From Modestobacter sp. VKM Ac-2984 (GTDB lineage Bacteria; Actinomycetota; Actinomycetes; Mycobacteriales; Geodermatophilaceae): a stretch of DNA of 64,000 bases. This document shows positions 1 to 64,000 of this stretch, one piece after another. Positions within the stretch are counted from its first letter, which is position 1. Every line of letters begins with the position of its first letter. The notes beneath the pieces are model-generated. The model was not told the DNA's origin, ran no database searches, and was given only the letters and a program-made list of their open reading frames with translations. A program made the translations under genes and the position numbers. The DNA is taken from positions 414,349 to 478,348 of the forward strand of contig NZ_JAPVBJ010000002.1 in NCBI RefSeq assembly GCF_026967985.1, given 5' to 3'.

Positions 1-270
1 GGTCAGCGAGACCCAGCTGTCGCTGCCGGAGGTGGCCACGTTGACCTGTGGGTTGGCGGTGACCTGGGCGACCTTGCGGGAGCTCCGGCTGGCGAAGAAC
101 CACAGGTCGCCGTCGAACTCGACCTGCTGCATCGACATCGGCCGGCTCATCAGCGTGCCGTCGGGGGTGATCGTGGTGAACACGGCGATCCGCTCGTCCT
201 TCAGCAGCTCCGCGACCTTGCGGGTGTCGGCAGCGCGCGTGTCCTCAGCGCGGGTGTCCTCAGTGGTCAT
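1..270 (-). CDS. PPOX-fold general stress protein 26-like, N-terminal part only
   Basis: The gene starts with ATG at 270-268 and runs off the left edge, so only the first 90 residues are visible. They contain the segment RIAVFTTITPDGTLMSRPM and then GDLWFFASRSSRKVAQV, the FMN-binding split-barrel pattern of the pyridoxamine 5'-phosphate oxidase superfamily, general stress protein 26 branch (PF16242). Members are flavin-, F420- or heme-binding proteins of uncertain substrate. The N-terminus repeats EDTRA twice (TTEDTRAEDTRAADTRK), a small low-complexity start. It is divergent from the mftE-like gene with about 60 bp between. Family is fairly certain from the fragment; cofactor and substrate are unknown. 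Confidence 0.8.
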   Translation of the reverse strand, partial: MTTEDTRAEDTRAADTRKVAELLKDERIAVFTTITPDGTLMSRPMSMQQVEFDGDLWFFASRSSRKVAQVTANPQVNVATSGSDSWVSLT

Positions 271-330
271 GCAGCTGCCCTGCCCGCAACGGCGGCCGGT
301 GACACCCCTGCTCTGGCAGGGTGCCCGGCC

Positions 331-1035
331 GTGGGCGACGGCGTGCGGCTGACCGGGGCGACCTGGCCCGACATGGCGGGTCGTCCGCTGCTCGTCGTCC
401 CGCTCGGGTCGGTCGAGCAGCACGGCCGGCACCTGCCGCTGACCACCGACACCGTGGTCGCGCAGGCGGTGGCGGAGGCCGCCGTCGCGGAGCTGGACGG
501 CGCGGTGCTCGCCCCGGCGCTCGCGTACGGCGCCAGCGGTGAACACGAGGGGTTCCCCGGCACGATCTCGCTCGGCACCGCGGCGCTGACCACCGTGCTG
601 GTCGAGTACGGCCGCTCGGCCGGACGCTGGGCGGGCCGGCTGCTCGTGGTCAATGGGCACGGCGGCAACCTCGACGCCCTGCGGGCAGCGGTGCCGCAGC
701 TGCGGGCCGAGGGCCGGGACGTCGTCTGGTTCCCCTGTGGCGTGGCCGGGGGCGATGCGCACGCCGGGCGCACCGAGACGTCACTGATGTTGCACGTGGA
801 ACCTGCTGGGGTCCGCCCGGAGTTCGCCGCCGCGGGGGAGACCGCGCCGATCGCGGAGCTGCTGCCCCGGCTGCGGGCCGAGGGTGTGCGCGCGGTGAGC
901 CCGGACGGCGTGCTCGGCGATCCCGCCGGTGCGTCGGCGGCCGAGGGGGCGCAGCTGGTGCGCTCGCTCGCCGGGCGGCTGGTGGCCGCGGTCGGGGCCT
1001 GGGACGCCGACGCCGCCGGGCGGCTCCTGGGCTGA
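331..1035 (+). CDS. mftE: Creatininase-family amidohydrolase, probable mycofactocin peptidase MftE
   Basis: This 234-residue protein has the full creatininase metal site: GSVEQHGRHLPLTTD (E29, H31, H34, D40), VNGHGGN at 107-113 and DAHAGRTETSLM near 148. MftE is the creatininase homologue that cuts the VY dipeptide from the modified MftA peptide to release the mycofactocin core. The length fits MftE. The start is GTG at 331; no better one is seen. Unusually it stands alone: the gene to the left is divergent, the gene to the right is convergent, and none of mftA, mftB, mftC or mftD is in the window, although mftF lies 11 kb downstream. A general creatininase or creatinine-type amidohydrolase is the alternative. 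Confidence 0.75.
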   Translation: MGDGVRLTGATWPDMAGRPLLVVPLGSVEQHGRHLPLTTDTVVAQAVAEAAVAELDGAVLAPALAYGASGEHEGFPGTISLGTAALTTVLVEYGRSAGRWAGRLLVVNGHGGNLDALRAAVPQLRAEGRDVVWFPCGVAGGDAHAGRTETSLMLHVEPAGVRPEFAAAGETAPIAELLPRLRAEGVRAVSPDGVLGDPAGASAAEGAQLVRSLAGRLVAAVGAWDADAAGRLLG

Positions 1036-1099
1036 GCCAGGTGCTGCCCGGCGGCGCCGGTGCGGACAGGTGGTGGTGCTGAGCTCAGGTGGTGCGGGA

Positions 1100-2095
1100 T
1101 CAGCCGAGGGCGTCGGCGAACTGCGGGACGGCGTTCTCCAGGGCGTACTGGATGCCCAGCGGGGTGCCGCTGGAGAAGGCGTTGGTCAGCGTTGCGTCGT
1201 CGAGCACCACTGCGTTGCCGGACTGCACGGACGGGATCGCCTGCCACAGCGGGTTGTCAGTGATCTCGCTGGGCTCGACGAAGATCGGGAAGGCGACGGT
1301 CAGGCCGGCGTCCAGCAGGGGGAGCTGCTCCTCGCTCACCGGCACGTAGAAGCTGTCGGTCGCCAGCTCCTCGATCGCCGGCTTGTTCACGAAGCCGAGT
1401 TGCTCCATGAAGTCGACCCGTGAATCACCGCTGACGTAGGCGCCGAAGCCCTCGGAGGTGTAGGCGGCCACGGCGACCTCGGTGCCGTCGAACTCGGGGT
1501 TCGCCTCAGCGGCGTCGGCGAAGTCCTGGTCGACCTCGGCCTCGAGCTCGTCGGCCGCCTCGTCCCGGCCCAGCGCCTGGCCGACCAGCTCGAGCTGCTG
1601 CCGCCAGCTGGTCTGGTACTGCTCGACGCCCTCGGGCTGGCCGATGGTCGGCGCGATCTGGCTGAGCGCGTCGTAGCGCTCCTGCGTGGCGTCGGACCGG
1701 GTGTCCAGGATCAGGTCGGGGTCCAGCGCGGCGATCGCCTCGATGCTGGGCTCCAGCGTCTCGATGATCTCCGGGGCCTCGTCGTACAGCCCCTCGGCCC
1801 ACGGGCCCACGCCCTCGCCGCCGAAGCCGAGCCAGTCGCTCGCGCCGACCGGCTGGACGCCGAGGGCCAGCGCCGTCTCGGCGTCGCCCCAGCCGAGGGC
1901 GACGACCCGGGTCGGCTCCTCCTCGACCGTCACGTCACCGAAGGCGGTCTCGACCGTGACCGGGAAGGCGTCCGACGAGCCGGTGGTCGGGTCGGCGCCC
2001 TCGGCGGTGGTGTCGTCGCCGGTGTCGGAGCCGCAGCTCGTGATGACGAGCGCAGCGGCCAGCAGGGCGGTGCCGCGGAGGGCGAAGCGGGACAT
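1100..2095 (-). CDS. Iron-siderophore ABC transporter substrate-binding lipoprotein
   Basis: The 331-residue product begins with a lipoprotein signal: basic MSRFALR, a hydrophobic run, and a lipobox ending ITSC with Cys21 as lipidation site. An acidic Asp/Thr/Gly linker follows, then a FepB/FhuD-type domain with TRVVALGWGDAETALALGVQPVG and the IEAIAALDPDLIL motif typical of Fe3+-siderophore and cobalamin binders. It should capture a ferric siderophore on the outer face of the cell membrane and pass it to a FecCD permease. No permease is adjacent; a matching permease/ATPase operon lies at 55.2-58.2 kb. An IdeR-like box sits 19 bp upstream of the start, which supports iron repression. Ligand identity cannot be read from sequence. 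Confidence 0.9.
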   Translation of the reverse strand: MSRFALRGTALLAAALVITSCGSDTGDDTTAEGADPTTGSSDAFPVTVETAFGDVTVEEEPTRVVALGWGDAETALALGVQPVGASDWLGFGGEGVGPWAEGLYDEAPEIIETLEPSIEAIAALDPDLILDTRSDATQERYDALSQIAPTIGQPEGVEQYQTSWRQQLELVGQALGRDEAADELEAEVDQDFADAAEANPEFDGTEVAVAAYTSEGFGAYVSGDSRVDFMEQLGFVNKPAIEELATDSFYVPVSEEQLPLLDAGLTVAFPIFVEPSEITDNPLWQAIPSVQSGNAVVLDDATLTNAFSSGTPLGIQYALENAVPQFADALG

Positions 2096-2113
2096 GCGAG
2101 CTCCTTCGGTGGA

Positions 2114-2132
2114 TCAGGTGAGGCTGACCTAA
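2114..2132 (-). promoter_or_regulatory. IdeR/DtxR-like iron box upstream of siderophore-binding gene
   Basis: On the minus strand the 19 bases read TTAGGTCAGCCTCACCTGA. They match 15 of 19 positions of the DtxR/IdeR consensus TTAGGTTAGGCTAACCTAA. The box lies 18 bp upstream of the start codon of the siderophore-binding lipoprotein and should overlap its promoter. Fe2+-loaded IdeR would block transcription there. A second, weaker box of the same kind lies before the permease operon near 58.27 kb. Confidence 0.75.
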
Positions 2133-2265
2133 GCACACGGAGGTCACGGTCCGGTCACCGTGGCGGAGCAGGACGGCCGCGGTCGGGTCCCATGCCCGGG
2201 GGCTGCCGCCACGCCGCACCCGCACGTCGGTGGTCCCCGGCCCGGCGACCGGCAAGACTGCCGGG

Positions 2266-3684
2266 GTGCTGATGACCCTGTCCACCACCCACCGGCCGGC
2301 GACGGACCTGGGCTTCCTGCTGCACAAGAACCCCGCACGGGCGCAGCAGGTCGAGGTCTCGACCGGGACGGCGCACGTCTTCTACCCGGAGGCGACCGAC
2401 GAGCGGTGCACCGTCGCGCTGCTGCTGGAGGTCGACCCGATCGCGTTGGTGCGCGGGAACCGGGGGAACGAGGGCTTCGCCCTGGGTCAGCACGTCAACG
2501 ACCGGCCGTACGCCGCGTCCAGCCTGCTGGCCGTCGCGCTGGGCAAGGCCTTCGCCAGCGCCCGCCGCGGGGTGAGCAAGGAGCGGCCCGACCTGGTCGA
2601 CCAGGCGCTGCCGCTGGAGGTGCACCTGCCGGCGCTGTCCTGCCGGGGCGGTGCCGAGCTGGCCGAGCGGTTCTTCGCGCCGCTGGGCTGGCAGGTCGAG
2701 GCCCGGGCCGTCCCGCTCGACGAGCAGTTCCCCGAGTGGGGCGACTCCCGCCACGTCGACCTGCGGCTGCGCGGCACCCAGCGGCTCGCCGACGCGATCA
2801 ACCAGCTGTACGTCGCGCTGCCCGTGCTCGACGACGCGAAGCACTACTGGGTGAGCACCGACGAGATCGACAAGCTGCTGCGCGCCGGCAGCGGGTGGCT
2901 GGCCGGCCACCCGGACCGCGAGCTGATCACCCAGCGCTACCTGGCCCACCAGCGCGCACTGTCCGGCCAGGCGATGGCCCGGCTCGCCGAGGTCGACGAC
3001 GCCGACGTCGACACCTTCGATGACGCGGTCGCCGCGACGCCCGAGGTCCCCGAGCGTCCGGCGCCCCTGGCCCAGCTGCGGCAGGGCGCCGTCCTCGCCG
3101 TGCTCCGGGCGGCCGGCGCCCACCGGGTGCTCGACCTCGGCTGCGGCTCCGGGGCGCTGCTCCCCGCCCTGCTGGCCGAGCCGTCCCTCACCGAGGTGGT
3201 GGGGGTCGACGTCAGCTCCCGCGCGCTCGAGGTGGCGGCCCGCCGGCTGCGCCTGGACCGGATGCCCGAACGTCAGCGCGCCCGGATCAGCCTGCTGCAG
3301 AGCGCGCTCACCTACACCGACGCCCGGCTGGCCGGGTACGACGCGGCGGTGCTGATGGAGGTCGTCGAGCACCTGGACCCCGACCGGCTGCCGGCGCTGG
3401 AGCACGCCGTCTTCGCCGCCGCCGCGCCGTCGACCGTCGTGGTCACCACGCCCAACGCCGAGCACAACGTGCGGTACCCGGCCCTGGCCGGCGGCGGCCT
3501 GCGGCACCGGGACCACCGGTTCGAGTGGACCCGCGCCGAGTTCGCCGAGTGGGCCGACGGCGTGGCCGCCCGTCGGGGGTACGCGGTCCGGTACCTCGGT
3601 GTCGGCGGCGACGACCCGGAGGTCGGCCCGCCCACCCAGGTGGCGGTCTTCACCCGCGCGGCGGGGCAGGAGGTGGCGGCATGA
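2266..3684 (+). CDS. hen1: 3'-terminal RNA ribose 2'-O-methyltransferase Hen1
   Basis: Bacterial Hen1 methylates the 2'-OH of a damaged RNA 3' end before Pnkp ligation, so the repaired RNA resists the same cut. From GTG 2266 the protein is 472 residues. The N-terminal part starts TTHRPATDLGFLLHKNP, the hallmark of the bacterial Hen1 N-terminal domain. The C-terminal methyltransferase has VLDLGCGSG (about 288-296), the metal-binding EVVEHLD (365-371) and HRDHRFEW (414-421). I prefer GTG 2266 because it gives the family-like start MLMTLSTTHRP; ATG 2272 is also possible. Its stop overlaps the pnkp start by 4 bases, so the two are translationally coupled, as in other bacterial Hen1/Pnkp operons. 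Confidence 0.95.
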   Translation: MLMTLSTTHRPATDLGFLLHKNPARAQQVEVSTGTAHVFYPEATDERCTVALLLEVDPIALVRGNRGNEGFALGQHVNDRPYAASSLLAVALGKAFASARRGVSKERPDLVDQALPLEVHLPALSCRGGAELAERFFAPLGWQVEARAVPLDEQFPEWGDSRHVDLRLRGTQRLADAINQLYVALPVLDDAKHYWVSTDEIDKLLRAGSGWLAGHPDRELITQRYLAHQRALSGQAMARLAEVDDADVDTFDDAVAATPEVPERPAPLAQLRQGAVLAVLRAAGAHRVLDLGCGSGALLPALLAEPSLTEVVGVDVSSRALEVAARRLRLDRMPERQRARISLLQSALTYTDARLAGYDAAVLMEVVEHLDPDRLPALEHAVFAAAAPSTVVVTTPNAEHNVRYPALAGGGLRHRDHRFEWTRAEFAEWADGVAARRGYAVRYLGVGGDDPEVGPPTQVAVFTRAAGQEVAA

Positions 3685-6233
3685 GCGACGTCCGCGAGCT
3701 CGCCGTCCCCGAGCTCTCCCTGGTCGTGCTGATCGGCGCCTCCGGCTCGGGCAAGTCCACCTTCGCCAGGAAGCACTTCCGGCACACGCAGGTGCTCTCC
3801 AGCGACGTCTGCCGGGGCCTGGTCGCCGACGACGAGAACGACCAGTCGGCGACGCCGGCCGCGTTCGCCGTGCTGCACGCGATCGCGGCGGCGCGGCTGC
3901 GCGCCGGCCGGCTCACCGTCGTGGACGCGACCAACGTCAAGCGCGAGGACCGGGCGTCGCTGGTGCAGCTGGCGCGCGACCACGACGTGCTGCCGCTGGC
4001 GATCGTGCTGGACGTCGCGGAGGGCGTCTGTCTCGCGCGCAACGCCGCCCGCCCCGACCGGGACCTCGCCCCCACCGTGGTCAGCCGGCAGCGCGCCGAG
4101 CTGCGGCGTGGGCTGCGCGGGCTGAGCCGGGAGGGGTTCCGCAAGGTGCACCTGCTGAGCAGCCCGGAGGAGGTCGACGCCGCCGTCCTCACCTACGAGA
4201 AGGCCTACAGCGACCTGCGCGCCGAGACCGGCCCGTTCGACGTCGTCGGTGACGTGCACGGCTGCCGCGCGGAGCTGGAGGAGCTGCTCGGCCGGCTGGG
4301 GTACGAGCTCGTCCGCGACCCGCAGGGCCGGCCGGTGGACGCCGTCCCGCCCGCCGGACGGCGCGCGGTCTTCCTCGGCGACCTCGTCGACCGGGGCCCG
4401 GACTCCCCCGGCGTGCTCCGACTGGTGATGGGCATGGTGAGCGCAGGGCACGCGCTCTGCGTCCCGGGCAACCACGAGAACAAGCTGGTCAAGGCGCTCC
4501 GCGGGCGCGACGTGCAGATCACCCACGGGCTGGAGACCACCCTCGCCCAGCTGGAGGCGGAGACCCCGGAGTTCCGCCGCGAGGTCGAGGACTTCTGCTA
4601 CGGGCTGGTCAGCCACTACGTGCTGGACGGCGGCGCGCTGGTCGTGGCGCACGCCGGGCTGACCGAGGAGCTGCACGGGCGGGCCAGCGGACGGGTGCGC
4701 AGCTTCGCCCTGTACGGGGACACGACCGGTGAGACCGACGAGTTCGGCCTGCCGGTCCGCTACCCGTGGGCCCAGGACTACCGCGGCCGGGCGATGGTGC
4801 TCTACGGCCACACCCCGGTGCCCGAGCCCGAGTGGGTCAACAACACGATGTGCCTGGACACCGGCTGCGTGTTCGGCGGCCGGCTGACCGCACTGCGCTA
4901 CCCGGAGCGAGAGCTCGTCGACGTCCCGGCGCACCGCACCTGGTACGAGCCGGCCCGCCCGTTCCTCTCCGAGGACGACGCGACGCCGGAGCGGCCCGAC
5001 GAGGTGCTCGACGTCGCCGACGTGCTGGGCAAGCGGATCGTGGAGACCCGGTTGTCCGGCCGGGTCACCGTGCGGGCGGAGAACGCCGCCGCGGCGATCG
5101 AGGTGATGAGCCGGTTCGCCCTCGCTCCCCAGCAGCTGGCCTACCTGCCGCCGACGATGAGCCCGGTGGCGACCGCGGCGCACCCGAACCTGCTGGAGCA
5201 CCCGGCGGAGGCGTTCGCCTACTACCGCGGCGAGGGGGTCGACCAGGTCGTCTGCCAGGAGAAGCACATGGGTTCGCGGGCCGTCGCGCTGGTGCGACGG
5301 CAGGACGCGGCAGGCGACCCCGACCGGCCGGTGGGGGAGCGCGGAGCGCTGTACACCCGCACCGGCCGCGCGTTCCTCGGCGAGGAGCTGACCAGGGAGT
5401 TCCTGGCCCGGGTCGCCCGGGCGGTCGAGGGTGCCGGGCTGTTCACGGAGCTGGGCAGCGACTGGGTGCTGCTGGACGGTGAGCTGCTGCCCTGGTCGGT
5501 CAAGGCCGGTGACCTGATCCGCGGCCAGTACGCCGCCGTGGGCGCCGCGGCCCGGGCCGCGCTGCCGGTCGCCGAGGCGGTGCTGGTGCAGGCCGCCGGC
5601 CGGGGGCTGGACGTCGGCGAGCTGCTGACCCGCCAGCGGGCCCGCCGGGTCGACGTCGAGGGGTTCACCACCGCCTACCGGCGCTTCTGCTGGCCCACCG
5701 ACGGGCTGAGCGGCACCGCCTTCGCGCCGTTCCAGCTGCTCGCCGCGGCCGGGGCGACCTTCAGCGATCGGCCGCACGGGGAGCACCTGGCCCTCGCCGA
5801 CCGGCTGGCCGAGGCCGACCCGGAGCTGCTGCGCCGGACGCAGCACCGTGCGGTCGACGTCACCGACCCGGTCAGCGAGCAGGCCGCCACCGACTGGTGG
5901 ACGGAGCTGACCGCCGGCGGTGGGGAAGGGATGGTGGTCAAGCCGGCCGCCAACCTCACCCGCGGGCGCCGGGGCCTGGTGCAGCCCGGGCTGAAGGTGC
6001 GCGGCCGCGAGTACCTGCGGCTGGTCTACGGCCCCGAGTACACCGAGCCGGCGAACCTGTCCCGGCTCCGGGAGCGCAACCTAGGGCGCAAGCGGGGCCT
6101 GGCCCTGCGGGAGTACGCCCTCGGGCTGGAGGGCCTGGAGCGGTTGGCCCGGGGCGAGCCGATGTGGCGGGTGCACGAGTGCGTCTTCGCCGTCCTGGCA
6201 CTGGAGTCGGAGCCGGTCGACCCGCGGCTCTGA
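3681..6233 (+). CDS. pnkp: Polynucleotide kinase-phosphatase-ligase Pnkp
   Basis: This 850-residue enzyme heals and seals broken RNA (2',3'-cyclic phosphate removal, 5' phosphorylation, adenylation and ligation) together with Hen1. Three modules are visible in order: an N-terminal kinase with P-loop GASGSGKST at 19-27; a metallophosphatase with GDVHG (190-194), GDLVDRG (233-239) and GNHE (263-266); and a C-terminal adenylyltransferase with the nucleophile lysine in QEKHMGSR (K528). The length matches Clostridium thermocellum Pnkp. The ATG at 3681 overlaps the hen1 TGA. All key motifs of the three activities are intact, so the system is probably functional. Immediately downstream is the low-GC DUF262-Schlafen gene. 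Confidence 0.96.
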   Translation: MSDVRELAVPELSLVVLIGASGSGKSTFARKHFRHTQVLSSDVCRGLVADDENDQSATPAAFAVLHAIAAARLRAGRLTVVDATNVKREDRASLVQLARDHDVLPLAIVLDVAEGVCLARNAARPDRDLAPTVVSRQRAELRRGLRGLSREGFRKVHLLSSPEEVDAAVLTYEKAYSDLRAETGPFDVVGDVHGCRAELEELLGRLGYELVRDPQGRPVDAVPPAGRRAVFLGDLVDRGPDSPGVLRLVMGMVSAGHALCVPGNHENKLVKALRGRDVQITHGLETTLAQLEAETPEFRREVEDFCYGLVSHYVLDGGALVVAHAGLTEELHGRASGRVRSFALYGDTTGETDEFGLPVRYPWAQDYRGRAMVLYGHTPVPEPEWVNNTMCLDTGCVFGGRLTALRYPERELVDVPAHRTWYEPARPFLSEDDATPERPDEVLDVADVLGKRIVETRLSGRVTVRAENAAAAIEVMSRFALAPQQLAYLPPTMSPVATAAHPNLLEHPAEAFAYYRGEGVDQVVCQEKHMGSRAVALVRRQDAAGDPDRPVGERGALYTRTGRAFLGEELTREFLARVARAVEGAGLFTELGSDWVLLDGELLPWSVKAGDLIRGQYAAVGAAARAALPVAEAVLVQAAGRGLDVGELLTRQRARRVDVEGFTTAYRRFCWPTDGLSGTAFAPFQLLAAAGATFSDRPHGEHLALADRLAEADPELLRRTQHRAVDVTDPVSEQAATDWWTELTAGGGEGMVVKPAANLTRGRRGLVQPGLKVRGREYLRLVYGPEYTEPANLSRLRERNLGRKRGLALREYALGLEGLERLARGEPMWRVHECVFAVLALESEPVDPRL

Positions 6234-6351
6234 CTTGCCCCTGTCAATCCTCGGGAATCAGTCGGTGCAGCGACAGCTCCGTCAAGCCCACGGAATGGAC
6301 GCTGCCGCGTGCCGCAGGGGACTCGCCGTGCTTTCGTGAGACCATCCGGCC

Positions 6352-8115
6352 ATGGCGCAGCTCGACGCGAGTCCCCGCTCGATTCAGTCTGTCTATTCTT
6401 GGTATAGCCAGGGGCAGCTAAAGGTGAACCGTCGGTACCAGCGCAAGCTGGTTTGGACGACCAAGGAGAAGCAGAAGCTAATAGAGTCGGTGATGAAGAG
6501 GTACCCCGTACCTGCGATCCTGCTGGCCGCCCGGGACGACGGCTACGAGATCATCGATGGACTGCAGCGCCTGCATGCCATCGTCTCATTTGTCGAAACC
6601 GCTTTCGCGACGCTGGATGAAGAGTATTTCGACGTTTCGAGCTTTGTGACCGCTAAGAATCGGGCGGATTCAGGGGCGTTTGAGATAACGGGACAGGATT
6701 CGAAGATCGGATCCATGGAGGTGGCGGCATTCCTGGACTATTCGCTAGCTATTACGGTTATGCGGGATGCTTCGGAGTCTGAGATCGATGACGTCTTTGG
6801 GCGAATCAACACCTATGGGCACCGGCTGAGTGATCAAGAGCGGCGTCAAGCTGGTGTGCAGTCGGCCTTTGCGGACACGGTGCGCGAGCTCGCGACCCAG
6901 CTCAGGCAAGATGTTTCCCCCGAACCGATCGTCGACCTTTCGTTGATGCCGAGTATCAGCATCGATCTGCCGATGGCTCGACATGGCTACGGGACTGCAG
7001 CGTCGTCTACTTTCTGGGTTAACCAGGGTGTCCTTCGATCAACAGACTTGCGCGATTCGATGGACGAGCAGTGCCTTTCCGACATTGCGGCAATCATCGC
7101 TGGCGGAGCCATGATCGAGCGTTCTAAGGACGCACTTGACGCCGTCTATGCACCGGACACGCCAGAGAGTAACCGTGTACTGACGGGTCTGGTCACGCAT
7201 GGATCCGATAAGCTGAAGACGGAATTGAAGTACTGCATCGACGAGATTATGGCTATCTGCAGCGGCGGATCGGCTCCTTCTAAGCTGCGGGATGTCATCT
7301 ACCCTGAGGGGACCAATAACTCGTTCCCCTCGGTGTTCGCCATTTTGGTGGTGGCATTGCATGAAAAGCTCATCGCTGAGAGTAAAAAGATCGCAGATCA
7401 CGCAGCAGTTAAGGACAGTCTGACGGGCCTGAACGGCCGCCTATCGTCCGGGCGAACCGCCGATGAGCGCCGCCGAAACGTCAACGTTGTCAAGGGGCTA
7501 ATTGACGCTCATGTAGTCGAGGGGTCAACATCCGCTATTTATGGCGCCCACTCGTCTGTCGATATTGACAACATTATCCAACGGTCACGAATTGAGCTTC
7601 CACACTACGAGCTTAAGCAGGGATTGCTTAACCTGAATCCGCAACGCTCAGTCAACTCGGACCTTCCTGGCAAGGTCGTTAGAACGCTGTGCGCTATGGC
7701 AAACAACGGCGGCAATCGGTCTGGAACTGTGTTGATTGGCGTCACCGATGACGCGGCCGATGCGGATCGGGTGCGGGAGCTCGACGGCGTGCAACCTGTT
7801 CCGGTAGGCGCTCGATACGTTGTGGGAGTCAATAGGGAAGCCGCAGTTCTCGGTGAAACTGTCGAAGAGTACTTTTCGCGATGGAAAAACGCTATTCGTA
7901 GCGCGAATATCTCCCCGACATCACTACGGGATGCACTGCTCGCCAATATTGACTACCACGAGTATCGAGGACTTGGCGTGATCGTGATCTCCGTACCGAT
8001 CATGCGGGAAGTCTCTTACGTCGATGACGTTCCTTATCGCAGGGAGGGTGATGAGACTGTCGCGGTGACCGCGCTCTCGCAGGCGGTGGACTTGGGTAGA
8101 CGTTTCCAAGGATGA
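6352..8115 (+). CDS. DUF262 (ParB/Srx-like) - Schlafen/AlbA_2 domain fusion; putative defence or RNA-cutting protein
   Basis: This 587-residue protein joins two families. The N-terminus is DUF262: RRYQRKLVW (27-35), YEIIDGLQR with the DGxQR motif at 69-73, and [15 protein letters not shown] (149-163). This fold occurs in GmrSD, BrxU and SspE restriction proteins. A helical middle (about 240-400) is unassigned. The C-terminus is Schlafen/AlbA_2: ELPHYELK (415-422), [10 protein letters not shown] (445-454), TVLIGVTDD (459-467) and [10 protein letters not shown] (561-570). E415, E420 and D466 or D467 line up with the E-E-D nuclease residues known from mammalian SLFN11/13. No DUF1524 HNH domain is present. 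The DNA is much less GC-rich than its neighbours: lines 7321-7380 and 7381-7440 count 53% and 55% G+C, against 72% at 5881-5940, which points to acquisition. The domains are well supported; a defence role is inferred. Confidence 0.85.
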
Positions 8116-8242
8116 GTCCAGGGAGCTCCCCATGGGGCGACTGACGGCAGGAACACGGCGGGGTGCTGGTGGGTTACCCCCACAGTCGCGATCAGCCCGC
8201 CCAACGGGGGTGGACGTCCCGCGCAGACCGAGAGGACCAGCC

Positions 8243-8494
8243 ATGCAGAACGGCATCCACCCCGAGTACCGCACCGTCGTGTTCCAGGACACCGCGACCG
8301 GGGCCACCTTCCGCACCCGCAGCACCGTGCAGACCAGCCGGACCATCGAGCTGGACGGCGAGACGTTGCCGGTGGTCCCGGTCGAGATCAGCGCCTCCTC
8401 GCACCCGTTCTGGACCGGCAACCAGCGGGTGCTCGACACCGCCGGCCGGGTCGAGAAGTTCAACCAGCGGTTCGGCGCGCGCACCCGCAGCTGA
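8243..8494 (+). CDS. rpmE2: Ribosomal protein bL31, type B (zinc-free)
   Basis: The 83-residue protein starts [16 protein letters not shown] and contains [20 protein letters not shown], the diagnostic SxPF(Y/W)TGxQ block of 50S protein L31. No cysteine is present, so it is the C-minus (type B) paralogue that replaces zinc-binding L31 under zinc shortage in many actinobacteria. The ATG at 8243 is chosen because the family consistently starts at this point. I looked for a Zur box upstream and saw none that was convincing. A hairpin follows the stop. Confidence 0.97.
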
Positions 8495-8507
8495 CGCACC
8501 GTTCGCC

Positions 8508-8547
8508 CGACGCCCTCGTCGGCCCGCCCGGGCCGGCGGGGGCGTCG
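8508..8547 (+). terminator. Hairpin terminator after rpmE2
   Basis: CGACGCCC at 8508-8515 pairs perfectly with GGGCGTCG at 8540-8547, with further GC-rich pairing inside the loop. There is no U-tract. It lies between the rpmE2 stop and the convergent end of the membrane-protein gene, so it may serve both strands. Confidence 0.5.
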
Positions 8548-8564
8548 TCGTGTCAGTGGGCCCG

Positions 8565-9536
8565 TCAGTGGTCGGCCGGCACCACCGGCAGGGCTCGGAG
8601 GGCGCGCAGGCCGACGGCGCCGGTGGCGACCGCGGTGGCCGCGGCGGCGAGGGTGGCCAGCACCACGACGGTCGCGTAGCCGGGCGGGGTGTCGTACGGC
8701 CAGCGGCTGGCCAGCGCCGGCACCGTCGCCAGGGCCAGCACCGCCACCGCCAGCTCGGCCGGCCCCCGCGCCCGCCCGCGGCGCAGCAGCAGCACGGCAC
8801 CGGCCACGACCGTCAGCAGCGCCCACTGCACCACCGGGTCGAAGAGCCCCCAGGTCCACTCCGGCGGCTCGCCCGGGCCGAGCGCCGCCAACGACACCGA
8901 GGCGACCAGTGGGATCGGGACCAGCCACAGCGGCCGGTGCATCGGGCGGCCCGGGGGCATGAGCGCGGCTGCCACCAGTGGGACGGCGATCGTCAGCTGG
9001 AACAGCAGCTCCAGCGGGCGGATCACCGAGACGACCGCCGGCACCAGCTGCCCGATGAGCACGACGACCGCCAGGGGGCGGGTGGCGGCCAGCCCGCGGA
9101 CGGCGCAGACCGCCAGGACGACGGTGAGCGCACTGACGACGGTGTGGACGGCGTTCGCCGGCCCCCACAGCAGCCGGTCACCGAGGTCCGGAGCGTCGAT
9201 GAACGGGAGCCGGCCGTGCAGCCACGCCGTCGAGAACAGTCCGAGCAGGGCCTGCGAGGCGAGCGCCACCGTGCCGGCGACGGCGACCAGCCGCACCGTC
9301 TGACCGGTCGCGACCGCGCGCACCGAGGCGCCCGGCGCGCCGAGCCGGAGGCTCAGCGCCAGTCGGGCGACGTCCAGCCGGTCGGTCAGCGACGGGCTGC
9401 CGAACTCCGCGTACTCGGGATCGTCGGCGGTCTCCACCTGCAGGTAGGTCTCGGTCATGTCGTCGGCCCAGCGCGACCGGGCCGGCTCGGGCAGCCAGGC
9501 CAGCAGCCGGCGGTAGCGCTCCTCCAGCGGGCTCAT
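8565..9536 (-). CDS. Multi-pass membrane protein partnered with PadR regulator
   Basis: The 323-residue product has a soluble N-terminus (MSPLEERYRRLLAWLPEPAR, then SRWADDMTETYLQVE) and then several hydrophobic helices separated by short loops. This layout is common in actinobacterial membrane proteins encoded directly behind PadR regulators, often annotated as permease-prefix or DUF1700-like proteins. The function is unknown; sensing or envelope remodelling has been proposed for such pairs. The ATG (9536-9534) overlaps the PadR stop by 4 bases, so both are made from one message and probably repressed together by the operator near 9.89 kb. Not recognised beyond this class. Confidence 0.75.
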   Translation of the reverse strand: MSPLEERYRRLLAWLPEPARSRWADDMTETYLQVETADDPEYAEFGSPSLTDRLDVARLALSLRLGAPGASVRAVATGQTVRLVAVAGTVALASQALLGLFSTAWLHGRLPFIDAPDLGDRLLWGPANAVHTVVSALTVVLAVCAVRGLAATRPLAVVVLIGQLVPAVVSVIRPLELLFQLTIAVPLVAAALMPPGRPMHRPLWLVPIPLVASVSLAALGPGEPPEWTWGLFDPVVQWALLTVVAGAVLLLRRGRARGPAELAVAVLALATVPALASRWPYDTPPGYATVVVLATLAAAATAVATGAVGLRALRALPVVPADH

Positions 9537-9859
9537 GCCGGCCGGACCGCCAGCCGGGCCCGGGCGGCGCGGGCGTTGGCCTCCTGCCGGGCGACCTCCG
9601 TCTCCAGCGCCAGCCGGCCGGCGTCGGTGAGCCGGAAGTAGCGGCGCAGCCGGCCGGCGTGCACCTCCTCCCGGTCCAGCGCCACCTGGCCCTCGGCGAC
9701 CAGCCGGTCGAGCACCCCGTAGAGCGTGCCGACCCGCAGCGTCACCCGGCCGCCGGACAGCCCCTGGACCTCGCCGATCACCCCGTACCCGTGCCGCGGC
9801 TGGTCGGCCAGGGCCGCCAGCACGAAGAAGGTCGGCTCGGTGAGCGGCCGGACGTCCAT
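9533..9859 (-). CDS. PadR-family transcriptional regulator
   Basis: The 108-residue protein is a winged-helix regulator of the short PadR (subfamily 2) type: LTEPTFFVLAALADQPRHGY, then a recognition region with RVTLRVGTLYGVLDRLVAEG, a wing (RLRRYFRLTDAGRLAL) and a short C-terminal helix for dimerisation. PadR proteins usually repress their own operon until a small ligand binds. A perfect 8-bp inverted repeat lies 20 bp upstream of its start, a good autoregulatory operator. It is coupled with the downstream membrane protein by a 4-base overlap. Confidence 0.92.
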   Translation of the reverse strand: MDVRPLTEPTFFVLAALADQPRHGYGVIGEVQGLSGGRVTLRVGTLYGVLDRLVAEGQVALDREEVHAGRLRRYFRLTDAGRLALETEVARQEANARAARARLAVRPA

Positions 9860-9878
9860 GGCGGGACGTTAGCGCGCC

Positions 9879-9899
9879 ATGCATCGGCTGTCGATGCAT
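9879..9899. promoter_or_regulatory. Probable PadR operator
   Basis: ATGCATCG at 9879-9886 and CGATGCAT at 9892-9899 form a perfect 8-bp inverted repeat around the 5-base spacer GCTGT. It sits 20 bp in front of the padR-like start codon (9859) in a stretch visibly richer in A/T than its surroundings. Known PadR operators are dyads of similar size (ATGT/ACAT-type arms), so autoregulation is the simplest reading. Confidence 0.7.
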
Positions 9900-9996
9900 C
9901 GGCGCACGGAGTCCGGTGGCGGTGTCGGCAGCCGCGGTTAGGGTCCGGCACCGGGAGCGGGGCTCGAGGTCCTGCCGGTGAGGACGGAGCACGCGG

Positions 9997-11475
9997 ATGG
10001 CGCACCAGGCGACGGGGGAGACCGGTGCGCCGGCGGAGTCCCCGACCCCGCGGGTGGCGGTGGAGACCAACGGCATCAACGTGATCGCCGAGGCCGAGCG
10101 CAAGGGCACCCCGCGCCAGCTGTTCTGGCCGTGGTTCGGCGCGAACGTCAGCGTCCTGGGCCTGGCCTACGGCGCGTTCGTCCTCGGCTTCGGCATCTCG
10201 TTCTGGCAGGCCGTCGTCGCCGGCGTCGTCGGCATCGTGCTCAGCTTCGCCCTCTGCGGTTTGATCGCCATCGCCGGCAAGCGAGGCTCGGCGCCCACCC
10301 TGGTGCTCAGCCGCGCCGCGTTCGGGGTCACCGGGGGCCGGGTGCCCGCCGTCCTCTCCTGGATCCTCACCGTCGGCTGGGAGACGGTGCTCGCCTCGCT
10401 GGCCACCCTCGCCACCGCCACGGTGTTCACCCAGCTCGGCTGGGGTGGCGGGACGACGACCCAGGTCGTCGCCTTGCTGGTCGTGGCCGCCCTGGTGGTC
10501 GTCGGCGGGGTGCTGGGCTTCGACCTGATCATGCGGATGCAGACGGTGATCACCGTCGTCACCGGCGTGCTGACCGTCGGCTACCTGATCCTGGTCGCCG
10601 ACGAGATCGACTGGGCGGTGGTCAGCGACCTGCCCGCCGGCTCCACCCAGGCGTTCATCGGCGCGCTGGTGTTCGTCATGACCGGCTACGGGTTCGGCTG
10701 GGTCAACGCCGCGGCCGACTACTCCCGCTACCTGCCGCGCACCGCCTCGACCCGCGGGGTCGTGGGCTGGACGACGTTCGGCTCCGCGCTCGCCCCCGTC
10801 GTCCTGCTGGTCGTCGGGCTGCTGCTGGCCGGCTCGTCGACCGACCTGGCGGCGGCGATCAGCGCCGACCCGATCGGCGCGCTGGCCGCCCTGCTGCCCA
10901 CCTGGTTCCTGGTGCCCTTCGCCCTGGTCGCCGTCCTGGGGCTGGTCGGCGGCGCCCTGCTGGACATCTACTCCTCCGGCCTGTCCCTCCTCGCCGCCGG
11001 CGTGCGGGTCCCCCGCCCGGTCGCCGCCTCGATCGACGGCCTGCTGATGGTGCTCGGCGCCATCTGGGTGGTCTTCCTGGCCGAGGGTGACTTCTTCGTC
11101 CAGTTCCAGGGCTTCCTGATCACCCTCGGTGTCCCGGTCGCGGCCTGGTGCGGGATCGTGCTGGCCGACCTGCTGCTGCGCCGCCGCGACTACGCCGAGG
11201 CCGAGCTGTACGACCGGCGGGGGCGCTACGGCTCGGTGCCCCCCGTCCCGCTGACCCTCCTCGGGCTGGGCACGGTGCTCGGCTGGGGGCTGGTCACCAA
11301 CACCTACGCCAGCTGGCTGACCTGGCAGGGCTACCTGCTCGGCCCGGTGGGCCTGGGTGGCAAGGACGGCGACTGGGCGTTCGCCAACCTCGGTGTCCTG
11401 GTCGCGCTGGCGGTCGGGTTCGCCGGCACGCTGCTGCTGCGCCGCGGGGCGGTCCAGCAGCAGGAGGCGGGGTGA
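9997..11475 (+). CDS. NCS1-family nucleobase (cytosine/purine) permease
   Basis: The 492-residue protein has about twelve hydrophobic helices and matches the CodB/NCS1 pattern: an N-terminal NVIAEAERKGTPRQLFWPWFGANVSVLG block, GKRGSAPTLVLSRAAFGVTG in the first third, and GFGWVNAAADYSRYLPR in the middle. NCS1 carriers use H+ or Na+ to import cytosine, purines, hydantoins or similar rings. Its stop overlaps the start of the cysteine hydrolase by 4 bases, suggesting that the imported ring or its breakdown product is a substrate of that enzyme. The exact substrate is not readable. Confidence 0.9.
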   Translation: MAHQATGETGAPAESPTPRVAVETNGINVIAEAERKGTPRQLFWPWFGANVSVLGLAYGAFVLGFGISFWQAVVAGVVGIVLSFALCGLIAIAGKRGSAPTLVLSRAAFGVTGGRVPAVLSWILTVGWETVLASLATLATATVFTQLGWGGGTTTQVVALLVVAALVVVGGVLGFDLIMRMQTVITVVTGVLTVGYLILVADEIDWAVVSDLPAGSTQAFIGALVFVMTGYGFGWVNAAADYSRYLPRTASTRGVVGWTTFGSALAPVVLLVVGLLLAGSSTDLAAAISADPIGALAALLPTWFLVPFALVAVLGLVGGALLDIYSSGLSLLAAGVRVPRPVAASIDGLLMVLGAIWVVFLAEGDFFVQFQGFLITLGVPVAAWCGIVLADLLLRRRDYAEAELYDRRGRYGSVPPVPLTLLGLGTVLGWGLVTNTYASWLTWQGYLLGPVGLGGKDGDWAFANLGVLVALAVGFAGTLLLRRGAVQQQEAG

Positions 11476-12020
11476 GCGGCCCGGTGCCCGACCGCGTGCT
11501 GGTGGTGGTCGACGTCCAGCACGTCTTCGCCGACCGGGACTCGCCGTGGGGCGCGCCCCGGTTCGCCGAGGTGCACCCCGCGATCCGCCGGCTGACCAGG
11601 GCGTTCGCCGGGCGTGTGGTGCACACCCGGTTCGTCGCGCCGGCCGAGCCGACCGGGGCCTGGGTGCCCTACTACGCGCAGTTCCCCTTCGCCCTCACGT
11701 CCCCGGACGCGCCGCTGTACGCGCTGGTCGACGACCCGGGCGACGCCCCGGTGCTCGACGCGACCACCTTCGGCAAGTGGGGCCCCGAGCTCGGCGCCCT
11801 GGTCGGGGCCGGGCCGCTGGTGCTGGCCGGGGTCTCCACCGACTGCTGCGTGCTCTCCACCGCCCTGCCCGCCGCGGACGCCGGGGTGCCGGTGCAGGTG
11901 GTCACCGACGCCTGCGCGGGCGCCAGCGACGCCGACCACGACCGGGCGCTGGCCGCGATGGCGCTCTACGCGCCGCTGATCACCCTCACCACCACCGACG
12001 CGGTGCTCGCCGGCCGATGA
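11472..12020 (+). CDS. Isochorismatase-like cysteine hydrolase
   Basis: The 182-residue protein has the cysteine hydrolase triad: D14 in VVVDVQ, K102 in FGKWG, and the nucleophile C126 in GVSTDCCV, preceded by the cis-peptide region. Relatives include nicotinamidase, N-carbamoylsarcosine amidase, ureidoacrylate hydrolase (RutB) and isochorismatase. Starts with GTG overlapping the permease stop (GTGA), and its own TGA overlaps the mftF ATG, so the three genes are translationally coupled. With an NCS1 permease in front, an amidase acting on a carbamoyl or ring-opened pyrimidine product is more likely than siderophore synthesis. This role is inferred from context. Confidence 0.88.
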   Translation: MSGPVPDRVLVVVDVQHVFADRDSPWGAPRFAEVHPAIRRLTRAFAGRVVHTRFVAPAEPTGAWVPYYAQFPFALTSPDAPLYALVDDPGDAPVLDATTFGKWGPELGALVGAGPLVLAGVSTDCCVLSTALPAADAGVPVQVVTDACAGASDADHDRALAAMALYAPLITLTTTDAVLAGR

Positions 12021-13450
12021 GCCTGCCCCCGCCGCCCCCGGACCGGCTGCCCGACGGCTTCACCGTCGTGCTCGGCCCCGGCGTCGAGCGCCGGGAGGGC
12101 GGGACGGCGCTGCTCGGCGGCTCCCCGGCCCGGCTGCTCCGGCTGGCCCCGGCCGCGCGGACGCTGCTGACCGGCGACCGGCTGGCGGTCACCGACGCCC
12201 GCAGCGCCGCACTGGCGGCCCGGCTGCTCGACGCGGGCGTCGCCGCGCCCGAGGTGCCGGCGGTGCCGCGGCCCGACGTCACGGTCGTCGTCCCGGTCAA
12301 GGACCGGACCGACGGGCTGGCGCGGCTGCTGGCCGCCCTGCGCGCCGACCCCGGCACGGCCGGGTGCGCCGTGGTGGTCGTGGACGACGGCTCGGCCGAC
12401 CCCGCCGCGGTGGCCGCGGTGGCCGCCGGGACGCGGCTGATCCGGCACGAGCGTGCCCGCGGCCCGGCCGCCGCCCGCAACGCCGGCCTGCGGGTGGCCG
12501 GCACCGAGGCGGTGGCGTTCGTCGACTCCGACTGCGTGCCCGAGGCCGGCTGGCTGGGCACGCTCGCCGGGCACCTGGCCGATCCACGGCTGGCCCTGGT
12601 CGCGCCGCGGATCACCGCGCTGGACCCGGCGCAGCCCGGCTGGGTGGCCCGGTACGAGGAGCTGGCCAGCGCCCTGGACATGGGCCCGGCCGCGGCGCCG
12701 GTCGCGCCCGGCACCGGCGTCTCCTACGTGCCCAGCGCGGCGCTGCTGGCCCGGCGGGCGGCGCTGGGGGCGGGCTTCGACGAGGCGATGCCGGTCGCCG
12801 AGGACGTCGACCTGGTGTGGCGGCTGACCGGCGCAGGCTGGCGGGTGCGCTACGAGCCGGCCGCCCGGGTCGCCCACGACCACCGGGTCGAGCTGCGCGA
12901 CTGGCTGCGGCGCCGGGCCTTCTACGGCACCGGCGCGGCGCTGCTCGCCCAGCGGCACGGCGCGGCGGTCGCCCCGCTGGTGATCTCGCCCTGGTCGCTG
13001 GCGGCCTGGGTGCTCCCGGTGCTCGGCGGCCGGCTGGGGCTGCTGGGCAGCGTCGGTGTGCTGGGCCGGGCCAGCGTGCTGCTCGCCCGGCGGGTGGCCG
13101 CCCCCGGCCAGCCGCCGCCGATCAGCTGGGCGGCCGGCCTGGTGCTGCGCGGGACGGCGTCGTCCGGACGGGCGCTGGGCCGCACCGTGACCCGGCACCA
13201 CTGGCCGTTGGCCGTGGCGGCGGCGGTCGTCTCCCGCCGGGCGCGGCGGGCGGCCGGAGCGATCGCGGTCGCCGACGCGGTGGCCGGTTGGTGGCCGCAC
13301 CGCCGGGAGATCGACCTGCTCGCCTTCGCGGCCGGCCGCCGGCTGGAGGACCTGGCCTACGGGGCCGGGCTCTGGTGGGGCGTGCTGCAGGCCCGCGACG
13401 TCCGCGCCCTGCTGCCCGCCCCGCCCGAGCCGGTCGCCCCGCGCCGGTGA
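12017..13450 (+). CDS. mftF: Mycofactocin glycosyltransferase MftF
   Basis: The 477-residue protein starts with RLPDGFTVVLGPGVERREGG and LLGGSPARLLRLAPAA, the N-terminal region peculiar to MftF, followed by a GT2 domain (VTVVVPVKDRTDGLARLL, VVVVDDGSAD, GPAAARNAGLRVA and the metal-binding FVDSDC). The C-terminal third has hydrophobic segments that probably hold it at the membrane. MftF adds a beta-1,4-glucose chain to premycofactocin in mycobacteria. Length matches family members. In mycobacteria mftF follows mftE directly; here it sits 11 kb away behind a permease and hydrolase, coupled to them by a 4-base overlap. Confidence 0.93.
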   Translation: MSLPPPPPDRLPDGFTVVLGPGVERREGGTALLGGSPARLLRLAPAARTLLTGDRLAVTDARSAALAARLLDAGVAAPEVPAVPRPDVTVVVPVKDRTDGLARLLAALRADPGTAGCAVVVVDDGSADPAAVAAVAAGTRLIRHERARGPAAARNAGLRVAGTEAVAFVDSDCVPEAGWLGTLAGHLADPRLALVAPRITALDPAQPGWVARYEELASALDMGPAAAPVAPGTGVSYVPSAALLARRAALGAGFDEAMPVAEDVDLVWRLTGAGWRVRYEPAARVAHDHRVELRDWLRRRAFYGTGAALLAQRHGAAVAPLVISPWSLAAWVLPVLGGRLGLLGSVGVLGRASVLLARRVAAPGQPPPISWAAGLVLRGTASSGRALGRTVTRHHWPLAVAAAVVSRRARRAAGAIAVADAVAGWWPHRREIDLLAFAAGRRLEDLAYGAGLWWGVLQARDVRALLPAPPEPVAPRR

Positions 13451-13490
13451 CGTCGGGGTGACGTGCGACTGAACACTGCGTCCGGCAGGA

Positions 13491-13502
13491 ATGCAGTTGC
13501 AT
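13491..13502. promoter_or_regulatory. Small dyad upstream of drug exporter
   Basis: ATGCA-GT-TGCAT is a perfect 5+5 inverted repeat, 80 bp before the start of the Bcr/CflA exporter in an otherwise plain intergenic region. It could be an operator for a MarR- or TetR-type regulator. No regulator gene is adjacent, so this is weak. Confidence 0.3.
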
Positions 13503-13581
13503 CGTGCAGCCTTGTCGCCGAGGTACTGCGAACGTGGCCAGCGTCGGTCCCGCGGGAGCACAGCACCGACCAGGGGGATCG

Positions 13582-14916
13582 ATGACCGCCACACAGCACT
13601 CCGCACGAACGGACCAGGCCGCGCCCGACCTGACCGCACCCGACCAGGCCGCCGGCGCCCCGGTCGACGTCTCCGGGCCGTCCGACCCGCAGGTGGAGAA
13701 GCCGAAGACCGCCCGGCTCGCGCTGACCCTGGGCGCGTTCGTCGCCCTCGGGCCGCTGACCATCGACATGTACCTGCCGGCCCTGCCGACGATCGCCACC
13801 GACCTGGAGACGACGTCCGCGGCGGTGCAGCTCACGCTCACCGGCACGCTGATCGGTCTCGCGCTCGGCCAGCTCGTGCTCGGTCCGCTGTCCGACCGGT
13901 TCGGCCGCCGCCGTCCGCTGTTGGCCGGCACGGCGGTGCACGTGGTCGCGTCGTTGCTGGTGCTGCTCGCGCCGAACATCGCCGTCCTGGGTGCCCTGCG
14001 GGTGCTGCAGGGCATGGGCACCGCGGCCGGTGCGGTGATCGCGATCGCCGTCGTCCGCGACCTGTTCGTCGGCCGTGCGGCGGCGACGATGCTCTCCCGG
14101 CTGTTCCTGGTGCTCGGGGCCGCGCCGGTGCTGGCGCCCACGATCGGCGGGGAGGTGCTCCGCTTCACCTCCTGGCGCGGGGTCTTCCTGATCCTCGCGC
14201 TCTACGGCGTGGCGCTGCTGGCCATCGGTTTCTTCCTGATCCGGGAGACCCTGCCGCCCGAGCGGCGCAGCACCGAGGGGGTCGGCGGCACGCTGCGCGG
14301 CTACCGGTCGCTGTTCGGTGACCGCGCCTACGTCGGCCTGGTGCTGGTCGCCGGCCTGACCATGGCGGGCCTGTTCGCCTACGTCTCCGGCTCCTCCTTC
14401 GTCTACCAGCGCCAGTTCGGCCTGGACGAGCAGGAGTTCGGGCTGCTCTTCGGCGCCGGCGCGTTCTGGCTGATCGCCGCCACCCAGCTCAACCCGCTGC
14501 TGCTGCGCTGGTTCTCCCCCGCGCAGGTGCTGGTCGCCGGCACCATCGGGGGCGCGCTCTCCGGACTCACCCTCACGGTGCTCGCGGCCACCGAGACCGG
14601 CGGGTTGTTCGCGGTCGCGATCCCGCTGTGGGCGGTGCTGTTCGCCTGCGGGCTGGCGCTGCCCAACGCCCCGGCGCTCGCCCTGTCCCGGCACGGCGAG
14701 GCGGCGGGCACCGCAGCCGCGCTGCTCGGCGCCGTGCAGTTCGGCGTGGGCGCTGCGGTCTCGCCGCTGGTCGGCCTGCTGGGCAACGACGCGGTCGCGA
14801 TGGGCGCGGTGATCGTGGGGTCGCTGTCGCTGGCGATCGTCGTCCTGGTGGTCGTCGTCCGGCCGTGGCAGCTCGAGGAGCCCGACCCCGAGGTGGCTGC
14901 GGTCGCCGCGCACTGA
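13582..14916 (+). CDS. Bcr/CflA-family multidrug efflux MFS transporter
   Basis: The 444-residue protein has a roughly 45-residue polar N-terminal tail and then twelve hydrophobic helices. The motif GPLTIDMYLPALPTIA in helix 1 and LGQLVLGPLSDRFGRRRPLL between helices 2 and 3 (MFS motif A) are diagnostic of the Bcr/CflA drug/H+ antiporter branch. LQGMGTAAGAVIAIAVVRD is the usual helix 4 block. ATG 13582 is preceded by AGGGGGATCG as ribosome binding site. Probable substrates are bicyclomycin-like or amphenicol-like drugs, but this cannot be told from sequence. Confidence 0.92.
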   Translation: MTATQHSARTDQAAPDLTAPDQAAGAPVDVSGPSDPQVEKPKTARLALTLGAFVALGPLTIDMYLPALPTIATDLETTSAAVQLTLTGTLIGLALGQLVLGPLSDRFGRRRPLLAGTAVHVVASLLVLLAPNIAVLGALRVLQGMGTAAGAVIAIAVVRDLFVGRAAATMLSRLFLVLGAAPVLAPTIGGEVLRFTSWRGVFLILALYGVALLAIGFFLIRETLPPERRSTEGVGGTLRGYRSLFGDRAYVGLVLVAGLTMAGLFAYVSGSSFVYQRQFGLDEQEFGLLFGAGAFWLIAATQLNPLLLRWFSPAQVLVAGTIGGALSGLTLTVLAATETGGLFAVAIPLWAVLFACGLALPNAPALALSRHGEAAGTAAALLGAVQFGVGAAVSPLVGLLGNDAVAMGAVIVGSLSLAIVVLVVVVRPWQLEEPDPEVAAVAAH

Positions 14917-14929
14917 GTGGCGACCCCGG

Positions 14930-15721
14930 TCAGCCGATGACGACGGCGCCGGTCGTGCCCACCTGCACGAGCCGGGTCACCCCGGTGCTGGCGCTGGTCA
15001 CCTGCTCCTCGAACCAGAAGACGTAGGGCTCGCCGGGGGTGAGCCCGTCGACCGTGACGGTCATCGGCTGGCAGCCCTCGACCTGGGCGACGGCCCGCAC
15101 CACCGGCGGGGGCTGCTGCCCACCGATCAGGCGCTGGCTGACCGCCTGCACCCGGTAGCCGACCACCTCGGGCCGGTTGTCCGACATCCAGTCCAGCGTC
15201 GCCGACCCCGGCCCGGGGACGACGCCGGGCACGATCCGGCGGGGCGTGGTGCCGGCGCCACCGCAGCCGTCGGGCTCCAGCTCGTAGACCGGCGATCTGC
15301 CGATCGACGCGTTGGGCATGATCGAGATCCGCCCCGGCCGCGGCGGCTGGGGGACGACCAGCCCGCCGTCGGTCGCGACGTCGGCGCGGGAGGCGGCCCC
15401 CGCGCGGGTGGCGCGCTCGGCGCGTGCCGCGGCGACGTCGGCCAGGGTGTCCACACCCTGCGCCTCCGCGAGCACCGGCACCTCCGCCGACACGGGGGCC
15501 GGAGCAGGGGCCGGGACGGCGGCGGGCACCTGCACCACCGGTGCGTCCGTGGCGGTCAGGTCGACCAGCACGGGGGTGAGCTGCGGGGCGAGCACGACCG
15601 CGCCGACGGTCACCGCCAGCAGCGGGACCAGCCAGCGGGTGTGGTCCCGGCGCCGCCGGACGGGGGCGCGCCGCCGGGCCACGGGGCGGCTGCCTGCGGT
15701 GCGTCGTCTCTGTTCGGCCAT
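14930..15721 (-). CDS. Membrane-anchored secreted protein with fibronectin-like C-terminus
   Basis: The 263-residue product has a very basic start (MAEQRRRTAGSRPVARRRAP), one membrane segment (WLVPLLAVTVGAVVLAP), then a Pro/Ala/Val linker and an outer domain. The last 100 residues (GSATLDWMSDNRPEVVGYRV to VDGLTPGEPYVFWFEEQVT) resemble a fibronectin type III fold, where 'VxGLTPGxxYxFxV' is the usual core. Function is unknown; such proteins often bind surface polymers or other envelope proteins. GGAGGGAGC lies at a good distance upstream of the ATG. Its end lies 13 bp from the convergent end of the exporter gene. Confidence 0.7.
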   Translation of the reverse strand: MAEQRRRTAGSRPVARRRAPVRRRRDHTRWLVPLLAVTVGAVVLAPQLTPVLVDLTATDAPVVQVPAAVPAPAPAPVSAEVPVLAEAQGVDTLADVAAARAERATRAGAASRADVATDGGLVVPQPPRPGRISIMPNASIGRSPVYELEPDGCGGAGTTPRRIVPGVVPGPGSATLDWMSDNRPEVVGYRVQAVSQRLIGGQQPPPVVRAVAQVEGCQPMTVTVDGLTPGEPYVFWFEEQVTSASTGVTRLVQVGTTGAVVIG

Positions 15722-15841
15722 GACAGCTCCCTCCCGGTGCTCAAGGGAGCATCGGCACGGAGGGGCCCCGGCTCGCGCCGAACCACCCGAACGGGTCGCG
15801 GCGGCGGGAATGGCCACGCCGGGCGACGTCTTGGGCCAGCT

Positions 15842-17059
15842 GTGAGCGCACCCCCCGCCGTCTCGACGACGTCGGCTCCCACCGCACCCTCCACCCGCAC
15901 CGCGGTGCTGGCGATCGTCGCCCTCGCGCTCGGTGGGTTCGCCATCGGCACCACCGAGTTCGTGACCATGGGGCTGCTGCCCGACATCGCCCGCGGCGTG
16001 GGCGCGAGCATCCCCGAGGCCGGGCACGTCATCTCCGCCTACGCCCTCGGCGTCGTCGTCGGCGCCCCGGTGCTCGCCGCGCTGGGCGCGCGGCTGCCAC
16101 GCCGGCGCCTGGCGATGGGGCTGATGGTGGCGTTCGTCGTCGGCAACACCCTCAGCGCGCTGGCCCCCGGCTACGGCTCCCTGGTGCTCTCCCGCTTCGT
16201 CGCCGGCCTCCCGCACGGCGCCTACTTCGGCGTCGCCTCGCTGATCGCCGCGTCCCTGGTGCCGGCCCACCTGCGGGGCCGCGCGGTCAGCTCGGTGATG
16301 CTCGGGCTGGCGGCCGCCAACGTCGCCGGGGTGCCCGCCGCGACGTGGTTGGGCCAGCAGCTGGGCTGGCGCTCGGCCTACTGGGCGGTCGTGGTCATCG
16401 GCGCGCTGACCTTGCTGGCCGTGCTCACCGTCGTCCCCTCGGTGCCGGGGCGCTCGGAGGCGACGATCCGCGACGAGCTGGGGGCGCTGCGCCGTCCCCA
16501 GGTGATCCTGACCCTGCTGGTCGCCACCGTCGGGTTCGGCGGCATGTTCGCCATGTACAGCTACATCGCGCCGATCGTCACCGAGGTGGCCGGCCGGTCG
16601 GCCGGCTTCGTGCCGGTCGTGCTGCTGGCCTTCGGGGTGGGTGGCGTGCTCGGGACGGTGCTGGGCGGGCGGCTCGCCGACCGGGCGCTGTTCCGCTCGC
16701 TGGTCGGGGCGACCGTCGCCACCGGCGTGCTCCTCGGCGTGATGGCGGTGGCCGCCGGCAACGCCCTGGCGCTGATCGTCACGGTGTTCACCATCGCCGC
16801 GGCCGCCTCCACGATGGTCGTGCTCCTCCAGCTGCGGCTGATGGAGGTCGCCGGTGAGGCGCAGATGCTCGGCGCCGCGCTGAACCACTCGGCGCTCAAC
16901 GCCGCCAATGCCCTGGGCGCCTGGCTCGGGGGCCTGGTCATCGCCGCCGGCCTGGGCTACCGGGCGCCGAGCGTGGTCGGTGCCGGGCTCGCCGTCCTCG
17001 GGCTGGGCTTCCTGGCCGCGTCCGCGGTGCTGCGCCGCCGGGAGCTGCGCGCGCCCTGA
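15842..17059 (+). CDS. DHA1-type MFS efflux transporter (AraJ/PbuE-like)
   Basis: The 405-residue protein has twelve hydrophobic segments with the signature LGGFAIGTTEFVTMGLLPDIA in helix 1 and LGARLPRRRLAMGLM in loop 2-3. GTTEFVxxGLLPxIA is typical of the AraJ/PbuE/YdhP group, which exports sugars, nucleosides or drugs. FVAGLPHGAYFGVASLIAASLVP is the conserved helix 4-5 block. GTG 15842 is the most likely start because the tail before helix 1 is then of normal length. It is divergent from the secreted fibronectin-like protein. Substrate is not known. Confidence 0.9.
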   Translation: MSAPPAVSTTSAPTAPSTRTAVLAIVALALGGFAIGTTEFVTMGLLPDIARGVGASIPEAGHVISAYALGVVVGAPVLAALGARLPRRRLAMGLMVAFVVGNTLSALAPGYGSLVLSRFVAGLPHGAYFGVASLIAASLVPAHLRGRAVSSVMLGLAAANVAGVPAATWLGQQLGWRSAYWAVVVIGALTLLAVLTVVPSVPGRSEATIRDELGALRRPQVILTLLVATVGFGGMFAMYSYIAPIVTEVAGRSAGFVPVVLLAFGVGGVLGTVLGGRLADRALFRSLVGATVATGVLLGVMAVAAGNALALIVTVFTIAAAASTMVVLLQLRLMEVAGEAQMLGAALNHSALNAANALGAWLGGLVIAAGLGYRAPSVVGAGLAVLGLGFLAASAVLRRRELRAP

Positions 17060-17151
17060 TCCGGCCGAGCCGTGGCCGAGCTGGTGGCGCCATCCCGTGA
17101 CAGCGGTCACGATGGGGCCACCATGAGCCTCAGCCCCGGGGACCCCGCGCC

Positions 17152-18459
17152 GTGTCGGCCGTGAACCCGTGGCTGGCGCTCCCCGACGGGAGCCCGAGCC
17201 CGGTGGTCGCCCGGCGGCTGCGGGCGGCGCACGAGGCGCTGGTCACGCGGGTCGACGCGCCCGTCCCGGCCCAGGTGCGCACGGTGGTCTGGGACTCGTG
17301 GCGCCGCTCGCTGGACAGCGGAGTCGACCCCGACGGGGCGGCGCCGCCGGTCGACCTGCTGGACGGCGACCTGGCCTCCTACCGGGCGGGTCACCCGCTG
17401 GCGGCGGTCATGCCGGTGATCCGCCGGCTGCTGGTGGCCGACGCCGAGGTCGACCGGATGATCGTGGCGGTCACCGACGCCGCCGGCCGGATGTTGTGGG
17501 TCGAGGGCGACGCGAGGCTGCGGGACCGGGCCGCCGGGATGCACTTCGTCGAGGGCGCCTCGTGGGGTGAGGACGTCGCCGGCACCAACGCCCCGGGCAC
17601 GGCGCTGGCGCTGGACCACGCCGTGCAGATCTACGGCGGCGAGCACTACCGGCGGCCGGTCCAGCCCTGGAGCTGCTCCGCGGCGCCGGTGCACGACCCG
17701 CGCACCGGCGCCCTGCTGGGCGCCATCGACGTCACCGGCGGCGACCACGTGGCGAGCCCGCACGTGCTCACCCTCGTCCGGGCCACCGCGGCGGCGGCGG
17801 AGGCCGAGCTGCGGTGGCTGTCCCGGCACCACCCCGCGCCGGCCGACCCCGCGTCCGGGGCCGCACGGCTGGAGGTGCTGGGCCGGGACCGGGCCCGGCT
17901 GGCCACGTCGACGACCGTGCAGGAGCTGTCGCTGCGGCACTCGGAGCTCCTGGTGCTGCTCGCCGAGGCGGCCGCCCGGGGCGAGGGTCGGACGGCCGAG
18001 CAACTGGCCGCGGAGTGCCACGGCGGTGCCGGCGCGACGGTCACCGTGCGCGCCGAGCTCTCCCGGCTCCGCCGGCTGGTGGGCGGTGACGTGGTCGGGT
18101 CCCGGCCGTACCGGCTGCTCGGACCGGTGCGCACCGACGTCGAGGAGGTGCGCACCCAGCTCGCCCGGGGCGCCCCGGCCGCCGCGCTGGACCGGTACCG
18201 CGGCCCGCTGCTCCCCGGTTCCCGGGCGCCAGGCGTGCGGGTCGCCCGCGCGCGGCTGGCCGACGACCTGCGGGGCGCCGTGCTGGCCTCCGGCCGACCG
18301 GACCTCCTCCTCCGGTACAGCGAGCGGCCCGAGGCGGCCGAGGACCTGGCGGTCTGGCAGGCCTGCCTGGCGCTCCTGCCGCCCGGGGGACGGCGCAGCG
18401 CTGCCGCCGCCCAGGTGCAGCGGCTGCGCGCGGGCGGGCGCGGCACCGCCCGCAGCTGA
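17152..18459 (+). CDS. GAF-domain transcriptional regulator (AcoR-like, lacking sigma54 AAA domain)
   Basis: The 435-residue protein has an N-terminal segment [20 protein letters not shown] as in AcoR-type regulators, followed by a GAF domain (about 80-200) with [21 protein letters not shown] and [15 protein letters not shown], the typical GAF text of acetoin and CO-dehydrogenase regulators. The C-terminal half lacks an AAA+ ATPase and carries a predicted winged-helix region ([21 protein letters not shown], then RPYRLLGPV). Start is GTG 17152, with GTG 17161 also possible. It lies directly upstream of coxSLM in the same direction with a 230-bp gap, so it probably senses a small molecule and controls that cluster. 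The DNA-binding assignment is less certain than the GAF. Confidence 0.8.
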
Positions 18460-18480
18460 GGCCCCGGCGACGGGCGGCGG

Positions 18481-18614
18481 TCCGGACTGCAACGAGGTGC
18501 AACGTTGCCGGACGGCGTCGGAGGGGCCCGGACATCCGCGTGTCCTGGGCTCGCAGCGCCGACGACCGGCTCCTGGCGGGCCCGGTGCGGAGAAGTGAGT
18601 GTGGCCTAACTCAC
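18481..18614 (+). promoter_or_regulatory. Regulatory region of the cox cluster with repeats
   Basis: The 230-bp gap before coxS holds clustered repeats. TGCAACG occurs at 18488-18494 and again at 18498-18504, one helical turn apart; the second copy is part of the palindrome GCAACGTTGC (18499-18508). Further on, GTGAGT (18595-18600) and ACTCAC (18609-18614) form a dyad with an 8-base spacer. These are candidate sites for the GAF regulator encoded just upstream. No clear -35/-10 pair stands out. Confidence 0.45.
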
Positions 18615-18689
18615 GTGTCGGTTGTCACACTGCCGACGGACCCGCGGGACGACCGCGGTGCACAGCCGAAGCAACGATGCGGAGGACAC

Positions 18690-19244
18690 GTGACCCAGAT
18701 CAACGTGCGGGTCGACGGGTCGTCCTACACGGACGACGTCGAGCCACGGACCCTGTTGGTCCACTACCTGAGGGAACAGCTCGGCAAGGTCGGCACCGTC
18801 GTCGGGTGCGACACCAGCAACTGCGGCGCCTGCACCGTGCACCTGGACGGCCAGGCCGTGAAGTCCTGCACCGTCTTCGCCGTGCAGGCCGACGGCTGCC
18901 AGGTCACCACGATCGAGGGCGTCGCCACCGGCGAGGGCGAGAGCGCGACCCTGCACCCGGTGCAGCGGGCCTTCCACGAGATGCACGGCCTGCAGTGCGG
19001 GTTCTGCACGCCCGGGATGATCATGGCCTCGATCGACCTGCTGAAGGAGAACCCGGACCCCAGCGACGAGGAGGTCCGGGAGGGCATCGAGGGCAACCTC
19101 TGCCGCTGCACCGGGTACCAGAACATCGTCCGGGCGGTCCGCCAGGCCGCGGCGGAGATGTCCGGCAAGGCCGCTGACGACCCGCAGGCCCAGCCGGCCG
19201 CCGTCGACACGGCCGCCGCCGACCACGTGGCGGCCCAGGCATGA
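18690..19244 (+). CDS. coxS: CO-dehydrogenase-type small subunit, two 2Fe-2S clusters
   Basis: The 184-residue protein carries both [2Fe-2S] sites of the xanthine oxidase family: C40, C45, C48 and C60 in the plant-ferredoxin-like N-domain ([13 protein letters not shown]) and C103, C106, C138 and C140 in the helical C-domain ([10 protein letters not shown] and [10 protein letters not shown]). It passes electrons from the molybdenum centre to FAD. An extra 30-residue Ala/Asp-rich tail follows the last helix. GTG 18690 is chosen because GGAGGACAC precedes it and the family starts here. Its stop overlaps the coxL ATG by 4 bases. Confidence 0.95.
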
Positions 19245-21721
19245 CCGCCGTCGAGGACCCGACCTCCGCGGTCGACCTGCCGCCGGCGAAGGAGGTCGGA
19301 CAGGCGCGTCGCCGCAAGGAGGACGCCCGGCTGATCACCGGCAAGACCACCTGGACCGACAACATGGTGCTGCCCGGGATGCTGCACCTGGCGGTGCTGC
19401 GCAGCCCGGTGGCCCACGGCCGGATCACCCACCTGGACGTCAGCGCCGCCAAGGAGCGGCCGAACGTCGTCGCCGTCTACACCGGGGCCGACTTCGCCGA
19501 GGAGCAGGGCTCGCTGCCCTGCGCCTGGCCGGTCACCCCGGAGATGGTCAACCCGGGGCACCCCTCGATCGCGGTCGAGCAGGTCAACCACGTGGGCGAG
19601 GCGGTCGCGATCGTCGTGGCCCGCAGTCGCACCGCCGCCGCCGACGCCCTCGAGGCGATCGACGTCGACTACGAGCCGCTGCCGGTCGTGCTGGACATGG
19701 AGCAGGCCGTGCAGGAGGGCTCGCCCCTGGTGCACGACCACACCTCGTCCAACACCAGCTACCACTTCGTCTTCGACGCCGGCGAGGCCGGCACCGGCGG
19801 GGACACCGAGCAGGCGTTCGCCGACGCCGAGGTCACGGTCAGCCGCCGGTTCGTCCAGCAGCGGCTCATCCCGGCGTTCATGGAGCCCCGCTCGGTCGTC
19901 GTCCAGCCCTCCGGGGACAGCTACACGATGTGGTCGGCCACCCAGATCCCGCACATCCTGCGGGTGATGGCCGCGATGGTCACCGGCATCCCGGAGCACA
20001 AGCTGCGGGTGATCGCCCCCGACGTCGGGGGCGGGTTCGGCGGCAAGCTGCAGGTCAACCCGGAGGAGATCCTCTGCCTGCTCATCGCACGGCGGCTGGG
20101 CAAGCCTGTGAAGTGGACCGAGACGCGCGGTGAGTCGCTGATGACCGCCCACCACGGCCGCGACCAGGTGCAGTTCATCGACGTCGCCGCCGATCGCGAC
20201 GGCACGGTGCGCGGTCTGCGGGTGCGGCTGCTGGCCGACATGGGCGCCTACCTGCGACTGATCACCCCCGGCGTCCCGGCCCTGGGCGCGTTCATGTTCC
20301 CGGGGATCTACAAGTTCCCGGCCTACCGGTTCGAGTGCGACGGCGTCTTCACCAACAAGGTGCCCACCGACGCCTACCGCGGCGCCGGCCGGCCCGAGGC
20401 GACGTTCGCGATCGAGCGGATCATGGACGAGCTCGCCGTCGAGCTCGGCATGGACCCGCTGGAGCTGCGCCGGAAGAACTGGATCAACACCGAGGAGTTC
20501 CCGTTCACCACGGTCGCCGGCCTGGAGTACGACTCCGGCGACTACCACCAGGCCACCGAGCAGGCGCTGGAGCTGCTCGGCTACGACGAGCTGCGGGCCG
20601 AGCAGAAGCGCCGGCGCGACTCGAACGACCCGGTCCAGCTCGGCATCGGCTTCTCCACCTTCACCGAGATGTGCGGGCTGGCCCCCTCCCGGGTGCTCGG
20701 CTCGCTCGCCTTCGGTGCCGGTGGCTGGGAGCAGGCGTCGATCCGGATGCTGCCCACCGGCAAGGTCGAGGTGGTCACCGGGTCCACGCCGCACGGCCAG
20801 GGGCACGAGACGGCGTGGAGCCAGATCGTCGCCGACGAGCTGGGCGTGCCGTTCGAGGACGTCGAGGTGCTGCACGGCGACACCGCGATCTCCTCCCGCG
20901 GGCTGGACACCTACGGCTCCCGCTCGCTGGTCGTCGGGGGCACCGCGGTGGTGAAGGCCGCGGAGAAGGTGGTGGAGAAGGCCCGGGTGATCGCTGCCCA
21001 CCTGCTGGAGGCCAACGCCGACGACCTGGAGTTCACCGGCGGGAAGTTCACCGTGCGGGGGACGCCGGGCGCCGGGGTCGGCATCCAGGAGGTCGCCCTG
21101 GCGATCTTCGCCGCGCACGACTACCCGGAGGGCATCGAGCCCTCCATCGACGCCGAGGCCACCTTCGACCCGGAGAACTTCTCCTTCCCGCACGGCACGC
21201 ACATCTGCGCGATGGAGATCGACACCGAGACCGGGTTCGCCAAGATCCGCAAGTACGCCTGCGTCGACGACGTCGGCACGATCGTCAACCCGCTCATCGT
21301 CGAGGGGCAGGTGCACGGCGGCCTGGCCCAGGGCATCGCCCAGGCGATGTACGAGGAGGCGATCTACGACGCCGAGGGCAACCTGACCACCGGCAGCTTC
21401 GTCGACTACCTGGTCCCGGCCGCCTCGGACCTGCCGCACTTCGACACCGGCAACACCGTGCACGTGGCGACCAGCAACCCGCTGGGCGCCAAGGGCGTCG
21501 GGGAGGCCGGCTGCATCGCCAGCACCCCGGCGGTGGTCAACGCCGCGCTGGACGCCGTCCGGCACCTCGGCGTCACCGACATCCGGATGCCGCTCACCCC
21601 GGAACGGGTGTGGCGGGCGATCCACGGCGGTGGGGACGGCGGCGACCGCGCCGCCCAGGGCAGCAACGCCTACGGCGGTGCCCGCACGACCGAGTCCGGC
21701 ATCCAGGAGGCACAGCAGTGA
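19241..21721 (+). CDS. coxL: Molybdenum-binding large subunit, form II CO dehydrogenase-like (AYRGAGR)
   Basis: The 826-residue subunit binds the molybdopterin cytosine dinucleotide cofactor. Key features are [19 protein letters not shown] at the start, DVGGGFGGK in the cofactor region, and GVGEAGC near the C-terminus with the catalytic glutamate. The active-site loop reads AYRGAGR (378-384), the form II signature, not AYXCSFR of proven CO oxidisers (form I). The S-L-M gene order is also that of form II clusters. So the enzyme is a molybdenum hydroxylase of this branch, and CO oxidation should not be assumed; purine, aldehyde or other substrates are possible. Confidence 0.93.
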
Positions 21722-21749
21722 TACGCCGAAGCGACTCTGGAGCGAAGCC

Positions 21750-22607
21750 ATGATCCCCGCACCCTTCGCCTACACCCGCCCGAGCACGATCGAGGAGGCC
21801 CTGCAGGCGATCGCCGACGGCGGTGAGGACGTCAAGGTCCTCGCCGGTGGCCAGTCGCTGATCCCGGTCATGCGGCTGCGGCTCGCCGCGCCCGAGACGC
21901 TCGTCGACCTGACCCGGGTGGCCGAGCTCCGCGGCGTCCGCGAGGACGGCGACATGCTGGTCATCGGGGCGATGACCACGCACGCCGACGTCCTCACCGA
22001 CCCGCTGCTGGCGCAGTACGGCCAGCTGATCGTCCAGGCCACCGAGACCGTGGCCGACCGGCAGGTGCGCCGGCGCGGCACGTTCGGCGGCGCGCTGGCG
22101 CACGCCGACCCGGCCGGGGACCTCCCGGCGGTGGCGCTCGCCCTGGACGCGGAGTTCGTGCTCGCCGGGCCCGGTGGGCGGCGCACCGTGCCCGCCACGG
22201 ACTTCTTCGTCGACTACCTCACCACTGCCCTGGACGAGGGGGAGCTGCTGGTCGAGATCCGGGTGCCGAAGCTCGGCGAGGGCTGGGGCGTGCGGTACGA
22301 GAAGTTCAACCGGGTGGCCCAGGCCTGGTCGATCGTGGCGGTGGCCGCGGCCGTCCGGCGGGAGGACGGCCGGATCGCCGAGGCGCGGATCGGGCTGACC
22401 AACATGGGGCCGACCCCGCTGCGGGCGTCGGCCACCGAGGCGGCGCTGGTCGGGGTGGACGTCAGCATGGAGACGGTGACCGCGGCGGCGGCGCAGGCCG
22501 CAGAGGGCACCAGCCCCAGCAACGACCTCAACGCCCAGGCCGACTACCGGCAGCACCTGGCCCAGGTGCTGACCCGGCGGGCGGTGGCCGCCGCAGTGGG
22601 CCTCTGA
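21750..22607 (+). CDS. coxM: FAD-binding medium subunit of molybdenum hydroxylase
   Basis: The 285-residue protein begins MIPAPFAYTRPSTIEEALQ and has the two FAD pyrophosphate-binding loops of this family: AGGQSLIPVMRLRLA (about 32-46) and RRRGTFGGALAHADPAGDLP (about 108-127). The C-terminal domain (KFNRVAQAWSIVAVAAAV) is typical. It takes electrons from the iron-sulfur subunit and hands them to an acceptor. ATG 21750 lies 28 bp after the coxL stop. Third gene of a coxS-coxL-coxM operon; a hairpin separates it from coxG. Confidence 0.94.
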   Translation: MIPAPFAYTRPSTIEEALQAIADGGEDVKVLAGGQSLIPVMRLRLAAPETLVDLTRVAELRGVREDGDMLVIGAMTTHADVLTDPLLAQYGQLIVQATETVADRQVRRRGTFGGALAHADPAGDLPAVALALDAEFVLAGPGGRRTVPATDFFVDYLTTALDEGELLVEIRVPKLGEGWGVRYEKFNRVAQAWSIVAVAAAVRREDGRIAEARIGLTNMGPTPLRASATEAALVGVDVSMETVTAAAAQAAEGTSPSNDLNAQADYRQHLAQVLTRRAVAAAVGL

Positions 22608-22617
22608 CGGCAGGGCC

Positions 22618-22652
22618 GGACCGGTCCGTCACAGTCGTGACGGAGCCGGTCC
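22618..22652 (+). terminator. Hairpin between coxM and coxG
   Basis: GGACCGGTCCGTCAC pairs with GTGACGGAGCCGGTCC around the loop AGTC, with only one bulged base. It begins 10 bp after the coxM stop. No U-tract follows. It could end or attenuate the coxSLM message and lower coxG expression, or mark a 3' processing site. Confidence 0.6.
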
Positions 22653-22823
22653 GGCGCGCCGTCGGCGTCCCACCTGCGAGGACGCCCCGGTCATGATCGG
22701 ATGTCAGCGGGGCAGCGGGGGCGCGGTAACGTCGCCGTCTCGCCTCGATCACCGCACCACCCGGACGGGTCGTCGCCGACTCGTCGCCTCCCGCCCGGGC
22801 TGCCCACACCCGGAGGTCCTGCA

Positions 22824-24035
22824 GTGCAGCTCGAGAACGCGTTCACCGTGCCGGTGCCGATCGACGAAGCGTGGCGGGTGCTGCTGGACATCGAGCGCAT
22901 CGCCCCCTGTATGCCGGGTGCCGCCCTGGACTCGGTGACCGGTGACGACTTCACCGGCCGGGTCAAGGTCAAGCTCGGGCCGATCAACCTGACCTACCAG
23001 GGCAAGGCGTCCTTCGTGGAGAAGGACGACGAGGCCCACCGTGCGGTCATCGACGCCCGCGGCAAGGACCAGCGCGGCAACGGCACCGCGGCGGCCGTCA
23101 TCACCGCCACGCTCGCGGCCGAGGGTGACACCACCCGCGTCGACGTCCTGACCGACCTGAACATCACCGGCCGGCCCGCACAGTTCGGCCGCGGCGTCAT
23201 GACCGACGTCGGCAACAAGCTGCTCGGCCAGTTCGCCGACAAGCTCTCCGCCCAGCTGGCCAGCGGCGACGCCGAGGGTGACGCCTCCCGGGCCGCGGCT
23301 GCCGTGGGCTCGCAGGAGCCGACCGTGGCGGGGAAGGCCACCGCCGCTGCCGCCAAGGGCGCCGCGACCACCGCGGGCGTGGTGGAGGAGGTCGCCGCGA
23401 GCGTCGAGGGCGCTGCCGGCGACAGCCCGGCGGCGGGTGCGGCCAAGAAGGCCGGCGCCGCAGCGAAGAAGACCGCCGCCGCCGCGACGGACAAGGCAGC
23501 AGCTGCGGAGGAGGCGGCGGCGGCACCGGCGAAGCCGGCCAAGAAGGCCGCACCGGCTGCGAGCGCACCGGCCAAGGCGCCGGTGCCCGACCCGCTCACC
23601 CCGCCGACGAAGAGCACGCCGGCCGCTGCCGCCACCGCCCCCACGGCCGGTGACACCGCCCCCGCCGCCGGAGACGCAGCCCCGGCCGCCGGAGACGCCG
23701 CGCCGTTCTCCGGCACCGGGACGGTCGAGGACCAGGCGCCCGACGACGAGCCCGCCTCGACCACGGCGGCCGACGCCGCCGTCGGTGCTCCCCGCAAGGC
23801 GCCGAGCAAGCCGCCGGCCGGCACCACCGCCCCGCCGAACCGCCCGGCCGGTGGCGGTCCCGTGCGCAGCACGCCCAGCTCGCCGCAGCGGCCGCTGACC
23901 CCGGCCGAGCCGGAGCCGATCGACCTGCTCGAGGTGGCCGGTGGTGCGGCGGTCATCCGGTACGCCGCCCCGGCGGCCGGCGTGACGGTCCTGGCACTGC
24001 TGATCGCCCTGCTGGTGCGCCGCCGCCGGCGCTGA
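22824..24035 (+). CDS. coxG: CoxG-type SRPBCC protein with long Ala/Lys/Pro tail and C-terminal membrane helix
   Basis: Residues 1-150 form the SRPBCC domain of CoxG: ENAFTVPVPIDEAWRVLLD, CMPGAALDSV and LTDLNITGRPAQFGRGVMTDV. CoxG-like proteins bring the CO-dehydrogenase-type enzyme to the membrane and, in mycobacteria, have been linked to quinone handling. The product is 403 residues, over twice the usual length. After about residue 170 comes an Ala/Lys/Pro tail with repeats of the type AAPAAGD, and then one C-terminal helix (AAGVTVLALLIALLVRRRRR). The GTG start at 22824 follows GGAGGTCCTGCA. The domain is certain; the tail as a membrane tether is an inference. Confidence 0.9.
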   Translation: MQLENAFTVPVPIDEAWRVLLDIERIAPCMPGAALDSVTGDDFTGRVKVKLGPINLTYQGKASFVEKDDEAHRAVIDARGKDQRGNGTAAAVITATLAAEGDTTRVDVLTDLNITGRPAQFGRGVMTDVGNKLLGQFADKLSAQLASGDAEGDASRAAAAVGSQEPTVAGKATAAAAKGAATTAGVVEEVAASVEGAAGDSPAAGAAKKAGAAAKKTAAAATDKAAAAEEAAAAPAKPAKKAAPAASAPAKAPVPDPLTPPTKSTPAAAATAPTAGDTAPAAGDAAPAAGDAAPFSGTGTVEDQAPDDEPASTTAADAAVGAPRKAPSKPPAGTTAPPNRPAGGGPVRSTPSSPQRPLTPAEPEPIDLLEVAGGAAVIRYAAPAAGVTVLALLIALLVRRRRR

Positions 24036-24075
24036 CCTCACCCCGGGCGCGAGCCCGGACAGGGAGCACGCTGCG

Positions 24076-24118
24076 GCGCTTGTGCTCTGCTCACTCCTGG
24101 TGAGCAGAGCACAAGCGC
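24076..24118. terminator. Perfect 19-bp inverted repeat, two-way terminator candidate
   Basis: The arms at 24076-24094 and 24100-24118 are perfectly complementary over 19 bp around the loop TCCTG. The repeat lies between the end of coxG (plus strand) and the end of the alpha/beta hydrolase gene (minus strand), so it can end both messages. There is no U-tract on either side. Confidence 0.65.
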
Positions 24119-24149
24119 TCGGGGTCCCTCCTGGCTGGCCCGGCAGGCG

Positions 24150-24830
24150 TCAGTCGGCTGGCTCCGAGCTCACGGGGCTGTTCGGAGTGGGCGCCTGGCG
24201 GGAGTGGTCCCACGGCTGCCCGGTCAGCCAGTCCGCGACGGCGGCAGCGACCTGGTCAGGGTCCTTCCTCAGCCCGTGGTCGCCCGGAACGGCCCGGACC
24301 TCCCCCGGGTGACCGGCCAGCGCGGTGACCACCTCCGCGGGGCGCCCGAACGCGTCGGTGGCGCCCTGCACCACCAGCAGCGGGACGGCGACCTGGTGCA
24401 GTTCCGCCGCACGGCTCTTCTCCGGCCGGCCCGGCGGGTGCAGCGGGAAGGCCAGGGCGAGCACGGCGGCGGCCCCCTGCGCCGTCGCGGTCCGGCAGGC
24501 CACCCGGGCCCCCGCGCTGCGCCCGCCCAGCACCAGCGGGCCGGTCAGCAGGCCGTCGGCGCGCAGGGCGCCGAGCACCGCCGTCCAGCCCTCGTCCAGC
24601 CGGGCCGGGGCGGGGGCGATCCGCCTGCCGGCGACCACCCACGGCTGGTCCACGCGGAGCACCCGCCAGCCGGCCGCGCCGACGGCGGCGGAGACGGCCA
24701 GCAGGTCCGCAGAGCCGGACCCACCGCCGGCGCCGTGACCCAGCACGAGGGTGCCGCGGGCATCGCCCGCTGGCTCCGTGCGGTGCACGTGGGCCGGGCC
24801 GAGCGGGGTGGGGACCTCCCCGGTGATCAC
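24150..24830 (-). CDS. Alpha/beta hydrolase, KANL3/Tex30-like (Abhydrolase_11)
   Basis: The 226-residue protein has an oxyanion-loop motif LVLGHGAGGGSGS, a nucleophile elbow GGRSAGARVA and a histidine motif PGDHGLRKD near the C-terminus, the layout of the small Tex30/KANL3-type hydrolase family found in many actinobacteria. Substrate is unknown. The GTG start (24830) overlaps the stop of the haloacid dehalogenase gene by 4 bases, so it is the last gene of a dedA-HAD-hydrolase operon. Confidence 0.85.
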   Translation of the reverse strand: MITGEVPTPLGPAHVHRTEPAGDARGTLVLGHGAGGGSGSADLLAVSAAVGAAGWRVLRVDQPWVVAGRRIAPAPARLDEGWTAVLGALRADGLLTGPLVLGGRSAGARVACRTATAQGAAAVLALAFPLHPPGRPEKSRAAELHQVAVPLLVVQGATDAFGRPAEVVTALAGHPGEVRAVPGDHGLRKDPDQVAAAVADWLTGQPWDHSRQAPTPNSPVSSEPAD

Positions 24831-25507
24831 GCCGGCGGCAGGGCGAGCAGCCCCTCGACCACCTCGACCAGCGACCCGCCCTGCACGTGCGGCGGCGCGT
24901 AGACGTCGGCGAACACCTTCTCCGACCGGCCGGAGGTGAAGCCGGTGGTGAGCCCGGCCCGCCCGGCACCGAGCACGTCCCAGGAGTGCGCCGCGACGAG
25001 CGCCATCCGTTCCGGTGCCACGCCGCAGACGCCGGCCGCCCACAGGTAGGCCTCCCGGTTCGGCTTCCACGCGCGGATCGACTCCGAGGTCAGCGTCCGC
25101 TCGACCAGCGCAGCCACCCCGCCGCGGGTCAGGCCCGCCTCGACCACCCCGGGCGACCCGTGGCTCAGCGTCACCACCCGGACCCCGGCCGCGGTGAGCA
25201 GGCGGAGTGCGGGCTCGACGTCCGGATGGGGGGACAGCTCCATGAAGGAGCCGGCCACCGCGGCGCAGGCGTCGGCCGGCAACCCGGTCACCTGGGCGAC
25301 CGAGGTCTCGAACGCGGCCCGGAAGGGGAACCAGGTGCCGGCCGTGGTGGCGGCGAACCCGGTCAGCAGGGCGCGGGAGAAGACGGCGGGCAGCAGGTCG
25401 GCCGACTGGCCCTGCTCGGCGAGGGCCGCCCCGAGGGGGCTGATGTCGAGCAGCGTCTCGTTGACGTCGAAGGCGACGACGTCCGGCCGGGTGCGCGGGG
25501 TGCTCAT
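24827..25507 (-). CDS. HAD-family type II haloacid dehalogenase-like hydrolase
   Basis: The 226-residue protein begins with motif I VVAFDVNETLLD (nucleophile D14), has motif II VVTLSHGSP (Ser about 112), a lysine in RAWKPNREAY and the acidic/Asp-type motif near VAAHSWDVLGA. HSWD after VAAH is typical of L-2-haloacid dehalogenases, and the cap follows motif I. It may dehalogenate short 2-haloacids or act as a phosphatase. It overlaps both neighbours by 4 bases (DedA upstream, alpha/beta hydrolase downstream), so all three are co-translated. Confidence 0.9.
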   Translation of the reverse strand: MSTPRTRPDVVAFDVNETLLDISPLGAALAEQGQSADLLPAVFSRALLTGFAATTAGTWFPFRAAFETSVAQVTGLPADACAAVAGSFMELSPHPDVEPALRLLTAAGVRVVTLSHGSPGVVEAGLTRGGVAALVERTLTSESIRAWKPNREAYLWAAGVCGVAPERMALVAAHSWDVLGAGRAGLTTGFTSGRSEKVFADVYAPPHVQGGSLVEVVEGLLALPPA

Positions 25508-26181
25508 GCCTGGTCCCGCTCGTCGACGGGCAGGTCGGCACCGGCCGTGGGCGGGCGCCGGAACTGGCCGGTCGCCTTCTTGTAGACGAACCAGGCGACC
25601 GCGGCGACCGCCACGACCACCACCACGTAGTCCAGGTACTGGAGGTTGGCCTGCACGAAGTCGCCGGCGGCGACGCCCAGGCCGATGAGCAGGCTGTTCC
25701 AGATCAGGCTGCCGGCGGCGGTGAAGAGCAGGAACTGCAGCATCGGCATCTTGACGACGCCGGCCGGGACCGAGACGAAGCTGCGCACGATCGGCACCAT
25801 CCGCCCGAAGAAGACCGCGGCGCGACCGTGCCGGGCGAACCACTCGAACGTCCGGTCCACGTCCGAGGTCTCGACCAGCGGCAGCCGGTCGAGGAAGGCG
25901 TGCGACCGGCGGGGGCCGAACAGCCGGCCCACCCAGTAGAGGACGAGCGCCCCGAGCACCGAGCCGACGGTCGCCCAGAGGATGACCGGCACGAGGGACA
26001 TCCGCCCGTCGTTGATCAGCACCCCGGCGGCCCCCAGCACGACCTCACTGGGGATCGGCGGGATGACCGTCTCGATCAGGATGGTCAGGCCGACGCCCAC
26101 CGCCCCGAGCCGGTCGATGAGGTCGAGCAGGAAGCCGGTGATACCGCCTTCGTCGGATGCAGCGGCGGCGAGGACGGACAT
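25504..26181 (-). CDS. DedA-family membrane protein (SNARE-associated/VTT)
   Basis: The 225-residue protein has the DedA core: ETVIPPIPSEVVLGAAGVL near the N-terminus, YWVGRLFGPRR, and FGRMVPIVRSFVSVPAGVVKMP with the re-entrant loop residues, then a helix and GLGVAAGDFVQ. DedA proteins are thought to flip undecaprenyl phosphate or other lipids and keep membrane potential. It is the first gene of the three-gene operon and is divergent from the amidohydrolase gene. Confidence 0.94.
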   Translation of the reverse strand: MSVLAAAASDEGGITGFLLDLIDRLGAVGVGLTILIETVIPPIPSEVVLGAAGVLINDGRMSLVPVILWATVGSVLGALVLYWVGRLFGPRRSHAFLDRLPLVETSDVDRTFEWFARHGRAAVFFGRMVPIVRSFVSVPAGVVKMPMLQFLLFTAAGSLIWNSLLIGLGVAAGDFVQANLQYLDYVVVVVAVAAVAWFVYKKATGQFRRPPTAGADLPVDERDQA

Positions 26182-26252
26182 GGGCCCACGGTATCGGCGG
26201 CGTCTGTGCGCCGCCCTGCTACCGGGCCGGGGCGACCGTAGGGTCTGGGCTC

Positions 26253-27545
26253 ATGGTGCACCGCTTCACCGCTCGCGCCGCCGTGGTCGGGGACCGCGCC
26301 GGCACCGTCGTCCCCGATGCCGTGCTGGACGTCGAGGACGGCCTGATCCGCTGGGTCGGGCCGGCTGCCGAGGCCCCGCCGTCCGGGGACGCCGAGGTCA
26401 CCGCGCTGCCCGGGGTGCTCACCCCCGGCATGGTCAACACCCACTCGCACGCGCCGATGGTGTTGTTCCGCGGCCAGGGCGAGGGGCTGCCGCTGGACCG
26501 GTGGCTGCAGGAGGTGATGTGGCCGCGGGAGGGCCGGCTCACCCCGGAGGACGTCGAGGTGGCGATGACCGCCGCGTCCGCGGAGATGCTGCGGCACGGC
26601 GTGACCACCAGCGTGGAGATGTACTTCCACCCCGACCGGATGGCCGCAGCCGTGCGGCGCACCGGCGCCCGTGGGGTCATCACCCACCCGTTGATCGGCC
26701 TGCCCGGGTTCGGCACGTTCGACGAGCAGCTCGCCCGCGCCACGGAGTCGGCCGGCACCGGCGACGAGCAGGTCGAGTGGGGCATCGGCCCGCACTCGGC
26801 CTACACCGTGCCGCTGCCGGTGCTCACCCAGGCGGCCGAGGTGGCGCGCGAGCACGGCCTGCTGCTGACCACCCACGTCGCCGAGACCACCACCGAGGGC
26901 GCCGGGCTGCTGGCCCAGCACGGTCTGAGCGTGCCGCAGCTGCTCGCCGCGCACGACGTGCTCGGCGGCCGGGTGCTGGCCGCCCACTGCGTGCACATGG
27001 ACGACGGAGACCTGGAGCTCTGGCGGGAGTACGACGTCGCCGTCGGGCACTGCCCGAGCAGCAACACCAAGCTGGCCAGCGGCACCGCCCGGCTGCGGGA
27101 CATGCTCGACCTCGGCATCCGGGTGGGCATGGGCACCGACGGGCCGGCGTCGAACGACAACCTCGACCTGTTCGAGGACCTCCGGCTCGCCGCCCAGCTG
27201 GCCCGGCTGCGCGAGCGGGACGCCACCGCGCTCACCGCCCCGGAGGCGTTCTGGCTGGCCACCGGCGGGGCGGCCGCGGCGATCGGCCGCGACGACCTCG
27301 GCCAGCTCACCGCCGGACGGCGCGCGGACCTGGTGCACGTGGACACCGAGGACATCGCCTTCGTGCCGGTCGGCGAGATCACCGACCTGCTGACCCACCT
27401 GGTCTGGTCGGTGGGCTCCCGGCACGTGCGCGACACCTGGGTCGCCGGTCGGCAGGTGCTGGCCGACGGCGTGTCCACGACGGTCGACGAGGCGGAGCTC
27501 CGCGCGGAAGTGCAGACCCGCGCCATGCGCCTCGCCGCCGGCTGA
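26253..27545 (+). CDS. Amidohydrolase, MTA/SAH deaminase or related aminohydrolase
   Basis: The 430-residue protein has the subtype III metal site: NTHSHAPMV (HxH), HSAYTV, THVAETTTEG, HCVHMDD and MGTDGPASNDNLD. The string TDGPASNDNLDLFEDLRLA is close to 5'-methylthioadenosine/S-adenosylhomocysteine deaminases (MtaD) and TrzA/AtzB relatives. It should deaminate an adenosine-like or guanine-like purine compound. ATG 26253 starts a normal N-terminal beta strand (VHRFTARAAVVGDRAGT). A nested hairpin follows the stop. Confidence 0.85.
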   Translation: MVHRFTARAAVVGDRAGTVVPDAVLDVEDGLIRWVGPAAEAPPSGDAEVTALPGVLTPGMVNTHSHAPMVLFRGQGEGLPLDRWLQEVMWPREGRLTPEDVEVAMTAASAEMLRHGVTTSVEMYFHPDRMAAAVRRTGARGVITHPLIGLPGFGTFDEQLARATESAGTGDEQVEWGIGPHSAYTVPLPVLTQAAEVAREHGLLLTTHVAETTTEGAGLLAQHGLSVPQLLAAHDVLGGRVLAAHCVHMDDGDLELWREYDVAVGHCPSSNTKLASGTARLRDMLDLGIRVGMGTDGPASNDNLDLFEDLRLAAQLARLRERDATALTAPEAFWLATGGAAAAIGRDDLGQLTAGRRADLVHVDTEDIAFVPVGEITDLLTHLVWSVGSRHVRDTWVAGRQVLADGVSTTVDEAELRAEVQTRAMRLAAG

Positions 27546-27553
27546 CGCCGAGA

Positions 27554-27611
27554 GGCACTGTGCGCTGACTGCCCGTTCCGGCGGCTGAACGGGCACTGGG
27601 CGCACAGTGCC
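27554..27611 (+). repeat. Nested hairpin A in front of DUF559 gene
   Basis: The outer arms GGCACTGTGCGC (27554-27565) and GCGCACAGTGCC (27600-27611) pair perfectly. Inside, GCCCGTTC (27571-27578) pairs with GAACGGGC (27587-27594). It begins 9 bp after the amidohydrolase stop and ends 58 bp before the DUF559 gene. A structurally similar hairpin with the same CACTGTGCG/CGCACAGTG outer stem follows that gene. Confidence 0.7.
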
Positions 27612-27668
27612 CGGCGCCGTCCACAGGGCGTCGGTGGCGCCGGCGTTGACCCGGCACGCTCACGCTCC

Positions 27669-28586
27669 GTGGTGGTCGACCTGCGCGCGCTCCTCGGGCC
27701 CGACGGCGTCGCGCGCATCTCCGACCTCGCCGGGCGCAGCGGCTCGACCAGCGTCTCCCGGTGGATCGCCGGCGGGCGGCTGCTGCGGCCGCTGCCGCAC
27801 GTCGTCGTCCTGCCGGAGTGCGCGGAGCGCTGGCGCACCCGGGCGCTGGCCGCGGTCCTGTCCACCGGCGGGGCGCTCAGCCACGCCTCTGCGCTGACGG
27901 CGCACGGGCTGGGGCCGGAGGCCGATCGGGTGCACGTGTCGATCGACGCGCGGCGCCGGGCCCCCGCCCGGATGCGCCTGCTGACGGTGCACCGGGTGAC
28001 CGGGCTGTCCGCCCTCCGGGTCGCTGGGCTGCCGGTCAGCCCCCTGGCCCGGGCGCTGGTGGACGCCTGGGGTCAGGCACACGGCGGACGGCGAGGCTCG
28101 CGGGACCAGGACGTCGCGCGGGCGGCGGTGATCACCGCGGTCCGCGGCCGGCGGGTCACGGCGCCGGTGCTGCACGGGCAGCTGGCCCGGCGGCCGCAGC
28201 TGCCCGGTCGGGCGGCGCTGGTCGAGCTGGTCGGGCAGGTGGCCGGCGGGTCGCACAGCGAGCTGGAGATCTGGGGCATGGCCCACGTGCTCGACGTCCC
28301 CGGCCTCCCACCGTGCGTGCAGCAGCACCGCGTGCAACTGCCCCGTGGCGTGGCGTTCCTGGACGCCGCCTGGCCGGAGCTGCTGCTCGCGGTGGAGCTC
28401 GACGGTGCGGCGTTCCACGGCAGCCGGGAGGCCCGGGAACGCGATCTGCGGCGGGACGCGGCACTGGCCGCGCTCGGCTGGCTGGTGCTGCGCTTCAGCT
28501 ACGCGCGGCTGACCCGCGAGCCGGCCGCCTGCCAGCGCGACATCGCAGCCGCCCACCAACGCCGCAGGGAGCTGTTCGGCCGCTGA
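27669..28586 (+). CDS. DUF559 (Vsr-like PD-(D/E)xK) protein with AbiEi-like N-terminus
   Basis: The 305-residue protein has a winged-helix-like N-terminus (ARISDLAGRSGSTSVSRWIAG, LSHASALTAHGL) as in AbiEi-type antitoxin domains, and a C-terminal DUF559 nuclease-like fold: GGSHSELEIW, AFLDAAWPELLLAVELDG and LRRDAALAALGWLVLRFSY. The acidic residues E (SELE), D (FLD) and ExDG match the Vsr/very-short-patch catalytic pattern. Such proteins are frequent and multi-copy in actinobacteria; their role is unknown, perhaps DNA repair or defence. Starts with GTG 27669. It is bracketed by two related hairpins, one on each side. Confidence 0.8.
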   Translation: MVVDLRALLGPDGVARISDLAGRSGSTSVSRWIAGGRLLRPLPHVVVLPECAERWRTRALAAVLSTGGALSHASALTAHGLGPEADRVHVSIDARRRAPARMRLLTVHRVTGLSALRVAGLPVSPLARALVDAWGQAHGGRRGSRDQDVARAAVITAVRGRRVTAPVLHGQLARRPQLPGRAALVELVGQVAGGSHSELEIWGMAHVLDVPGLPPCVQQHRVQLPRGVAFLDAAWPELLLAVELDGAAFHGSREARERDLRRDAALAALGWLVLRFSYARLTREPAACQRDIAAAHQRRRELFGR

Positions 28587-28605
28587 GCGAGGCGTGCCCA
28601 GGGAG

Positions 28606-28659
28606 CACTGTGCGCCCCGTGCCCGGTCGGGCGCCGACCCGGGCAGCAGTCGCACAGTG
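28606..28659 (+). repeat. Nested hairpin B after DUF559 gene
   Basis: The outer arms CACTGTGCG (28606-28614) and CGCACAGTG (28651-28659) pair perfectly and equal the core of the outer stem of the hairpin at 27554-27611. Inside, GCCCGGTCGG (28621-28630) pairs with CCGACCCGGGC (28634-28644) apart from one bulged C. It starts 20 bp after the DUF559 stop. Confidence 0.65.
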
Positions 28660-28748
28660 TCCGCCCGGCATCGCGGCCGGTGGGCCCCGCGGGCCGCAGC
28701 TACCGTGGGGCGGCGAGGCGCTGTCGGCGCGGACGACGGGAGACTGCG

Positions 28749-30149
28749 ATGACGCTGCTCGGACGACTGCGGGGCATCGCCGCCCGCACCCGGCCGGTGC
28801 ACCCGGAGACGGCGCGGGCGCTGGCCGAACGCTGGGCGGCGCTGCCGGCGCACGTGCAGACCCCGGCGCAGAGCCTGGGCCGGCACGCGGTCGGTTGCGA
28901 GGGCACGCACGGCGTCTTCCCGAAGTGCAACCTCACCTGCACGCCCTGCTACCACTCTGCCGACGCCAACAAGGTGCGCATCGACGGCCAGCACACCGTC
29001 GACCAGGTCGAGCAGCAGATGGCCTACCTCGAGCAGCGGCGCGGCCCCTACGCCCACGCCCAGCTGATCGGCGGTGAGGTGAGCCTGCTGCCGCCGGACG
29101 ACCACGCCGCGGCGCTCGAGGCGATGCGGGCGCACGGGCGGTCGCCGATGTCGATGACCCACGGTGACTTCGACCCCGAGTACCTGCGTGCGCTGGTGAC
29201 CGGCGACGACGGCGGCCTGCGGTTCGACCGGGTGAGCTTCGCGGCGCACTTCGACATGCTGATGCGGGGCCGCCGCGGCGCGGTGAAGCCCCGGTCGGAG
29301 GCCGAGCTGCACCCGTTCCGCGCGCGGTTCGTGCAGATGTTCCGCGACCTGCGCGCCGAAACGGGCCTGCGGTACTACCTGGCGCACAACATGACCGTCA
29401 CCCCGGCCAACCTCGAGCAGGTGGCCGAGACGGTGCGCGCGGTGCTGCCGATGGGCTTCTCGATGATGAGCTTCCAGCCCGCCGCGCACGTCGGGGACGA
29501 CCGCCGGTGGAAGGAGTCCTACACCGCGGTCGACGTCGACGCGGTCTGGGCGCAACTGGAGCAGGCGCTGGGGCACCGGGTGCCGCACGAGGGGATCGAG
29601 TTCGGCGACCCGCGCTGCAACCGGGTCGCCTTCGGGTTCCTGGTCGCCGGCCGCTGGCACGGGGTGATCGACCCGGACGATGCCCGCGACCGCGCGGCCC
29701 GCGACCGGTTCTTCGCGCACTTCGGCGGGGTGGCCTTCGGCGGCACGGCCCCGCTGCTGCTGGTCGGCAAGGTGCTCCGGGTGCTGCGCCGGCACCCCGG
29801 CGACCTGCCCGTCGCGCTGGGTTGGGCGCGGCGCACGGTGCGCCGGGCCGGCGGCGCCCGGGCGCTGGTGCGGGCCGCCCGCGCCGGCGCGCTCGGGCTG
29901 ATGACCTTCGAGGTGCACAGCTTCATGGACGCCGCGCAGGTCGGCCCGGCGTGGGAGCTGATGCAGCGCGGGGAGCAGGCCGCCGACCCGCAGCTGCGCG
30001 CCACCCAGGAGCGGCTCGCCGCCTGCACCTACTCGATGGCCCACCCGGAGACCGGCCAGCTGGTGCCGGCCTGCGCGCAGCACTCCGTGCTCGACCTGGC
30101 CGAGAACGCCCAGCTGCGAAAGCTGCTACCGCTGACGGTCGTGGGCTGA
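28749..30149 (+). CDS. Radical SAM protein, substrate unknown
   Basis: The 466-residue protein has the radical SAM cluster motif CNLTCTPC (CxxxCxxC, about residues 60-67) preceded by GVFPK, then LIGGEVSLLPP and a core ending around GFSMMSFQPAAHVGDD, where a strand-turn-strand normally closes the barrel. The C-terminal part has a conserved-looking GDPRCNR, an amphipathic or membrane-tending region (FGGTAPLLLVGKVLRVL), and two cysteines in AACTYSM and PACAQHS that could ligate an auxiliary cluster. It is not a recognised peptide maturase; no small peptide gene is nearby. ATG 28749 has GGGAGACTGCG upstream. Its 3' end overlaps the convergent ABC ATPase gene by 24 bases. Confidence 0.8.
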   Translation: MTLLGRLRGIAARTRPVHPETARALAERWAALPAHVQTPAQSLGRHAVGCEGTHGVFPKCNLTCTPCYHSADANKVRIDGQHTVDQVEQQMAYLEQRRGPYAHAQLIGGEVSLLPPDDHAAALEAMRAHGRSPMSMTHGDFDPEYLRALVTGDDGGLRFDRVSFAAHFDMLMRGRRGAVKPRSEAELHPFRARFVQMFRDLRAETGLRYYLAHNMTVTPANLEQVAETVRAVLPMGFSMMSFQPAAHVGDDRRWKESYTAVDVDAVWAQLEQALGHRVPHEGIEFGDPRCNRVAFGFLVAGRWHGVIDPDDARDRAARDRFFAHFGGVAFGGTAPLLLVGKVLRVLRRHPGDLPVALGWARRTVRRAGGARALVRAARAGALGLMTFEVHSFMDAAQVGPAWELMQRGEQAADPQLRATQERLAACTYSMAHPETGQLVPACAQHSVLDLAENAQLRKLLPLTVVG

Positions 30150-31226
30150 GGCACCGTCCCGCGCCTCCGACAGGCCGGCCGGGGGGACGACGCACCGGGC
30201 GGTGACCGGGATGCGCAGCCCGACCTCGGCGCCGACCGGGACCTCCGCGCCGGGGGGCAGCTCGGCGGCCACCGCGGCCGGCTCGGTGCCGCGGCCGGCC
30301 ACCTCGACGGTGACCAGCGCCCGCAGCCCGCGCCGGCGGACCTGCACCACGGTGCCGCGGGCGTCGGCGTCCGCGGCGGCGACGAGGGTGACCGCCTCCG
30401 GGCGGACGACGAGCACGCCGGGGCCCTCCGGGGCGGGTGCTGGGAGCTCGAGGTCGCCGAGTGCGGAGCGGTGCCGGCCGCCGGTGACGGTGCCGGGCAC
30501 CTCGGTGCGCCCGCCGAGCAGCCGGCTGACCGCCAGGGACCGGGGCCGCGCGTACAGCTCCCGCATCGGCCCCAGCTGCTGCAGCCGGCCGGCGTCCAGC
30601 ACCGCGACGGTGTCGGCCAGGGCGTCGGCCTCCGCCGGGTCGTGGGTGACCAGCAGCACCGTGGGCGCCAGCCGCAGCCGGAGGTCGGCCAGCAGTTCGT
30701 GCATCTCCTGGCGCAGCCCGGTGTCCAGCGCGCTGAACGGCTCGTCCAGCAGCAGCACCCGGGGCTCGGCGGCGAGCGCCCGGGCCAGCGCCACCCGCTG
30801 CGCCTGGCCGCCGGACAGCGCCCGCGCCGGCCGGTTGCCGAACCCGCCCAGCTGGACGAGCTCGAGGTGGTGCTCGGCGCGCTCGCGCACCTCCCGCCGG
30901 GGCAGGCCGCGCACCCGGTCGGCGAAGCCCACGTTGTCCCGCACCGACAGGTGGGGGAACAGCAGCGGGCGCTGGAAGACCATCGCCATCCCGCGCCGCT
31001 CCGGGACGACGCCGGCCAGGTCCCGGCCGTCGAGGTGCACCGTGCCGCGGGTCGGGGCGTCCAGCCCGGCGGTCAGCCGCAGCACCGTGCTCTTCCCGGA
31101 GCCGGACGGGCCCAGCACCGCCACGCAGGACCCGGCCGGGACGGCGAGGGTCAGGTCGTCCAGGGCCGGCGGGGCCCCGGCGGTGTGCACCCGGGTGAGG
31201 CCGGTCAGCTGCAGCGAGCCGCTCAC
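30126..31226 (-). CDS. ABC transporter ATP-binding protein (YnjD/PotA-like)
   Basis: The 366-residue protein has Walker A LGPSGSGKST, the Q-loop in VFQRPLLFPHLSV, signature LSGGQAQRVALARAL, Walker B VLLLDEPFSALD and the switch histidine in LLVTHDPAEA. A C-terminal TOBE-type domain follows (VRPEAVTLV, then GRGTEPAAVAAELP). It drives the importer formed with the two permeases and the binding protein upstream. GTG 31226 overlaps the stop of the permease gene by 4 bases. Closest pattern is the YnjBCD importer whose substrate is unproven. Confidence 0.93.
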   Translation of the reverse strand: MSGSLQLTGLTRVHTAGAPPALDDLTLAVPAGSCVAVLGPSGSGKSTVLRLTAGLDAPTRGTVHLDGRDLAGVVPERRGMAMVFQRPLLFPHLSVRDNVGFADRVRGLPRREVRERAEHHLELVQLGGFGNRPARALSGGQAQRVALARALAAEPRVLLLDEPFSALDTGLRQEMHELLADLRLRLAPTVLLVTHDPAEADALADTVAVLDAGRLQQLGPMRELYARPRSLAVSRLLGGRTEVPGTVTGGRHRSALGDLELPAPAPEGPGVLVVRPEAVTLVAAADADARGTVVQVRRRGLRALVTVEVAGRGTEPAAVAAELPPGAEVPVGAEVGLRIPVTARCVVPPAGLSEARDGASAHDRQR

Positions 31227-32002
31227 CGCCGGGCCCGCCGGCCGATCGAGCCGATCACGACGAGCAGCGCGACCGGCGGCAGCACCGCCGACAGCGCCAG
31301 CACCGCCACCTGGGCGTCGTTGCCGGTGGCCGAGGCGGCGGCGCCGACCAGCAGCGGCAGGGTGACCAGCCGGCCCCCACCGACGAGCAGGGTCACGACG
31401 TAGTCGCTCCACCCGACCAGGAACGCCAGGAATGCCGCGCCCGCGACCGCCGGGGCCAGCAGCGGCAGGTGCACCGAGCGCACCACCTGCCAGGCGGAGG
31501 CGCCGAGCAGCCGGGCCTCCTCGTCGTGGTGCCGGTCGTGGGCGGCGTACGCGGCCCGCATCACCACGGTCGTGTACGGGATCGCCGCCACGGTCAGCAG
31601 CAGCACCAGCCCGACCTCCGCCGGCACCCGCAGCCGCAGCAGCAGCACGTCCAGCCCGAGCGCGACGGCGAAGGGCGGCAGCACCAGCGGGGAGAGCAGC
31701 ACCGCGAACACCAGCCCGGGCGCGCGCAGCGCCCCCGAGGTCAGCGCCCGGCCGGCCAGGGCGCCCAGCGGGGTGGCCAGCACGGCCACCGCCGTCCCGA
31801 GCACCGCCGACCGGACGGCGGCGGGACCGGCGCCGGCGGCCCGGGCCTCGGCCAGCCCGGTCGTCCCCCAGGCCTGGGGCAGCAGGGCCGGCGCCGACCA
31901 GCGGTCCGCGGCGGCCCACAGCAGCAGCGGCACCAGCGGGAGCACCAGCCAGACGGCGAGCGCGCCGCGACCGAGCCGGGAGACGAGCACCGGTGCGCTC
32001 AC
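31223..32002 (-). CDS. ABC transporter permease (second), YnjC-like half
   Basis: The 259-residue protein has about six hydrophobic helices and the BPD_transp_1 EAA loop in the segment HHDEEARLLGASAWQVVRSVHLPLLAPAV, which contacts the ATPase. It pairs with the other permease of similar size to form the channel; in E. coli YnjC both halves are fused. GTG 32002 overlaps the previous stop by 4 bases. Confidence 0.88.
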   Translation of the reverse strand: MSAPVLVSRLGRGALAVWLVLPLVPLLLWAAADRWSAPALLPQAWGTTGLAEARAAGAGPAAVRSAVLGTAVAVLATPLGALAGRALTSGALRAPGLVFAVLLSPLVLPPFAVALGLDVLLLRLRVPAEVGLVLLLTVAAIPYTTVVMRAAYAAHDRHHDEEARLLGASAWQVVRSVHLPLLAPAVAGAAFLAFLVGWSDYVVTLLVGGGRLVTLPLLVGAAASATGNDAQVAVLALSAVLPPVALLVVIGSIGRRARR

Positions 32003-32853
32003 TGCTCGGCCGCCAGCCGGCGCAGCGACCGCAGCGAGACCAGCACCGCCACCAGCCCCAGCGCCGACGTGGTGACCGCGACCGCGGCGGCCTGGGGCCG
32101 GGCGGCGAGGTCGATGGAGGTGAACAGTCGGACGGCCAGCACCGGCAGCGGCTCCGGCGACGGCCGGCCCAGCAGCGCGGCGACCTCGTAGGAGCCCAGC
32201 GTGTAGACGAAGCTCACCGCGGCCGAGGCGCCCAGCGCCGGGGCGGCCAGCGGGAGGGTGACGTGCCGGAACCGGGCCCACCGGCCGGCGCCCAGCAGCG
32301 CGGCGGTCTCGGTGTAGGAGGCCACCCGGCTGCTCAGCGCCCCGGCGACCACCAGGGCGATGAACGCCGACTCCTTCCAGGCGTACTCCGCACCCACCGC
32401 GATCCACCAGCGGCCGCCCACCAGCGCCGGCCAGTCCGCGGGGGCGATGCCCAGCAGCCGGGGCAGGAACCCGGCGTCGGCCAGCAGCAGCCCCATCGCC
32501 GCCGCGCCCACCAGGTGCGGGACGGGGATGGTCAGCGAGCTGAGCGTGGCCAGCAGCCGGCTCCGGCGCGCCCCGGCGGTCACGGCCAGCGCCAGGAAGA
32601 GCCCGACCACCGTGGCCACCGCCGTCGCCCCGGCCGCGATCGCCAGCGACAGCCGGATCGAGGTGCCCAGCTCGGTGGCCCGCCAGGCGTCCAGGGACAG
32701 CTCCGGCCGGCCGACCAGCGGGGTCAGGCCCAGGCTCAGCAGGGCGGCGGAGGTCAGGGCGGCGCCGACGACGACCACCACCGGCACCACCGCGGGCAGC
32801 ACCAGCAGGGTCGCGCGCCGGGCACCGACGCCGGGCCGGCCCGCTGCGGTCAC
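31999..32853 (-). CDS. ABC transporter permease (first), YnjC-like half
   Basis: The 284-residue protein has six hydrophobic helices and the EAA-type loop (ASYTETAALLGAGRWARFRHVTLPLAAPALG). GTG 32853 is chosen because it overlaps the binding-protein stop by 4 bases, as every other junction in this operon does. With the second permease it makes the transmembrane channel of a YnjBCD-like importer. Confidence 0.88.
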   Translation of the reverse strand: MTAAGRPGVGARRATLLVLPAVVPVVVVVGAALTSAALLSLGLTPLVGRPELSLDAWRATELGTSIRLSLAIAAGATAVATVVGLFLALAVTAGARRSRLLATLSSLTIPVPHLVGAAAMGLLLADAGFLPRLLGIAPADWPALVGGRWWIAVGAEYAWKESAFIALVVAGALSSRVASYTETAALLGAGRWARFRHVTLPLAAPALGASAAVSFVYTLGSYEVAALLGRPSPEPLPVLAVRLFTSIDLAARPQAAAVAVTTSALGLVAVLVSLRSLRRLAAEQ

Positions 32854-34091
32854 CCGGCCGCGACCTCGCGCCGCCACCCGTCGTCCAGCGGGGTCACCCA
32901 GTCGGCCGAGAGCTCCGGGTCGGCACCGGCGGAGAGCTCCTCGTAGCTGGGCACCACCGCGGAGTCGGGCAGCGCCTCGAACCCGGCCCGCGCGTCGTCG
33001 TCGAGCCGGTCCAGGTCCAGCACGGTGAACTGCCCCCAGACCTCGGGGCGGGCCTTGGCCAGCTGCTGCTCCGGCGAGAGCGCCAGGTCGGCCACCACCA
33101 TCGCGCCGGCCTGGTCACCGGAGGTGGAGGGGATGGCCAGGAAGCTGGCGTTGCCCAGCGTGCCCTCCTCCAGGGTGAGCACCCGGGTGGTGTCGGGGAA
33201 GGTGCCGTCGGCGACCAGGTCGTCGACGGTCGCCGGGCCGTAGGTCATGGTCATGTCCACCTGGCCGTCGGCGAACAGCCGGTCGAGCTCCTGCTGGCTC
33301 TGCGGGTAGGTGTCGCCCTCCCGCCACAGCGCGGGCGCCAGCTCGGCCAGCCGGTCGTAGAGCGCCGGGCTCAGCTCGTCGTAGGCCTGGTCCGTGTACT
33401 CCAGGGGCACCTCCTCGACGCCGCCGGACACGCTGTAGAGCACCTGGCGCAGGAACGCCGAGCCGGTGAAGTCCGGCGGGGCCGGGTAGGTGAACCGGCC
33501 CGGGTTCGCCTCCGCCCAGTCCAGCACGCCGGCCAGCGTCGCCGGCGGGTCGGGCACCCGGGCGGCGTCGTACACCAGGCTGAACTGGGCCTTGTGCCAG
33601 GGCGCCTCGCAGCCGTCGACCGGGGTGCCGAAGTCGGTGGTCAGCAGCGGGTCGTCGGGATCGGTGCCGGCCATGTTCGGCAGCATCGACGTCCAGTCGC
33701 ACAGCCAGGCGCCGGCCTGGCGACCGGTGGCGAAGTTGTCGCCGTTCACCCAGACCAGGTCCACCTCGCCCTCGGTGACGCCGGCCTGCCGCTCGGAGAG
33801 GACGCGGTTGACCGCGTCCCCGGTGTCGGCGATCGGCACCCGGCGCAGGGTCACCCCCAGCTCGGCCGCCGCCGGGGCCAGCACGTCGTCGACGTAGGCG
33901 TTGCCCTGCACGTCGCCGCCGTACATCCACAGGTCGACCGTCTGCCCCTCGGCCTCGGCGAGCACGTCGTCCCAGGAGCGGTCCTCGGCCGCCGGCGCCT
34001 CCGCGTCCGGCGCGGCGCACCCGGTCAGGACGACGGCCGAGGCACCCGCCGCGACGAGCGCGCGGCCGTACCAGCGGTGGAGCACGGTCAC
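32850..34091 (-). CDS. ABC transporter substrate-binding lipoprotein (YnjB-like)
   Basis: The 413-residue protein has a lipoprotein signal with lipobox LTGC followed by Ala/Glu/Pro linker, then a type 2 periplasmic-binding-protein fold. VDLWMYGGDVQGNAYVDDVLAPAAAELG, LVWVNGDNF and APWHKAQFSLVYDAARVPDPP are patterns of the YnjB family (COG4134). GTG 34091 gives a normal signal peptide (VTVLHRWYGRALVAAGASAV). It is the first gene of the operon and divergent from a CDP-alcohol phosphotransferase, the same neighbour as E. coli ynjF. The substrate is unknown; thiamine or a phospholipid-linked compound has been guessed for relatives. Confidence 0.87.
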   Translation of the reverse strand: MTVLHRWYGRALVAAGASAVVLTGCAAPDAEAPAAEDRSWDDVLAEAEGQTVDLWMYGGDVQGNAYVDDVLAPAAAELGVTLRRVPIADTGDAVNRVLSERQAGVTEGEVDLVWVNGDNFATGRQAGAWLCDWTSMLPNMAGTDPDDPLLTTDFGTPVDGCEAPWHKAQFSLVYDAARVPDPPATLAGVLDWAEANPGRFTYPAPPDFTGSAFLRQVLYSVSGGVEEVPLEYTDQAYDELSPALYDRLAELAPALWREGDTYPQSQQELDRLFADGQVDMTMTYGPATVDDLVADGTFPDTTRVLTLEEGTLGNASFLAIPSTSGDQAGAMVVADLALSPEQQLAKARPEVWGQFTVLDLDRLDDDARAGFEALPDSAVVPSYEELSAGADPELSADWVTPLDDGWRREVAAG

Positions 34092-34223
34092 GGGTCTGCC
34101 TCCCTGGCGTCGGTCCGCCCTGCCGGCGGGGTGGCCGCGGCCCAGGGGCTGCGCCAAGATCGTGCCCTACCCGATGGTGCCCCGCCACCGGGTCGACGTG
34201 CTGGGCGAGGATCGGAGACCCGG

Positions 34224-34850
34224 GTGCTCGACGCTGCCGCGCGGCGGGTGCTCGACCGGCCGCTCGCCCGGACGGCCGGCGTGCTGGACCGCTCCTGGGT
34301 GAGCCCGGACCGGCTGACCGCCGTCGGCCTGGTGCTGGGCCTGGGCAGCGCCGCCGCTGCGGCGGTGACCCTGTGGTGGCCGGCGCTGGTGCTGTGGCTG
34401 CTCTCCCGGCTGGCCGACGGGCTGGACGGCCCGCTGGCCCGGCGGCGTCGCGCGGCCGGCGCCCCCGGGGACGCCGGCGCCGGCGGGTTCTTCGACATCA
34501 CCGCGGACTTCCTGGTCTACGGCGCCGGCGTGCTGGGCGTCGCCCTCGGGGTGACCGCCGGGCGGGGCGACCCGTGGGAGCCCTTCGCCGCCGTCCTGCT
34601 CGCCTACTACGTCAACGGCGCGGCGTTCCTCGCCTTCTCCTCGCTCGCCGAGCGGGCCGGCCGGCAGTTGGACGACAGCCGGTCGCTGTCCTTCCTCGGC
34701 GGGCTGGCGGAGGGCACCGAGACGATCGTGGTGCACGCGCTGTGGCTGCTGCTGCCGGCGTTCGCCTGGCAGCTGGCCTGGGTCTGGGCGGTGGTGGTGG
34801 GCATCAGCGCCGTCCACCGGATGTGGGCGGGTCACCGGGCGCTGCGCTGA
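34224..34850 (+). CDS. CDP-alcohol phosphatidyltransferase (YnjF-like)
   Basis: The 208-residue membrane enzyme has the complete CDP-alcohol phosphotransferase motif: DGLDGPLAR, followed after a somewhat long Ala/Gly-rich insert by GGFFDITADF (the third and fourth aspartates). Several hydrophobic helices surround it. It joins a CMP-activated lipid to an alcohol. GTG 34224 is chosen because it gives the amphipathic N-terminal helix usual for the family. It is divergent from the YnjB-like gene. In E. coli ynjF ends the ynjABCDEF cluster, so the pairing with the importer looks ancestral and may mean the importer feeds or uses this lipid. Confidence 0.88.
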   Translation: MLDAAARRVLDRPLARTAGVLDRSWVSPDRLTAVGLVLGLGSAAAAAVTLWWPALVLWLLSRLADGLDGPLARRRRAAGAPGDAGAGGFFDITADFLVYGAGVLGVALGVTAGRGDPWEPFAAVLLAYYVNGAAFLAFSSLAERAGRQLDDSRSLSFLGGLAEGTETIVVHALWLLLPAFAWQLAWVWAVVVGISAVHRMWAGHRALR

Positions 34851-36271
34851 TCCATCCCCGCGCGCAACCGGACCAGGCCGCGCAGCGCCAGCCGGACCGC
34901 CGGGGCGCGCAGCCGGGCGCGCACGTCGGCGAGGGCGGCGTTCCACGCCGCGTCGTTGTAGGTCGGGTAGGGGTGCGTGGTGCCGGCGACGTCCTGCACC
35001 CGCAGCCCCTGTCGGACGGCGAGGGTCAGCTCGCCGAGGCTCTCCCCGGCCCGGGGGCCGATCACGGTCGCTCCGCGCAGCCGCCCGCGCCGGTCGTGCA
35101 CCAGCGTCGCGGAGCCGGCGGTGAGGTCCTCGGCGATGGCCCGGTCGATCTCGGTGTGCGGGAGGCGCCGCACGGTCAGCCCGGCGGCCGCCCCCTCGGC
35201 CGGGCTCATGCCGACCGAGGCGACCTCGGGGGAGGTGTAGGTGACCCGGGGGACGACGGGGTCGACCCGGCGGCGCAGCCCGAGCACCGCGTTGCTCGCG
35301 GCCAGGCTGCCGCGCACGCCGGCGACGTGGGTGAACCGCGGGCCGCCGGTGACGTCGCCGGCCGCCCAGATCCGCCGGTTGCTGGTGCGGAGGGCGTCGT
35401 CGACGACCACGCTGCCGTCCTCGGCCAGCTCCACCCCGGCCGCGGCGCAGCCCAGGCCCTCGGTGCGGGCCCGGCGCCCCACGGCGACCAGCAGCCGGTC
35501 GAAGGGCACGGTGCCGCCGTCGGCCAGCCGGAGCTCACCGCCGTCCCGGTCGCCGGTGACCCCGATCGCCCGCGCGCCGTTCCGCACGTCGACGCCGTCA
35601 CGGACCAGCGCGGCGGTGACCAGCTCGGAGGCCTCCTCGCTCTCCACGGCCAGCATCCGGTCGGCGGAGTCGACCACCGTGACCTGCGCGCCGAGCCGGG
35701 CGAACGCCTGCCCGAGCTCGCAGCCGATCGGCCCGCCACCGAGCACCGCCAGCCGGGTGGGCAGCGTCGTCAGGTCCCACACGGTCTCGTTGGTGAGCGG
35801 GTCGACGCCGGCCAGGCCGGGGACGGGCGGGAGCACCGGACCCGAGCCGGTGGCGATGACCGCGGCCCGGAACCTGATCTCCCGGCCGTCGACGGTGGCC
35901 CGGTCGGGCCCGGTGAACACGGCGTCGCCGGTCAGCACGGTGACGCCCTTGCTGCGCAGCGTCTCAGGGGAGTCGACCGGCTCGATGGTGGCGATGGCCT
36001 GTTTCACGTGGATCATGACCCGCGCGAAGTCGACCTCGACGCCGGAGACGTCCACCCCGAGCCGGGCGGCGCTGCGGGCGTCGGCCGCCGCGGTCGCCGA
36101 GGCCAGCAGCGCCTTCGACGGCACGCACCCGGTCCACAGGCAGTCGCCGCCGGTGCGTTCCCGCTCGGTCAGCAGCACCCGGGCGCCCAGGGCGGCGGCG
36201 GTCGTGGCCGCCACGATCCCGGCGGTGCCACCGCCGATGACGAGCAGGTCCCACGTCCGTCCTCGGGTCAC
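34832..36271 (-). CDS. FAD-dependent dithiol oxidoreductase (mercuric reductase/lipoamide dehydrogenase family)
   Basis: The 479-residue protein has VIGGGTAGIVAA (FAD), the redox disulfide GGDCLWTGCVPSK (C44, C49), an NAD(P) site LGGGPIGCELGQAFARLGAQV, WAAGDVTGG, and a C-terminal dimer domain ending with the active-site region GTTHPYPTYNDAAW, where HPYPT replaces the usual HAHPT/HxHPT. It lacks an N-terminal heavy-metal domain. It resembles generic mercuric-reductase-like proteins (family of Bacillus YkgC/RclA). The 3' end overlaps the convergent phosphatidyltransferase gene by 19 bases. Substrate unknown. Confidence 0.9.
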   Translation of the reverse strand: MTRGRTWDLLVIGGGTAGIVAATTAAALGARVLLTERERTGGDCLWTGCVPSKALLASATAAADARSAARLGVDVSGVEVDFARVMIHVKQAIATIEPVDSPETLRSKGVTVLTGDAVFTGPDRATVDGREIRFRAAVIATGSGPVLPPVPGLAGVDPLTNETVWDLTTLPTRLAVLGGGPIGCELGQAFARLGAQVTVVDSADRMLAVESEEASELVTAALVRDGVDVRNGARAIGVTGDRDGGELRLADGGTVPFDRLLVAVGRRARTEGLGCAAAGVELAEDGSVVVDDALRTSNRRIWAAGDVTGGPRFTHVAGVRGSLAASNAVLGLRRRVDPVVPRVTYTSPEVASVGMSPAEGAAAGLTVRRLPHTEIDRAIAEDLTAGSATLVHDRRGRLRGATVIGPRAGESLGELTLAVRQGLRVQDVAGTTHPYPTYNDAAWNAALADVRARLRAPAVRLALRGLVRLRAGMDQRSAR

Positions 36272-36331
36272 CGGACCCACGCTAGGCGGGCACCCGGCGC
36301 GGCGCCGTCCGGTCGGGGGAGGATCGCGGGC

Positions 36332-37426
36332 GTGGCAGATCGGGTGCACGACGTGCTGGTGGTCGGCGCCGGCCAGGCCGGGCTGGGCACGGCTTGGTGG
36401 CTGGCCCGGAAGGGCGTCCGCGACGTGGTGGTGGTGGACGCCGCCGAGGTGGGGGGCAGCTGGCTGCGCCGCTGGGAGAGCCTGCAGCTGTTCACGCCCC
36501 GCCGGTTCAGCAGCCTGCCCGGGGTGCCGTTCCCGGCCGGGGCGACGCCGACGCCCGACCGGGTCGAGATGGCGGACTACCTGCACCGCTACGCCCGCCG
36601 GCTCGACGTCCCGGTGCGCCCCTGGACCCCGGTCACCCGGCTGACCACGCACCCGGTGGGCTTCCGCGCCGAGACCCGGGAGGGGCCGGTGCTGGCCCGG
36701 CACGTGGTGCTGGCCACCGGCCCGTTCGCCCGGCCGCGGGTGCCGGCCGCGGCCCAGGAGCTGGACCCGGCGGTCGCCCAGCTGCACTCCGCCGACTACT
36801 GCCGGCCCGCCGACCTCCCCGCGGGCCCGGTGCTCGTCGTCGGGGGCGGCAACTCGGCGGCGCAGCTGGCCGTCGAGCTGTCGGCCACCCACGAGGTCAC
36901 CGGGGTCAGCCCGCGGGAACCCCGGTTCCTGCCGGAGCGGGTGCTCGGGGTGAGCGTCTACTGGTGGCTGCTGCTGTCCGGGGTGCTCAACGCCGGCGGC
37001 GACAGCCGGGTGGCCCGGGGCATCCGCCGGCGCGGTGACGCGATCATCGGCCGGGAGCTGCACCGACTCCGGGACGACGGCGTCATCGGCTGGCGGACCG
37101 GGCGGGTGGTCGGCGCGGGGGGCGACCGGGTCCACCTGGACGACGGGCGGACCGAGCAGGTGTCCGCCGTGCTGTGGTGCACCGGCTTCCTGCCGGAGAC
37201 CGGCTGGATCGACGTCCCGGGCGCGCTGGACGCCGACGGACTGCCGGTCCACCGCTGCGGGGCCTCACCGGTGGCCGGGCTGCACTGGATGGGGCTGCCG
37301 TGGCAGACCCGGGTCAACTCCTCGATCATCGACGGCGTCGACCGGGACGCCCGGCGCACCGCCCGCCGGATCGCCCGGAGCAGCGGCCGGTCCCGGCAGC
37401 GGGACGGAGACCGGCCCGGGGGATGA
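36332..37426 (+). CDS. Flavin-containing monooxygenase-like NAD(P)/FAD oxidoreductase
   Basis: The 364-residue protein has VVGAGQAGLGTAWWLA (FAD), VGGSWLRRWESLQLFTPRRFSSLPG (substrate-side region typical of bacterial FMO-like proteins) and a second dinucleotide fold VVGGGNSAAQLAVEL for NAD(P)H. LWCTGFLPETGWID matches the ATGF-type block. It may oxygenate or reduce a small hydrophobic or sulfur compound. GTG 36332 starts right before the FAD motif. It is divergent from the mercuric-reductase-like gene and 13 bp ahead of the TauE exporter, so it probably shares its operon. Confidence 0.88.
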   Translation: MADRVHDVLVVGAGQAGLGTAWWLARKGVRDVVVVDAAEVGGSWLRRWESLQLFTPRRFSSLPGVPFPAGATPTPDRVEMADYLHRYARRLDVPVRPWTPVTRLTTHPVGFRAETREGPVLARHVVLATGPFARPRVPAAAQELDPAVAQLHSADYCRPADLPAGPVLVVGGGNSAAQLAVELSATHEVTGVSPREPRFLPERVLGVSVYWWLLLSGVLNAGGDSRVARGIRRRGDAIIGRELHRLRDDGVIGWRTGRVVGAGGDRVHLDDGRTEQVSAVLWCTGFLPETGWIDVPGALDADGLPVHRCGASPVAGLHWMGLPWQTRVNSSIIDGVDRDARRTARRIARSSGRSRQRDGDRPGG

Positions 37427-37439
37427 GATCCTCCCCGGG

Positions 37440-38264
37440 ATGATCGACGTGGTCCCGGGTGGCCTCCTCCCCGAGGGCCTGACCCCCGAGGTGCTCGCGC
37501 TCGTGCTGCTCACCGCGTTGGCCGCCGGGTGGATCGACGCCGTCGTCGGTGGCGGCGGCCTCCTCCAGCTGCCCGCGCTGCTGCTGGTCCCGGGGATCAG
37601 CCCGGTCCAGGCCCTCGCGACGAACAAGCTGGCGTCGATCTTCGGCACCACGACGAGCGCCGTCACCTACCACCGCCGCGTGCACCCGGACCTGCGGACC
37701 GCCCTCCCGATGGCGGGGATCGCCCTGGCGTGCAGCTTCGCGGGGGCCTCGGTGGCCGCGGCGCTGCCCGCCAGTGTGTTCAAACCGGTCATCGTGGTCG
37801 CGCTCGTCGCGATCGCGGCGTTCACCGTGCTGCGTCCCGCCTTGGGGGAGGTGACCGCGCTGCGCCACAGCGGACGTCGCCACCACGGCGTCGCCGCGGC
37901 GACGGGCGCCGCGATCGGCTTCTACGACGGCATCCTGGGACCGGGCACCGGGTCGTTCCTCGTGTTCGCCATGGTGTCGCTGCTCGGGTACGACTTCCTC
38001 CACGCCAGCGCCAAGGCGAAGATCGTCAACGTCGCCACCAACCTGGGGGCGTTGCTCTTCTTCGTCCCCTACGGCGCGGTCTTCTGGGGCCTGGGGCTGC
38101 TGCTCGGCGCGGCCAACACGCTCGGGGCCTACCTCGGCGCGCGGACGGCGACCGCTCGGGGCAGCCGCTTCATCCGGGTCGTCTTCCTGGTCGTCGTCAC
38201 CGCGTTGATCGGCCGGGTCGGCTGGGACGTCTGGACGGAGAACGTGCGCCCACTGCTGGGCTGA
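37440..38264 (+). CDS. TauE/SafE-type sulfite or organosulfonate exporter (TSUP)
   Basis: The 274-residue membrane protein has eight to nine hydrophobic segments and the TSUP motifs AAGWIDAVVGGGGLLQLPALL and, in the second half, AIGFYDGILGPGTGSFLVFAMV. The family exports sulfite or sulfonate or acts in sulfur metabolism. Position just after a flavin monooxygenase supports a sulfonate or sulfite role, though this is an inference. ATG 37440 lies 13 bp after the previous stop. Confidence 0.92.
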   Translation: MIDVVPGGLLPEGLTPEVLALVLLTALAAGWIDAVVGGGGLLQLPALLLVPGISPVQALATNKLASIFGTTTSAVTYHRRVHPDLRTALPMAGIALACSFAGASVAAALPASVFKPVIVVALVAIAAFTVLRPALGEVTALRHSGRRHHGVAAATGAAIGFYDGILGPGTGSFLVFAMVSLLGYDFLHASAKAKIVNVATNLGALLFFVPYGAVFWGLGLLLGAANTLGAYLGARTATARGSRFIRVVFLVVVTALIGRVGWDVWTENVRPLLG

Positions 38265-38276
38265 GGCCCTGGGCGG

Positions 38277-39080
38277 TCAGGCGCGCAGCGAGACCGTCTG
38301 ACCGCGGCCGACGGCGCGGATCTCGCCCGGTGCCCGGCGGGCGGCCACCTCGGCGACGAAGTCGCCCAGCGGGCTCTTGAAGAGGCCGTAGTCGTCGTAG
38401 TGCACCGGCACGGTGACCGGGGGCGTCAGCAGCTCGACCAGGTCGGCGCCCTGCCGGGCGTCCATGGTGACCGTGATGCCGGCGACCTTGGTGCCGCCCA
38501 GGTGCGGGATCAGCACGTCCAGCGGTCCGCAGCGCTGCAGCACCTCGCCGAGCACCGGGCGGAACAGGCTGTCGCCGGTGACGTAGCCGCGCCAGGTCAC
38601 CGTGCCGTCGCGCACCAGCTCCAGCACGCTGCCCATCACCTGCGGCAGCAGCCGGGCCAGCGGGCCGGGGCCGTGCACCCCGGGGACGCTGGTGATCCGC
38701 AGCGTGTCGCCGCCCTGACTGAGCTCGTGCGTCTGCCAGGGCCGCAGGTCCGAGGTCTGGGTGAAGCCCCGCTTCGCCAGGCAGCCGGCCGCCTCCGGGG
38801 TGGTCACCACCGGGGTCTCCTTGGGCAGCGACCGGGTGGCCACCCGGTCCCAGTGGTCGCCGTGCATGTGGCTGAGCAGGACGGCGTCCAGCGCCGGCAG
38901 CTGGGCGGGCACCAGCGCCGGGTCGGTCAGCCGCCGGCTGCGCAGCCCGTACCCCAGGTGTGCCCACTGGCCGCGGTGCAGGAAGTTCGGGTCGGTCAGC
39001 AGCGTGAACGGGCCCAGGCGCAGCAGCGTCGTGGCGGTGCCACCGAAGGTGAGCGTGACGTCGTCCCCGGGCACGGTCAT
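38277..39080 (-). CDS. Metallo-beta-lactamase-fold hydrolase (UlaG-like)
   Basis: The 267-residue protein has the dinuclear metal motif LLSHMHGDHWDRV (HxHxDH), then YVTGDSLFR and HLGG, and ends with the VPVHYDDYG block. It is a broad family with lactonase, phosphodiesterase and N-acylphosphatidylethanolamine hydrolase members. ATG 39080 is preferred; an upstream in-frame extension would cross a long inverted repeat. It ends 12 bp from the convergent TauE end. Confidence 0.88.
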   Translation of the reverse strand: MTVPGDDVTLTFGGTATTLLRLGPFTLLTDPNFLHRGQWAHLGYGLRSRRLTDPALVPAQLPALDAVLLSHMHGDHWDRVATRSLPKETPVVTTPEAAGCLAKRGFTQTSDLRPWQTHELSQGGDTLRITSVPGVHGPGPLARLLPQVMGSVLELVRDGTVTWRGYVTGDSLFRPVLGEVLQRCGPLDVLIPHLGGTKVAGITVTMDARQGADLVELLTPPVTVPVHYDDYGLFKSPLGDFVAEVAARRAPGEIRAVGRGQTVSLRA

Positions 39081-39114
39081 GAGGAGCGGGATACCCGACT
39101 CCCCGCCGGGGATG

Positions 39115-39175
39115 CGCCGTTGGTCACCGGATGCTCTCTCCCGTCCCCGGAGGGTGCAATGGGTGACCAACGGCG
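39115..39175. repeat. 14-bp perfect inverted repeat in divergent promoter
   Basis: CGCCGTTGGTCACC (39115-39128) and GGTGACCAACGGCG (39162-39175) are perfectly complementary around a 33-base spacer. The repeat lies between the divergent MBL-hydrolase and tldD genes, where a terminator would not be expected. It could be a paired operator, a cruciform or one copy of a dispersed repeat. Confidence 0.6.
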
Positions 39176-39205
39176 TCGGTCTTCCCTGGCTGGTAGACAC
39201 GGGGC

Positions 39206-40716
<1,511 letters not shown>

Positions 40717-40720
<4 letters not shown>

Positions 40721-42105
40721 GCTCGCAGACCCCGCAGCAGCTCGTCGAGGCCGCGCTGGCGGCGTCCACGGTGGACGGGCAGATCACCTACGTCACCGAC
40801 AGCTCGGAGGCCAACCTCCGCTGGGCGAGCAACAGCCTGACCACCAACGGCGCGATGCGCTCCCGGCAGGTCGTCGTCATCTCCTTCGTCGACGGCGGCG
40901 CCGGCATGGCCACCGGCACGGTGGCCCGGACCGGCACCCCGGACATCGCCGAGCTGGTGCGGATGAGCGAGCACGCGGCGCGGGACGCCGGGCCGGCCGA
41001 GGACGCGATGCCGCTGATCAGCGAGGCCCCCGCCGGGTCGGGCGACTGGGACGCCGAGGCGGCCACCACCTCCATCGACGTGTTCGCCGGCTTTGCGCCC
41101 GGACTGGGTGAGGCCTTCGCCGCCGCGCGCAGCCGCGAGGAGCTGCTCTTCGGGTTCGCCGAGCACCAGCTCGCCACCACCTACCTGGGCACCTCCACCG
41201 GCCTGCGGCTGCGGCACGACCAGCCCGCCGGGCGGGTCGAGCTGAACGGGAAGAGCACCGACTTCGGCCGGTCCGTCTGGGCCGGCGTCGGCACCCGCGA
41301 CTTCACCGACGTCTCGGTGGCCGACCTCGCCGCCGAGGTGCAGCAGAAGATGGCCTGGTCGCAGCGGCGGGTCGAGCTGCCGGCCGGGCGGTACGAGACG
41401 CTGCTGCCGCCGTCCACGGTCAGCGACCTGATGATCCCGACCTACTGGGCGATGGAGGCCCGGGACGCCGACGAGGGCCGCAGCGTGTACGCCCGGGCCG
41501 GGGGCGGCAACCGGATCGGTGACCGGCTGGCGCAGCTCCCCCTGACCCTGCGCAGCGACCCGTACGCGCCCGGGCTGGAGACCGCGCCGTTCCAGGTGGT
41601 CGGCGGATCATCGGGGAGCGCCTCGGTGTTCGACAACGGCATGGCCACACCCGCCGTCGACTGGATCCGCGACGGCGTGCTGACCAACCTGATCCGGCCC
41701 CGGGCCTGGGCGCTGAAGACGACGGCACCGGCGACCGCGGCGGTGGACAACCTCGTCCTGGAGGACCCGAACGCCACCGCCACGCAGGCGGAGATGATCG
41801 CCCGCACCGAGCGCGGCCTGCTGCTGACCACGCTCTGGTACATCCGGGAGGTCGACCCGCAGACCCTGCTGGTCACCGGCCTGACCCGCGACGGCGTCTT
41901 CCTCGTGGAGGACGGCGAGGTGACCGGCGCGGTGAACAACTTCCGGTTCAACGAGTCCCCGGTCGACCTGCTGGGCCGGGCCACCGAGGCCAGCCGCAGC
42001 GTGCGGACCCTGCCGCGGGAGTGGAACGACTGGTTCACCCGGGCCTCGATGCCGATGCTCCGGGTCCCCGACTTCAACATGAGCTCGGTCAGCCCGGCCA
42101 GCTGA
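40717..42105 (+). CDS. tldE: Metalloprotease partner TldE/PmbA
   Basis: The 462-residue subunit is the inactive-looking partner of TldD. It has the common TldD/PmbA fold (ISFVDGGAGMATGTVARTG, LRSDPYAPGLE, SASVFDNGMATPAVDWIRDG) but no HExxxH. Its ATG overlaps the tldD stop by 4 bases, so the two are made together. A hairpin follows the stop. Other actinobacteria carry the same pair, commonly with a substrate peptide elsewhere. Confidence 0.94.
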
Positions 42106-42114
42106 CGGGCGACT

Positions 42115-42144
42115 CGTCCGGGCGGCCGGTGCGCCGCCCGGACG
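42115..42144. terminator. Hairpin terminator after tldE
   Basis: CGTCCGGGCGGC (42115-42126) pairs perfectly with GCCGCCCGGACG (42133-42144) around the loop CGGTGC. It starts 10 bp after the tldE stop and ends 3 bp before the end of a short minus-strand gene, so it can serve both. No U-tract. Confidence 0.6.
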
Positions 42145-42147
42145 GTG

Positions 42148-42303
42148 TCAGTGCTCGCGGCGGTCGCGGCCCGTCTGGCCGGGGTCCGGGCTCGAGGTGG
42201 CGACCGCCGGGTCTATCGGGTCACCGGTCGGCTCGGGGCCCTGCGCGGCGGCGTCCGTGGAGGTGGGTTCGGTGGCCGGGTCGGAGCCGGCGGGTTCGGT
42301 CAT
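42148..42303 (-). CDS. Small acidic, disordered hypothetical protein
   Basis: The 51-residue product is low in complexity: MTEPAGSDPATEPTSTDAAA and then Pro/Asp/Thr-rich text ending in RDRREH. It has no recognisable motif. It is placed as a gene because it starts with ATG, ends just inside a convergent hairpin and shares its strand and acidic style with the neighbouring 76-residue gene. It may be a chance reading frame, so confidence is modest. Confidence 0.4.
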   Translation of the reverse strand: MTEPAGSDPATEPTSTDAAAQGPEPTGDPIDPAVATSSPDPGQTGRDRREH

Positions 42304-42340
42304 GCCGGCCCGGTACCCGCGTGCGGGCCGGCCGGAACGG

Positions 42341-42571
42341 TCAGGGCGTGACGGGTCCGCGGCCGACGTCGTCCGGGTCCGGGGTGGGGAAGGCCGTCTC
42401 GGTCGGCGGCGCCGCCTCGGCGTCGTCCGAGCTCTGCTCGGGGGCGGCCGGCTCCTCTCCCTCGACGCCGAAGCCGTCGGCAGTCTGCGGTGCCCCCGCA
42501 CCGGGGTCGGCGGCGGGGATTCCGTCGTCCGGGTTCGACGGGAAGGGGTCCAGCGGTGCGTTCATCGACAT
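42341..42571 (-). CDS. Small acidic, Pro/Glu-rich hypothetical protein
   Basis: The 76-residue product is strongly acidic and probably disordered: MSMNAPLDPFPSNPDDGIP, then Glu/Ala/Pro-rich text, ending DDVGRGPVTP. There is no signal peptide or membrane helix. An alternative start is ATG 42565. Codon use is typical for the region, which supports a real gene. Function unknown. Confidence 0.55.
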   Translation of the reverse strand: MSMNAPLDPFPSNPDDGIPAADPGAGAPQTADGFGVEGEEPAAPEQSSDDAEAAPPTETAFPTPDPDDVGRGPVTP

Positions 42572-42678
42572 GGCCCGGCCCTACCCCGCTCCTCGTCGGT
42601 GGATGCACCGGCGCGTACGGCACGCGATCCCTGTGACGGTCGGGATGCGCGTGACTGGTGGGTGCACTGCGTCGTCGA

Positions 42679-42721
42679 AACCGCGTTTCATGCCCCGTTG
42701 TCACGGACATGAAACGCGGTT
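42679..42721. repeat. 14-bp perfect inverted repeat upstream of Cys-rich gene
   Basis: AACCGCGTTTCATG (42679-42692) pairs perfectly with CATGAAACGCGGTT (42708-42721) around a 15-base spacer; a further TTCATG follows the right arm. It lies 71 bp before the start of the Cys-rich protein, in a 221-bp gene-free stretch, and is richer in A/T than its surroundings. It could be an operator, an attenuator or a dispersed repeat. Confidence 0.6.
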
Positions 42722-42792
42722 CATGTCTACTTCCCCACGAACGCCGACGACGACCCCCTGCCTCCCCGGCAGGACGGCGAGGGGAGCACCAC

Positions 42793-43098
42793 ATGACGTA
42801 CCGCCAGAAGCCCTCGATCTTCCAGGTGGGCAAGGTCCACGACAACGGCCCGGCCGTGATCGTCTCCGGCTGGGGCCTGGGCATGTGCGCCTCGCTGTGC
42901 CGGTGCCACCGCAACCCGGAGGACGGTCAGCTCTCCCTCGCCGAGGACCAGGCCGGTGGCAGTCTCGGCCTGCGCAGCTTCACCGAGACCGGCGACTGCG
43001 ACTGCTGCGAGGCCTGGTCGTCGACGGAGCTGTCCGCGATCCTGCGCGACATCGCCGCGGTCGAGGCCCTGGACGCCTCGGAGCCGGCCGCCGGCTGA
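42793..43098 (+). CDS. Cys-rich small protein, function unknown
   Basis: The 101-residue product has six cysteines in two clusters, CASLCRCH (C32, C36, C38 with a neighbouring His) and CDCC (C69, C71, C72). The arrangement could hold zinc or an iron-sulfur cluster. It is not recognised as any known family. The start ATG 42793 follows GGGGAGCACCAC. No signal peptide is seen. It is flanked by a perfect inverted repeat upstream and a strong GAAA-loop terminator downstream, so it is a single-gene unit. Confidence 0.65.
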   Translation: MTYRQKPSIFQVGKVHDNGPAVIVSGWGLGMCASLCRCHRNPEDGQLSLAEDQAGGSLGLRSFTETGDCDCCEAWSSTELSAILRDIAAVEALDASEPAAG

Positions 43099-43115
43099 GC
43101 TCCACCCGATCTGAC

Positions 43116-43149
43116 CGAGCCGCCCACCGGGAAACCGGTGGGCGGCTCG
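43116..43149 (+). terminator. GAAA-loop hairpin terminator
   Basis: Fifteen bases (43116-43130) pair perfectly with 43135-43149 around a GAAA tetraloop, a stable GNRA loop. It begins 18 bp after the Cys-rich protein's stop. It is followed by CTGTCGTTCTC without a true U-tract. Confidence 0.8.
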
Positions 43150-43429
43150 CTGTCGTTCTCGGCCCGCACTCCGGGCGGCCCGTGTCGTGTCGTGCACGGG
43201 GGCACCGGCGCAGCCGTCGGCGCGCGGTGGGCGCCGTCGCTGATCGTCTCGTGCCGCCCGCGCGGGACGGGAGGGGCACGCGAGGCCTGTGGGACTGGGG
43301 TCGACTGTGGACCGATCGGTCCCGGCGCGCCGCGCCTCTTGACAAGAGCGCGATCTCCCTACCGTCCGTCGAGACGTGCACGGAGTCCCTCGCCCCTCCC
43401 CGGGCGGAACGTGCGCAGACGGAGGTCCA
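43150..43429 (+). promoter_or_regulatory. Promoter region of NlpC/P60 gene
   Basis: This gene-free stretch belongs to a gap of about 330 bp and holds a 14-bp perfect palindrome GGACCGATCGGTCC (43309-43322), a good -35 hexamer TTGACA (43339-43344) and a -10-like TACCGT (43360-43365) with a 15-base spacer, slightly short. The start GTG 43430 has GGAGGTCC as ribosome binding site, leaving a leader of about 55-60 bases. I saw no convincing c-di-AMP riboswitch, a usual control for such cell-wall genes. Apart from these sites the stretch is plain. Confidence 0.5.
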
Positions 43430-44434
43430 GTGAACCGATCGACCAACCGGCGGTGGACGCGCGCTGCCGCCCTCGCGCTGACCGTCGGCGCGGCCGTCGT
43501 CCTGACCCCGTCGATCGGCGCCGCCGCCCCGACCACCGCGGCCGAGGCCCGGAAGGCCGTCACCGACGCCGGGCTGGAGATCACCGCCCTGGACGAGCAG
43601 GTCCACGAGGCCGAGGCCGCCGCCGAACAGCAGCAGGCCGCCGCCGGCGCCGCCGCTGCCACGGCCGCCCAGGCGCAGGCACAGCTCGTCGCGCTGGAGC
43701 CGCAGCTGCGGGCGATCGCCCAGACCGGGTACGTCGGCACCACCCGCGGCCGGCTCGCCGCCTTCCTGACCAGCGGCTCGGCCGACGACCTGATCCAGCA
43801 GATGAACACCCTCGACCAGCTGGCCACGCACGCCGACGCCATCGTCGCCACGGCCGCCACCGCCCGGACCGCCGCCGAGCAGGCACAGCAGGAGGCCACC
43901 GCTGCCGCGGCGGCCGCCACGGCGGCGGAGGCCGAACTGCGGGCGCAGAAGGAGCAGCTGGAGGGCGAGCTCGCCGGCTACCAGGCCGACCTCGCCCGGC
44001 TGTCGGCCGCCGACCAGGTGCGGGTGCACAACGTCATCTCCGGGCCCGAGGTCGCCGCCCCCGCCCCCGCGCCGGCCCCCACCGCGGCCGCCGGGGTCGC
44101 CGTGCAGACCGCGCTCGCCCAGATCGGCGACATGTACGGCATCGGCGCCGAGGGCCCGGACTCCTTCGACTGCTCCGGCCTCACCCAGTACGCCTACGCC
44201 GCGGCCGGCATCTCGCTGCCGCACTCCAGCCGCGCCCAGTCACAGCTGGGCGTCGCCGTCTCGCGGGCCGACCTGCAGCCCGGCGACCTGGTCTTCTTCT
44301 ACTCGCCGATCAGCCACGTGGGCATGTACATCGGCAACGGCCAGATGGTGCACGCCAGCGTCTCCGGCCGGCCGGTCGCGGTCACCAGCGTGGACAAGGG
44401 CGGCTACGTCAGCGCCCGCCGCGTCACCGGCTGA
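43430..44434 (+). CDS. Secreted NlpC/P60 peptidoglycan endopeptidase with coiled coil (RipA-like)
   Basis: The 334-residue protein has a Sec signal peptide (NRSTNRRWTRAAALALTVGAA to GAAAP), a long Ala/Gln/Glu coiled coil (about 40-195) as in RipA and CwlO relatives, a short Pro/Ala hinge, and an NlpC/P60 catalytic domain with C248 in DCSGL, H296 in SHVGMYIG and H308 in MVHAS. It cuts D-iGlu-mDAP bonds in peptidoglycan, probably at division. The coiled coil keeps such enzymes inactive until engaged by an FtsEX-type complex. It is monocistronic with a clear promoter. Confidence 0.94.
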   Translation: MNRSTNRRWTRAAALALTVGAAVVLTPSIGAAAPTTAAEARKAVTDAGLEITALDEQVHEAEAAAEQQQAAAGAAAATAAQAQAQLVALEPQLRAIAQTGYVGTTRGRLAAFLTSGSADDLIQQMNTLDQLATHADAIVATAATARTAAEQAQQEATAAAAAATAAEAELRAQKEQLEGELAGYQADLARLSAADQVRVHNVISGPEVAAPAPAPAPTAAAGVAVQTALAQIGDMYGIGAEGPDSFDCSGLTQYAYAAAGISLPHSSRAQSQLGVAVSRADLQPGDLVFFYSPISHVGMYIGNGQMVHASVSGRPVAVTSVDKGGYVSARRVTG

Positions 44435-44441
44435 GGAAGGA

Positions 44442-44491
44442 CCCCGCTGCCCCCACCGCTCGCGAGCTCGCGGCGGGCCCCTGCAGCGGGG
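44442..44491. terminator. Hairpin between NlpC/P60 and YdeI-like genes
   Basis: CCCCGCTGC (44442-44450) pairs perfectly with GCAGCGGGG (44483-44491), with a further CGCGAG/CTCGCG stem inside. It sits between convergent genes and can serve both. Confidence 0.5.
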
Positions 44492-44498
44492 CCGGGGC

Positions 44499-45089
44499 TC
44501 AGTCGTGGAAGCGGCGGCCCTCGGCGAGCAGCTGGACGCAGGCCGCGATCCGCTTCGCCCGGGTCTGTGGGGTCGCCGCGGTGTGCACCCGCCACAGGAC
44601 GGCGTACCGGTTCGCCCCGTCCAGCCCGGCGAACGCCTCGGCGGCCCCGGGTTCAGCGGCCAGCGCGGCGGTCAGGTCCTCGGGCACGGTGATGGTGGCG
44701 GGCCCGGCGTAGGCCCGGTCCCAGCGGCCGTCGGCCTGCGCGGCCGCCACCGCGGCCAGCCCCGCCGGGCGCATCCGCCCCTCCGCGGTCAGCCGGGCCA
44801 CCGACTGCACGTTCTTCTGCGACCAGACGCTCTTGGGTCGCCGCGGCGTGTACCGGACGGTGAACCAGTCGTCGTCCACCCGGTTGGCCCGGCCGTCGAT
44901 CCAGCCGTGGCACAGCGCCACCTCGACCGCCTCGGCCGCGGTCAGCGACGGGATGCCCGCCGACTTCTTGGCGACTCTGAGGAACAGCCCCGGCGCCCGG
45001 TCGTGCTCGGCGGCCAGCCAGGCGTCGAAGTCGGCGGCGGTGGCGAAGGCCCGGGTCTCGAACGTGCTCTCGTCGGCCACGCCGGTCAT
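44499..45089 (-). CDS. YdeI/OmpD-associated family protein
   Basis: The 196-residue protein belongs to the YdeI/OmpD-associated family: DAWLAAEHDRAPGLFLRVAKK, CHGWIDGRANRVDDDWFTVRYTPRRPKSVWSQKN and the C-terminal WRVHTAATPQTRAKRIAAC. Members are linked with antibiotic or antimicrobial-peptide resistance in gamma-proteobacteria, but the biochemistry is unknown. ATG 45089 begins MTGVADEST. It is divergent from the phosphatase gene. Confidence 0.88.
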   Translation of the reverse strand: MTGVADESTFETRAFATAADFDAWLAAEHDRAPGLFLRVAKKSAGIPSLTAAEAVEVALCHGWIDGRANRVDDDWFTVRYTPRRPKSVWSQKNVQSVARLTAEGRMRPAGLAAVAAAQADGRWDRAYAGPATITVPEDLTAALAAEPGAAEAFAGLDGANRYAVLWRVHTAATPQTRAKRIAACVQLLAEGRRFHD

Positions 45090-45210
45090 CGTCCGCAGCC
45101 CGGCCTGCGCCGTCCAGGGGGCCCGGCGTGCGGTTTGTCCGGGCGACCGGTCGGCTACCGCAGGGCGGACGGCGCTCAGCAGGGGCGCCGCGACGACGAC
45201 GGGACGACCG

Positions 45211-45966
45211 ATGGCACGGGCACCTGGTCCCACCGCCCTGTGGCTGGTGCGGCACGGCGAGAGCGTGGGCAACCTGGCCGACGCGCAGGCACACGAGACC
45301 GGGTCGGGCCGGCTGGAGCTCGACGTCCGCGACCCCGACGTCCCGCTGTCGGACACCGGCGAGCGCCAGGCCGACGCCCTCGGTGCGTGGCTGGCGGGAC
45401 TGCCGGCGGACGAGCGCCCGACCACGGTGCTCAGCTCGCCGTTCACCCGGGCGGCCGAGACGGCCCGGCGGGCGGTGGCGGCCAGCGGACTGGACCTGAC
45501 CGTCCGGCACGACGAGCGGCTGCGGGAACGGGACTTCGGCGTCTTCGACGGCATGACCAAGCACGGCATCCGGGAGGAGCACCCCGACGAGGCCAGCCGC
45601 CGTGAGCTGCTCGGCAAGTTCTACTACCGGCCCCCGGGCGGGGAGAGCTGGGCCGACGTCGCCCTGCGGGTGCGCAGCCTGCTGGCCACCGAGGCGCTGC
45701 GGCACGACGGTGAGCGGCTGCTCTGCGTCTCGCACCAGGCCGTGATCATGGTGTTCCGGTACGTGCTGGAGGAGCTCTCCGAGCAGGAGCTGCTGGACAT
45801 CGACCGGGCCGAACAGGTCGCCAACACCTCCGTGACCCGCTACGAGTCGGCCCACGGCGGGCAGTTCCGGCTGGCGGGGTTCAACGACGTCGACCACCTG
45901 GACGACGCCGACCCGGCGGGCGGCGCGCCCGTGACCGAGGAGACCGATGTCCCGACCCCGGCCTGA
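45211..45966 (+). CDS. Histidine-phosphatase-superfamily protein
   Basis: The 251-residue protein has LVRHGESVGN with the phosphohistidine, SSPFTRAAETARR with the second-site arginine, a catalytic glutamate region ERDFGVFDG and the distal VSHQAVIM with the second histidine. It may be a phosphoglycerate mutase-like phosphatase for phosphosugars or cofactors. ATG 45211 is preceded by GGGACGACCG. Its 3' end overlaps nnrD by 20 bases, so the two are co-transcribed. Confidence 0.93.
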   Translation: MARAPGPTALWLVRHGESVGNLADAQAHETGSGRLELDVRDPDVPLSDTGERQADALGAWLAGLPADERPTTVLSSPFTRAAETARRAVAASGLDLTVRHDERLRERDFGVFDGMTKHGIREEHPDEASRRELLGKFYYRPPGGESWADVALRVRSLLATEALRHDGERLLCVSHQAVIMVFRYVLEELSEQELLDIDRAEQVANTSVTRYESAHGGQFRLAGFNDVDHLDDADPAGGAPVTEETDVPTPA

Positions 45967-46837
45967 CCACACCCTGGTCAGTCCCCAGGTGCTCCGCGAC
46001 TGGCGGCTGCCCGAGCCGACCGGCGGCAAGGAGGCCCGCGGCTCGATCCTGGTCGTCGGCGGGAGCACGGAGACCGTGGGTGCGGTGCTGCTGGCCGCCG
46101 AGGCCGCGCTGCGGTCGGGCGCCGGCAAGCTCCAGGTCGTGGTGCCCTCGAAGGTCGCCCCGCACGTGTCGATCTCGCTGCCCGAGGCGCTCGTCCGCGG
46201 CGTGCCGTCGACCGAGGCCGGCGCCATCCAGGGCTCCTCGGCCGAGCTGCTCCTGGACCTGGCCCGAGAGGCCTCCGCGGTGCTGATCGGGCCGGGCATG
46301 GCCGACGAGCCGGAGACCCGGCGCCTGGTCGAGGAGCTGCTGCCCGAACTGCAGGGGCCGGTCGCCCTGGACGCGCTCGGGCTGGCCGCCGTCACCGCCG
46401 ACCCGGCCTGCCTGCACCACCTGGGCGGGAACGTGGTGCTCACCCCGAACCCCTCCGAGCTGGCGATCGCGTTGCACGTGGGACAACGAGAGCTGGACGA
46501 CGACCTGGCGGGCGCCGCCGGGCGGCTGGCCGAGCAGGCCCACGCCGTCGTCGCGCTGGGCGGGGCGACCAACTGGACCGCGACGCCCGACGGCCGGCTC
46601 TGGGCGGACGAGAGCGGCGGCGCCGGGCTCGGGGTCTCCGGCTCCGGTGACGTGCGGGCCGGGATCGTCGCCGGGCTGCTGGCCCGCGGTGCGGAGCCCG
46701 CCCAGGCAGCCGTGTGGGCGGCGCACGTGCACGGCCGGGCCGGTGAGCGGCTGGCCGCGACGGTCGGGCGGCTGGGCTTCCTGGCCCGGGAGCTGCCGCC
46801 GGAGATCCCCCGGGTGATGGCCGAGGTCGACCTCTGA
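45947..46837 (+). CDS. nnrD: ADP/ATP-dependent NAD(P)H-hydrate dehydratase
   Basis: The 296-residue protein has the CARKD fold: GGKEARGSILVVGGSTETVG near the start, NVVLTPNPSELAIAL in the core and GVSGSGDVRAG (GSGD at 232-235, catalytic Asp 235) near the end. It dehydrates the hydrated, damaged cofactor NAD(P)HX back to NAD(P)H. In many bacteria it is fused to an epimerase (NnrE); here no NnrE domain is present, so the epimerase would be elsewhere. The start overlaps the phosphatase by 20 bases. Confidence 0.93.
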   Translation: MSRPRPDHTLVSPQVLRDWRLPEPTGGKEARGSILVVGGSTETVGAVLLAAEAALRSGAGKLQVVVPSKVAPHVSISLPEALVRGVPSTEAGAIQGSSAELLLDLAREASAVLIGPGMADEPETRRLVEELLPELQGPVALDALGLAAVTADPACLHHLGGNVVLTPNPSELAIALHVGQRELDDDLAGAAGRLAEQAHAVVALGGATNWTATPDGRLWADESGGAGLGVSGSGDVRAGIVAGLLARGAEPAQAAVWAAHVHGRAGERLAATVGRLGFLARELPPEIPRVMAEVDL

Positions 46838-46862
46838 CCTGGGCATCGGCCAGGCTGACCGC

Positions 46863-47177
46863 ATGAGCGGAGCGGTGGACGGCGTCCGGGCGGCAGAGGT
46901 CTACGAGGCGACGCTGCAGCCGCGCCCCGGTGGGCGGGTGCTGCGCGGTGCGCGGCTGGCGGCGGCGTTCGTGGCCGAGCTGGCCTGGGGGCTGATCCCC
47001 GGGCCGTCCCTGCACGACGTGGTGGTCACCCGTCGGGCCGACGGCGACGAGGTGGTCCGGGTGTCCGCCGGTGATCCAAGCGTGCCCGGCGACATGCTCG
47101 CCCTGGTCCGGCGTCAGCTCGGCGAGCTCTCCCCGGCGGCCTTCCTCGCCGAGTGGGGCGCCGACGACCCGGTGTGA
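46863..47177 (+). CDS. Hypothetical protein, 104 residues
   Basis: A small protein with no recognised family: MSGAVDGVRAAEVYEATLQP, a hydrophobic stretch (LAAAFVAELAWGLIPGPSL), a beta-like part (VVVTRRADGDEVVRVSAG) and LVRRQLGELSPAAFLAEW. The hydrophobic patch is too short to be a sure membrane helix. It lies 25 bp after nnrD and 55 bp ahead of the carbonic anhydrase gene on the same strand, so it is part of the same transcription unit. Confidence 0.6.
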   Translation: MSGAVDGVRAAEVYEATLQPRPGGRVLRGARLAAAFVAELAWGLIPGPSLHDVVVTRRADGDEVVRVSAGDPSVPGDMLALVRRQLGELSPAAFLAEWGADDPV

Positions 47178-47232
47178 TCTGCTGCGCCCAGCAGCGGGAA
47201 CCGCCCGCGACCTCGGTGAGGAGTGCAGCAAC

Positions 47233-47772
47233 GTGGCTGACAGCTACATCGGTGAACTGGACTTCGGCGCCCCGGAGATCGACGAGCAGGCCTTTGTCGC
47301 CCCCACGGCCGTCGTCGTCGGCAAGGTGATCATGGGCCCGCGCGCCAGCATCTGGTACGGCGCCATCGCCCGGGCCGACTCGGAGGTCATCGAGATCGGT
47401 GCGGACTCCAACGTCCAGGACGGCTCCACCCTGCACAGCGACCCCGGGCACCCGCTGGTGATCGGCCGTCGCGTGACCGTCGGCCACAACGTCGTGCTGC
47501 ACGGCGCCCGGGTCGACGACGACGTGCTGGTGGGCATGGGCAGCACCGTGCTCAACGGGGCGCACATCGGCTCCGGCTCGATCGTCGCCGCCGGCGCGGT
47601 GGTCATGCAGGGCGCGCAGATCCCGCCGAACTCCCTGGTCGCCGGGGTGCCGGCCAAGGTGCGCCGGGAGACCACCGAGGACGACCGGACGGCGATCGCG
47701 CTGAACGCGAAGAGCTACACCGACCGACTCGACCAGCACCGCGCCGTCCGGCGGGTGCAGCAGGCGGGCTGA
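47233..47772 (+). CDS. Gamma-carbonic anhydrase-like hexapeptide-repeat protein
   Basis: The 179-residue protein is a left-handed beta helix built from hexapeptide repeats (VVVGKVIMGPRASI, VTVGHNVVLHGARVDDDVLV). Zinc ligands of the gamma-CA family are present: H68 in GSTLHSD, and H85 and H90 in VGHNVVLHG. It may hydrate CO2 or act as a paralogue with other substrates (YrdA/PaaY-like). GTG 47233 starts MADSYIGELDF. Probably in one unit with the genes before and after. Confidence 0.92.
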   Translation: MADSYIGELDFGAPEIDEQAFVAPTAVVVGKVIMGPRASIWYGAIARADSEVIEIGADSNVQDGSTLHSDPGHPLVIGRRVTVGHNVVLHGARVDDDVLVGMGSTVLNGAHIGSGSIVAAGAVVMQGAQIPPNSLVAGVPAKVRRETTEDDRTAIALNAKSYTDRLDQHRAVRRVQQAG

Positions 47773-47776
47773 GCCG

Positions 47777-48274
47777 GTGAGCGCCGAGGAGCTGCGCCGG
47801 CAGGTCGCCTGGACCGTGGAGGACCCCTCGCCCGCCCGGCGGGCCGGTCGGGTGCTCAGCGGGGTCGCCCACCTGGTCTCCACCGTGGTGACCTTCGGGG
47901 CGGACGCCGCGATCGGGGCCCGGCGCCCGGGCTGGACCGTGCCGAGGGGCCCGGACGACTACCTGGACCTGGGGTCGCTGACCCTGCGCATGCCCGGCTC
48001 CGGCCCGGCCGAGCCGGTGCAGGCCACGCGGACCGGTGTCTGGGCCACCCCGGCGGGCAGGCCGCCGCGCCGGTTGCCGGTGGAGGCGTGGCGGGTGGTC
48101 GAGGCGGTGCCCGGCACCGGCTCGGGTCGGCCTCGGCACCCGGAGGCGGAGTGGCGGCTGGTGCTGAGCGACGGCTCGACCCGGGGGTCGCTGACCGGCG
48201 CCTGGCTGGCCCTCGCCTGGATCGGGCACCTGGCCGGCTGGTCCGAGCCGGTGGCGGCGCCGGGACACGGATGA
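47777..48274 (+). CDS. Hypothetical protein coupled to sigma factor
   Basis: The 165-residue protein is not recognised. It has a mixed composition: a helical start (SAEELRRQVAWTVEDPSP), a glycine-rich hydrophobic patch (VLSGVAHLVSTVVTFGADAAIG) and a strand-rich end (EWRLVLSDGSTRGSLTGAWLALAWIG). It begins 5 bp after the carbonic anhydrase stop and overlaps the sigma factor ATG by 4 bases, so it is translationally coupled and could be a partner such as an anti-sigma factor. This is only a guess from position. Confidence 0.6.
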   Translation: MSAEELRRQVAWTVEDPSPARRAGRVLSGVAHLVSTVVTFGADAAIGARRPGWTVPRGPDDYLDLGSLTLRMPGSGPAEPVQATRTGVWATPAGRPPRRLPVEAWRVVEAVPGTGSGRPRHPEAEWRLVLSDGSTRGSLTGAWLALAWIGHLAGWSEPVAAPGHG

Positions 48275-48945
48275 GCGCCGGGTCGTTCGAGGAGTTCGTC
48301 GCCGCGGTGTCGACGGCGTCCTTCCGCACGGCCCACCTGCTCACCGGTGAGCGCCGGGCCGCCGAGGACCTGCAGCAGGAGGCGTTGATCGCCGTCCACC
48401 GCCGCTGGGACCGGTTCGCCGACCGGACGGAGGCGCTGACCGCCGTCCGGCGGGAGCTGGTGGCCGCGCACGTGGGCCGGCGGTGGAGCCGGGTGGGCGA
48501 GTCGTTCGCCCACTCCCCGTTGTTCGTCGGCGCCGCCGGTGTCCCCGGCTTCGCCCCGGCGAGGCCGGACCCTGTCCCGCAGGACGAGACCGCCGCCGCG
48601 CTGGCGCACCTGTCCCCGGTGGAGCGGGCGGCGGTCGTGCTCCGGCACGGCACGGGGCTCCCGGAAGATCAGGCCGCCGATGCGCTCGGTGCCTCGGCGG
48701 ACGACGTCCGGGCGCTGGTCGAACGGGCGCTGGACCAGCTCGGCGAGGTCCTCGGGGTGGACGGCACGCAGGCCGCGGCGCGGGTGCGCGAGCTGGCCGC
48801 GCGCCCCCCCGCCGCCCCCGACGGCGTCCACGCCCGGGTGCTGGACGGCGAGCGGGCGCAGCAGCGTCACCGGGCCGGGCTGATCGCCCTGGCGGGGTTC
48901 CTCGTCCTCGTCGTCCTGCTGGTGCTGGTGCTGGTCACCGGGTGA
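48271..48945 (+). CDS. Sigma-70-like ECF factor with C-terminal membrane helix
   Basis: The 224-residue protein has a sigma region 2 (AHLLTGERRAAEDLQQEALIAVHRRWDRF) and region 4 helix-turn-helix (LSPVERAAVVLRHGTGLPEDQAADALGASADDVRALV), so it belongs with SigE-type ECF factors. The unusual feature is the C-terminus: LIALAGFLVLVVLLVLVLVTG is a clear transmembrane helix, so the factor would be held at the membrane by its own tail, without a separate anti-sigma factor. The start ATG overlaps the hypothetical gene before it. Role and target promoters unknown. Confidence 0.8.
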   Translation: MSAGSFEEFVAAVSTASFRTAHLLTGERRAAEDLQQEALIAVHRRWDRFADRTEALTAVRRELVAAHVGRRWSRVGESFAHSPLFVGAAGVPGFAPARPDPVPQDETAAALAHLSPVERAAVVLRHGTGLPEDQAADALGASADDVRALVERALDQLGEVLGVDGTQAAARVRELAARPPAAPDGVHARVLDGERAQQRHRAGLIALAGFLVLVVLLVLVLVTG

Positions 48946-48966
48946 CGGAGGAACCCCGCGCGGGCG

Positions 48967-50073
48967 TCAGTTGCGGATCGACGCCGTCAGCGGGCAGACG
49001 AACGGGTCGCGCTCGCCGAGCCCGACGCGGTTGAGGTACTGGACGACGATCCGGTAGGAGCCCACCAGCGACGTCTCGGTGTAGCTGATCCCGTGCTCGG
49101 CGCAGTGCGCGCGGACCATCGGCTGGACCTTCTTCAGGTTCGGCCGCGGCATGCTCGGGAACAGGTGGTGCTCGATCTGGTAGTTCAGGCCGCCCATCAT
49201 GAAGTCGGTGACGCGGCCGCCCTTGATGTTGCGCGACATGAGCACCTGGCGGCGCAGGAAGTCGACCTTGGCGTTCTTCGGGACGATCGGCATGCCCTTG
49301 TGGTTGGGCGCGAACGAACCACCCAGCAGCAGGCCGAACACGGCCTGCTGGACCAGGATGAAGGCCACGGCCAGCAGCGGCGACATGATCAGGAAGACCG
49401 CGGCGACGAAGAGCCCGAGCCGGACCGCGATGATCGCGATCTCCAGCCGGCGGTGCGGCATCGTCTTCTCCCGGGCCAGCGTCGCGACGCTGTTGGCGTG
49501 CAGGGCCGCGCCCTCGAAGCACAGCAGCGGGAAGAACGCCCAGCCCTGGTGCCGGGTCCACCAGCCGCGCAGGCCGGTCATCCGGTCCTCGGCGTCGTCC
49601 GGGGTGAAGGCCAGGACCGCGGACTCGATGTCGGGGTCCTTGCCCATCTGGTTCGGGGCGTTGTGGTGCTTGTTGTGCTTCTGCATCCACCAGCCGTAGC
49701 CGATGCCGGCGAAGCCGCAGGAGAGCACCCGGGAGCTCCACTCGTTGGCCCGGTGCGAGCCGAAGGCCTGCCGGTGCGCCGTGTCGTGGCCCAGGAAGCC
49801 GAACTGGGTGCACACCAGCGAGAGGACGACGGCCAGGCCCAGCTGCCACCAGGAGTCGCCCAGCGCCACGATCGCGACCCAGACCCCGGCGAAGGCGGCC
49901 ACGGTCAGCGCGATGGCGACCACGTAGTACGGGCGGCGGCGGTTCAGCAGCCCGGCGTCCTTCACCTGCTGGGAGAGCGCGGCGTAGACGCTGACCTGGC
50001 GGTCGCGGGGGCGCTCGGAGCGGGGCTGCCGAGCGGGGGGAGGCGTGGAGCCCTCCAGGGTGGTTGCGGTCAT
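48967..50073 (-). CDS. Membrane fatty acid desaturase (acyl-lipid type)
   Basis: The 368-residue membrane enzyme has the three histidine boxes of the desaturase family: GHDTAH (HxxxxH), HNKHH and QIEHHLFP, and four to six hydrophobic helices. It inserts a double bond in a lipid acyl chain, using ferredoxin or a similar donor. ATG 50073 follows AGAGCAGATG-like sequence; the first 30 residues are polar and disordered (MTATTLEGSTPPP...). It ends 21 bp from the sigma-factor gene on the other strand. Confidence 0.94.
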   Translation of the reverse strand: MTATTLEGSTPPPARQPRSERPRDRQVSVYAALSQQVKDAGLLNRRRPYYVVAIALTVAAFAGVWVAIVALGDSWWQLGLAVVLSLVCTQFGFLGHDTAHRQAFGSHRANEWSSRVLSCGFAGIGYGWWMQKHNKHHNAPNQMGKDPDIESAVLAFTPDDAEDRMTGLRGWWTRHQGWAFFPLLCFEGAALHANSVATLAREKTMPHRRLEIAIIAVRLGLFVAAVFLIMSPLLAVAFILVQQAVFGLLLGGSFAPNHKGMPIVPKNAKVDFLRRQVLMSRNIKGGRVTDFMMGGLNYQIEHHLFPSMPRPNLKKVQPMVRAHCAEHGISYTETSLVGSYRIVVQYLNRVGLGERDPFVCPLTASIRN

Positions 50074-50271
50074 CTGCTCTCTCAGAGTGGGGTCCCGGGC
50101 TGCTCCGGGTGGTGCCGGGCGACCGGCGACGACGGGGGACCGCGCTACGTCTGGCTGGAGCACCGCGTGCCGCCGACGGTAGGCGACGGAGCCCTCCTGT
50201 GCCATGCCGGTCCGGCGAGGTGCTACGTGCGGGGCTGCCGGACACGCCGCCCCACGGGCAGACTCGCCGGC

Positions 50272-50529
50272 GTGCGGGTGGCGATCAGGGTGCGGCCGGG
50301 GGCATCGCGCACCGGGGTCGGGGGCGAGCACGACGGCGCCCTCGTCGTCCGGGTGTCGGCGCGGGCCGTCGATGGCAAGGCCACCGCGGCGGCGCTGGCT
50401 GCGGTCGCCGCCGCGTTCGGCGTCCGCAGGTCCGCGGTCACGTTGGTCTCCGGTGCCACGGCCCGCTCGAAGGTGGTCGACGTGGACGGCGGCACGGACG
50501 ACGCACTCCGGGAGCTGCTGGCCCGCTGA
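50272..50529 (+). CDS. DUF167 family protein (YggU-like)
   Basis: The 85-residue protein is a member of the DUF167/YggU family: VAIRVRPGASRTGVGGEHDG, RVSARAVDGKATAAAL and SGATARSKVVDVDG (SGxxSRxKxxxI motif). Structure is known for homologues but function is not. It lies between divergent or unrelated genes and has GTG as start. A palindrome with CCAAAAT arms follows its stop. Confidence 0.9.
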   Translation: MRVAIRVRPGASRTGVGGEHDGALVVRVSARAVDGKATAAALAAVAAAFGVRRSAVTLVSGATARSKVVDVDGGTDDALRELLAR

Positions 50530-50552
50530 GGCCCACGCCGGCCATCACGCCG

Positions 50553-50578
50553 GGGGCCAAAATCGCGACTTTGGCCCC
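50553..50578. repeat. CCAAAAT-type palindrome, copy 1
   Basis: GGGGCCAAA (50553-50561) pairs perfectly with TTTGGCCCC (50570-50578); the core reads CCAAAATCGCGACTTTGG. It lies 23 bp after the DUF167 stop and 18 bp before the GTG of the alcohol dehydrogenase. It resembles a second palindrome at 60337-60362. Confidence 0.65.
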
Positions 50579-50596
50579 TCGGAGGAGGCTGTCGGG

Positions 50597-51625
50597 GTGC
50601 GCGCGCTGGTGTTCGAGGAGTTCGGTGGTCCGCTGACGGTCCGGGCGGTGCCCGACCCCGCGCCCGGCCGGGACGGCGTCGTCGTCCGGGTGGGCGCCAG
50701 CGGGATCTGCCGCAGCGACTGGCACGGCTGGTCCGGCCACGACCCCGACGTCGTCCTGCCGCACGTGCCCGGCCACGAGCTGGCCGGCATCGTGGCCGCG
50801 GTCGGCGACCGGGTGCGGAACTGGTCGGTGGGCGACCGGGTCACCGTGCCGTTCGTCTGCGCGTGCGGGCACTGCGGGCCGTGCCGGGACGGCGCCGGGC
50901 AGGTCTGCGTGAACCAGACCCAGCCCGGGTTCACGCACTGGGGCTCGCTGGCCGAGTTCGTCGCCCTGGACGCCGCCGACGTCAACCTGGTCGCGCTGCC
51001 CGACGACATGCCGTTCGCCACCGCGGCCGGGCTGGGCTGCCGGTTCGCCACCGCCTTCCGGGCCGTCACCGGGGTGGGGCGGGTGCGGCCCGGGGAGTGG
51101 GTGGCGGTGCACGGCTGCGGCGGTGTGGGGCTGTCCGCGGTCCAGGTGGCGGTGGCCGCCGGCGCCCGGGTGGTGGCCGTCGACGTGGCACCCGGGGCGC
51201 TGGAGCTGGCCCGGGCCTGCGGGGCCGAGCACACGGTGGACGGCGCCGGGGACGTGCCGGCCGCGGTCGCCGAGCTGACCGGTGGCGGTGCACACGTCTC
51301 GCTGGACGCCCTCGGCGCGGCGGTGACCTGCCTGAACTCGATCCGCAGCCTCCGGCCGCGGGGGCGGCACGTCCAGGTCGGGCTGCTGCCACCCGCGCTC
51401 GGCCGCCCGGAGATCCCGATGGACCGGGTGATCGCCGGTGAGCTCGCCCTGCTGGGCAGCCACGGCATGGCCGCGGCCGACTACCCGGCCATGCTCTCGC
51501 TGATCACGGCCGGCCGGCTGCGCCCGGACCTGCTGGTCACCCGCGAGCTCGGCCTGGACGACGCCGGTGCGGCGCTGGTCGCCGTGGGCCGGGACCCGGG
51601 GATCGCCGTGGTCACCTCGTTCTGA
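50597..51625 (+). CDS. Zinc-dependent MDR alcohol dehydrogenase
   Basis: The 342-residue protein has catalytic-zinc residues in ASGICRSDWHGW and PGHELAG, a structural-zinc lobe CACGHCGPCRDGAGQVC, and the NAD(P) site GCGGVGLSAVQVAVA. It oxidises or reduces an alcohol or aldehyde. ATG is absent; GTG 50597 begins MRALVFEEFGGPL, the usual MDR start. It follows DUF167 on the same strand but is separated by the palindrome. Confidence 0.93.
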   Translation: MRALVFEEFGGPLTVRAVPDPAPGRDGVVVRVGASGICRSDWHGWSGHDPDVVLPHVPGHELAGIVAAVGDRVRNWSVGDRVTVPFVCACGHCGPCRDGAGQVCVNQTQPGFTHWGSLAEFVALDAADVNLVALPDDMPFATAAGLGCRFATAFRAVTGVGRVRPGEWVAVHGCGGVGLSAVQVAVAAGARVVAVDVAPGALELARACGAEHTVDGAGDVPAAVAELTGGGAHVSLDALGAAVTCLNSIRSLRPRGRHVQVGLLPPALGRPEIPMDRVIAGELALLGSHGMAAADYPAMLSLITAGRLRPDLLVTRELGLDDAGAALVAVGRDPGIAVVTSF

Positions 51626-51629
51626 GGGA

Positions 51630-52175
51630 TCAATCGGTCGGGTCCGCCGTCGTCTCGACCTCCGTGGTGCCGGTCGGCTCGGAGTCCGTCGTCTCCTGCT
51701 CCGTCTCCTGCTCCGTCGTCTCGCTGGTGGGCGACGGGGTCCGGGTCGGCGTCGGGGTGGGGGTCGGGGTGCGGGGAGTCGTCGTGCGGGACGGCGTGCT
51801 CACGGGCTCCTCGTCCTCCTCGTCGTCCGGCGGCACCGGGCTGGTCGGCACAACTGGGACGGGCGTCTCCGGCGTCGGGGGCGTCGTCGGCTCGTCGCAC
51901 TCCACGACGGTGCAGGGCACCTCGAGTATCTCGCCGTCGGAGGTGGTGATGGTCCTCGTCCCGCTGTCCGGTCGGGGCAGGACGAGGTTCAGCACGAACA
52001 GCACCACGAACAGGCCCCCGAGCACGAGGCTCGAGGTGCGGAACCGCCCGATGTGCGCGGGCACCGAACTCGGCCAGCCCGGTGAGCGCCGGGTGGCCGG
52101 GGCGGCGTGCGCCGGTGGCTCGGCGGTGGTCTGTGGCAGCACCTTGGTGGGCTGGTCGTCCGATGACGTGCTCAT
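51630..52175 (-). CDS. Single-span membrane protein with Thr/Pro/Glu-rich outer tail
   Basis: The 181-residue product has a cytosolic N-terminus (about 45 residues), one membrane helix (SSLVLGGLFVVLFVLNLVLP), a short folded patch with two cysteines (GEILEVPCTVVECDEP) and then about 80 residues of Thr/Pro/Glu-rich text (TPTPTPTRTPSPTSETTEQE). Such tails are often O-glycosylated in actinobacteria or span the cell wall. It overlaps the start region of the MscS gene by 4 bases, so it is encoded behind it? In this strand order it is made first and mscS follows. No family recognised. Confidence 0.65.
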   Translation of the reverse strand: MSTSSDDQPTKVLPQTTAEPPAHAAPATRRSPGWPSSVPAHIGRFRTSSLVLGGLFVVLFVLNLVLPRPDSGTRTITTSDGEILEVPCTVVECDEPTTPPTPETPVPVVPTSPVPPDDEEDEEPVSTPSRTTTPRTPTPTPTPTRTPSPTSETTEQETEQETTDSEPTGTTEVETTADPTD

Positions 52176-53101
52176 GCGGCGCCTCCGCTCCGTGCCCGGT
52201 CCTCGGCCAGTGCCTCGTCCTGGATGCTCACGCCGTCCTGGACGGTGGTGGCCCGCACCGACACCCCCTCGCGGGACAGTGCCAGCGCCACCCGGGCCCG
52301 GAGGTCGCGGCCCACGTCGAACTGCTTGCCGGGCAGCGTACGGGCGACGACCCGCAGGTTGACCTCGTCCAGGGAGAGGCTCTCCACACCCATCACGCTG
52401 GGCTCGTCGAGCAGCAGCTTGTGCAGCCGCGGGTCGGCGAAGGCGCGTTGCCCGACCTCCCGCAGCACCTCCTGCACCCGCGTCACGTCCGCGCTCGCCG
52501 GCACCGGCACGTCGACGACGGCCCGGGCCCAGTCGCGCGAGAGGTTGGTCACCTTGACGATCTGCCCGTTGGGCACGATCACCACCTCCCCGTCGACCGA
52601 GCGCACCCGGGTGATCCGAAGCGTGACGTCCTCGACCGTCCCGGAGGCGGGTTCCATGCCGCCGACCACCTGGATGGAGACGACGTCGCCGAAGCCGTAC
52701 TGCCGCTCGGTGATCAGGAAGAAGCCGGCCAGCACGTCGCCGACGACCCGCTGGGCGCCGAAGCCCAGCCCGACGCCGAGCACGGTGGCCGGGGCGACCA
52801 GGCCGGTGACCGGCAGTCCGAGCCGGTCGAGCGCGAAGATGACCGCGATCGACCAGATCAGCACGATCGCCGCCCAGGTCAGCACCTGGGTCAGCGAGTG
52901 CCGGTGCTTGGCCGCCTCGGAGCGCACGAGGGCGTCGGAGTCGGTCGCGGCAGCGTCGATCCGGTCGGTGATCGTGTTGCCGGCCCAGCTGATCAGCCGG
53001 GCCAGCAGCAGGGCGCCCAGCACGATCAGGAGCGCGTCGAGGGCGGGCCCGCGCAGCCAGTAGAGGAAGTCGGTGACCGGTCCGGCGGCGAGCACGTTCA
53101 T
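52172..53101 (-). CDS. MscS-family mechanosensitive ion channel
   Basis: The 309-residue protein has three hydrophobic segments and the MscS core: TVLGVGLGFGAQRVVGDVLAGFFLI (pore helix region), ERQYGFGDVVSIQ and VEDVTLRITRVRSVDGEVVIVPNGQI in the beta domain. It opens under membrane tension to release solutes on osmotic downshock. The divergent gene is a BCCT osmolyte carrier, so both may serve osmotic balance. The start ATG is at 53101. Its stop overlaps the ATG of the Thr/Pro-rich protein by 4 bases. Confidence 0.93.
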   Translation of the reverse strand: MNVLAAGPVTDFLYWLRGPALDALLIVLGALLLARLISWAGNTITDRIDAAATDSDALVRSEAAKHRHSLTQVLTWAAIVLIWSIAVIFALDRLGLPVTGLVAPATVLGVGLGFGAQRVVGDVLAGFFLITERQYGFGDVVSIQVVGGMEPASGTVEDVTLRITRVRSVDGEVVIVPNGQIVKVTNLSRDWARAVVDVPVPASADVTRVQEVLREVGQRAFADPRLHKLLLDEPSVMGVESLSLDEVNLRVVARTLPGKQFDVGRDLRARVALALSREGVSVRATTVQDGVSIQDEALAEDRARSGGAA

Positions 53102-53314
53102 CGACGCCCAGTGTGGCCGGTCGAGCTGTGTGTCGGCCGCCTGGGTGGTGTGCGGGTGTCGAGTGGGACTGCAGAGCACGAGGGTGCAGGATTTGCATCC
53201 TGCCCCGACTGCACCGACCGTGGATCTCTGCAACCAGCTGTCCACGCAGCGAGAACCGCGCTGGACCTGCGCACCGACCTGGAGGGGAGGGGCGCCGAGC
53301 AGGCGCCGCACCAC

Positions 53315-55162
53315 GTGACGAAGCCATCGAACGACCCACCCGGTCAGCCTTTGCCCGGCTCGACCAGCGCCGCCGTGACCCACGGTCACGACGAGACCGC
53401 GGCCCCCGACGCCACGCCGTCCGGCCAGACGATCGACGAGGTGCTCGACCCCGACGTCCCCAGCGAGACCCACCCGGCGATCGCCCAGCCGCCGTCCCAG
53501 GAGCACGACCGGCGCCCGCAGCTGGACCGGACGGTCTTCGGCGTCGCCGCCGTCGTCTCCTTGGCCTTCCTGGCCTGGGGCTTCCTGAGCCCCACCGGGC
53601 TGGGCTCGGCCAGCGGCAGCGCCCTCGGCTGGATCGAGGGCAACCTCGGCTGGTTCTTCGTGCTGCTCGCCTCCGCCGTGGTGATCTTCGTGCTCTGGAT
53701 CGCGGCCAGCGCCTACGGCCGCATCCCGCTCGGTGCGGACGGCGAACGGCCGGAGTTCCGGACGATCAGCTGGATCGCGATGATGTTCAGCGCCGGCATG
53801 GGCATCGGCTTGATGTTCTTCGGCGTCGCCGAGCCGCTGTCGCACTACGTGTCCCCGCCGCCGGGCACCGTCGACGCCGGGACCAACGAGGCCGTCACCA
53901 CGGCCTTGGCCACCACGCTGTTCCACTGGACGCTGCACCCGTGGGCGCTGTACGCGCTGGTCGGGCTGGCGGTCGCGTACGGCACCTACCGTCGCGGCCG
54001 CGGCCAGCTGCTGTCCTCCGTGTTCACCTCGCTGTTCGGTCGTGGCGTGGCGGAGGGCCCGGCCGGCAAGGTGATCGACGTCCTGGCCATCTTCGCCACG
54101 CTCTTCGGCACGGCCGCCTCCCTCGGGCTCGGCGCCCTGCAGATCGGCAGCGGGCTGGAGATCCTCGGCTGGCTCGGCCCGGTCGGCAACGCGGCCACCG
54201 TCGGCATCATCGCGGTGCTGACCGCGGCGTTCGTGGCCTCCGCCTTCTCCGGCATCGCCCGCGGCATCCAGTGGCTGTCCAACATCAACGTCGTCCTGGC
54301 GTTCGTGCTCGCGATCTTCGTGTTCGTGGTGGGCCCCACGGTCTTCATCCTCAACCTGGTGCCGACCGCGCTGGGCTCCTACCTGGCCGACCTCCCCGAG
54401 CTGGCCGCCCGCACGAACGCCTCCGGCGGCGATGCCGTGGCCGAGTGGCTGTCGGGCTGGACGGTCTTCTACTGGGCCTGGTGGATCTCCTGGACGCCGT
54501 TCGTCGGCGTCTTCCTCGCCCGGATCAGCCGGGGCCGGACGATCCGGGAGTTCATCACCGGCGTGCTCCTGGTGCCCAGCGTCGTGACGCTGTTCTGGTT
54601 CGCCGTCTTCGGTGGTGCCGGGATCGACGCCCAGCGGGAGGGTCAGGACCTGGCCGGCCAGGCGACGCCCGAGGGGCAGTTGTTCAGCCTGCTCCAGGAA
54701 CTGCCGATCCCCACGATCACCAGCGTCATCGTGATGCTGCTGGTCGGGATCTTCTTCGTCACCGGTGCGGACTCCGCCTCGATCGTGATGGCCTCGCTGT
54801 CCGAGCGCGGCACCCGTGAGCCGACCTCGAAGATGGTCGTCTTCTGGGGGCTGCTGACCGGTGGTGTCGCCGCCGTGATGCTGCTCGTCGGTGGTGACGA
54901 GGCGCTGCAGGGGCTGCGGAACCTGACGATCATCGGCGCGCTGCCGTTCGCGGTCGTGATGATCGGGCTGGCGGTCGCGCTGACCAAGGACCTGCGCTCG
55001 GATCCGATGGTGCTGCGCCGGGCCTACGCCAGCGAGGCGGTCGAGGCCGCGGTCGTCGACGGGATCACCCGGCACGGCGACGACTTCGAGCTGGTCGTGC
55101 GCCAGAGCCCCGACGGCACCACCGAGGCGCACCCCGAGCCCACCCAGCCCAAGCCGCGCTGA
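53315..55162 (+). CDS. BCCT-family betaine/carnitine/choline transporter
   Basis: The 615-residue protein has twelve hydrophobic helices and the BCCT signature in the middle: WTVFYWAWWISWTPFVGVFLARISRGRT, plus MFSAGMGIGLMFFGVAEPLSHY with the glycine-rich helix of Na+-coupled osmolyte carriers. It imports glycine betaine or a similar zwitterion. The N-terminal 70 residues are polar; GTG 53315 is taken as start, but a later GTG at 53377 is also possible. It is divergent from mscS, which suggests a role in osmotic adaptation, an inference. Confidence 0.92.
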   Translation: MTKPSNDPPGQPLPGSTSAAVTHGHDETAAPDATPSGQTIDEVLDPDVPSETHPAIAQPPSQEHDRRPQLDRTVFGVAAVVSLAFLAWGFLSPTGLGSASGSALGWIEGNLGWFFVLLASAVVIFVLWIAASAYGRIPLGADGERPEFRTISWIAMMFSAGMGIGLMFFGVAEPLSHYVSPPPGTVDAGTNEAVTTALATTLFHWTLHPWALYALVGLAVAYGTYRRGRGQLLSSVFTSLFGRGVAEGPAGKVIDVLAIFATLFGTAASLGLGALQIGSGLEILGWLGPVGNAATVGIIAVLTAAFVASAFSGIARGIQWLSNINVVLAFVLAIFVFVVGPTVFILNLVPTALGSYLADLPELAARTNASGGDAVAEWLSGWTVFYWAWWISWTPFVGVFLARISRGRTIREFITGVLLVPSVVTLFWFAVFGGAGIDAQREGQDLAGQATPEGQLFSLLQELPIPTITSVIVMLLVGIFFVTGADSASIVMASLSERGTREPTSKMVVFWGLLTGGVAAVMLLVGGDEALQGLRNLTIIGALPFAVVMIGLAVALTKDLRSDPMVLRRAYASEAVEAAVVDGITRHGDDFELVVRQSPDGTTEAHPEPTQPKPR

Positions 55163-55165
55163 TCA

Positions 55166-55205
55166 CGGTGGCGACCCGCCGGCGCACGCCGGCGGGTCGC
55201 CACCG
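55166..55205. terminator. Perfect 18-bp hairpin between convergent genes
   Basis: Eighteen bases (55166-55183) pair perfectly with 55188-55205 around the loop GCAC. It lies 3 bp after the BCCT stop and 6 bp before the end of the ABC ATPase gene on the other strand, a two-way terminator without U-tract. Confidence 0.8.
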
Positions 55206-55211
55206 GGCCCT

Positions 55212-56054
55212 TCAGCTGCGGAGGCGGCGGATCGGGATCACCATCGGGGTGCCGGTCACCGGGTCGGGGAGCACCCGGGCCTCGAGCTCGAAGACGTCGG
55301 CCAGCAGCTGCTCGGTGAGCACCTCCTGCGGGGTGCCCGAGGCGACCAGGACGCCGTCCTTCATCGCCACCAGTCGCTTGGCGTACCGGGCGGCCAGGTT
55401 CAGGTCGTGCAGCACCACCACCACCGTGCGCCCCTTCTCCGCGTGCAGCCGGCTCACCAGCTCCAGCACGTCGACCTGGTGGGCGAGGTCGAGGTAGGTC
55501 GTCGGCTCGTCGAGCAGCAGCAGGTCGGTGCCCTGGGCCAACGCCATGGAGATCCAGGCCCGCTGCCGCTGCCCCCCGGACAGTGCGTCGACCGGGGAGT
55601 CGGCGTGCTCGGCCATGTCGGTCCAGCTCAACGCCTCGGTGACCACGGCCTCGTCGTCGGAGGACCACTGCCGCAGCCAGCTCTGGTGCGGGTGCCGCCC
55701 CCGGGCGACCAGGTCGGCGACGGTGAGCCCCTCCGGCGCCAGCGGCGTCTGCGGCAGCAGGCCCAGCACCTTGGCGACCTCACGGGTCGGGGTGTCGGTG
55801 ATCGCCCGGCCGTCGAGCAGCACGGTGCCCGAGGTGGGGCGCAGCAGCCTCCCCAGCGCCTTCAGCACGGTGGACTTGCCGCAGCCGTTGGGGCCGACGA
55901 TCGCGGTGAACGACCCGTCGAGGAGCTGGAGGTCCAGGTCGTCGACGACCACCTTGTCGCCGTAGGCCAGCCGGACGCCCTCGGCGGCCAGCCGGACCGC
56001 CGGGGGCTGCCCGAGGCCGGTGGGGGAGTGGGTGCGGGAGTCGGTCACGGTCAC
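55212..56054 (-). CDS. Siderophore ABC transporter ATP-binding protein (FecE/FhuC-type)
   Basis: The 280-residue ATPase has Walker A IVGPNGCGKST, LSGGQRQRAWISMALAQG signature, Walker B LLLLDEPTTYLD and LHDLNLAARYAKRLV, all typical of Fe3+-siderophore and cobalamin importers. GTG 56054 overlaps the permease stop by 4 bases (GTGA). With the two FecCD permeases it forms a complete importer except for the binding protein, which could be the lone lipoprotein at 1.1-2.1 kb. Confidence 0.95.
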   Translation of the reverse strand: MTVTDSRTHSPTGLGQPPAVRLAAEGVRLAYGDKVVVDDLDLQLLDGSFTAIVGPNGCGKSTVLKALGRLLRPTSGTVLLDGRAITDTPTREVAKVLGLLPQTPLAPEGLTVADLVARGRHPHQSWLRQWSSDDEAVVTEALSWTDMAEHADSPVDALSGGQRQRAWISMALAQGTDLLLLDEPTTYLDLAHQVDVLELVSRLHAEKGRTVVVVLHDLNLAARYAKRLVAMKDGVLVASGTPQEVLTEQLLADVFELEARVLPDPVTGTPMVIPIRRLRS

Positions 56055-57157
56055 AGGGTCGATCGCCGCCTTCCGCGGACGAGGAGCCAGAGCAGGTACG
56101 GGGCGCCGACGATCGCGGTGATCACGCCGACGGGGAAGGACTCGGGCAGCACGGTGCGGGCCACCAGGTCGCTGCTGACCAGCAACAGTGCGCCCAGCAG
56201 GGCGGAGGTGACCAGCGGCGGGCGGGAGCCGGCGGTCAGCCGGACGGCGATCTGCGGGACGACGAGGGCGACGAACTGGATCGGCCCGGCCGCCGCGACG
56301 GCGAACGCGGCCAGGCAGACCGCGACCACCACGACGACGCCCTGGGCGAGCGGGACGCGCACGCCGAGCGCCCGCGCCGTCTCGTCCCCGTACTGGAGGA
56401 CGCCGAGCACCCGGCTGAGCGCGAGGGCCGCTGGGATCAGCACCAGGAGCGACAGGGCGAGGGGCAGCGCCTGCTCCCAGCCGCGCCCGTTCAGGGACCC
56501 GGTGATCCACACGTTGGCGGCGGCGGCGTCCCAGATGGCGCTGCGGGTGAGCAGGTAGTTGACGATCGCGTGGGCCATCGCGGACAGCGCGATGCCGATG
56601 AGGACCAGCCGGTAGCCGTCGACCCCCTGCCGCCAGGCGAGCCCGAAGACGAGGAAGGCCACCACCATGCCGCCGAGCAGGGCCGCGGCGGGGACGCCGA
56701 CCCCGCCGAGCACCCCGGTGGCGGTGGTGCCGGCGCCGCCCAGCACGATCACGCTCACCGCGCCGATCGAGGCCCCGCCGGTGACGCCCAGGATGTCGGG
56801 GCTGGCGAGCGGGTTGCGGGCGAAGGTCTGGATGAGCGCGCCGGACAGGCCGAGGGCCACCCCGACGAGCACGGCCACCGCGATCCGGGGCGCGCGCAGC
56901 TCCAGCACGACCAGCCGCTGGGTCTCGTCGCCCAGCCCGACCAGGGTGCCGAGCACGTCGACCACGCCGATCGGGTAGTCGCCGCGCCCGAGACTGACCG
57001 CGGCGGCCAGCACCAGGACCAGGAAGACCGCGATCGGCACCAGCACGTCGCGCACCCGGTAGGTGGCGGAGACGCGGCCGACCCGCAGCAGCCGGCGGTT
57101 CCGGGAGCGGGGGGCGCTGGCCCGGGTGGGCGCCGTGGTGGGCGCTGTGGTGCTCAC
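56051..57157 (-). CDS. FecCD-family iron-siderophore permease (second)
   Basis: The 368-residue protein has about ten hydrophobic helices with FecCD motifs RAPRIAVAVLVGVALGLSGALIQTFARNPLASPDILG and GVTGGASIGAVSVIV, and the coupling-helix region near GDETARALG. It starts with GTG 57157, overlapping the preceding permease stop by 4 bases. It forms a heterodimer with the other permease. Confidence 0.95.
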   Translation of the reverse strand: MSTTAPTTAPTRASAPRSRNRRLLRVGRVSATYRVRDVLVPIAVFLVLVLAAAVSLGRGDYPIGVVDVLGTLVGLGDETQRLVVLELRAPRIAVAVLVGVALGLSGALIQTFARNPLASPDILGVTGGASIGAVSVIVLGGAGTTATGVLGGVGVPAAALLGGMVVAFLVFGLAWRQGVDGYRLVLIGIALSAMAHAIVNYLLTRSAIWDAAAANVWITGSLNGRGWEQALPLALSLLVLIPAALALSRVLGVLQYGDETARALGVRVPLAQGVVVVVAVCLAAFAVAAAGPIQFVALVVPQIAVRLTAGSRPPLVTSALLGALLLVSSDLVARTVLPESFPVGVITAIVGAPYLLWLLVRGRRRSTL

Positions 57158-58224
57158 AGCTGCACCAGCCGTCGGCGGCGGATCAGTGCGATGAAGAACG
57201 GCGCGCCGACGACGGCCAGCACGATGCCGACCTGCAGCTCACCCGGCCGGGCCAGGACCCGGCCCAGCACGTCGGCCAGCAGCAGGAACACCACGCCGAG
57301 CAGCGCGGAGTACGGGACGAGCCAGCGGTGGTCGGGTCCGGTGATCGCCCGGGCGACGTGCGGCACCACCAGCCCGACGAAGGCGATCGGGCCGCAGGCG
57401 GCGGTGGCGGCCCCGGTGAGCAGGGTGATCGCACCCAGCCCGACCACCCGGGCCAGCCAGATCCGCTGGCCCAGGCCCCGGGCGACGTCCTCCCCGAGGC
57501 CCAGCAGGTTCAGCGCCGGGGCGTTGACCATGGCGAGCACCAGGCCGAGCACGATGAACGGGGCGACCTGGACGAGGACCTCGGCGTCCCGCCCGGCCAG
57601 CGCACCCACCACCCAGAACCGGTAGGCGTCCAGCGCGGTGGTCTCGCGGATCGTGACGGCCTGTACCAGGGCGTAGAGCAGGTAGCTGATGGCCGCCCCC
57701 GCGAGCGCCAGGCTCACCGGGCTGGGCGCCCCCCGGCCCGCGGAGGCGATCATGAAGACCGCCACGCTGCCCAGCATCGCGCCGGCGAAGGCGAACCAGA
57801 CGTATCCGCCGGCCGTGGTGATGCCGAGCAGCCAGATCGAGAGGACGACGGCGAACGACGCGCCCGCGGTGACGCCGAGGAGGCCGGGATCGCCCAGCGG
57901 GTTGCGGGTGTGGCCCTGCATCAGCGCACCGGAGACGGCCAGCGCGGAGCCGGCCAGGACGCCCAGCAGGGTCCGGGGCACCCGCAGCTCGCGGATGATG
58001 ACCGTCTCGTCGCCGGGGGTGCTCGGGTCCAGCAGGGCCTGCCACACGGTGCCGAGGCCGATCGGCCTCGTCCCGACGGTGATGCTGAGCACGCAGACCG
58101 CCACGACGACGGCCAGCAGCAGCCACAGCCCCAGCACCCGCGGGGCCATGCCCTGCAGCAGTCCTCGGCGCGGAGGCTGCGGGCTCACCTCCGGAGTCGG
58201 CCGGGTGGCCGTGCGGTGCACCAC
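57154..58224 (-). CDS. FecCD-family iron-siderophore permease (first)
   Basis: The 356-residue protein has about ten hydrophobic helices with RVPRTLLGVLAGSALAVSGALMQGHTRNPLGDPGLLG and GVTAGASFAVVLSI, the FecCD hallmark, and GEDVARGLG in the coupling region. GTG 58224 follows an IdeR-like box by about 42 bp. It is the first gene of a permease-permease-ATPase operon with no binding-protein gene next to it. Confidence 0.95.
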   Translation of the reverse strand: MVHRTATRPTPEVSPQPPRRGLLQGMAPRVLGLWLLLAVVVAVCVLSITVGTRPIGLGTVWQALLDPSTPGDETVIIRELRVPRTLLGVLAGSALAVSGALMQGHTRNPLGDPGLLGVTAGASFAVVLSIWLLGITTAGGYVWFAFAGAMLGSVAVFMIASAGRGAPSPVSLALAGAAISYLLYALVQAVTIRETTALDAYRFWVVGALAGRDAEVLVQVAPFIVLGLVLAMVNAPALNLLGLGEDVARGLGQRIWLARVVGLGAITLLTGAATAACGPIAFVGLVVPHVARAITGPDHRWLVPYSALLGVVFLLLADVLGRVLARPGELQVGIVLAVVGAPFFIALIRRRRLVQL

Positions 58225-58265
58225 GAGCGGCTCCTGGGGACGGCGGTGGGCCGGGTCCCCGGCCG

Positions 58266-58284
58266 GCAGGTGAGGCTCACCTTA
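58266..58284 (-). promoter_or_regulatory. IdeR/DtxR-like iron box upstream of permease operon
   Basis: On the minus strand it reads TAAGGTGAGCCTCACCTGC, 13 of 19 matches to the consensus TTAGGTTAGGCTAACCTAA. Its core AGGTGAGGCTCACCT is a perfect 7+1+7 palindrome. It lies 42 bp before the first permease start and so should repress the operon when iron is plentiful. A better match precedes the siderophore-binding lipoprotein at 2.1 kb. Confidence 0.7.
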
Positions 58285-58359
58285 CTCAGCTCCCAGGATC
58301 CCGCCACGGCCCCGTGCCCAGGCTCGCCCCGAGCCGGCGTGGGGGACGGGGGTCCTCCC

Positions 58360-58950
58360 TCAGCGGGGGGCGATGCCGGTGACGACGAGGTCGGCGAGCT
58401 CCCGGTAGGCGGCGGCGTCGTCCAGCCCGGTGGTGGCCGTGACCTCGCCGCGGTGGATGGCGCTCATCACCGAGGCCACCGCGACGCCCACGAAGGAGGC
58501 GTGCACCGGGCGGACGGTGCCGGCGGCGACGCCCTCGCTCACCAGCTGCTGGACGCGGGCCGCGGCGGAGTGGGTGTTGCGCTGGTAGATCTCCCGGGCC
58601 GGGGAGAAGGCGGCCAGGTCGGCGAAGAACGCGGGAGAGGCCGGCTGCAGCTGCTCGGCGACCGCGAGCAGGTAGGCGGTGATCCGTTCGCGGTGGTCGT
58701 GCGGCTCGGCGGCCCGCTGCTCCACCGCTGTCGTCGCGCGCTGGAAGAAGCGCTTCACCACGGCGACGACCAGCTGTTCCTTGCTCGCGGCCAGCCCGTA
58801 GAGGGTGCTCTTGGAGCAGCGCAGCCGGCGGGCCAGCTCGTCGAGGGTGAAGGTGGCGAACCCCTCGGCCAGGAAGACCGCGACCAGCTCGTCCAGCAGC
58901 TCCTCGCGACGCCCCTGGGTGCGGGCGCCGCGGCTCTCCAGTGACGTCAT
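58360..58950 (-). CDS. TetR-family regulator
   Basis: The 196-residue protein has an N-terminal helix-turn-helix (FTLDELARRLRCSKSTLYGLAASKEQL) and a ligand-binding C-terminal domain (about residues 60-190). It starts with ATG 58950. Divergent arrangement with an acyl-CoA dehydrogenase gene and a pair of direct repeats in the gap suggest it represses that gene in response to an acyl-CoA or related ligand. Ligand not known. Confidence 0.92.
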   Translation of the reverse strand: MTSLESRGARTQGRREELLDELVAVFLAEGFATFTLDELARRLRCSKSTLYGLAASKEQLVVAVVKRFFQRATTAVEQRAAEPHDHRERITAYLLAVAEQLQPASPAFFADLAAFSPAREIYQRNTHSAAARVQQLVSEGVAAGTVRPVHASFVGVAVASVMSAIHRGEVTATTGLDDAAAYRELADLVVTGIAPR

Positions 58951-59003
58951 CGACCCTCCTCGGCAGCACCGGACCGTAACAACGGGCAGCGGTTGAGTAC
59001 GGG

Positions 59004-59035
59004 CGGGAGTACTGCGTAACGTCCGGGAGTACCGC
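59004..59035. promoter_or_regulatory. Two 20-bp-spaced CGGGAGTACNGC repeats, TetR operator candidate
   Basis: CGGGAGTACTGC (59004-59015) and CGGGAGTACCGC (59024-59035) are direct repeats 20 bp apart, two turns of the helix. They lie in the 129-bp gap between the TetR gene and the acyl-CoA dehydrogenase gene. A further GAGTAC half-site lies at 58995-59000. This is a fit place for TetR-type control of both genes. Confidence 0.55.
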
Positions 59036-59079
59036 AACCCGGTCGGGACGGCGCCGTCCCGACCTCCCTGGAGGTCACC

Positions 59080-60249
59080 GTGCCCGTCCGTCGCCTGGTC
59101 CCCACGCAGGAGGCCGCCGACCTGCTCGAGCTCACCCGGCAGCTGGCCCGGGACGAGCTCGCCCCCCGGGCCGCCGCGGCGGAGGCGGCAGAGGAGTTCC
59201 CCCGCGACGTCTTCCGCACGTTGGGCCGGGCCGGGCTGCTGGGGCTCCCCTACGCCGAGGAGCTGGGCGGCGGCGGGCAGCCCTACGAGGTGTACCTGCA
59301 GGTGCTCGAGGAGATCGCGGCCGCCTGGGCCAGCGTGGGTGTCGGGGTGAGCGTGCACGGGCTGTCCTGCTTCGGGCTGGCCACCCGGGGCACGCAAGCG
59401 CAGCAGGAGTGGTTGCCGGAGATGCTCGGCGGCGAGCTGCTCGGCGCCTACTGCCTCTCCGAGCCGCACGCAGGCTCCGACCCGGCGGCGATGCGCACCC
59501 GGGCCGTGCGGGACGGCGACTCGTACGTCCTCACCGGGGAGAAGGCCTGGACCACCCACGGCGGGCACGCGGACTTCTACAAGGTCATGGCCCGCACCTC
59601 CGACGACGGCGCGCGCGGCATCTCCTGCTTCCTCGTGCCCGCCGACAGCGAGGGGCTGTCCGCCGACACCGCCGAGCGCAAGATGGGGCTGACCGGCTCC
59701 ACCACGGCGACCATGCGGTTCGAGGGCGTGCGGATCGACGCCGACCGCCGGCTGGGCGAGGAGGGCGAGGGGCTGTCGATCGCCCTCGCCGGGCTGGACG
59801 CCGGCCGGCTCGGGATCGCCGCCGTCGCCACCGGTCTGGCGCAGGGCGCCCTGGACGACGCGGTCGCCTATGCCCAGGAACGGGAGACCTTCGGCAAGCC
59901 GATCATCGAGCACCAGGGCCTGGGCTTCCTGCTCGCCGACATGGCCGCCGCCGTCGAGACCGCCCGGGCGACCTACCTGTTCGCGGCCCGGCTGCGCGAC
60001 GCCGGTCAGCCCTACGGCCAGCAGGCCTCGATCGCCAAGCTGGTGGCCACCGACAACGCGATGAAGGTGACCACCGACGCCGTCCAGGTGCTGGGCGGGT
60101 ACGGCTACACGGGCGACTTCCCGGTCGAGCGGTACATGCGCGAGGCCAAGGTCATGCAGATCTTCGAGGGCACCAACCAGATCCAGCGCCTGGTGATCAG
60201 CCGCGCCCTGGCCCGCGGCGGCACCCCCACCACCACCGTCGTCCCCTGA
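59080..60249 (+). CDS. Acyl-CoA dehydrogenase
   Basis: The 389-residue flavoenzyme has YCLSEPHAGSDPAAM (FAD region), GEKAWTTHGGHADFY, KMGLTGSTTATMRFEGVRI, QERETFGKPIIEHQG, VQVLGGYGYTGDFPVERYMREAK and the catalytic glutamate in QIFEGTNQIQRLVISR, a complete acyl-CoA dehydrogenase set. It desaturates an acyl-CoA in beta-oxidation or branched amino acid breakdown. GTG 59080 is the start. A TetR-type gene is divergent and repeats lie between them. Confidence 0.96.
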   Translation: MPVRRLVPTQEAADLLELTRQLARDELAPRAAAAEAAEEFPRDVFRTLGRAGLLGLPYAEELGGGGQPYEVYLQVLEEIAAAWASVGVGVSVHGLSCFGLATRGTQAQQEWLPEMLGGELLGAYCLSEPHAGSDPAAMRTRAVRDGDSYVLTGEKAWTTHGGHADFYKVMARTSDDGARGISCFLVPADSEGLSADTAERKMGLTGSTTATMRFEGVRIDADRRLGEEGEGLSIALAGLDAGRLGIAAVATGLAQGALDDAVAYAQERETFGKPIIEHQGLGFLLADMAAAVETARATYLFAARLRDAGQPYGQQASIAKLVATDNAMKVTTDAVQVLGGYGYTGDFPVERYMREAKVMQIFEGTNQIQRLVISRALARGGTPTTTVVP

Positions 60250-60263
60250 GGGCCCGTTTCGTC

Positions 60264-60317
60264 GAGTGACAGCTGAGCGGGCATCCGCCCGCCGGGAAGC
60301 CCGCTCAGCTGTCACTC
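60264..60317. repeat. Perfect 19-bp inverted repeat after acyl-CoA dehydrogenase
   Basis: The arms at 60264-60282 and 60299-60317 are perfectly complementary over 19 bp around a 16-base loop. It starts 14 bp after the acyl-CoA dehydrogenase stop and may end that message. Its sequence is not a plain GC hairpin and it has no U-tract. Confidence 0.65.
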
Positions 60318-60336
60318 GCCGTCGAGCGGGCCCCCG

Positions 60337-60362
60337 ACCACCAAAATGGCCATTTTGGTGGT
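60337..60362. repeat. CCAAAAT-type palindrome, copy 2
   Basis: A perfect 26-bp palindrome: ACCACCAAAATGG joined directly to CCATTTTGGTGGT. It lies 27 bp before the DUF2277 ATG, with C-rich and G-rich flanks that extend the pairing. Its core CCAAAAT-ATTTTGG is like that of the palindrome at 50553-50578. Confidence 0.75.
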
Positions 60363-60388
60363 GGGGTCGCCGGCCTACGCTGCCGGGC

Positions 60389-60658
60389 ATGTGCCGGAAC
60401 ATCCACGTCTTGCACAACCTGGAGCCCGCCACCACCTCCGACGAGGTGCGGGCGGCGGCGCTGCAGTACGTGCGCAAGGTGAGCGGGTCGACCAAGCCGT
60501 CGCAGGCCAACCAGGCGGCGTTCGACCGGGCGGTCGAGGAGATCGCGCACGCCACCGAGCACCTGCTCGCCGACCTGGTCACCACCGCACCGCCCAAGGA
60601 CCGCGAGGTGCTCGCCGCCCAGGCTCGCGCCCGCGCCGCCGCCCGCTACCCCGGCTGA
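60389..60658 (+). CDS. DUF2277 family protein
   Basis: The 89-residue protein is a clear DUF2277 member: MCRNIHVLHNLEPATTSDEV, then AALQYVRKVSGSTKPSQANQ and AAFDRAVEEIAHAT. The family is small and conserved with no known function. ATG 60389 begins MCRNI, which is fixed in the family. It follows a strong palindrome and is followed by a 21-bp hairpin. Confidence 0.92.
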   Translation: MCRNIHVLHNLEPATTSDEVRAAALQYVRKVSGSTKPSQANQAAFDRAVEEIAHATEHLLADLVTTAPPKDREVLAAQARARAAARYPG

Positions 60659-60684
60659 GACGCACGACGGCCCTGGCTGAGACG

Positions 60685-60730
60685 CACGACGGCCCCGGCC
60701 GACCCGGGTGGGTCGGCCGGGGCCGTCGTG
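60685..60730. terminator. Perfect 21-bp hairpin between convergent genes
   Basis: Bases 60685-60705 pair perfectly with 60710-60730 around the loop GGGT. It lies between DUF2277 (plus) and the PTS gene (minus), so it can end both. The left arm starts inside a tandem copy: bases 60653-60673 and 60675-60695 are identical over 21 bp, the first copy overlapping the DUF2277 stop codon. Confidence 0.85.
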
Positions 60731-60740
60731 GACGTGCGGC

Positions 60741-62813
60741 CTACGCGGGCTGCAGCGAACCGAGCACGGCCAGGACGTCGGCCGGGCTCTGCGCCGCCTC
60801 GAGGCGAGCGACCTGCTCGGGGTCGACGAAGACCTCCGCGATCCGGCCGAGCAGCTTCAGGTGGTCGTCGCCCGCGCCGGCGATGCCGATGACGAAGAAG
60901 ACCTCCTTGCCGTTCCAGTCGATGCCGTCGGCGTAGCGGACGAAGGAGATCGCGGTCCGCCGGATGGCGGGCTTGGCCTCGTTCGTGCCGTGCGGCAGCG
61001 CCAGCCGGTTGCCCATGTAGGTCGACACCGACGTCTCCCGCTCGTGCATGGCCCGCACGTAGGAGGCGTCGACGGCGTCGGCAGCGACCAGCAGCTCCCC
61101 CGCCTCGGTGATCGCCTCGTCGCGGGTGGTGGCCGAGCCGCCCAGGACGATGCTCTCCACGGCCAGCACGTCGGTGCCGTCGTCGCCGTCGTCGGCCAGC
61201 CGGGAGAGCCCCCCGGCCGCGGCGGGGGCGGTGGCCTCCCGCCCGGGGACGGCAGCGCCGTCGGGTGCGGCGGCCGCGGTGGCCTCCTCGGCCGTGGGTG
61301 CGGCGTTGGTCCGCTTCAGCATCTCGACGATCTCGTCGTAGCGCGGGCTGGACATGAAGTCCGACACCGACACGTGCACCGCCGACCCGGTCTTCTTCTC
61401 GGCCCGGTCTGTCAGGTCCTCGTGGGTGACGACGAGGTCGTAGTCGTCGGTCAGGTTGGAGATGGCCTTGTTGACCACGGTCACGTCGTCGAAGCCGGCG
61501 CCGTGCACCTTCTTGCGGAGCACCGAGGCGCCCATGGCGGAGGAGCCCATGCCCGCGTCGCAGGCGAACACGATGGAGCGGATCGGGCCCTCGCTGCGGC
61601 CGGTGCCGGCACCGGTCAGCGCCGAGGAGACCGACGACTTCTTGCCCTTGTTCGCCTCCATCGCCGCGGTCGCCGCGGTCAGGTCGCCGTCGTCGTCCTT
61701 GTCCAGCTTCAGCAGGAACGCGGCGACGACGAACGTGACACCGGCGGCGATCAGCACCGAGGCGGTGACGCCGAGCAGGCTGCTCGGTGGGGAGGCCGCC
61801 CAGACGGCGATGATCGATCCGGGGGACGCCGGCGAACGCAGGCCCGAGCCGAAGACCAGGTTCGTGGCGATGCCGGCCATGCCGCCGAGGATCACCGCGA
61901 CGATCAGCTTCGGCTTGGCCAGCACGTAGGGGAAGTAGATCTCGTGGATGCCGCCGACGAACTGGATGAGGATCGCGCCCGGGGCCGAGGCCTTGGCCAC
62001 GCCGCGGCCGAACAGGGCGAAGGCGAGCAGCAGGCCCAGGCCCGGCCCGGGGTTGGCCTCGAGCAGGAACAGGATGGACTGGCCGACCTCGGCCGCCTCG
62101 GTGGTGCCCAGCGGGGTGAGGATGCCCTGGTTGATGGCGTTGTTCAGGAACAGGACCTTGGCCGGCTCGATGAAGATCGAGGTCAGCGGCAGCAGGCCGT
62201 TGTCGACCAGGACGTCGACCACGTTGGAGGCCAGGTCGCTGAAGGCCTGCACGAACGGCCCGGCGATCACGAAGCCGACGACAGCCAGGAACCCGCCCCA
62301 GATGCCGGCGGAGAAGTTGTTGACCAGCATCTCGAAGCCGGGCCGGATCTTGTGCGCCCACAGCGCGTCGAGCTTCTTCATCGACCAGCCGGCGAGCGGG
62401 CCCATCACCATGGCGCCCAGGAACATCGGCACGTCGGCGCCGGTGATGGCGCCGATGGTGGCGATCGCGCCGACGACGCCGCCGCGGAGGTTGTCGTCGT
62501 ACATCATCCGGCCGCCGGTGTAGCCGATGAGCAGCGGCAGGAGGTACGTGATCATCGGGCCGACGATCCCGGTGCCCTCGGCGCCGGAGCCCCAGGCGCC
62601 AAGCTCCTCGACGAAGCCGTAGCCGCCCTCGTAGCCCAGCGCGTCGCCGATCAGGGTGATCCAGCCGGTCTCGATGAACAGGGCGGTGATCAGGCCCCAG
62701 GCGATGAACGCGCCGATGTTCGGCAGCACCATGTTCGACAGGAAGGTGCCGAACCGCTGCACGTGCAGCCGCATCCCTCCTGAGCGCGCGGCGGGATGGG
62801 TGGTCGTGGCCAT
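60741..62813 (-). CDS. mtlA: PTS mannitol-type transporter, fused IIC-IIB-IIA
   Basis: The 690-residue protein has the three PTS parts in order. IIC (about 14-370) has RFGTFLSNMVLPNIGAFIAWG, NNAINQGILTPLG (224-236) and GGIHEIYFPYVL (287-298). IIB (about 410-505) has the phosphocysteine in VFACDAGMGSS (C418). IIA (about 545-690) has the phosphohistidine in LALPHGTNEAKP (H608). It imports and phosphorylates mannitol or a similar polyol. ATG 62813 has AGGAGGGCC upstream. A CRP-like site lies in the divergent gap. Confidence 0.95.
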   Translation of the reverse strand: MATTTHPAARSGGMRLHVQRFGTFLSNMVLPNIGAFIAWGLITALFIETGWITLIGDALGYEGGYGFVEELGAWGSGAEGTGIVGPMITYLLPLLIGYTGGRMMYDDNLRGGVVGAIATIGAITGADVPMFLGAMVMGPLAGWSMKKLDALWAHKIRPGFEMLVNNFSAGIWGGFLAVVGFVIAGPFVQAFSDLASNVVDVLVDNGLLPLTSIFIEPAKVLFLNNAINQGILTPLGTTEAAEVGQSILFLLEANPGPGLGLLLAFALFGRGVAKASAPGAILIQFVGGIHEIYFPYVLAKPKLIVAVILGGMAGIATNLVFGSGLRSPASPGSIIAVWAASPPSSLLGVTASVLIAAGVTFVVAAFLLKLDKDDDGDLTAATAAMEANKGKKSSVSSALTGAGTGRSEGPIRSIVFACDAGMGSSAMGASVLRKKVHGAGFDDVTVVNKAISNLTDDYDLVVTHEDLTDRAEKKTGSAVHVSVSDFMSSPRYDEIVEMLKRTNAAPTAEEATAAAAPDGAAVPGREATAPAAAGGLSRLADDGDDGTDVLAVESIVLGGSATTRDEAITEAGELLVAADAVDASYVRAMHERETSVSTYMGNRLALPHGTNEAKPAIRRTAISFVRYADGIDWNGKEVFFVIGIAGAGDDHLKLLGRIAEVFVDPEQVARLEAAQSPADVLAVLGSLQPA

Positions 62814-62877
62814 GAGGGGCCCTCCTGAGCTGGATCGGCAACCGCGATCGACAGGGGTCGTTCGGGCGTCTGACTGA

Positions 62878-62928
62878 ACGATCGATCGTGTGACGGCGAT
62901 CACCCGGATCTGTGTATGTCTGTGTATC
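62878..62928. promoter_or_regulatory. Control sites between PTS and dehydrogenase genes
   Basis: Within the 275-bp divergent gap there is a 12-bp palindrome ACGATCGATCGT (62878-62889), a CRP/GlxR-like site TGTGACGGCGATCACC (62889-62904; consensus TGTGA-N6-TCACA) and a tandem repeat TCTGTGTAT at 62909-62917 and 62919-62927. A -10-like TACAGT lies at 63011-63016 for the dehydrogenase gene. Catabolite-type control is likely; the regulator is not in view. Confidence 0.55.
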
Positions 62929-63088
62929 AAGCGTTCAAGCGCGGGTCAAGAGCGGAGAAACCCACACGATCACAGAGAGACCCACCCAACCGGGTGTACG
63001 GCTCCCGTCCTACAGTGATCGGCGACACCCAGTCAGTGGCCCGCGGCGCCGGACGGCGTCACCGTCGACACAGCACTCGGAGGACGAC

Positions 63089-64000
63089 ATGAAGGCCCTG
63101 CGGTTCTACGCCCCTGAGGACGTGCGGCTCGAGGACGTCCCCGAGTCCGAGTGCGGCCCGGACGAGATCAAGCTCAAGGTCAAGAACTGCTCGACCTGCG
63201 GCACCGACGTCAAGATCTTCCACAACGGTCACCAGAACCTCTCCCCGCCGCGCACGATCGGGCACGAGATCGCCGGCGAGGTGGTCGAGGTCGGCGCGAA
63301 CGTCAACACCACCTACGGCAGCTCCTGGGCGCCGGGCGACCGGGCGCAGGTCATCGCCGCGGTGCCGTGCGGGGAGTGCCACGAGTGCCGCAAGGGCTGG
63401 ATGGCGGTCTGCCAGAACCAGACCTCGGTGGGCTACCAGTACGACGGCGGCTTCGCCGAGTACATGATCGTCCCGCAGCAGGTGCTCAAGGTCGACGGCC
63501 TCAACCGGATCCCGGACAACGTCGGCTACGACGAGGCCTCGGCCGCCGAGCCGTTCGCCTGCGCCATCAACGCCCAGGAGCTGCTCGGCATCGAGGAGGG
63601 CGACACCCTCGTCGTCTTCGGCGCCGGGCCGATCGGCTGCATGCACATCCGGATCGCCCGCGGCGTGCACAAGGTCGGGAAGGTCATCCTGGTCGACGTC
63701 AACGCCGAGCGGCTGGAGATGTCGGCCAACGCCGTCCAGCCCGACGAGGTCATCAACGGCACCGAGACCGACGTGGTCGCCCGGGTCCTGGAGCTCACCG
63801 AGGGCCGGGGCGCCGACGTCATCATCACCGCGACGGCGGCGAACGTCACCCAGGAGCAGGCCATCGCGATGGCCGCCCGCAACGGCCGGATCTCCTTCTT
63901 CGGCGGCCTGCCCAAGACGAACCCGACGATCACCTGCGACTCCAACGTCGTGCACTACCGGCAGCTGCACATCCACGGCGCCAACGGGTCCGCGCCGGAG
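63089..64000 (+). CDS. Zinc-dependent polyol dehydrogenase (MDR), 3' end cut off
   Basis: The gene starts ATG 63089 after CGGAGGACG and runs off the right edge; the visible part encodes 304 residues. It has the catalytic-zinc Cys in NCSTCGTDVK and the GHEIAGEVVEVG block, the structural zinc lobe CGECHECRKGWMAVC, and an NAD site FGAGPIGCMHIRIARG. It is like L-iditol/sorbitol or galactitol-phosphate dehydrogenases. Being divergent from a mannitol-type PTS, it probably oxidises the imported polyol phosphate, instead of the classical MtlD. The exact substrate cannot be told. Confidence 0.9.
   Translation, partial: MKALRFYAPEDVRLEDVPESECGPDEIKLKVKNCSTCGTDVKIFHNGHQNLSPPRTIGHEIAGEVVEVGANVNTTYGSSWAPGDRAQVIAAVPCGECHECRKGWMAVCQNQTSVGYQYDGGFAEYMIVPQQVLKVDGLNRIPDNVGYDEASAAEPFACAINAQELLGIEEGDTLVVFGAGPIGCMHIRIARGVHKVGKVILVDVNAERLEMSANAVQPDEVINGTETDVVARVLELTEGRGADVIITATAANVTQEQAIAMAARNGRISFFGGLPKTNPTITCDSNVVHYRQLHIHGANGSAPE

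Follow-up and report, generated by a model that had tools for sequence, protein, structure and literature searches.

Within the 64,000-nucleotide stretch of Modestobacter sp. VKM Ac-2984 DNA analyzed here (the window), the plus-strand gene at 6352..8115 (ATG at 6352, stop at 8115, open throughout) encodes a 587-residue protein that joins a DUF262 domain to a Schlafen/AlbA_2 domain and is probably a stand-alone anti-virus switch. The fusion protein is a member of a large single-gene family present in several phyla, whose members occur solo, are patchily distributed, and are carried on plasmids and viral contigs; the gene itself is a recent, horizontally transferred acquisition inserted into an older locus. 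We lean toward reading it as a horizontally transferred protein that acts on its own against phages (or mobile elements); we infer its sensing, RNase activity, and phenotype: a DUF262 NTPase-type sensor and a Schlafen RNase would together bring about abortive infection by cutting RNA.

Domains, predicted structure, and conserved residues

The two-domain composition claimed in the first-pass annotation was borne out, with both Pfam profiles above cutoff and both folds visible in a confident predicted model of the whole protein (pLDDT 91.2, pTM 0.85). GmrSD_N/DUF262 (PF03235) matched residues 25 to 166 (6424..6849, plus strand; E = 2.5e-20, 73.9 bits versus a cutoff of 33.2), a region that includes the DGxQR pocket and whose predicted fold matches BrxU, SspE, and ParB. 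Helices predominate in the modeled middle region (residues 167 to 398; 6850..7545), and the structural alignments ran through most of it, residues 4 to 387 matching BrxU and residues 5 to 387 matching DndI. The Schlafen/AlbA_2 domain occupies residues 399 to 587 (7546..8112) by Pfam and predicted-structure matches, with SLFN_AlbA_2 (PF04326) matched at residues 433 to 569 (E = 2.8e-6, 28.3 bits versus a cutoff of 25.3). On checking the translation, the motif positions given earlier were exact: DGLQR at residues 69 to 73 (6556..6570), ELPHYELK at residues 415 to 422 (7594..7617; E415, E420, and K422), and TVLIGVTDD at residues 459 to 467 (7726..7752), which contains D466. Neither DUF1524/HNH, the nuclease domain of GmrSD and BrxU, nor HEPN, that of PD-T4-2, was matched in the protein by Pfam at E ≤ 10, and HEPN was also absent from the 20 flanking open reading frames (ORFs) scanned (E ≤ 0.001). 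A second Schlafen lobe, as in the eukaryotic-type two-lobe SLFN core, was likewise absent, there being one AlbA_2 stretch by Pfam and structural matches to residues 399 to 587 as a single domain.

Residues 395 to 587 modeled alone (pLDDT 94.4, pTM 0.90) matched the Schlafen/SAMD9 fold, and in the model residues 399 to 587 matched the fold of the SAMD9 tRNase domain. The top structural match of the Schlafen domain was DIP2311 (3lmm), whose title gives no function; the matches also included the RecG-related 2kyy and a SLFN5 structure whose title mentions the cleaving of ssRNA as well as DNA binding. Sequence searches of the PDB gave no convincing match to the fusion protein, and a profile alignment with SLFN11 was weak (E = 0.65) and covered E420 and D466 only. 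The best PADLOC models were NsnA (1.9e-29) and PD-T4-2_A (2.8e-21), both matching the N-terminal part only; the NsnA match spans 47 to 213 of 385, the gene's neighbors here are pnkp and an L31-like gene, and the name Nsn was not used in any of the papers listed by a search for it.

A search with the fusion protein gave 1769 matches at E ≤ 1e-5. Among the 120 sequences listed, query included (the other 119 being 54 to 59% identical), D69-G70-L71-Q72-R73, E415, E420, and K422 were present in every one and D466 in 116, with N in the other 4. Across a wider alignment of 65 sequences, query included, with identity down to 27%, D, G, Q, and R of the DGLQR motif were invariant and L was found in 63 (M in 2), while E415 and K422 were kept in 65/65, E420 in 61 (Asp in 4), and D466 in 60 (Asn in 3, Glu in 2). 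SLFN13 requires Glu205 and Glu210, and Asp248 also matters (PMC5862951); three conserved acidic residues of this type are found in E415, E420, and D466, which may be equivalent to those of the SLFN proteins, although this combination is not diagnostic. Among SAMD9L proteins, some have Asn in one of the essential acidic places (PMC12331169), which may correspond to D466. As a control, we examined 15 further AlbA_2 loci, all from related genomes; E-x4-(E/D)-x-K was present in 12, and 9 of the 15 also satisfied a stricter pattern with the downstream acidic/Asn place. Since most of the unrelated AlbA_2 loci examined carry the same signature, it is a mark of the AlbA_2 family and, taken alone, no proof of a tRNase. 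The E-E-D residues noted at first sight are present and conserved but are not a special mark, and we downgraded them as special evidence.

Insertion beside a resident hen1-pnkp pair

Directly upstream of the fusion gene lie hen1 (2230..3684; Hen1_L, E = 1.8e-113) and pnkp (3525..6233; PNKP_ligase, E = 3.9e-169), both on the plus strand, genuine by Pfam, and resident, with the same order in congeners. On the same strand, 8243..8494 encodes, judging by its translation, a ribosomal protein L31 type B-like protein, whose gene adjoins pnkp in five congeners. Locus alignment with the nearest congener, about 96% identical over hen1-pnkp, showed that the segment at 6234..8167, mostly the fusion gene, has no counterpart there: between the aligned flanks the congener has 125 other bases versus 1934 in the window. 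These 125 bases aligned with the upstream spacer no better than shuffles did (score of 20, shuffle maximum of 29), and only short, chance-like repeats were found at the insert flanks. GC content was 55.8% in the fusion gene (GC3, 0.64) compared with 75.1% in pnkp (GC3, 0.95) and 74.3% in the window, and the lowest-GC 1,764-base stretch of the window (on a 100-base grid) starts at about 6300, at the fusion gene.

Of the 23 genomes searched in the genus, 6 have PNKP ligase, counting that of the window. The other five all keep the order of binding protein, hen1, pnkp, and L31-like protein, and none has the fusion gene at the locus (a 12-kb stretch). We also compared 194 loci, 148 of them with similarity to the fusion protein and with flanks of varying length, many under 10 kb. 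Similarity to hen1 or pnkp was confined to the window's own locus and the loci fetched for PNKP, so that no other fusion-family locus among the 194 has hen1 or pnkp beside it; the same held for the first 96. Taken together, the low GC content, the absence from the same locus in five congeners, and the lack of hen1 or pnkp at the other family loci indicate that the neighborhood is an insertion site and not a shared module.

Hen1-Pnkp is an RNA-repair pair by its Pfam description and known function, and the first-pass annotation had pointed to the position of the fusion gene directly after it; a further reading is thus a ribotoxin functionally paired with this cassette. The placement of the gene 118 bp downstream of pnkp on the same strand would suit such a functional pairing. 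The five congener loci that do without the gene, its divergent GC content, the outcome of the neighborhood search over the 194 loci, and the presence of PNKP ligase in only 6 of the 38 host genomes searched all speak against it. Coupling to Hen1-Pnkp is thereby largely refuted as a family trait, which we rejected, and we regard the pairing as highly improbable; the position beside RNA-repair genes looks accidental. Elsewhere in the window, ARAGORN called a plus-strand tRNA-Arg (gcg) of 93 bases at 843 to 935, possibly falsely since it is long and has an unusual anticodon. Between 9997 and 25541, genes for a purine/cytosine permease, MFS transporters, a subunit of a molybdopterin-binding dehydrogenase, and a CoxG-like protein point to a region for a dehydrogenase of the purine or CO type.

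Family members in prophages and plasmids

A link to defence came from homologues in a P2-like phage setting. A full-length homologue, WP_000818977.1, is present in both Escherichia coli UMNK88 and E. coli W; it is 49.6% identical to the window protein, has DGLQR and ELANYELK, and sits between the replication endonuclease gene gpA and the portal gene gpQ of P2-like prophages, along with a DinI-like gene and further hypothetical ones. The gpA-gpQ interval is described as an antiviral hotspot, in which P2 itself has old and tin (PMC9122126), and the same interval holds an AIPR gene annotated "prevents superinfection" in Salmonella phage RE-2010 and a Ymh-domain gene in Escherichia phage 813R9. 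This hotspot location applies to the prophage homologue and not to the window gene itself, and it lends independent support to a defence role. Two viral-contig homologues (L150 and L152) also have P2-like phage flanks. Genes of the WP_000818977.1 type at ≥80% length were found in 17 of 5426 E. coli genomes, the prophage context being viewed in W and UMNK88. Against a link to defence, no copies at ≥80% coverage were found in 50,697 annotated phage records. The prophage gene of strain W also occurs, in identical form, in two E. coli records labeled DH5alpha (NZ_CP026085.1 and NZ_CM135829.1), a label that seems questionable.

Among the neighbors of family members, enrichment in defence genes did not reach significance. 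PADLOC matched 5 of 30 immediate neighbors of the close family, whereas of the 20 proteins used as controls it matched 1 (P = 0.38 by Fisher's test), the five being L019 +1, L021 -1, L027 +1, L031 -1, and L042 +1. The 30 were drawn from 33 immediate neighbors of about ≥240 residues (L013 +1, L034 +1, and an L020 duplicate were left out), and the 20 controls were picked from 125 ORFs called, as throughout, by a simple script. In aggregated scans, 63 models were matched by 124 neighbor ORFs (of 129 called, after one edge fragment and four L020 duplicates were dropped) and 84 by 124 control ORFs (of 125), but one protein can match dozens of PADLOC models, so such counts say little. Of the earlier proposal of a single-gene defence system, the role itself stays plausible given the P2-hotspot homologue, the plasmid and viral-contig carriage, and the patchy spread, whereas the association with defence islands is weak by neighbors.

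Plasmid R100 carries a split homologue, with the DUF262 part at 12231 to 13514 of locus record L142 and the Schlafen part at 21993 to 22490 of L141; the former ends beside one IS1 and the latter lies beyond the other, the IS1-bounded resistance region separating the two domains. When 40 records were sampled across the 847 from E. coli, 20 rows ended and 12 began at the R100 split place, and 5 were full length. The R100 DUF262 gene is a neighbor of pemIK, and we considered whether it could be tir, the gene for inhibition of RP4 transfer. Published accounts place pemI/K downstream of tir (PMC10654068) and both tir and pemI/K downstream of repA4 (PMC4398462); the CPBP gene upstream of pemI suits this placement better, and the identity with tir is therefore not claimed. 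Family copies with internal stops or a shifted frame were seen at four loci (L041, L066, L075, and L159), in Bombella, Hyphomonas, and Competibacter records and on one viral contig.

Proposed mechanism, alternatives, and known systems

In the mechanism that we propose, residues 1 to about 390 would form a BrxU/SspE/DndI-like module of DUF262 NTPase and helices that senses a feature of the invader, possibly modified or replicating DNA, and passes the signal on by NTP binding or hydrolysis. A single Schlafen/AlbA_2 domain would take the place of the HNH DNase of BrxU/SspE/DndI-type enzymes and, on release or dimerization, might cut tRNA or other RNA by means of E415, E420, and D466, so that translation would stop and the infection would be aborted. 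A dimer of single-lobe domains could stand in for the two-lobed SLFN clamp. Modified DNA as the trigger is a guess by analogy with BrxU, SspE, and DndI. In a bolder version, which we put forward only tentatively, a single protein would suffice for defence: on detecting modified phage DNA, its type-IV-restriction-type module would trigger the Schlafen domain to cut tRNA. Such a system would be the bacterial equivalent of Schlafen/SAMD9 immunity, passed between plasmids, P2-like prophages, and chromosomes in different phyla.

Two other readings deserve consideration. The AlbA_2 domain might only bind nucleic acid, without nuclease activity, making the protein a DUF262-type sensor/regulator or a plasmid/prophage maintenance factor; the same motif in most of the AlbA_2 loci of other architectures examined would agree with this, as would the functionless title of the top match DIP2311 and the RecG-related 2kyy. 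Binding alone, however, poorly explains why the first Glu and the Lys are invariant, and the remaining acidic residues nearly so, in sequences as distant as 27% identity, and the SAMD9 tRNase-domain match and the P2-hotspot homologue also count against this reading, which we consider unlikely. Alternatively, the protein could be a type-IV-restriction-like enzyme in which DNA, whether modified or not, replaces RNA as the target that the Schlafen domain cuts or nicks. The long matches to BrxU and DndI, the title of the SLFN5 structure, and the partnering of DUF262 with a DNase in GmrSD, BrxU, and SspE (PMC10952713) point that way. Yet DUF1524/HNH was not matched even at E ≤ 10, the relatives SLFN13 (tRNA, also rRNA; PMC5862951) and SAMD9 (tRNA; PMC12331169) cut RNA, and PD-T4-2 pairs DUF262 with HEPN (PMC10952713), a superfamily described as mostly RNases (PMC3710099); DNA cutting thus appears distinctly improbable. 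If the favored reading, a DUF262 sensor joined to a Schlafen RNase, is borne out, a sensor that works with a DNase in the best-studied cases (GmrSD, BrxU, and SspE) is coupled, within a single chain and across a large family, to an RNA-cutting effector of the Schlafen type, which would strengthen the case for bacterial relatives of Schlafen and SAMD9 immunity. The copy in E. coli W makes the idea directly testable in that laboratory strain.

Defence by bacterial Schlafens is already known, and Taboada et al. (bioRxiv 2025; reference 144 of PMC12839542) describe them, by title, as anti-phage effectors. In the open-access main texts searched, no paper was found to mention both DUF262 and AlbA_2, and a single one, a survey from 2013, had both DUF262 and Schlafen, in unconnected passages. 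The architecture may be new, although the 2025 preprint or P2-hotspot tables could already list it. In GmrSD, BrxU, and SspE, DUF262 binds or hydrolyzes NTPs and has an HNH nuclease as its partner (PMC10952713); compared with the type IV restriction enzymes BrxU and GmrSD (DUF262 plus DUF1524), the fusion protein has a Schlafen domain in place of HNH/DUF1524. It likewise differs in its effector from SspE and DndI of phosphorothioation-sensing defence, and Pfam scans of 20 flanking ORFs led to the recognition of no Ssp or Dnd genes. PD-T4-2 (PMC10952713) resembles it in combining DUF262 with an RNase-type domain and matches its N-terminal part in PADLOC, but the fusion protein has Schlafen instead of HEPN, in one chain. 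Finally, it is like the tRNase domains of mammalian SLFN11, SLFN13, SLFN14, and SAMD9 in predicted fold and, on the presumed equivalence of residues, in its acidic residues, and unlike them in being single lobed, bacterial, and joined to DUF262.
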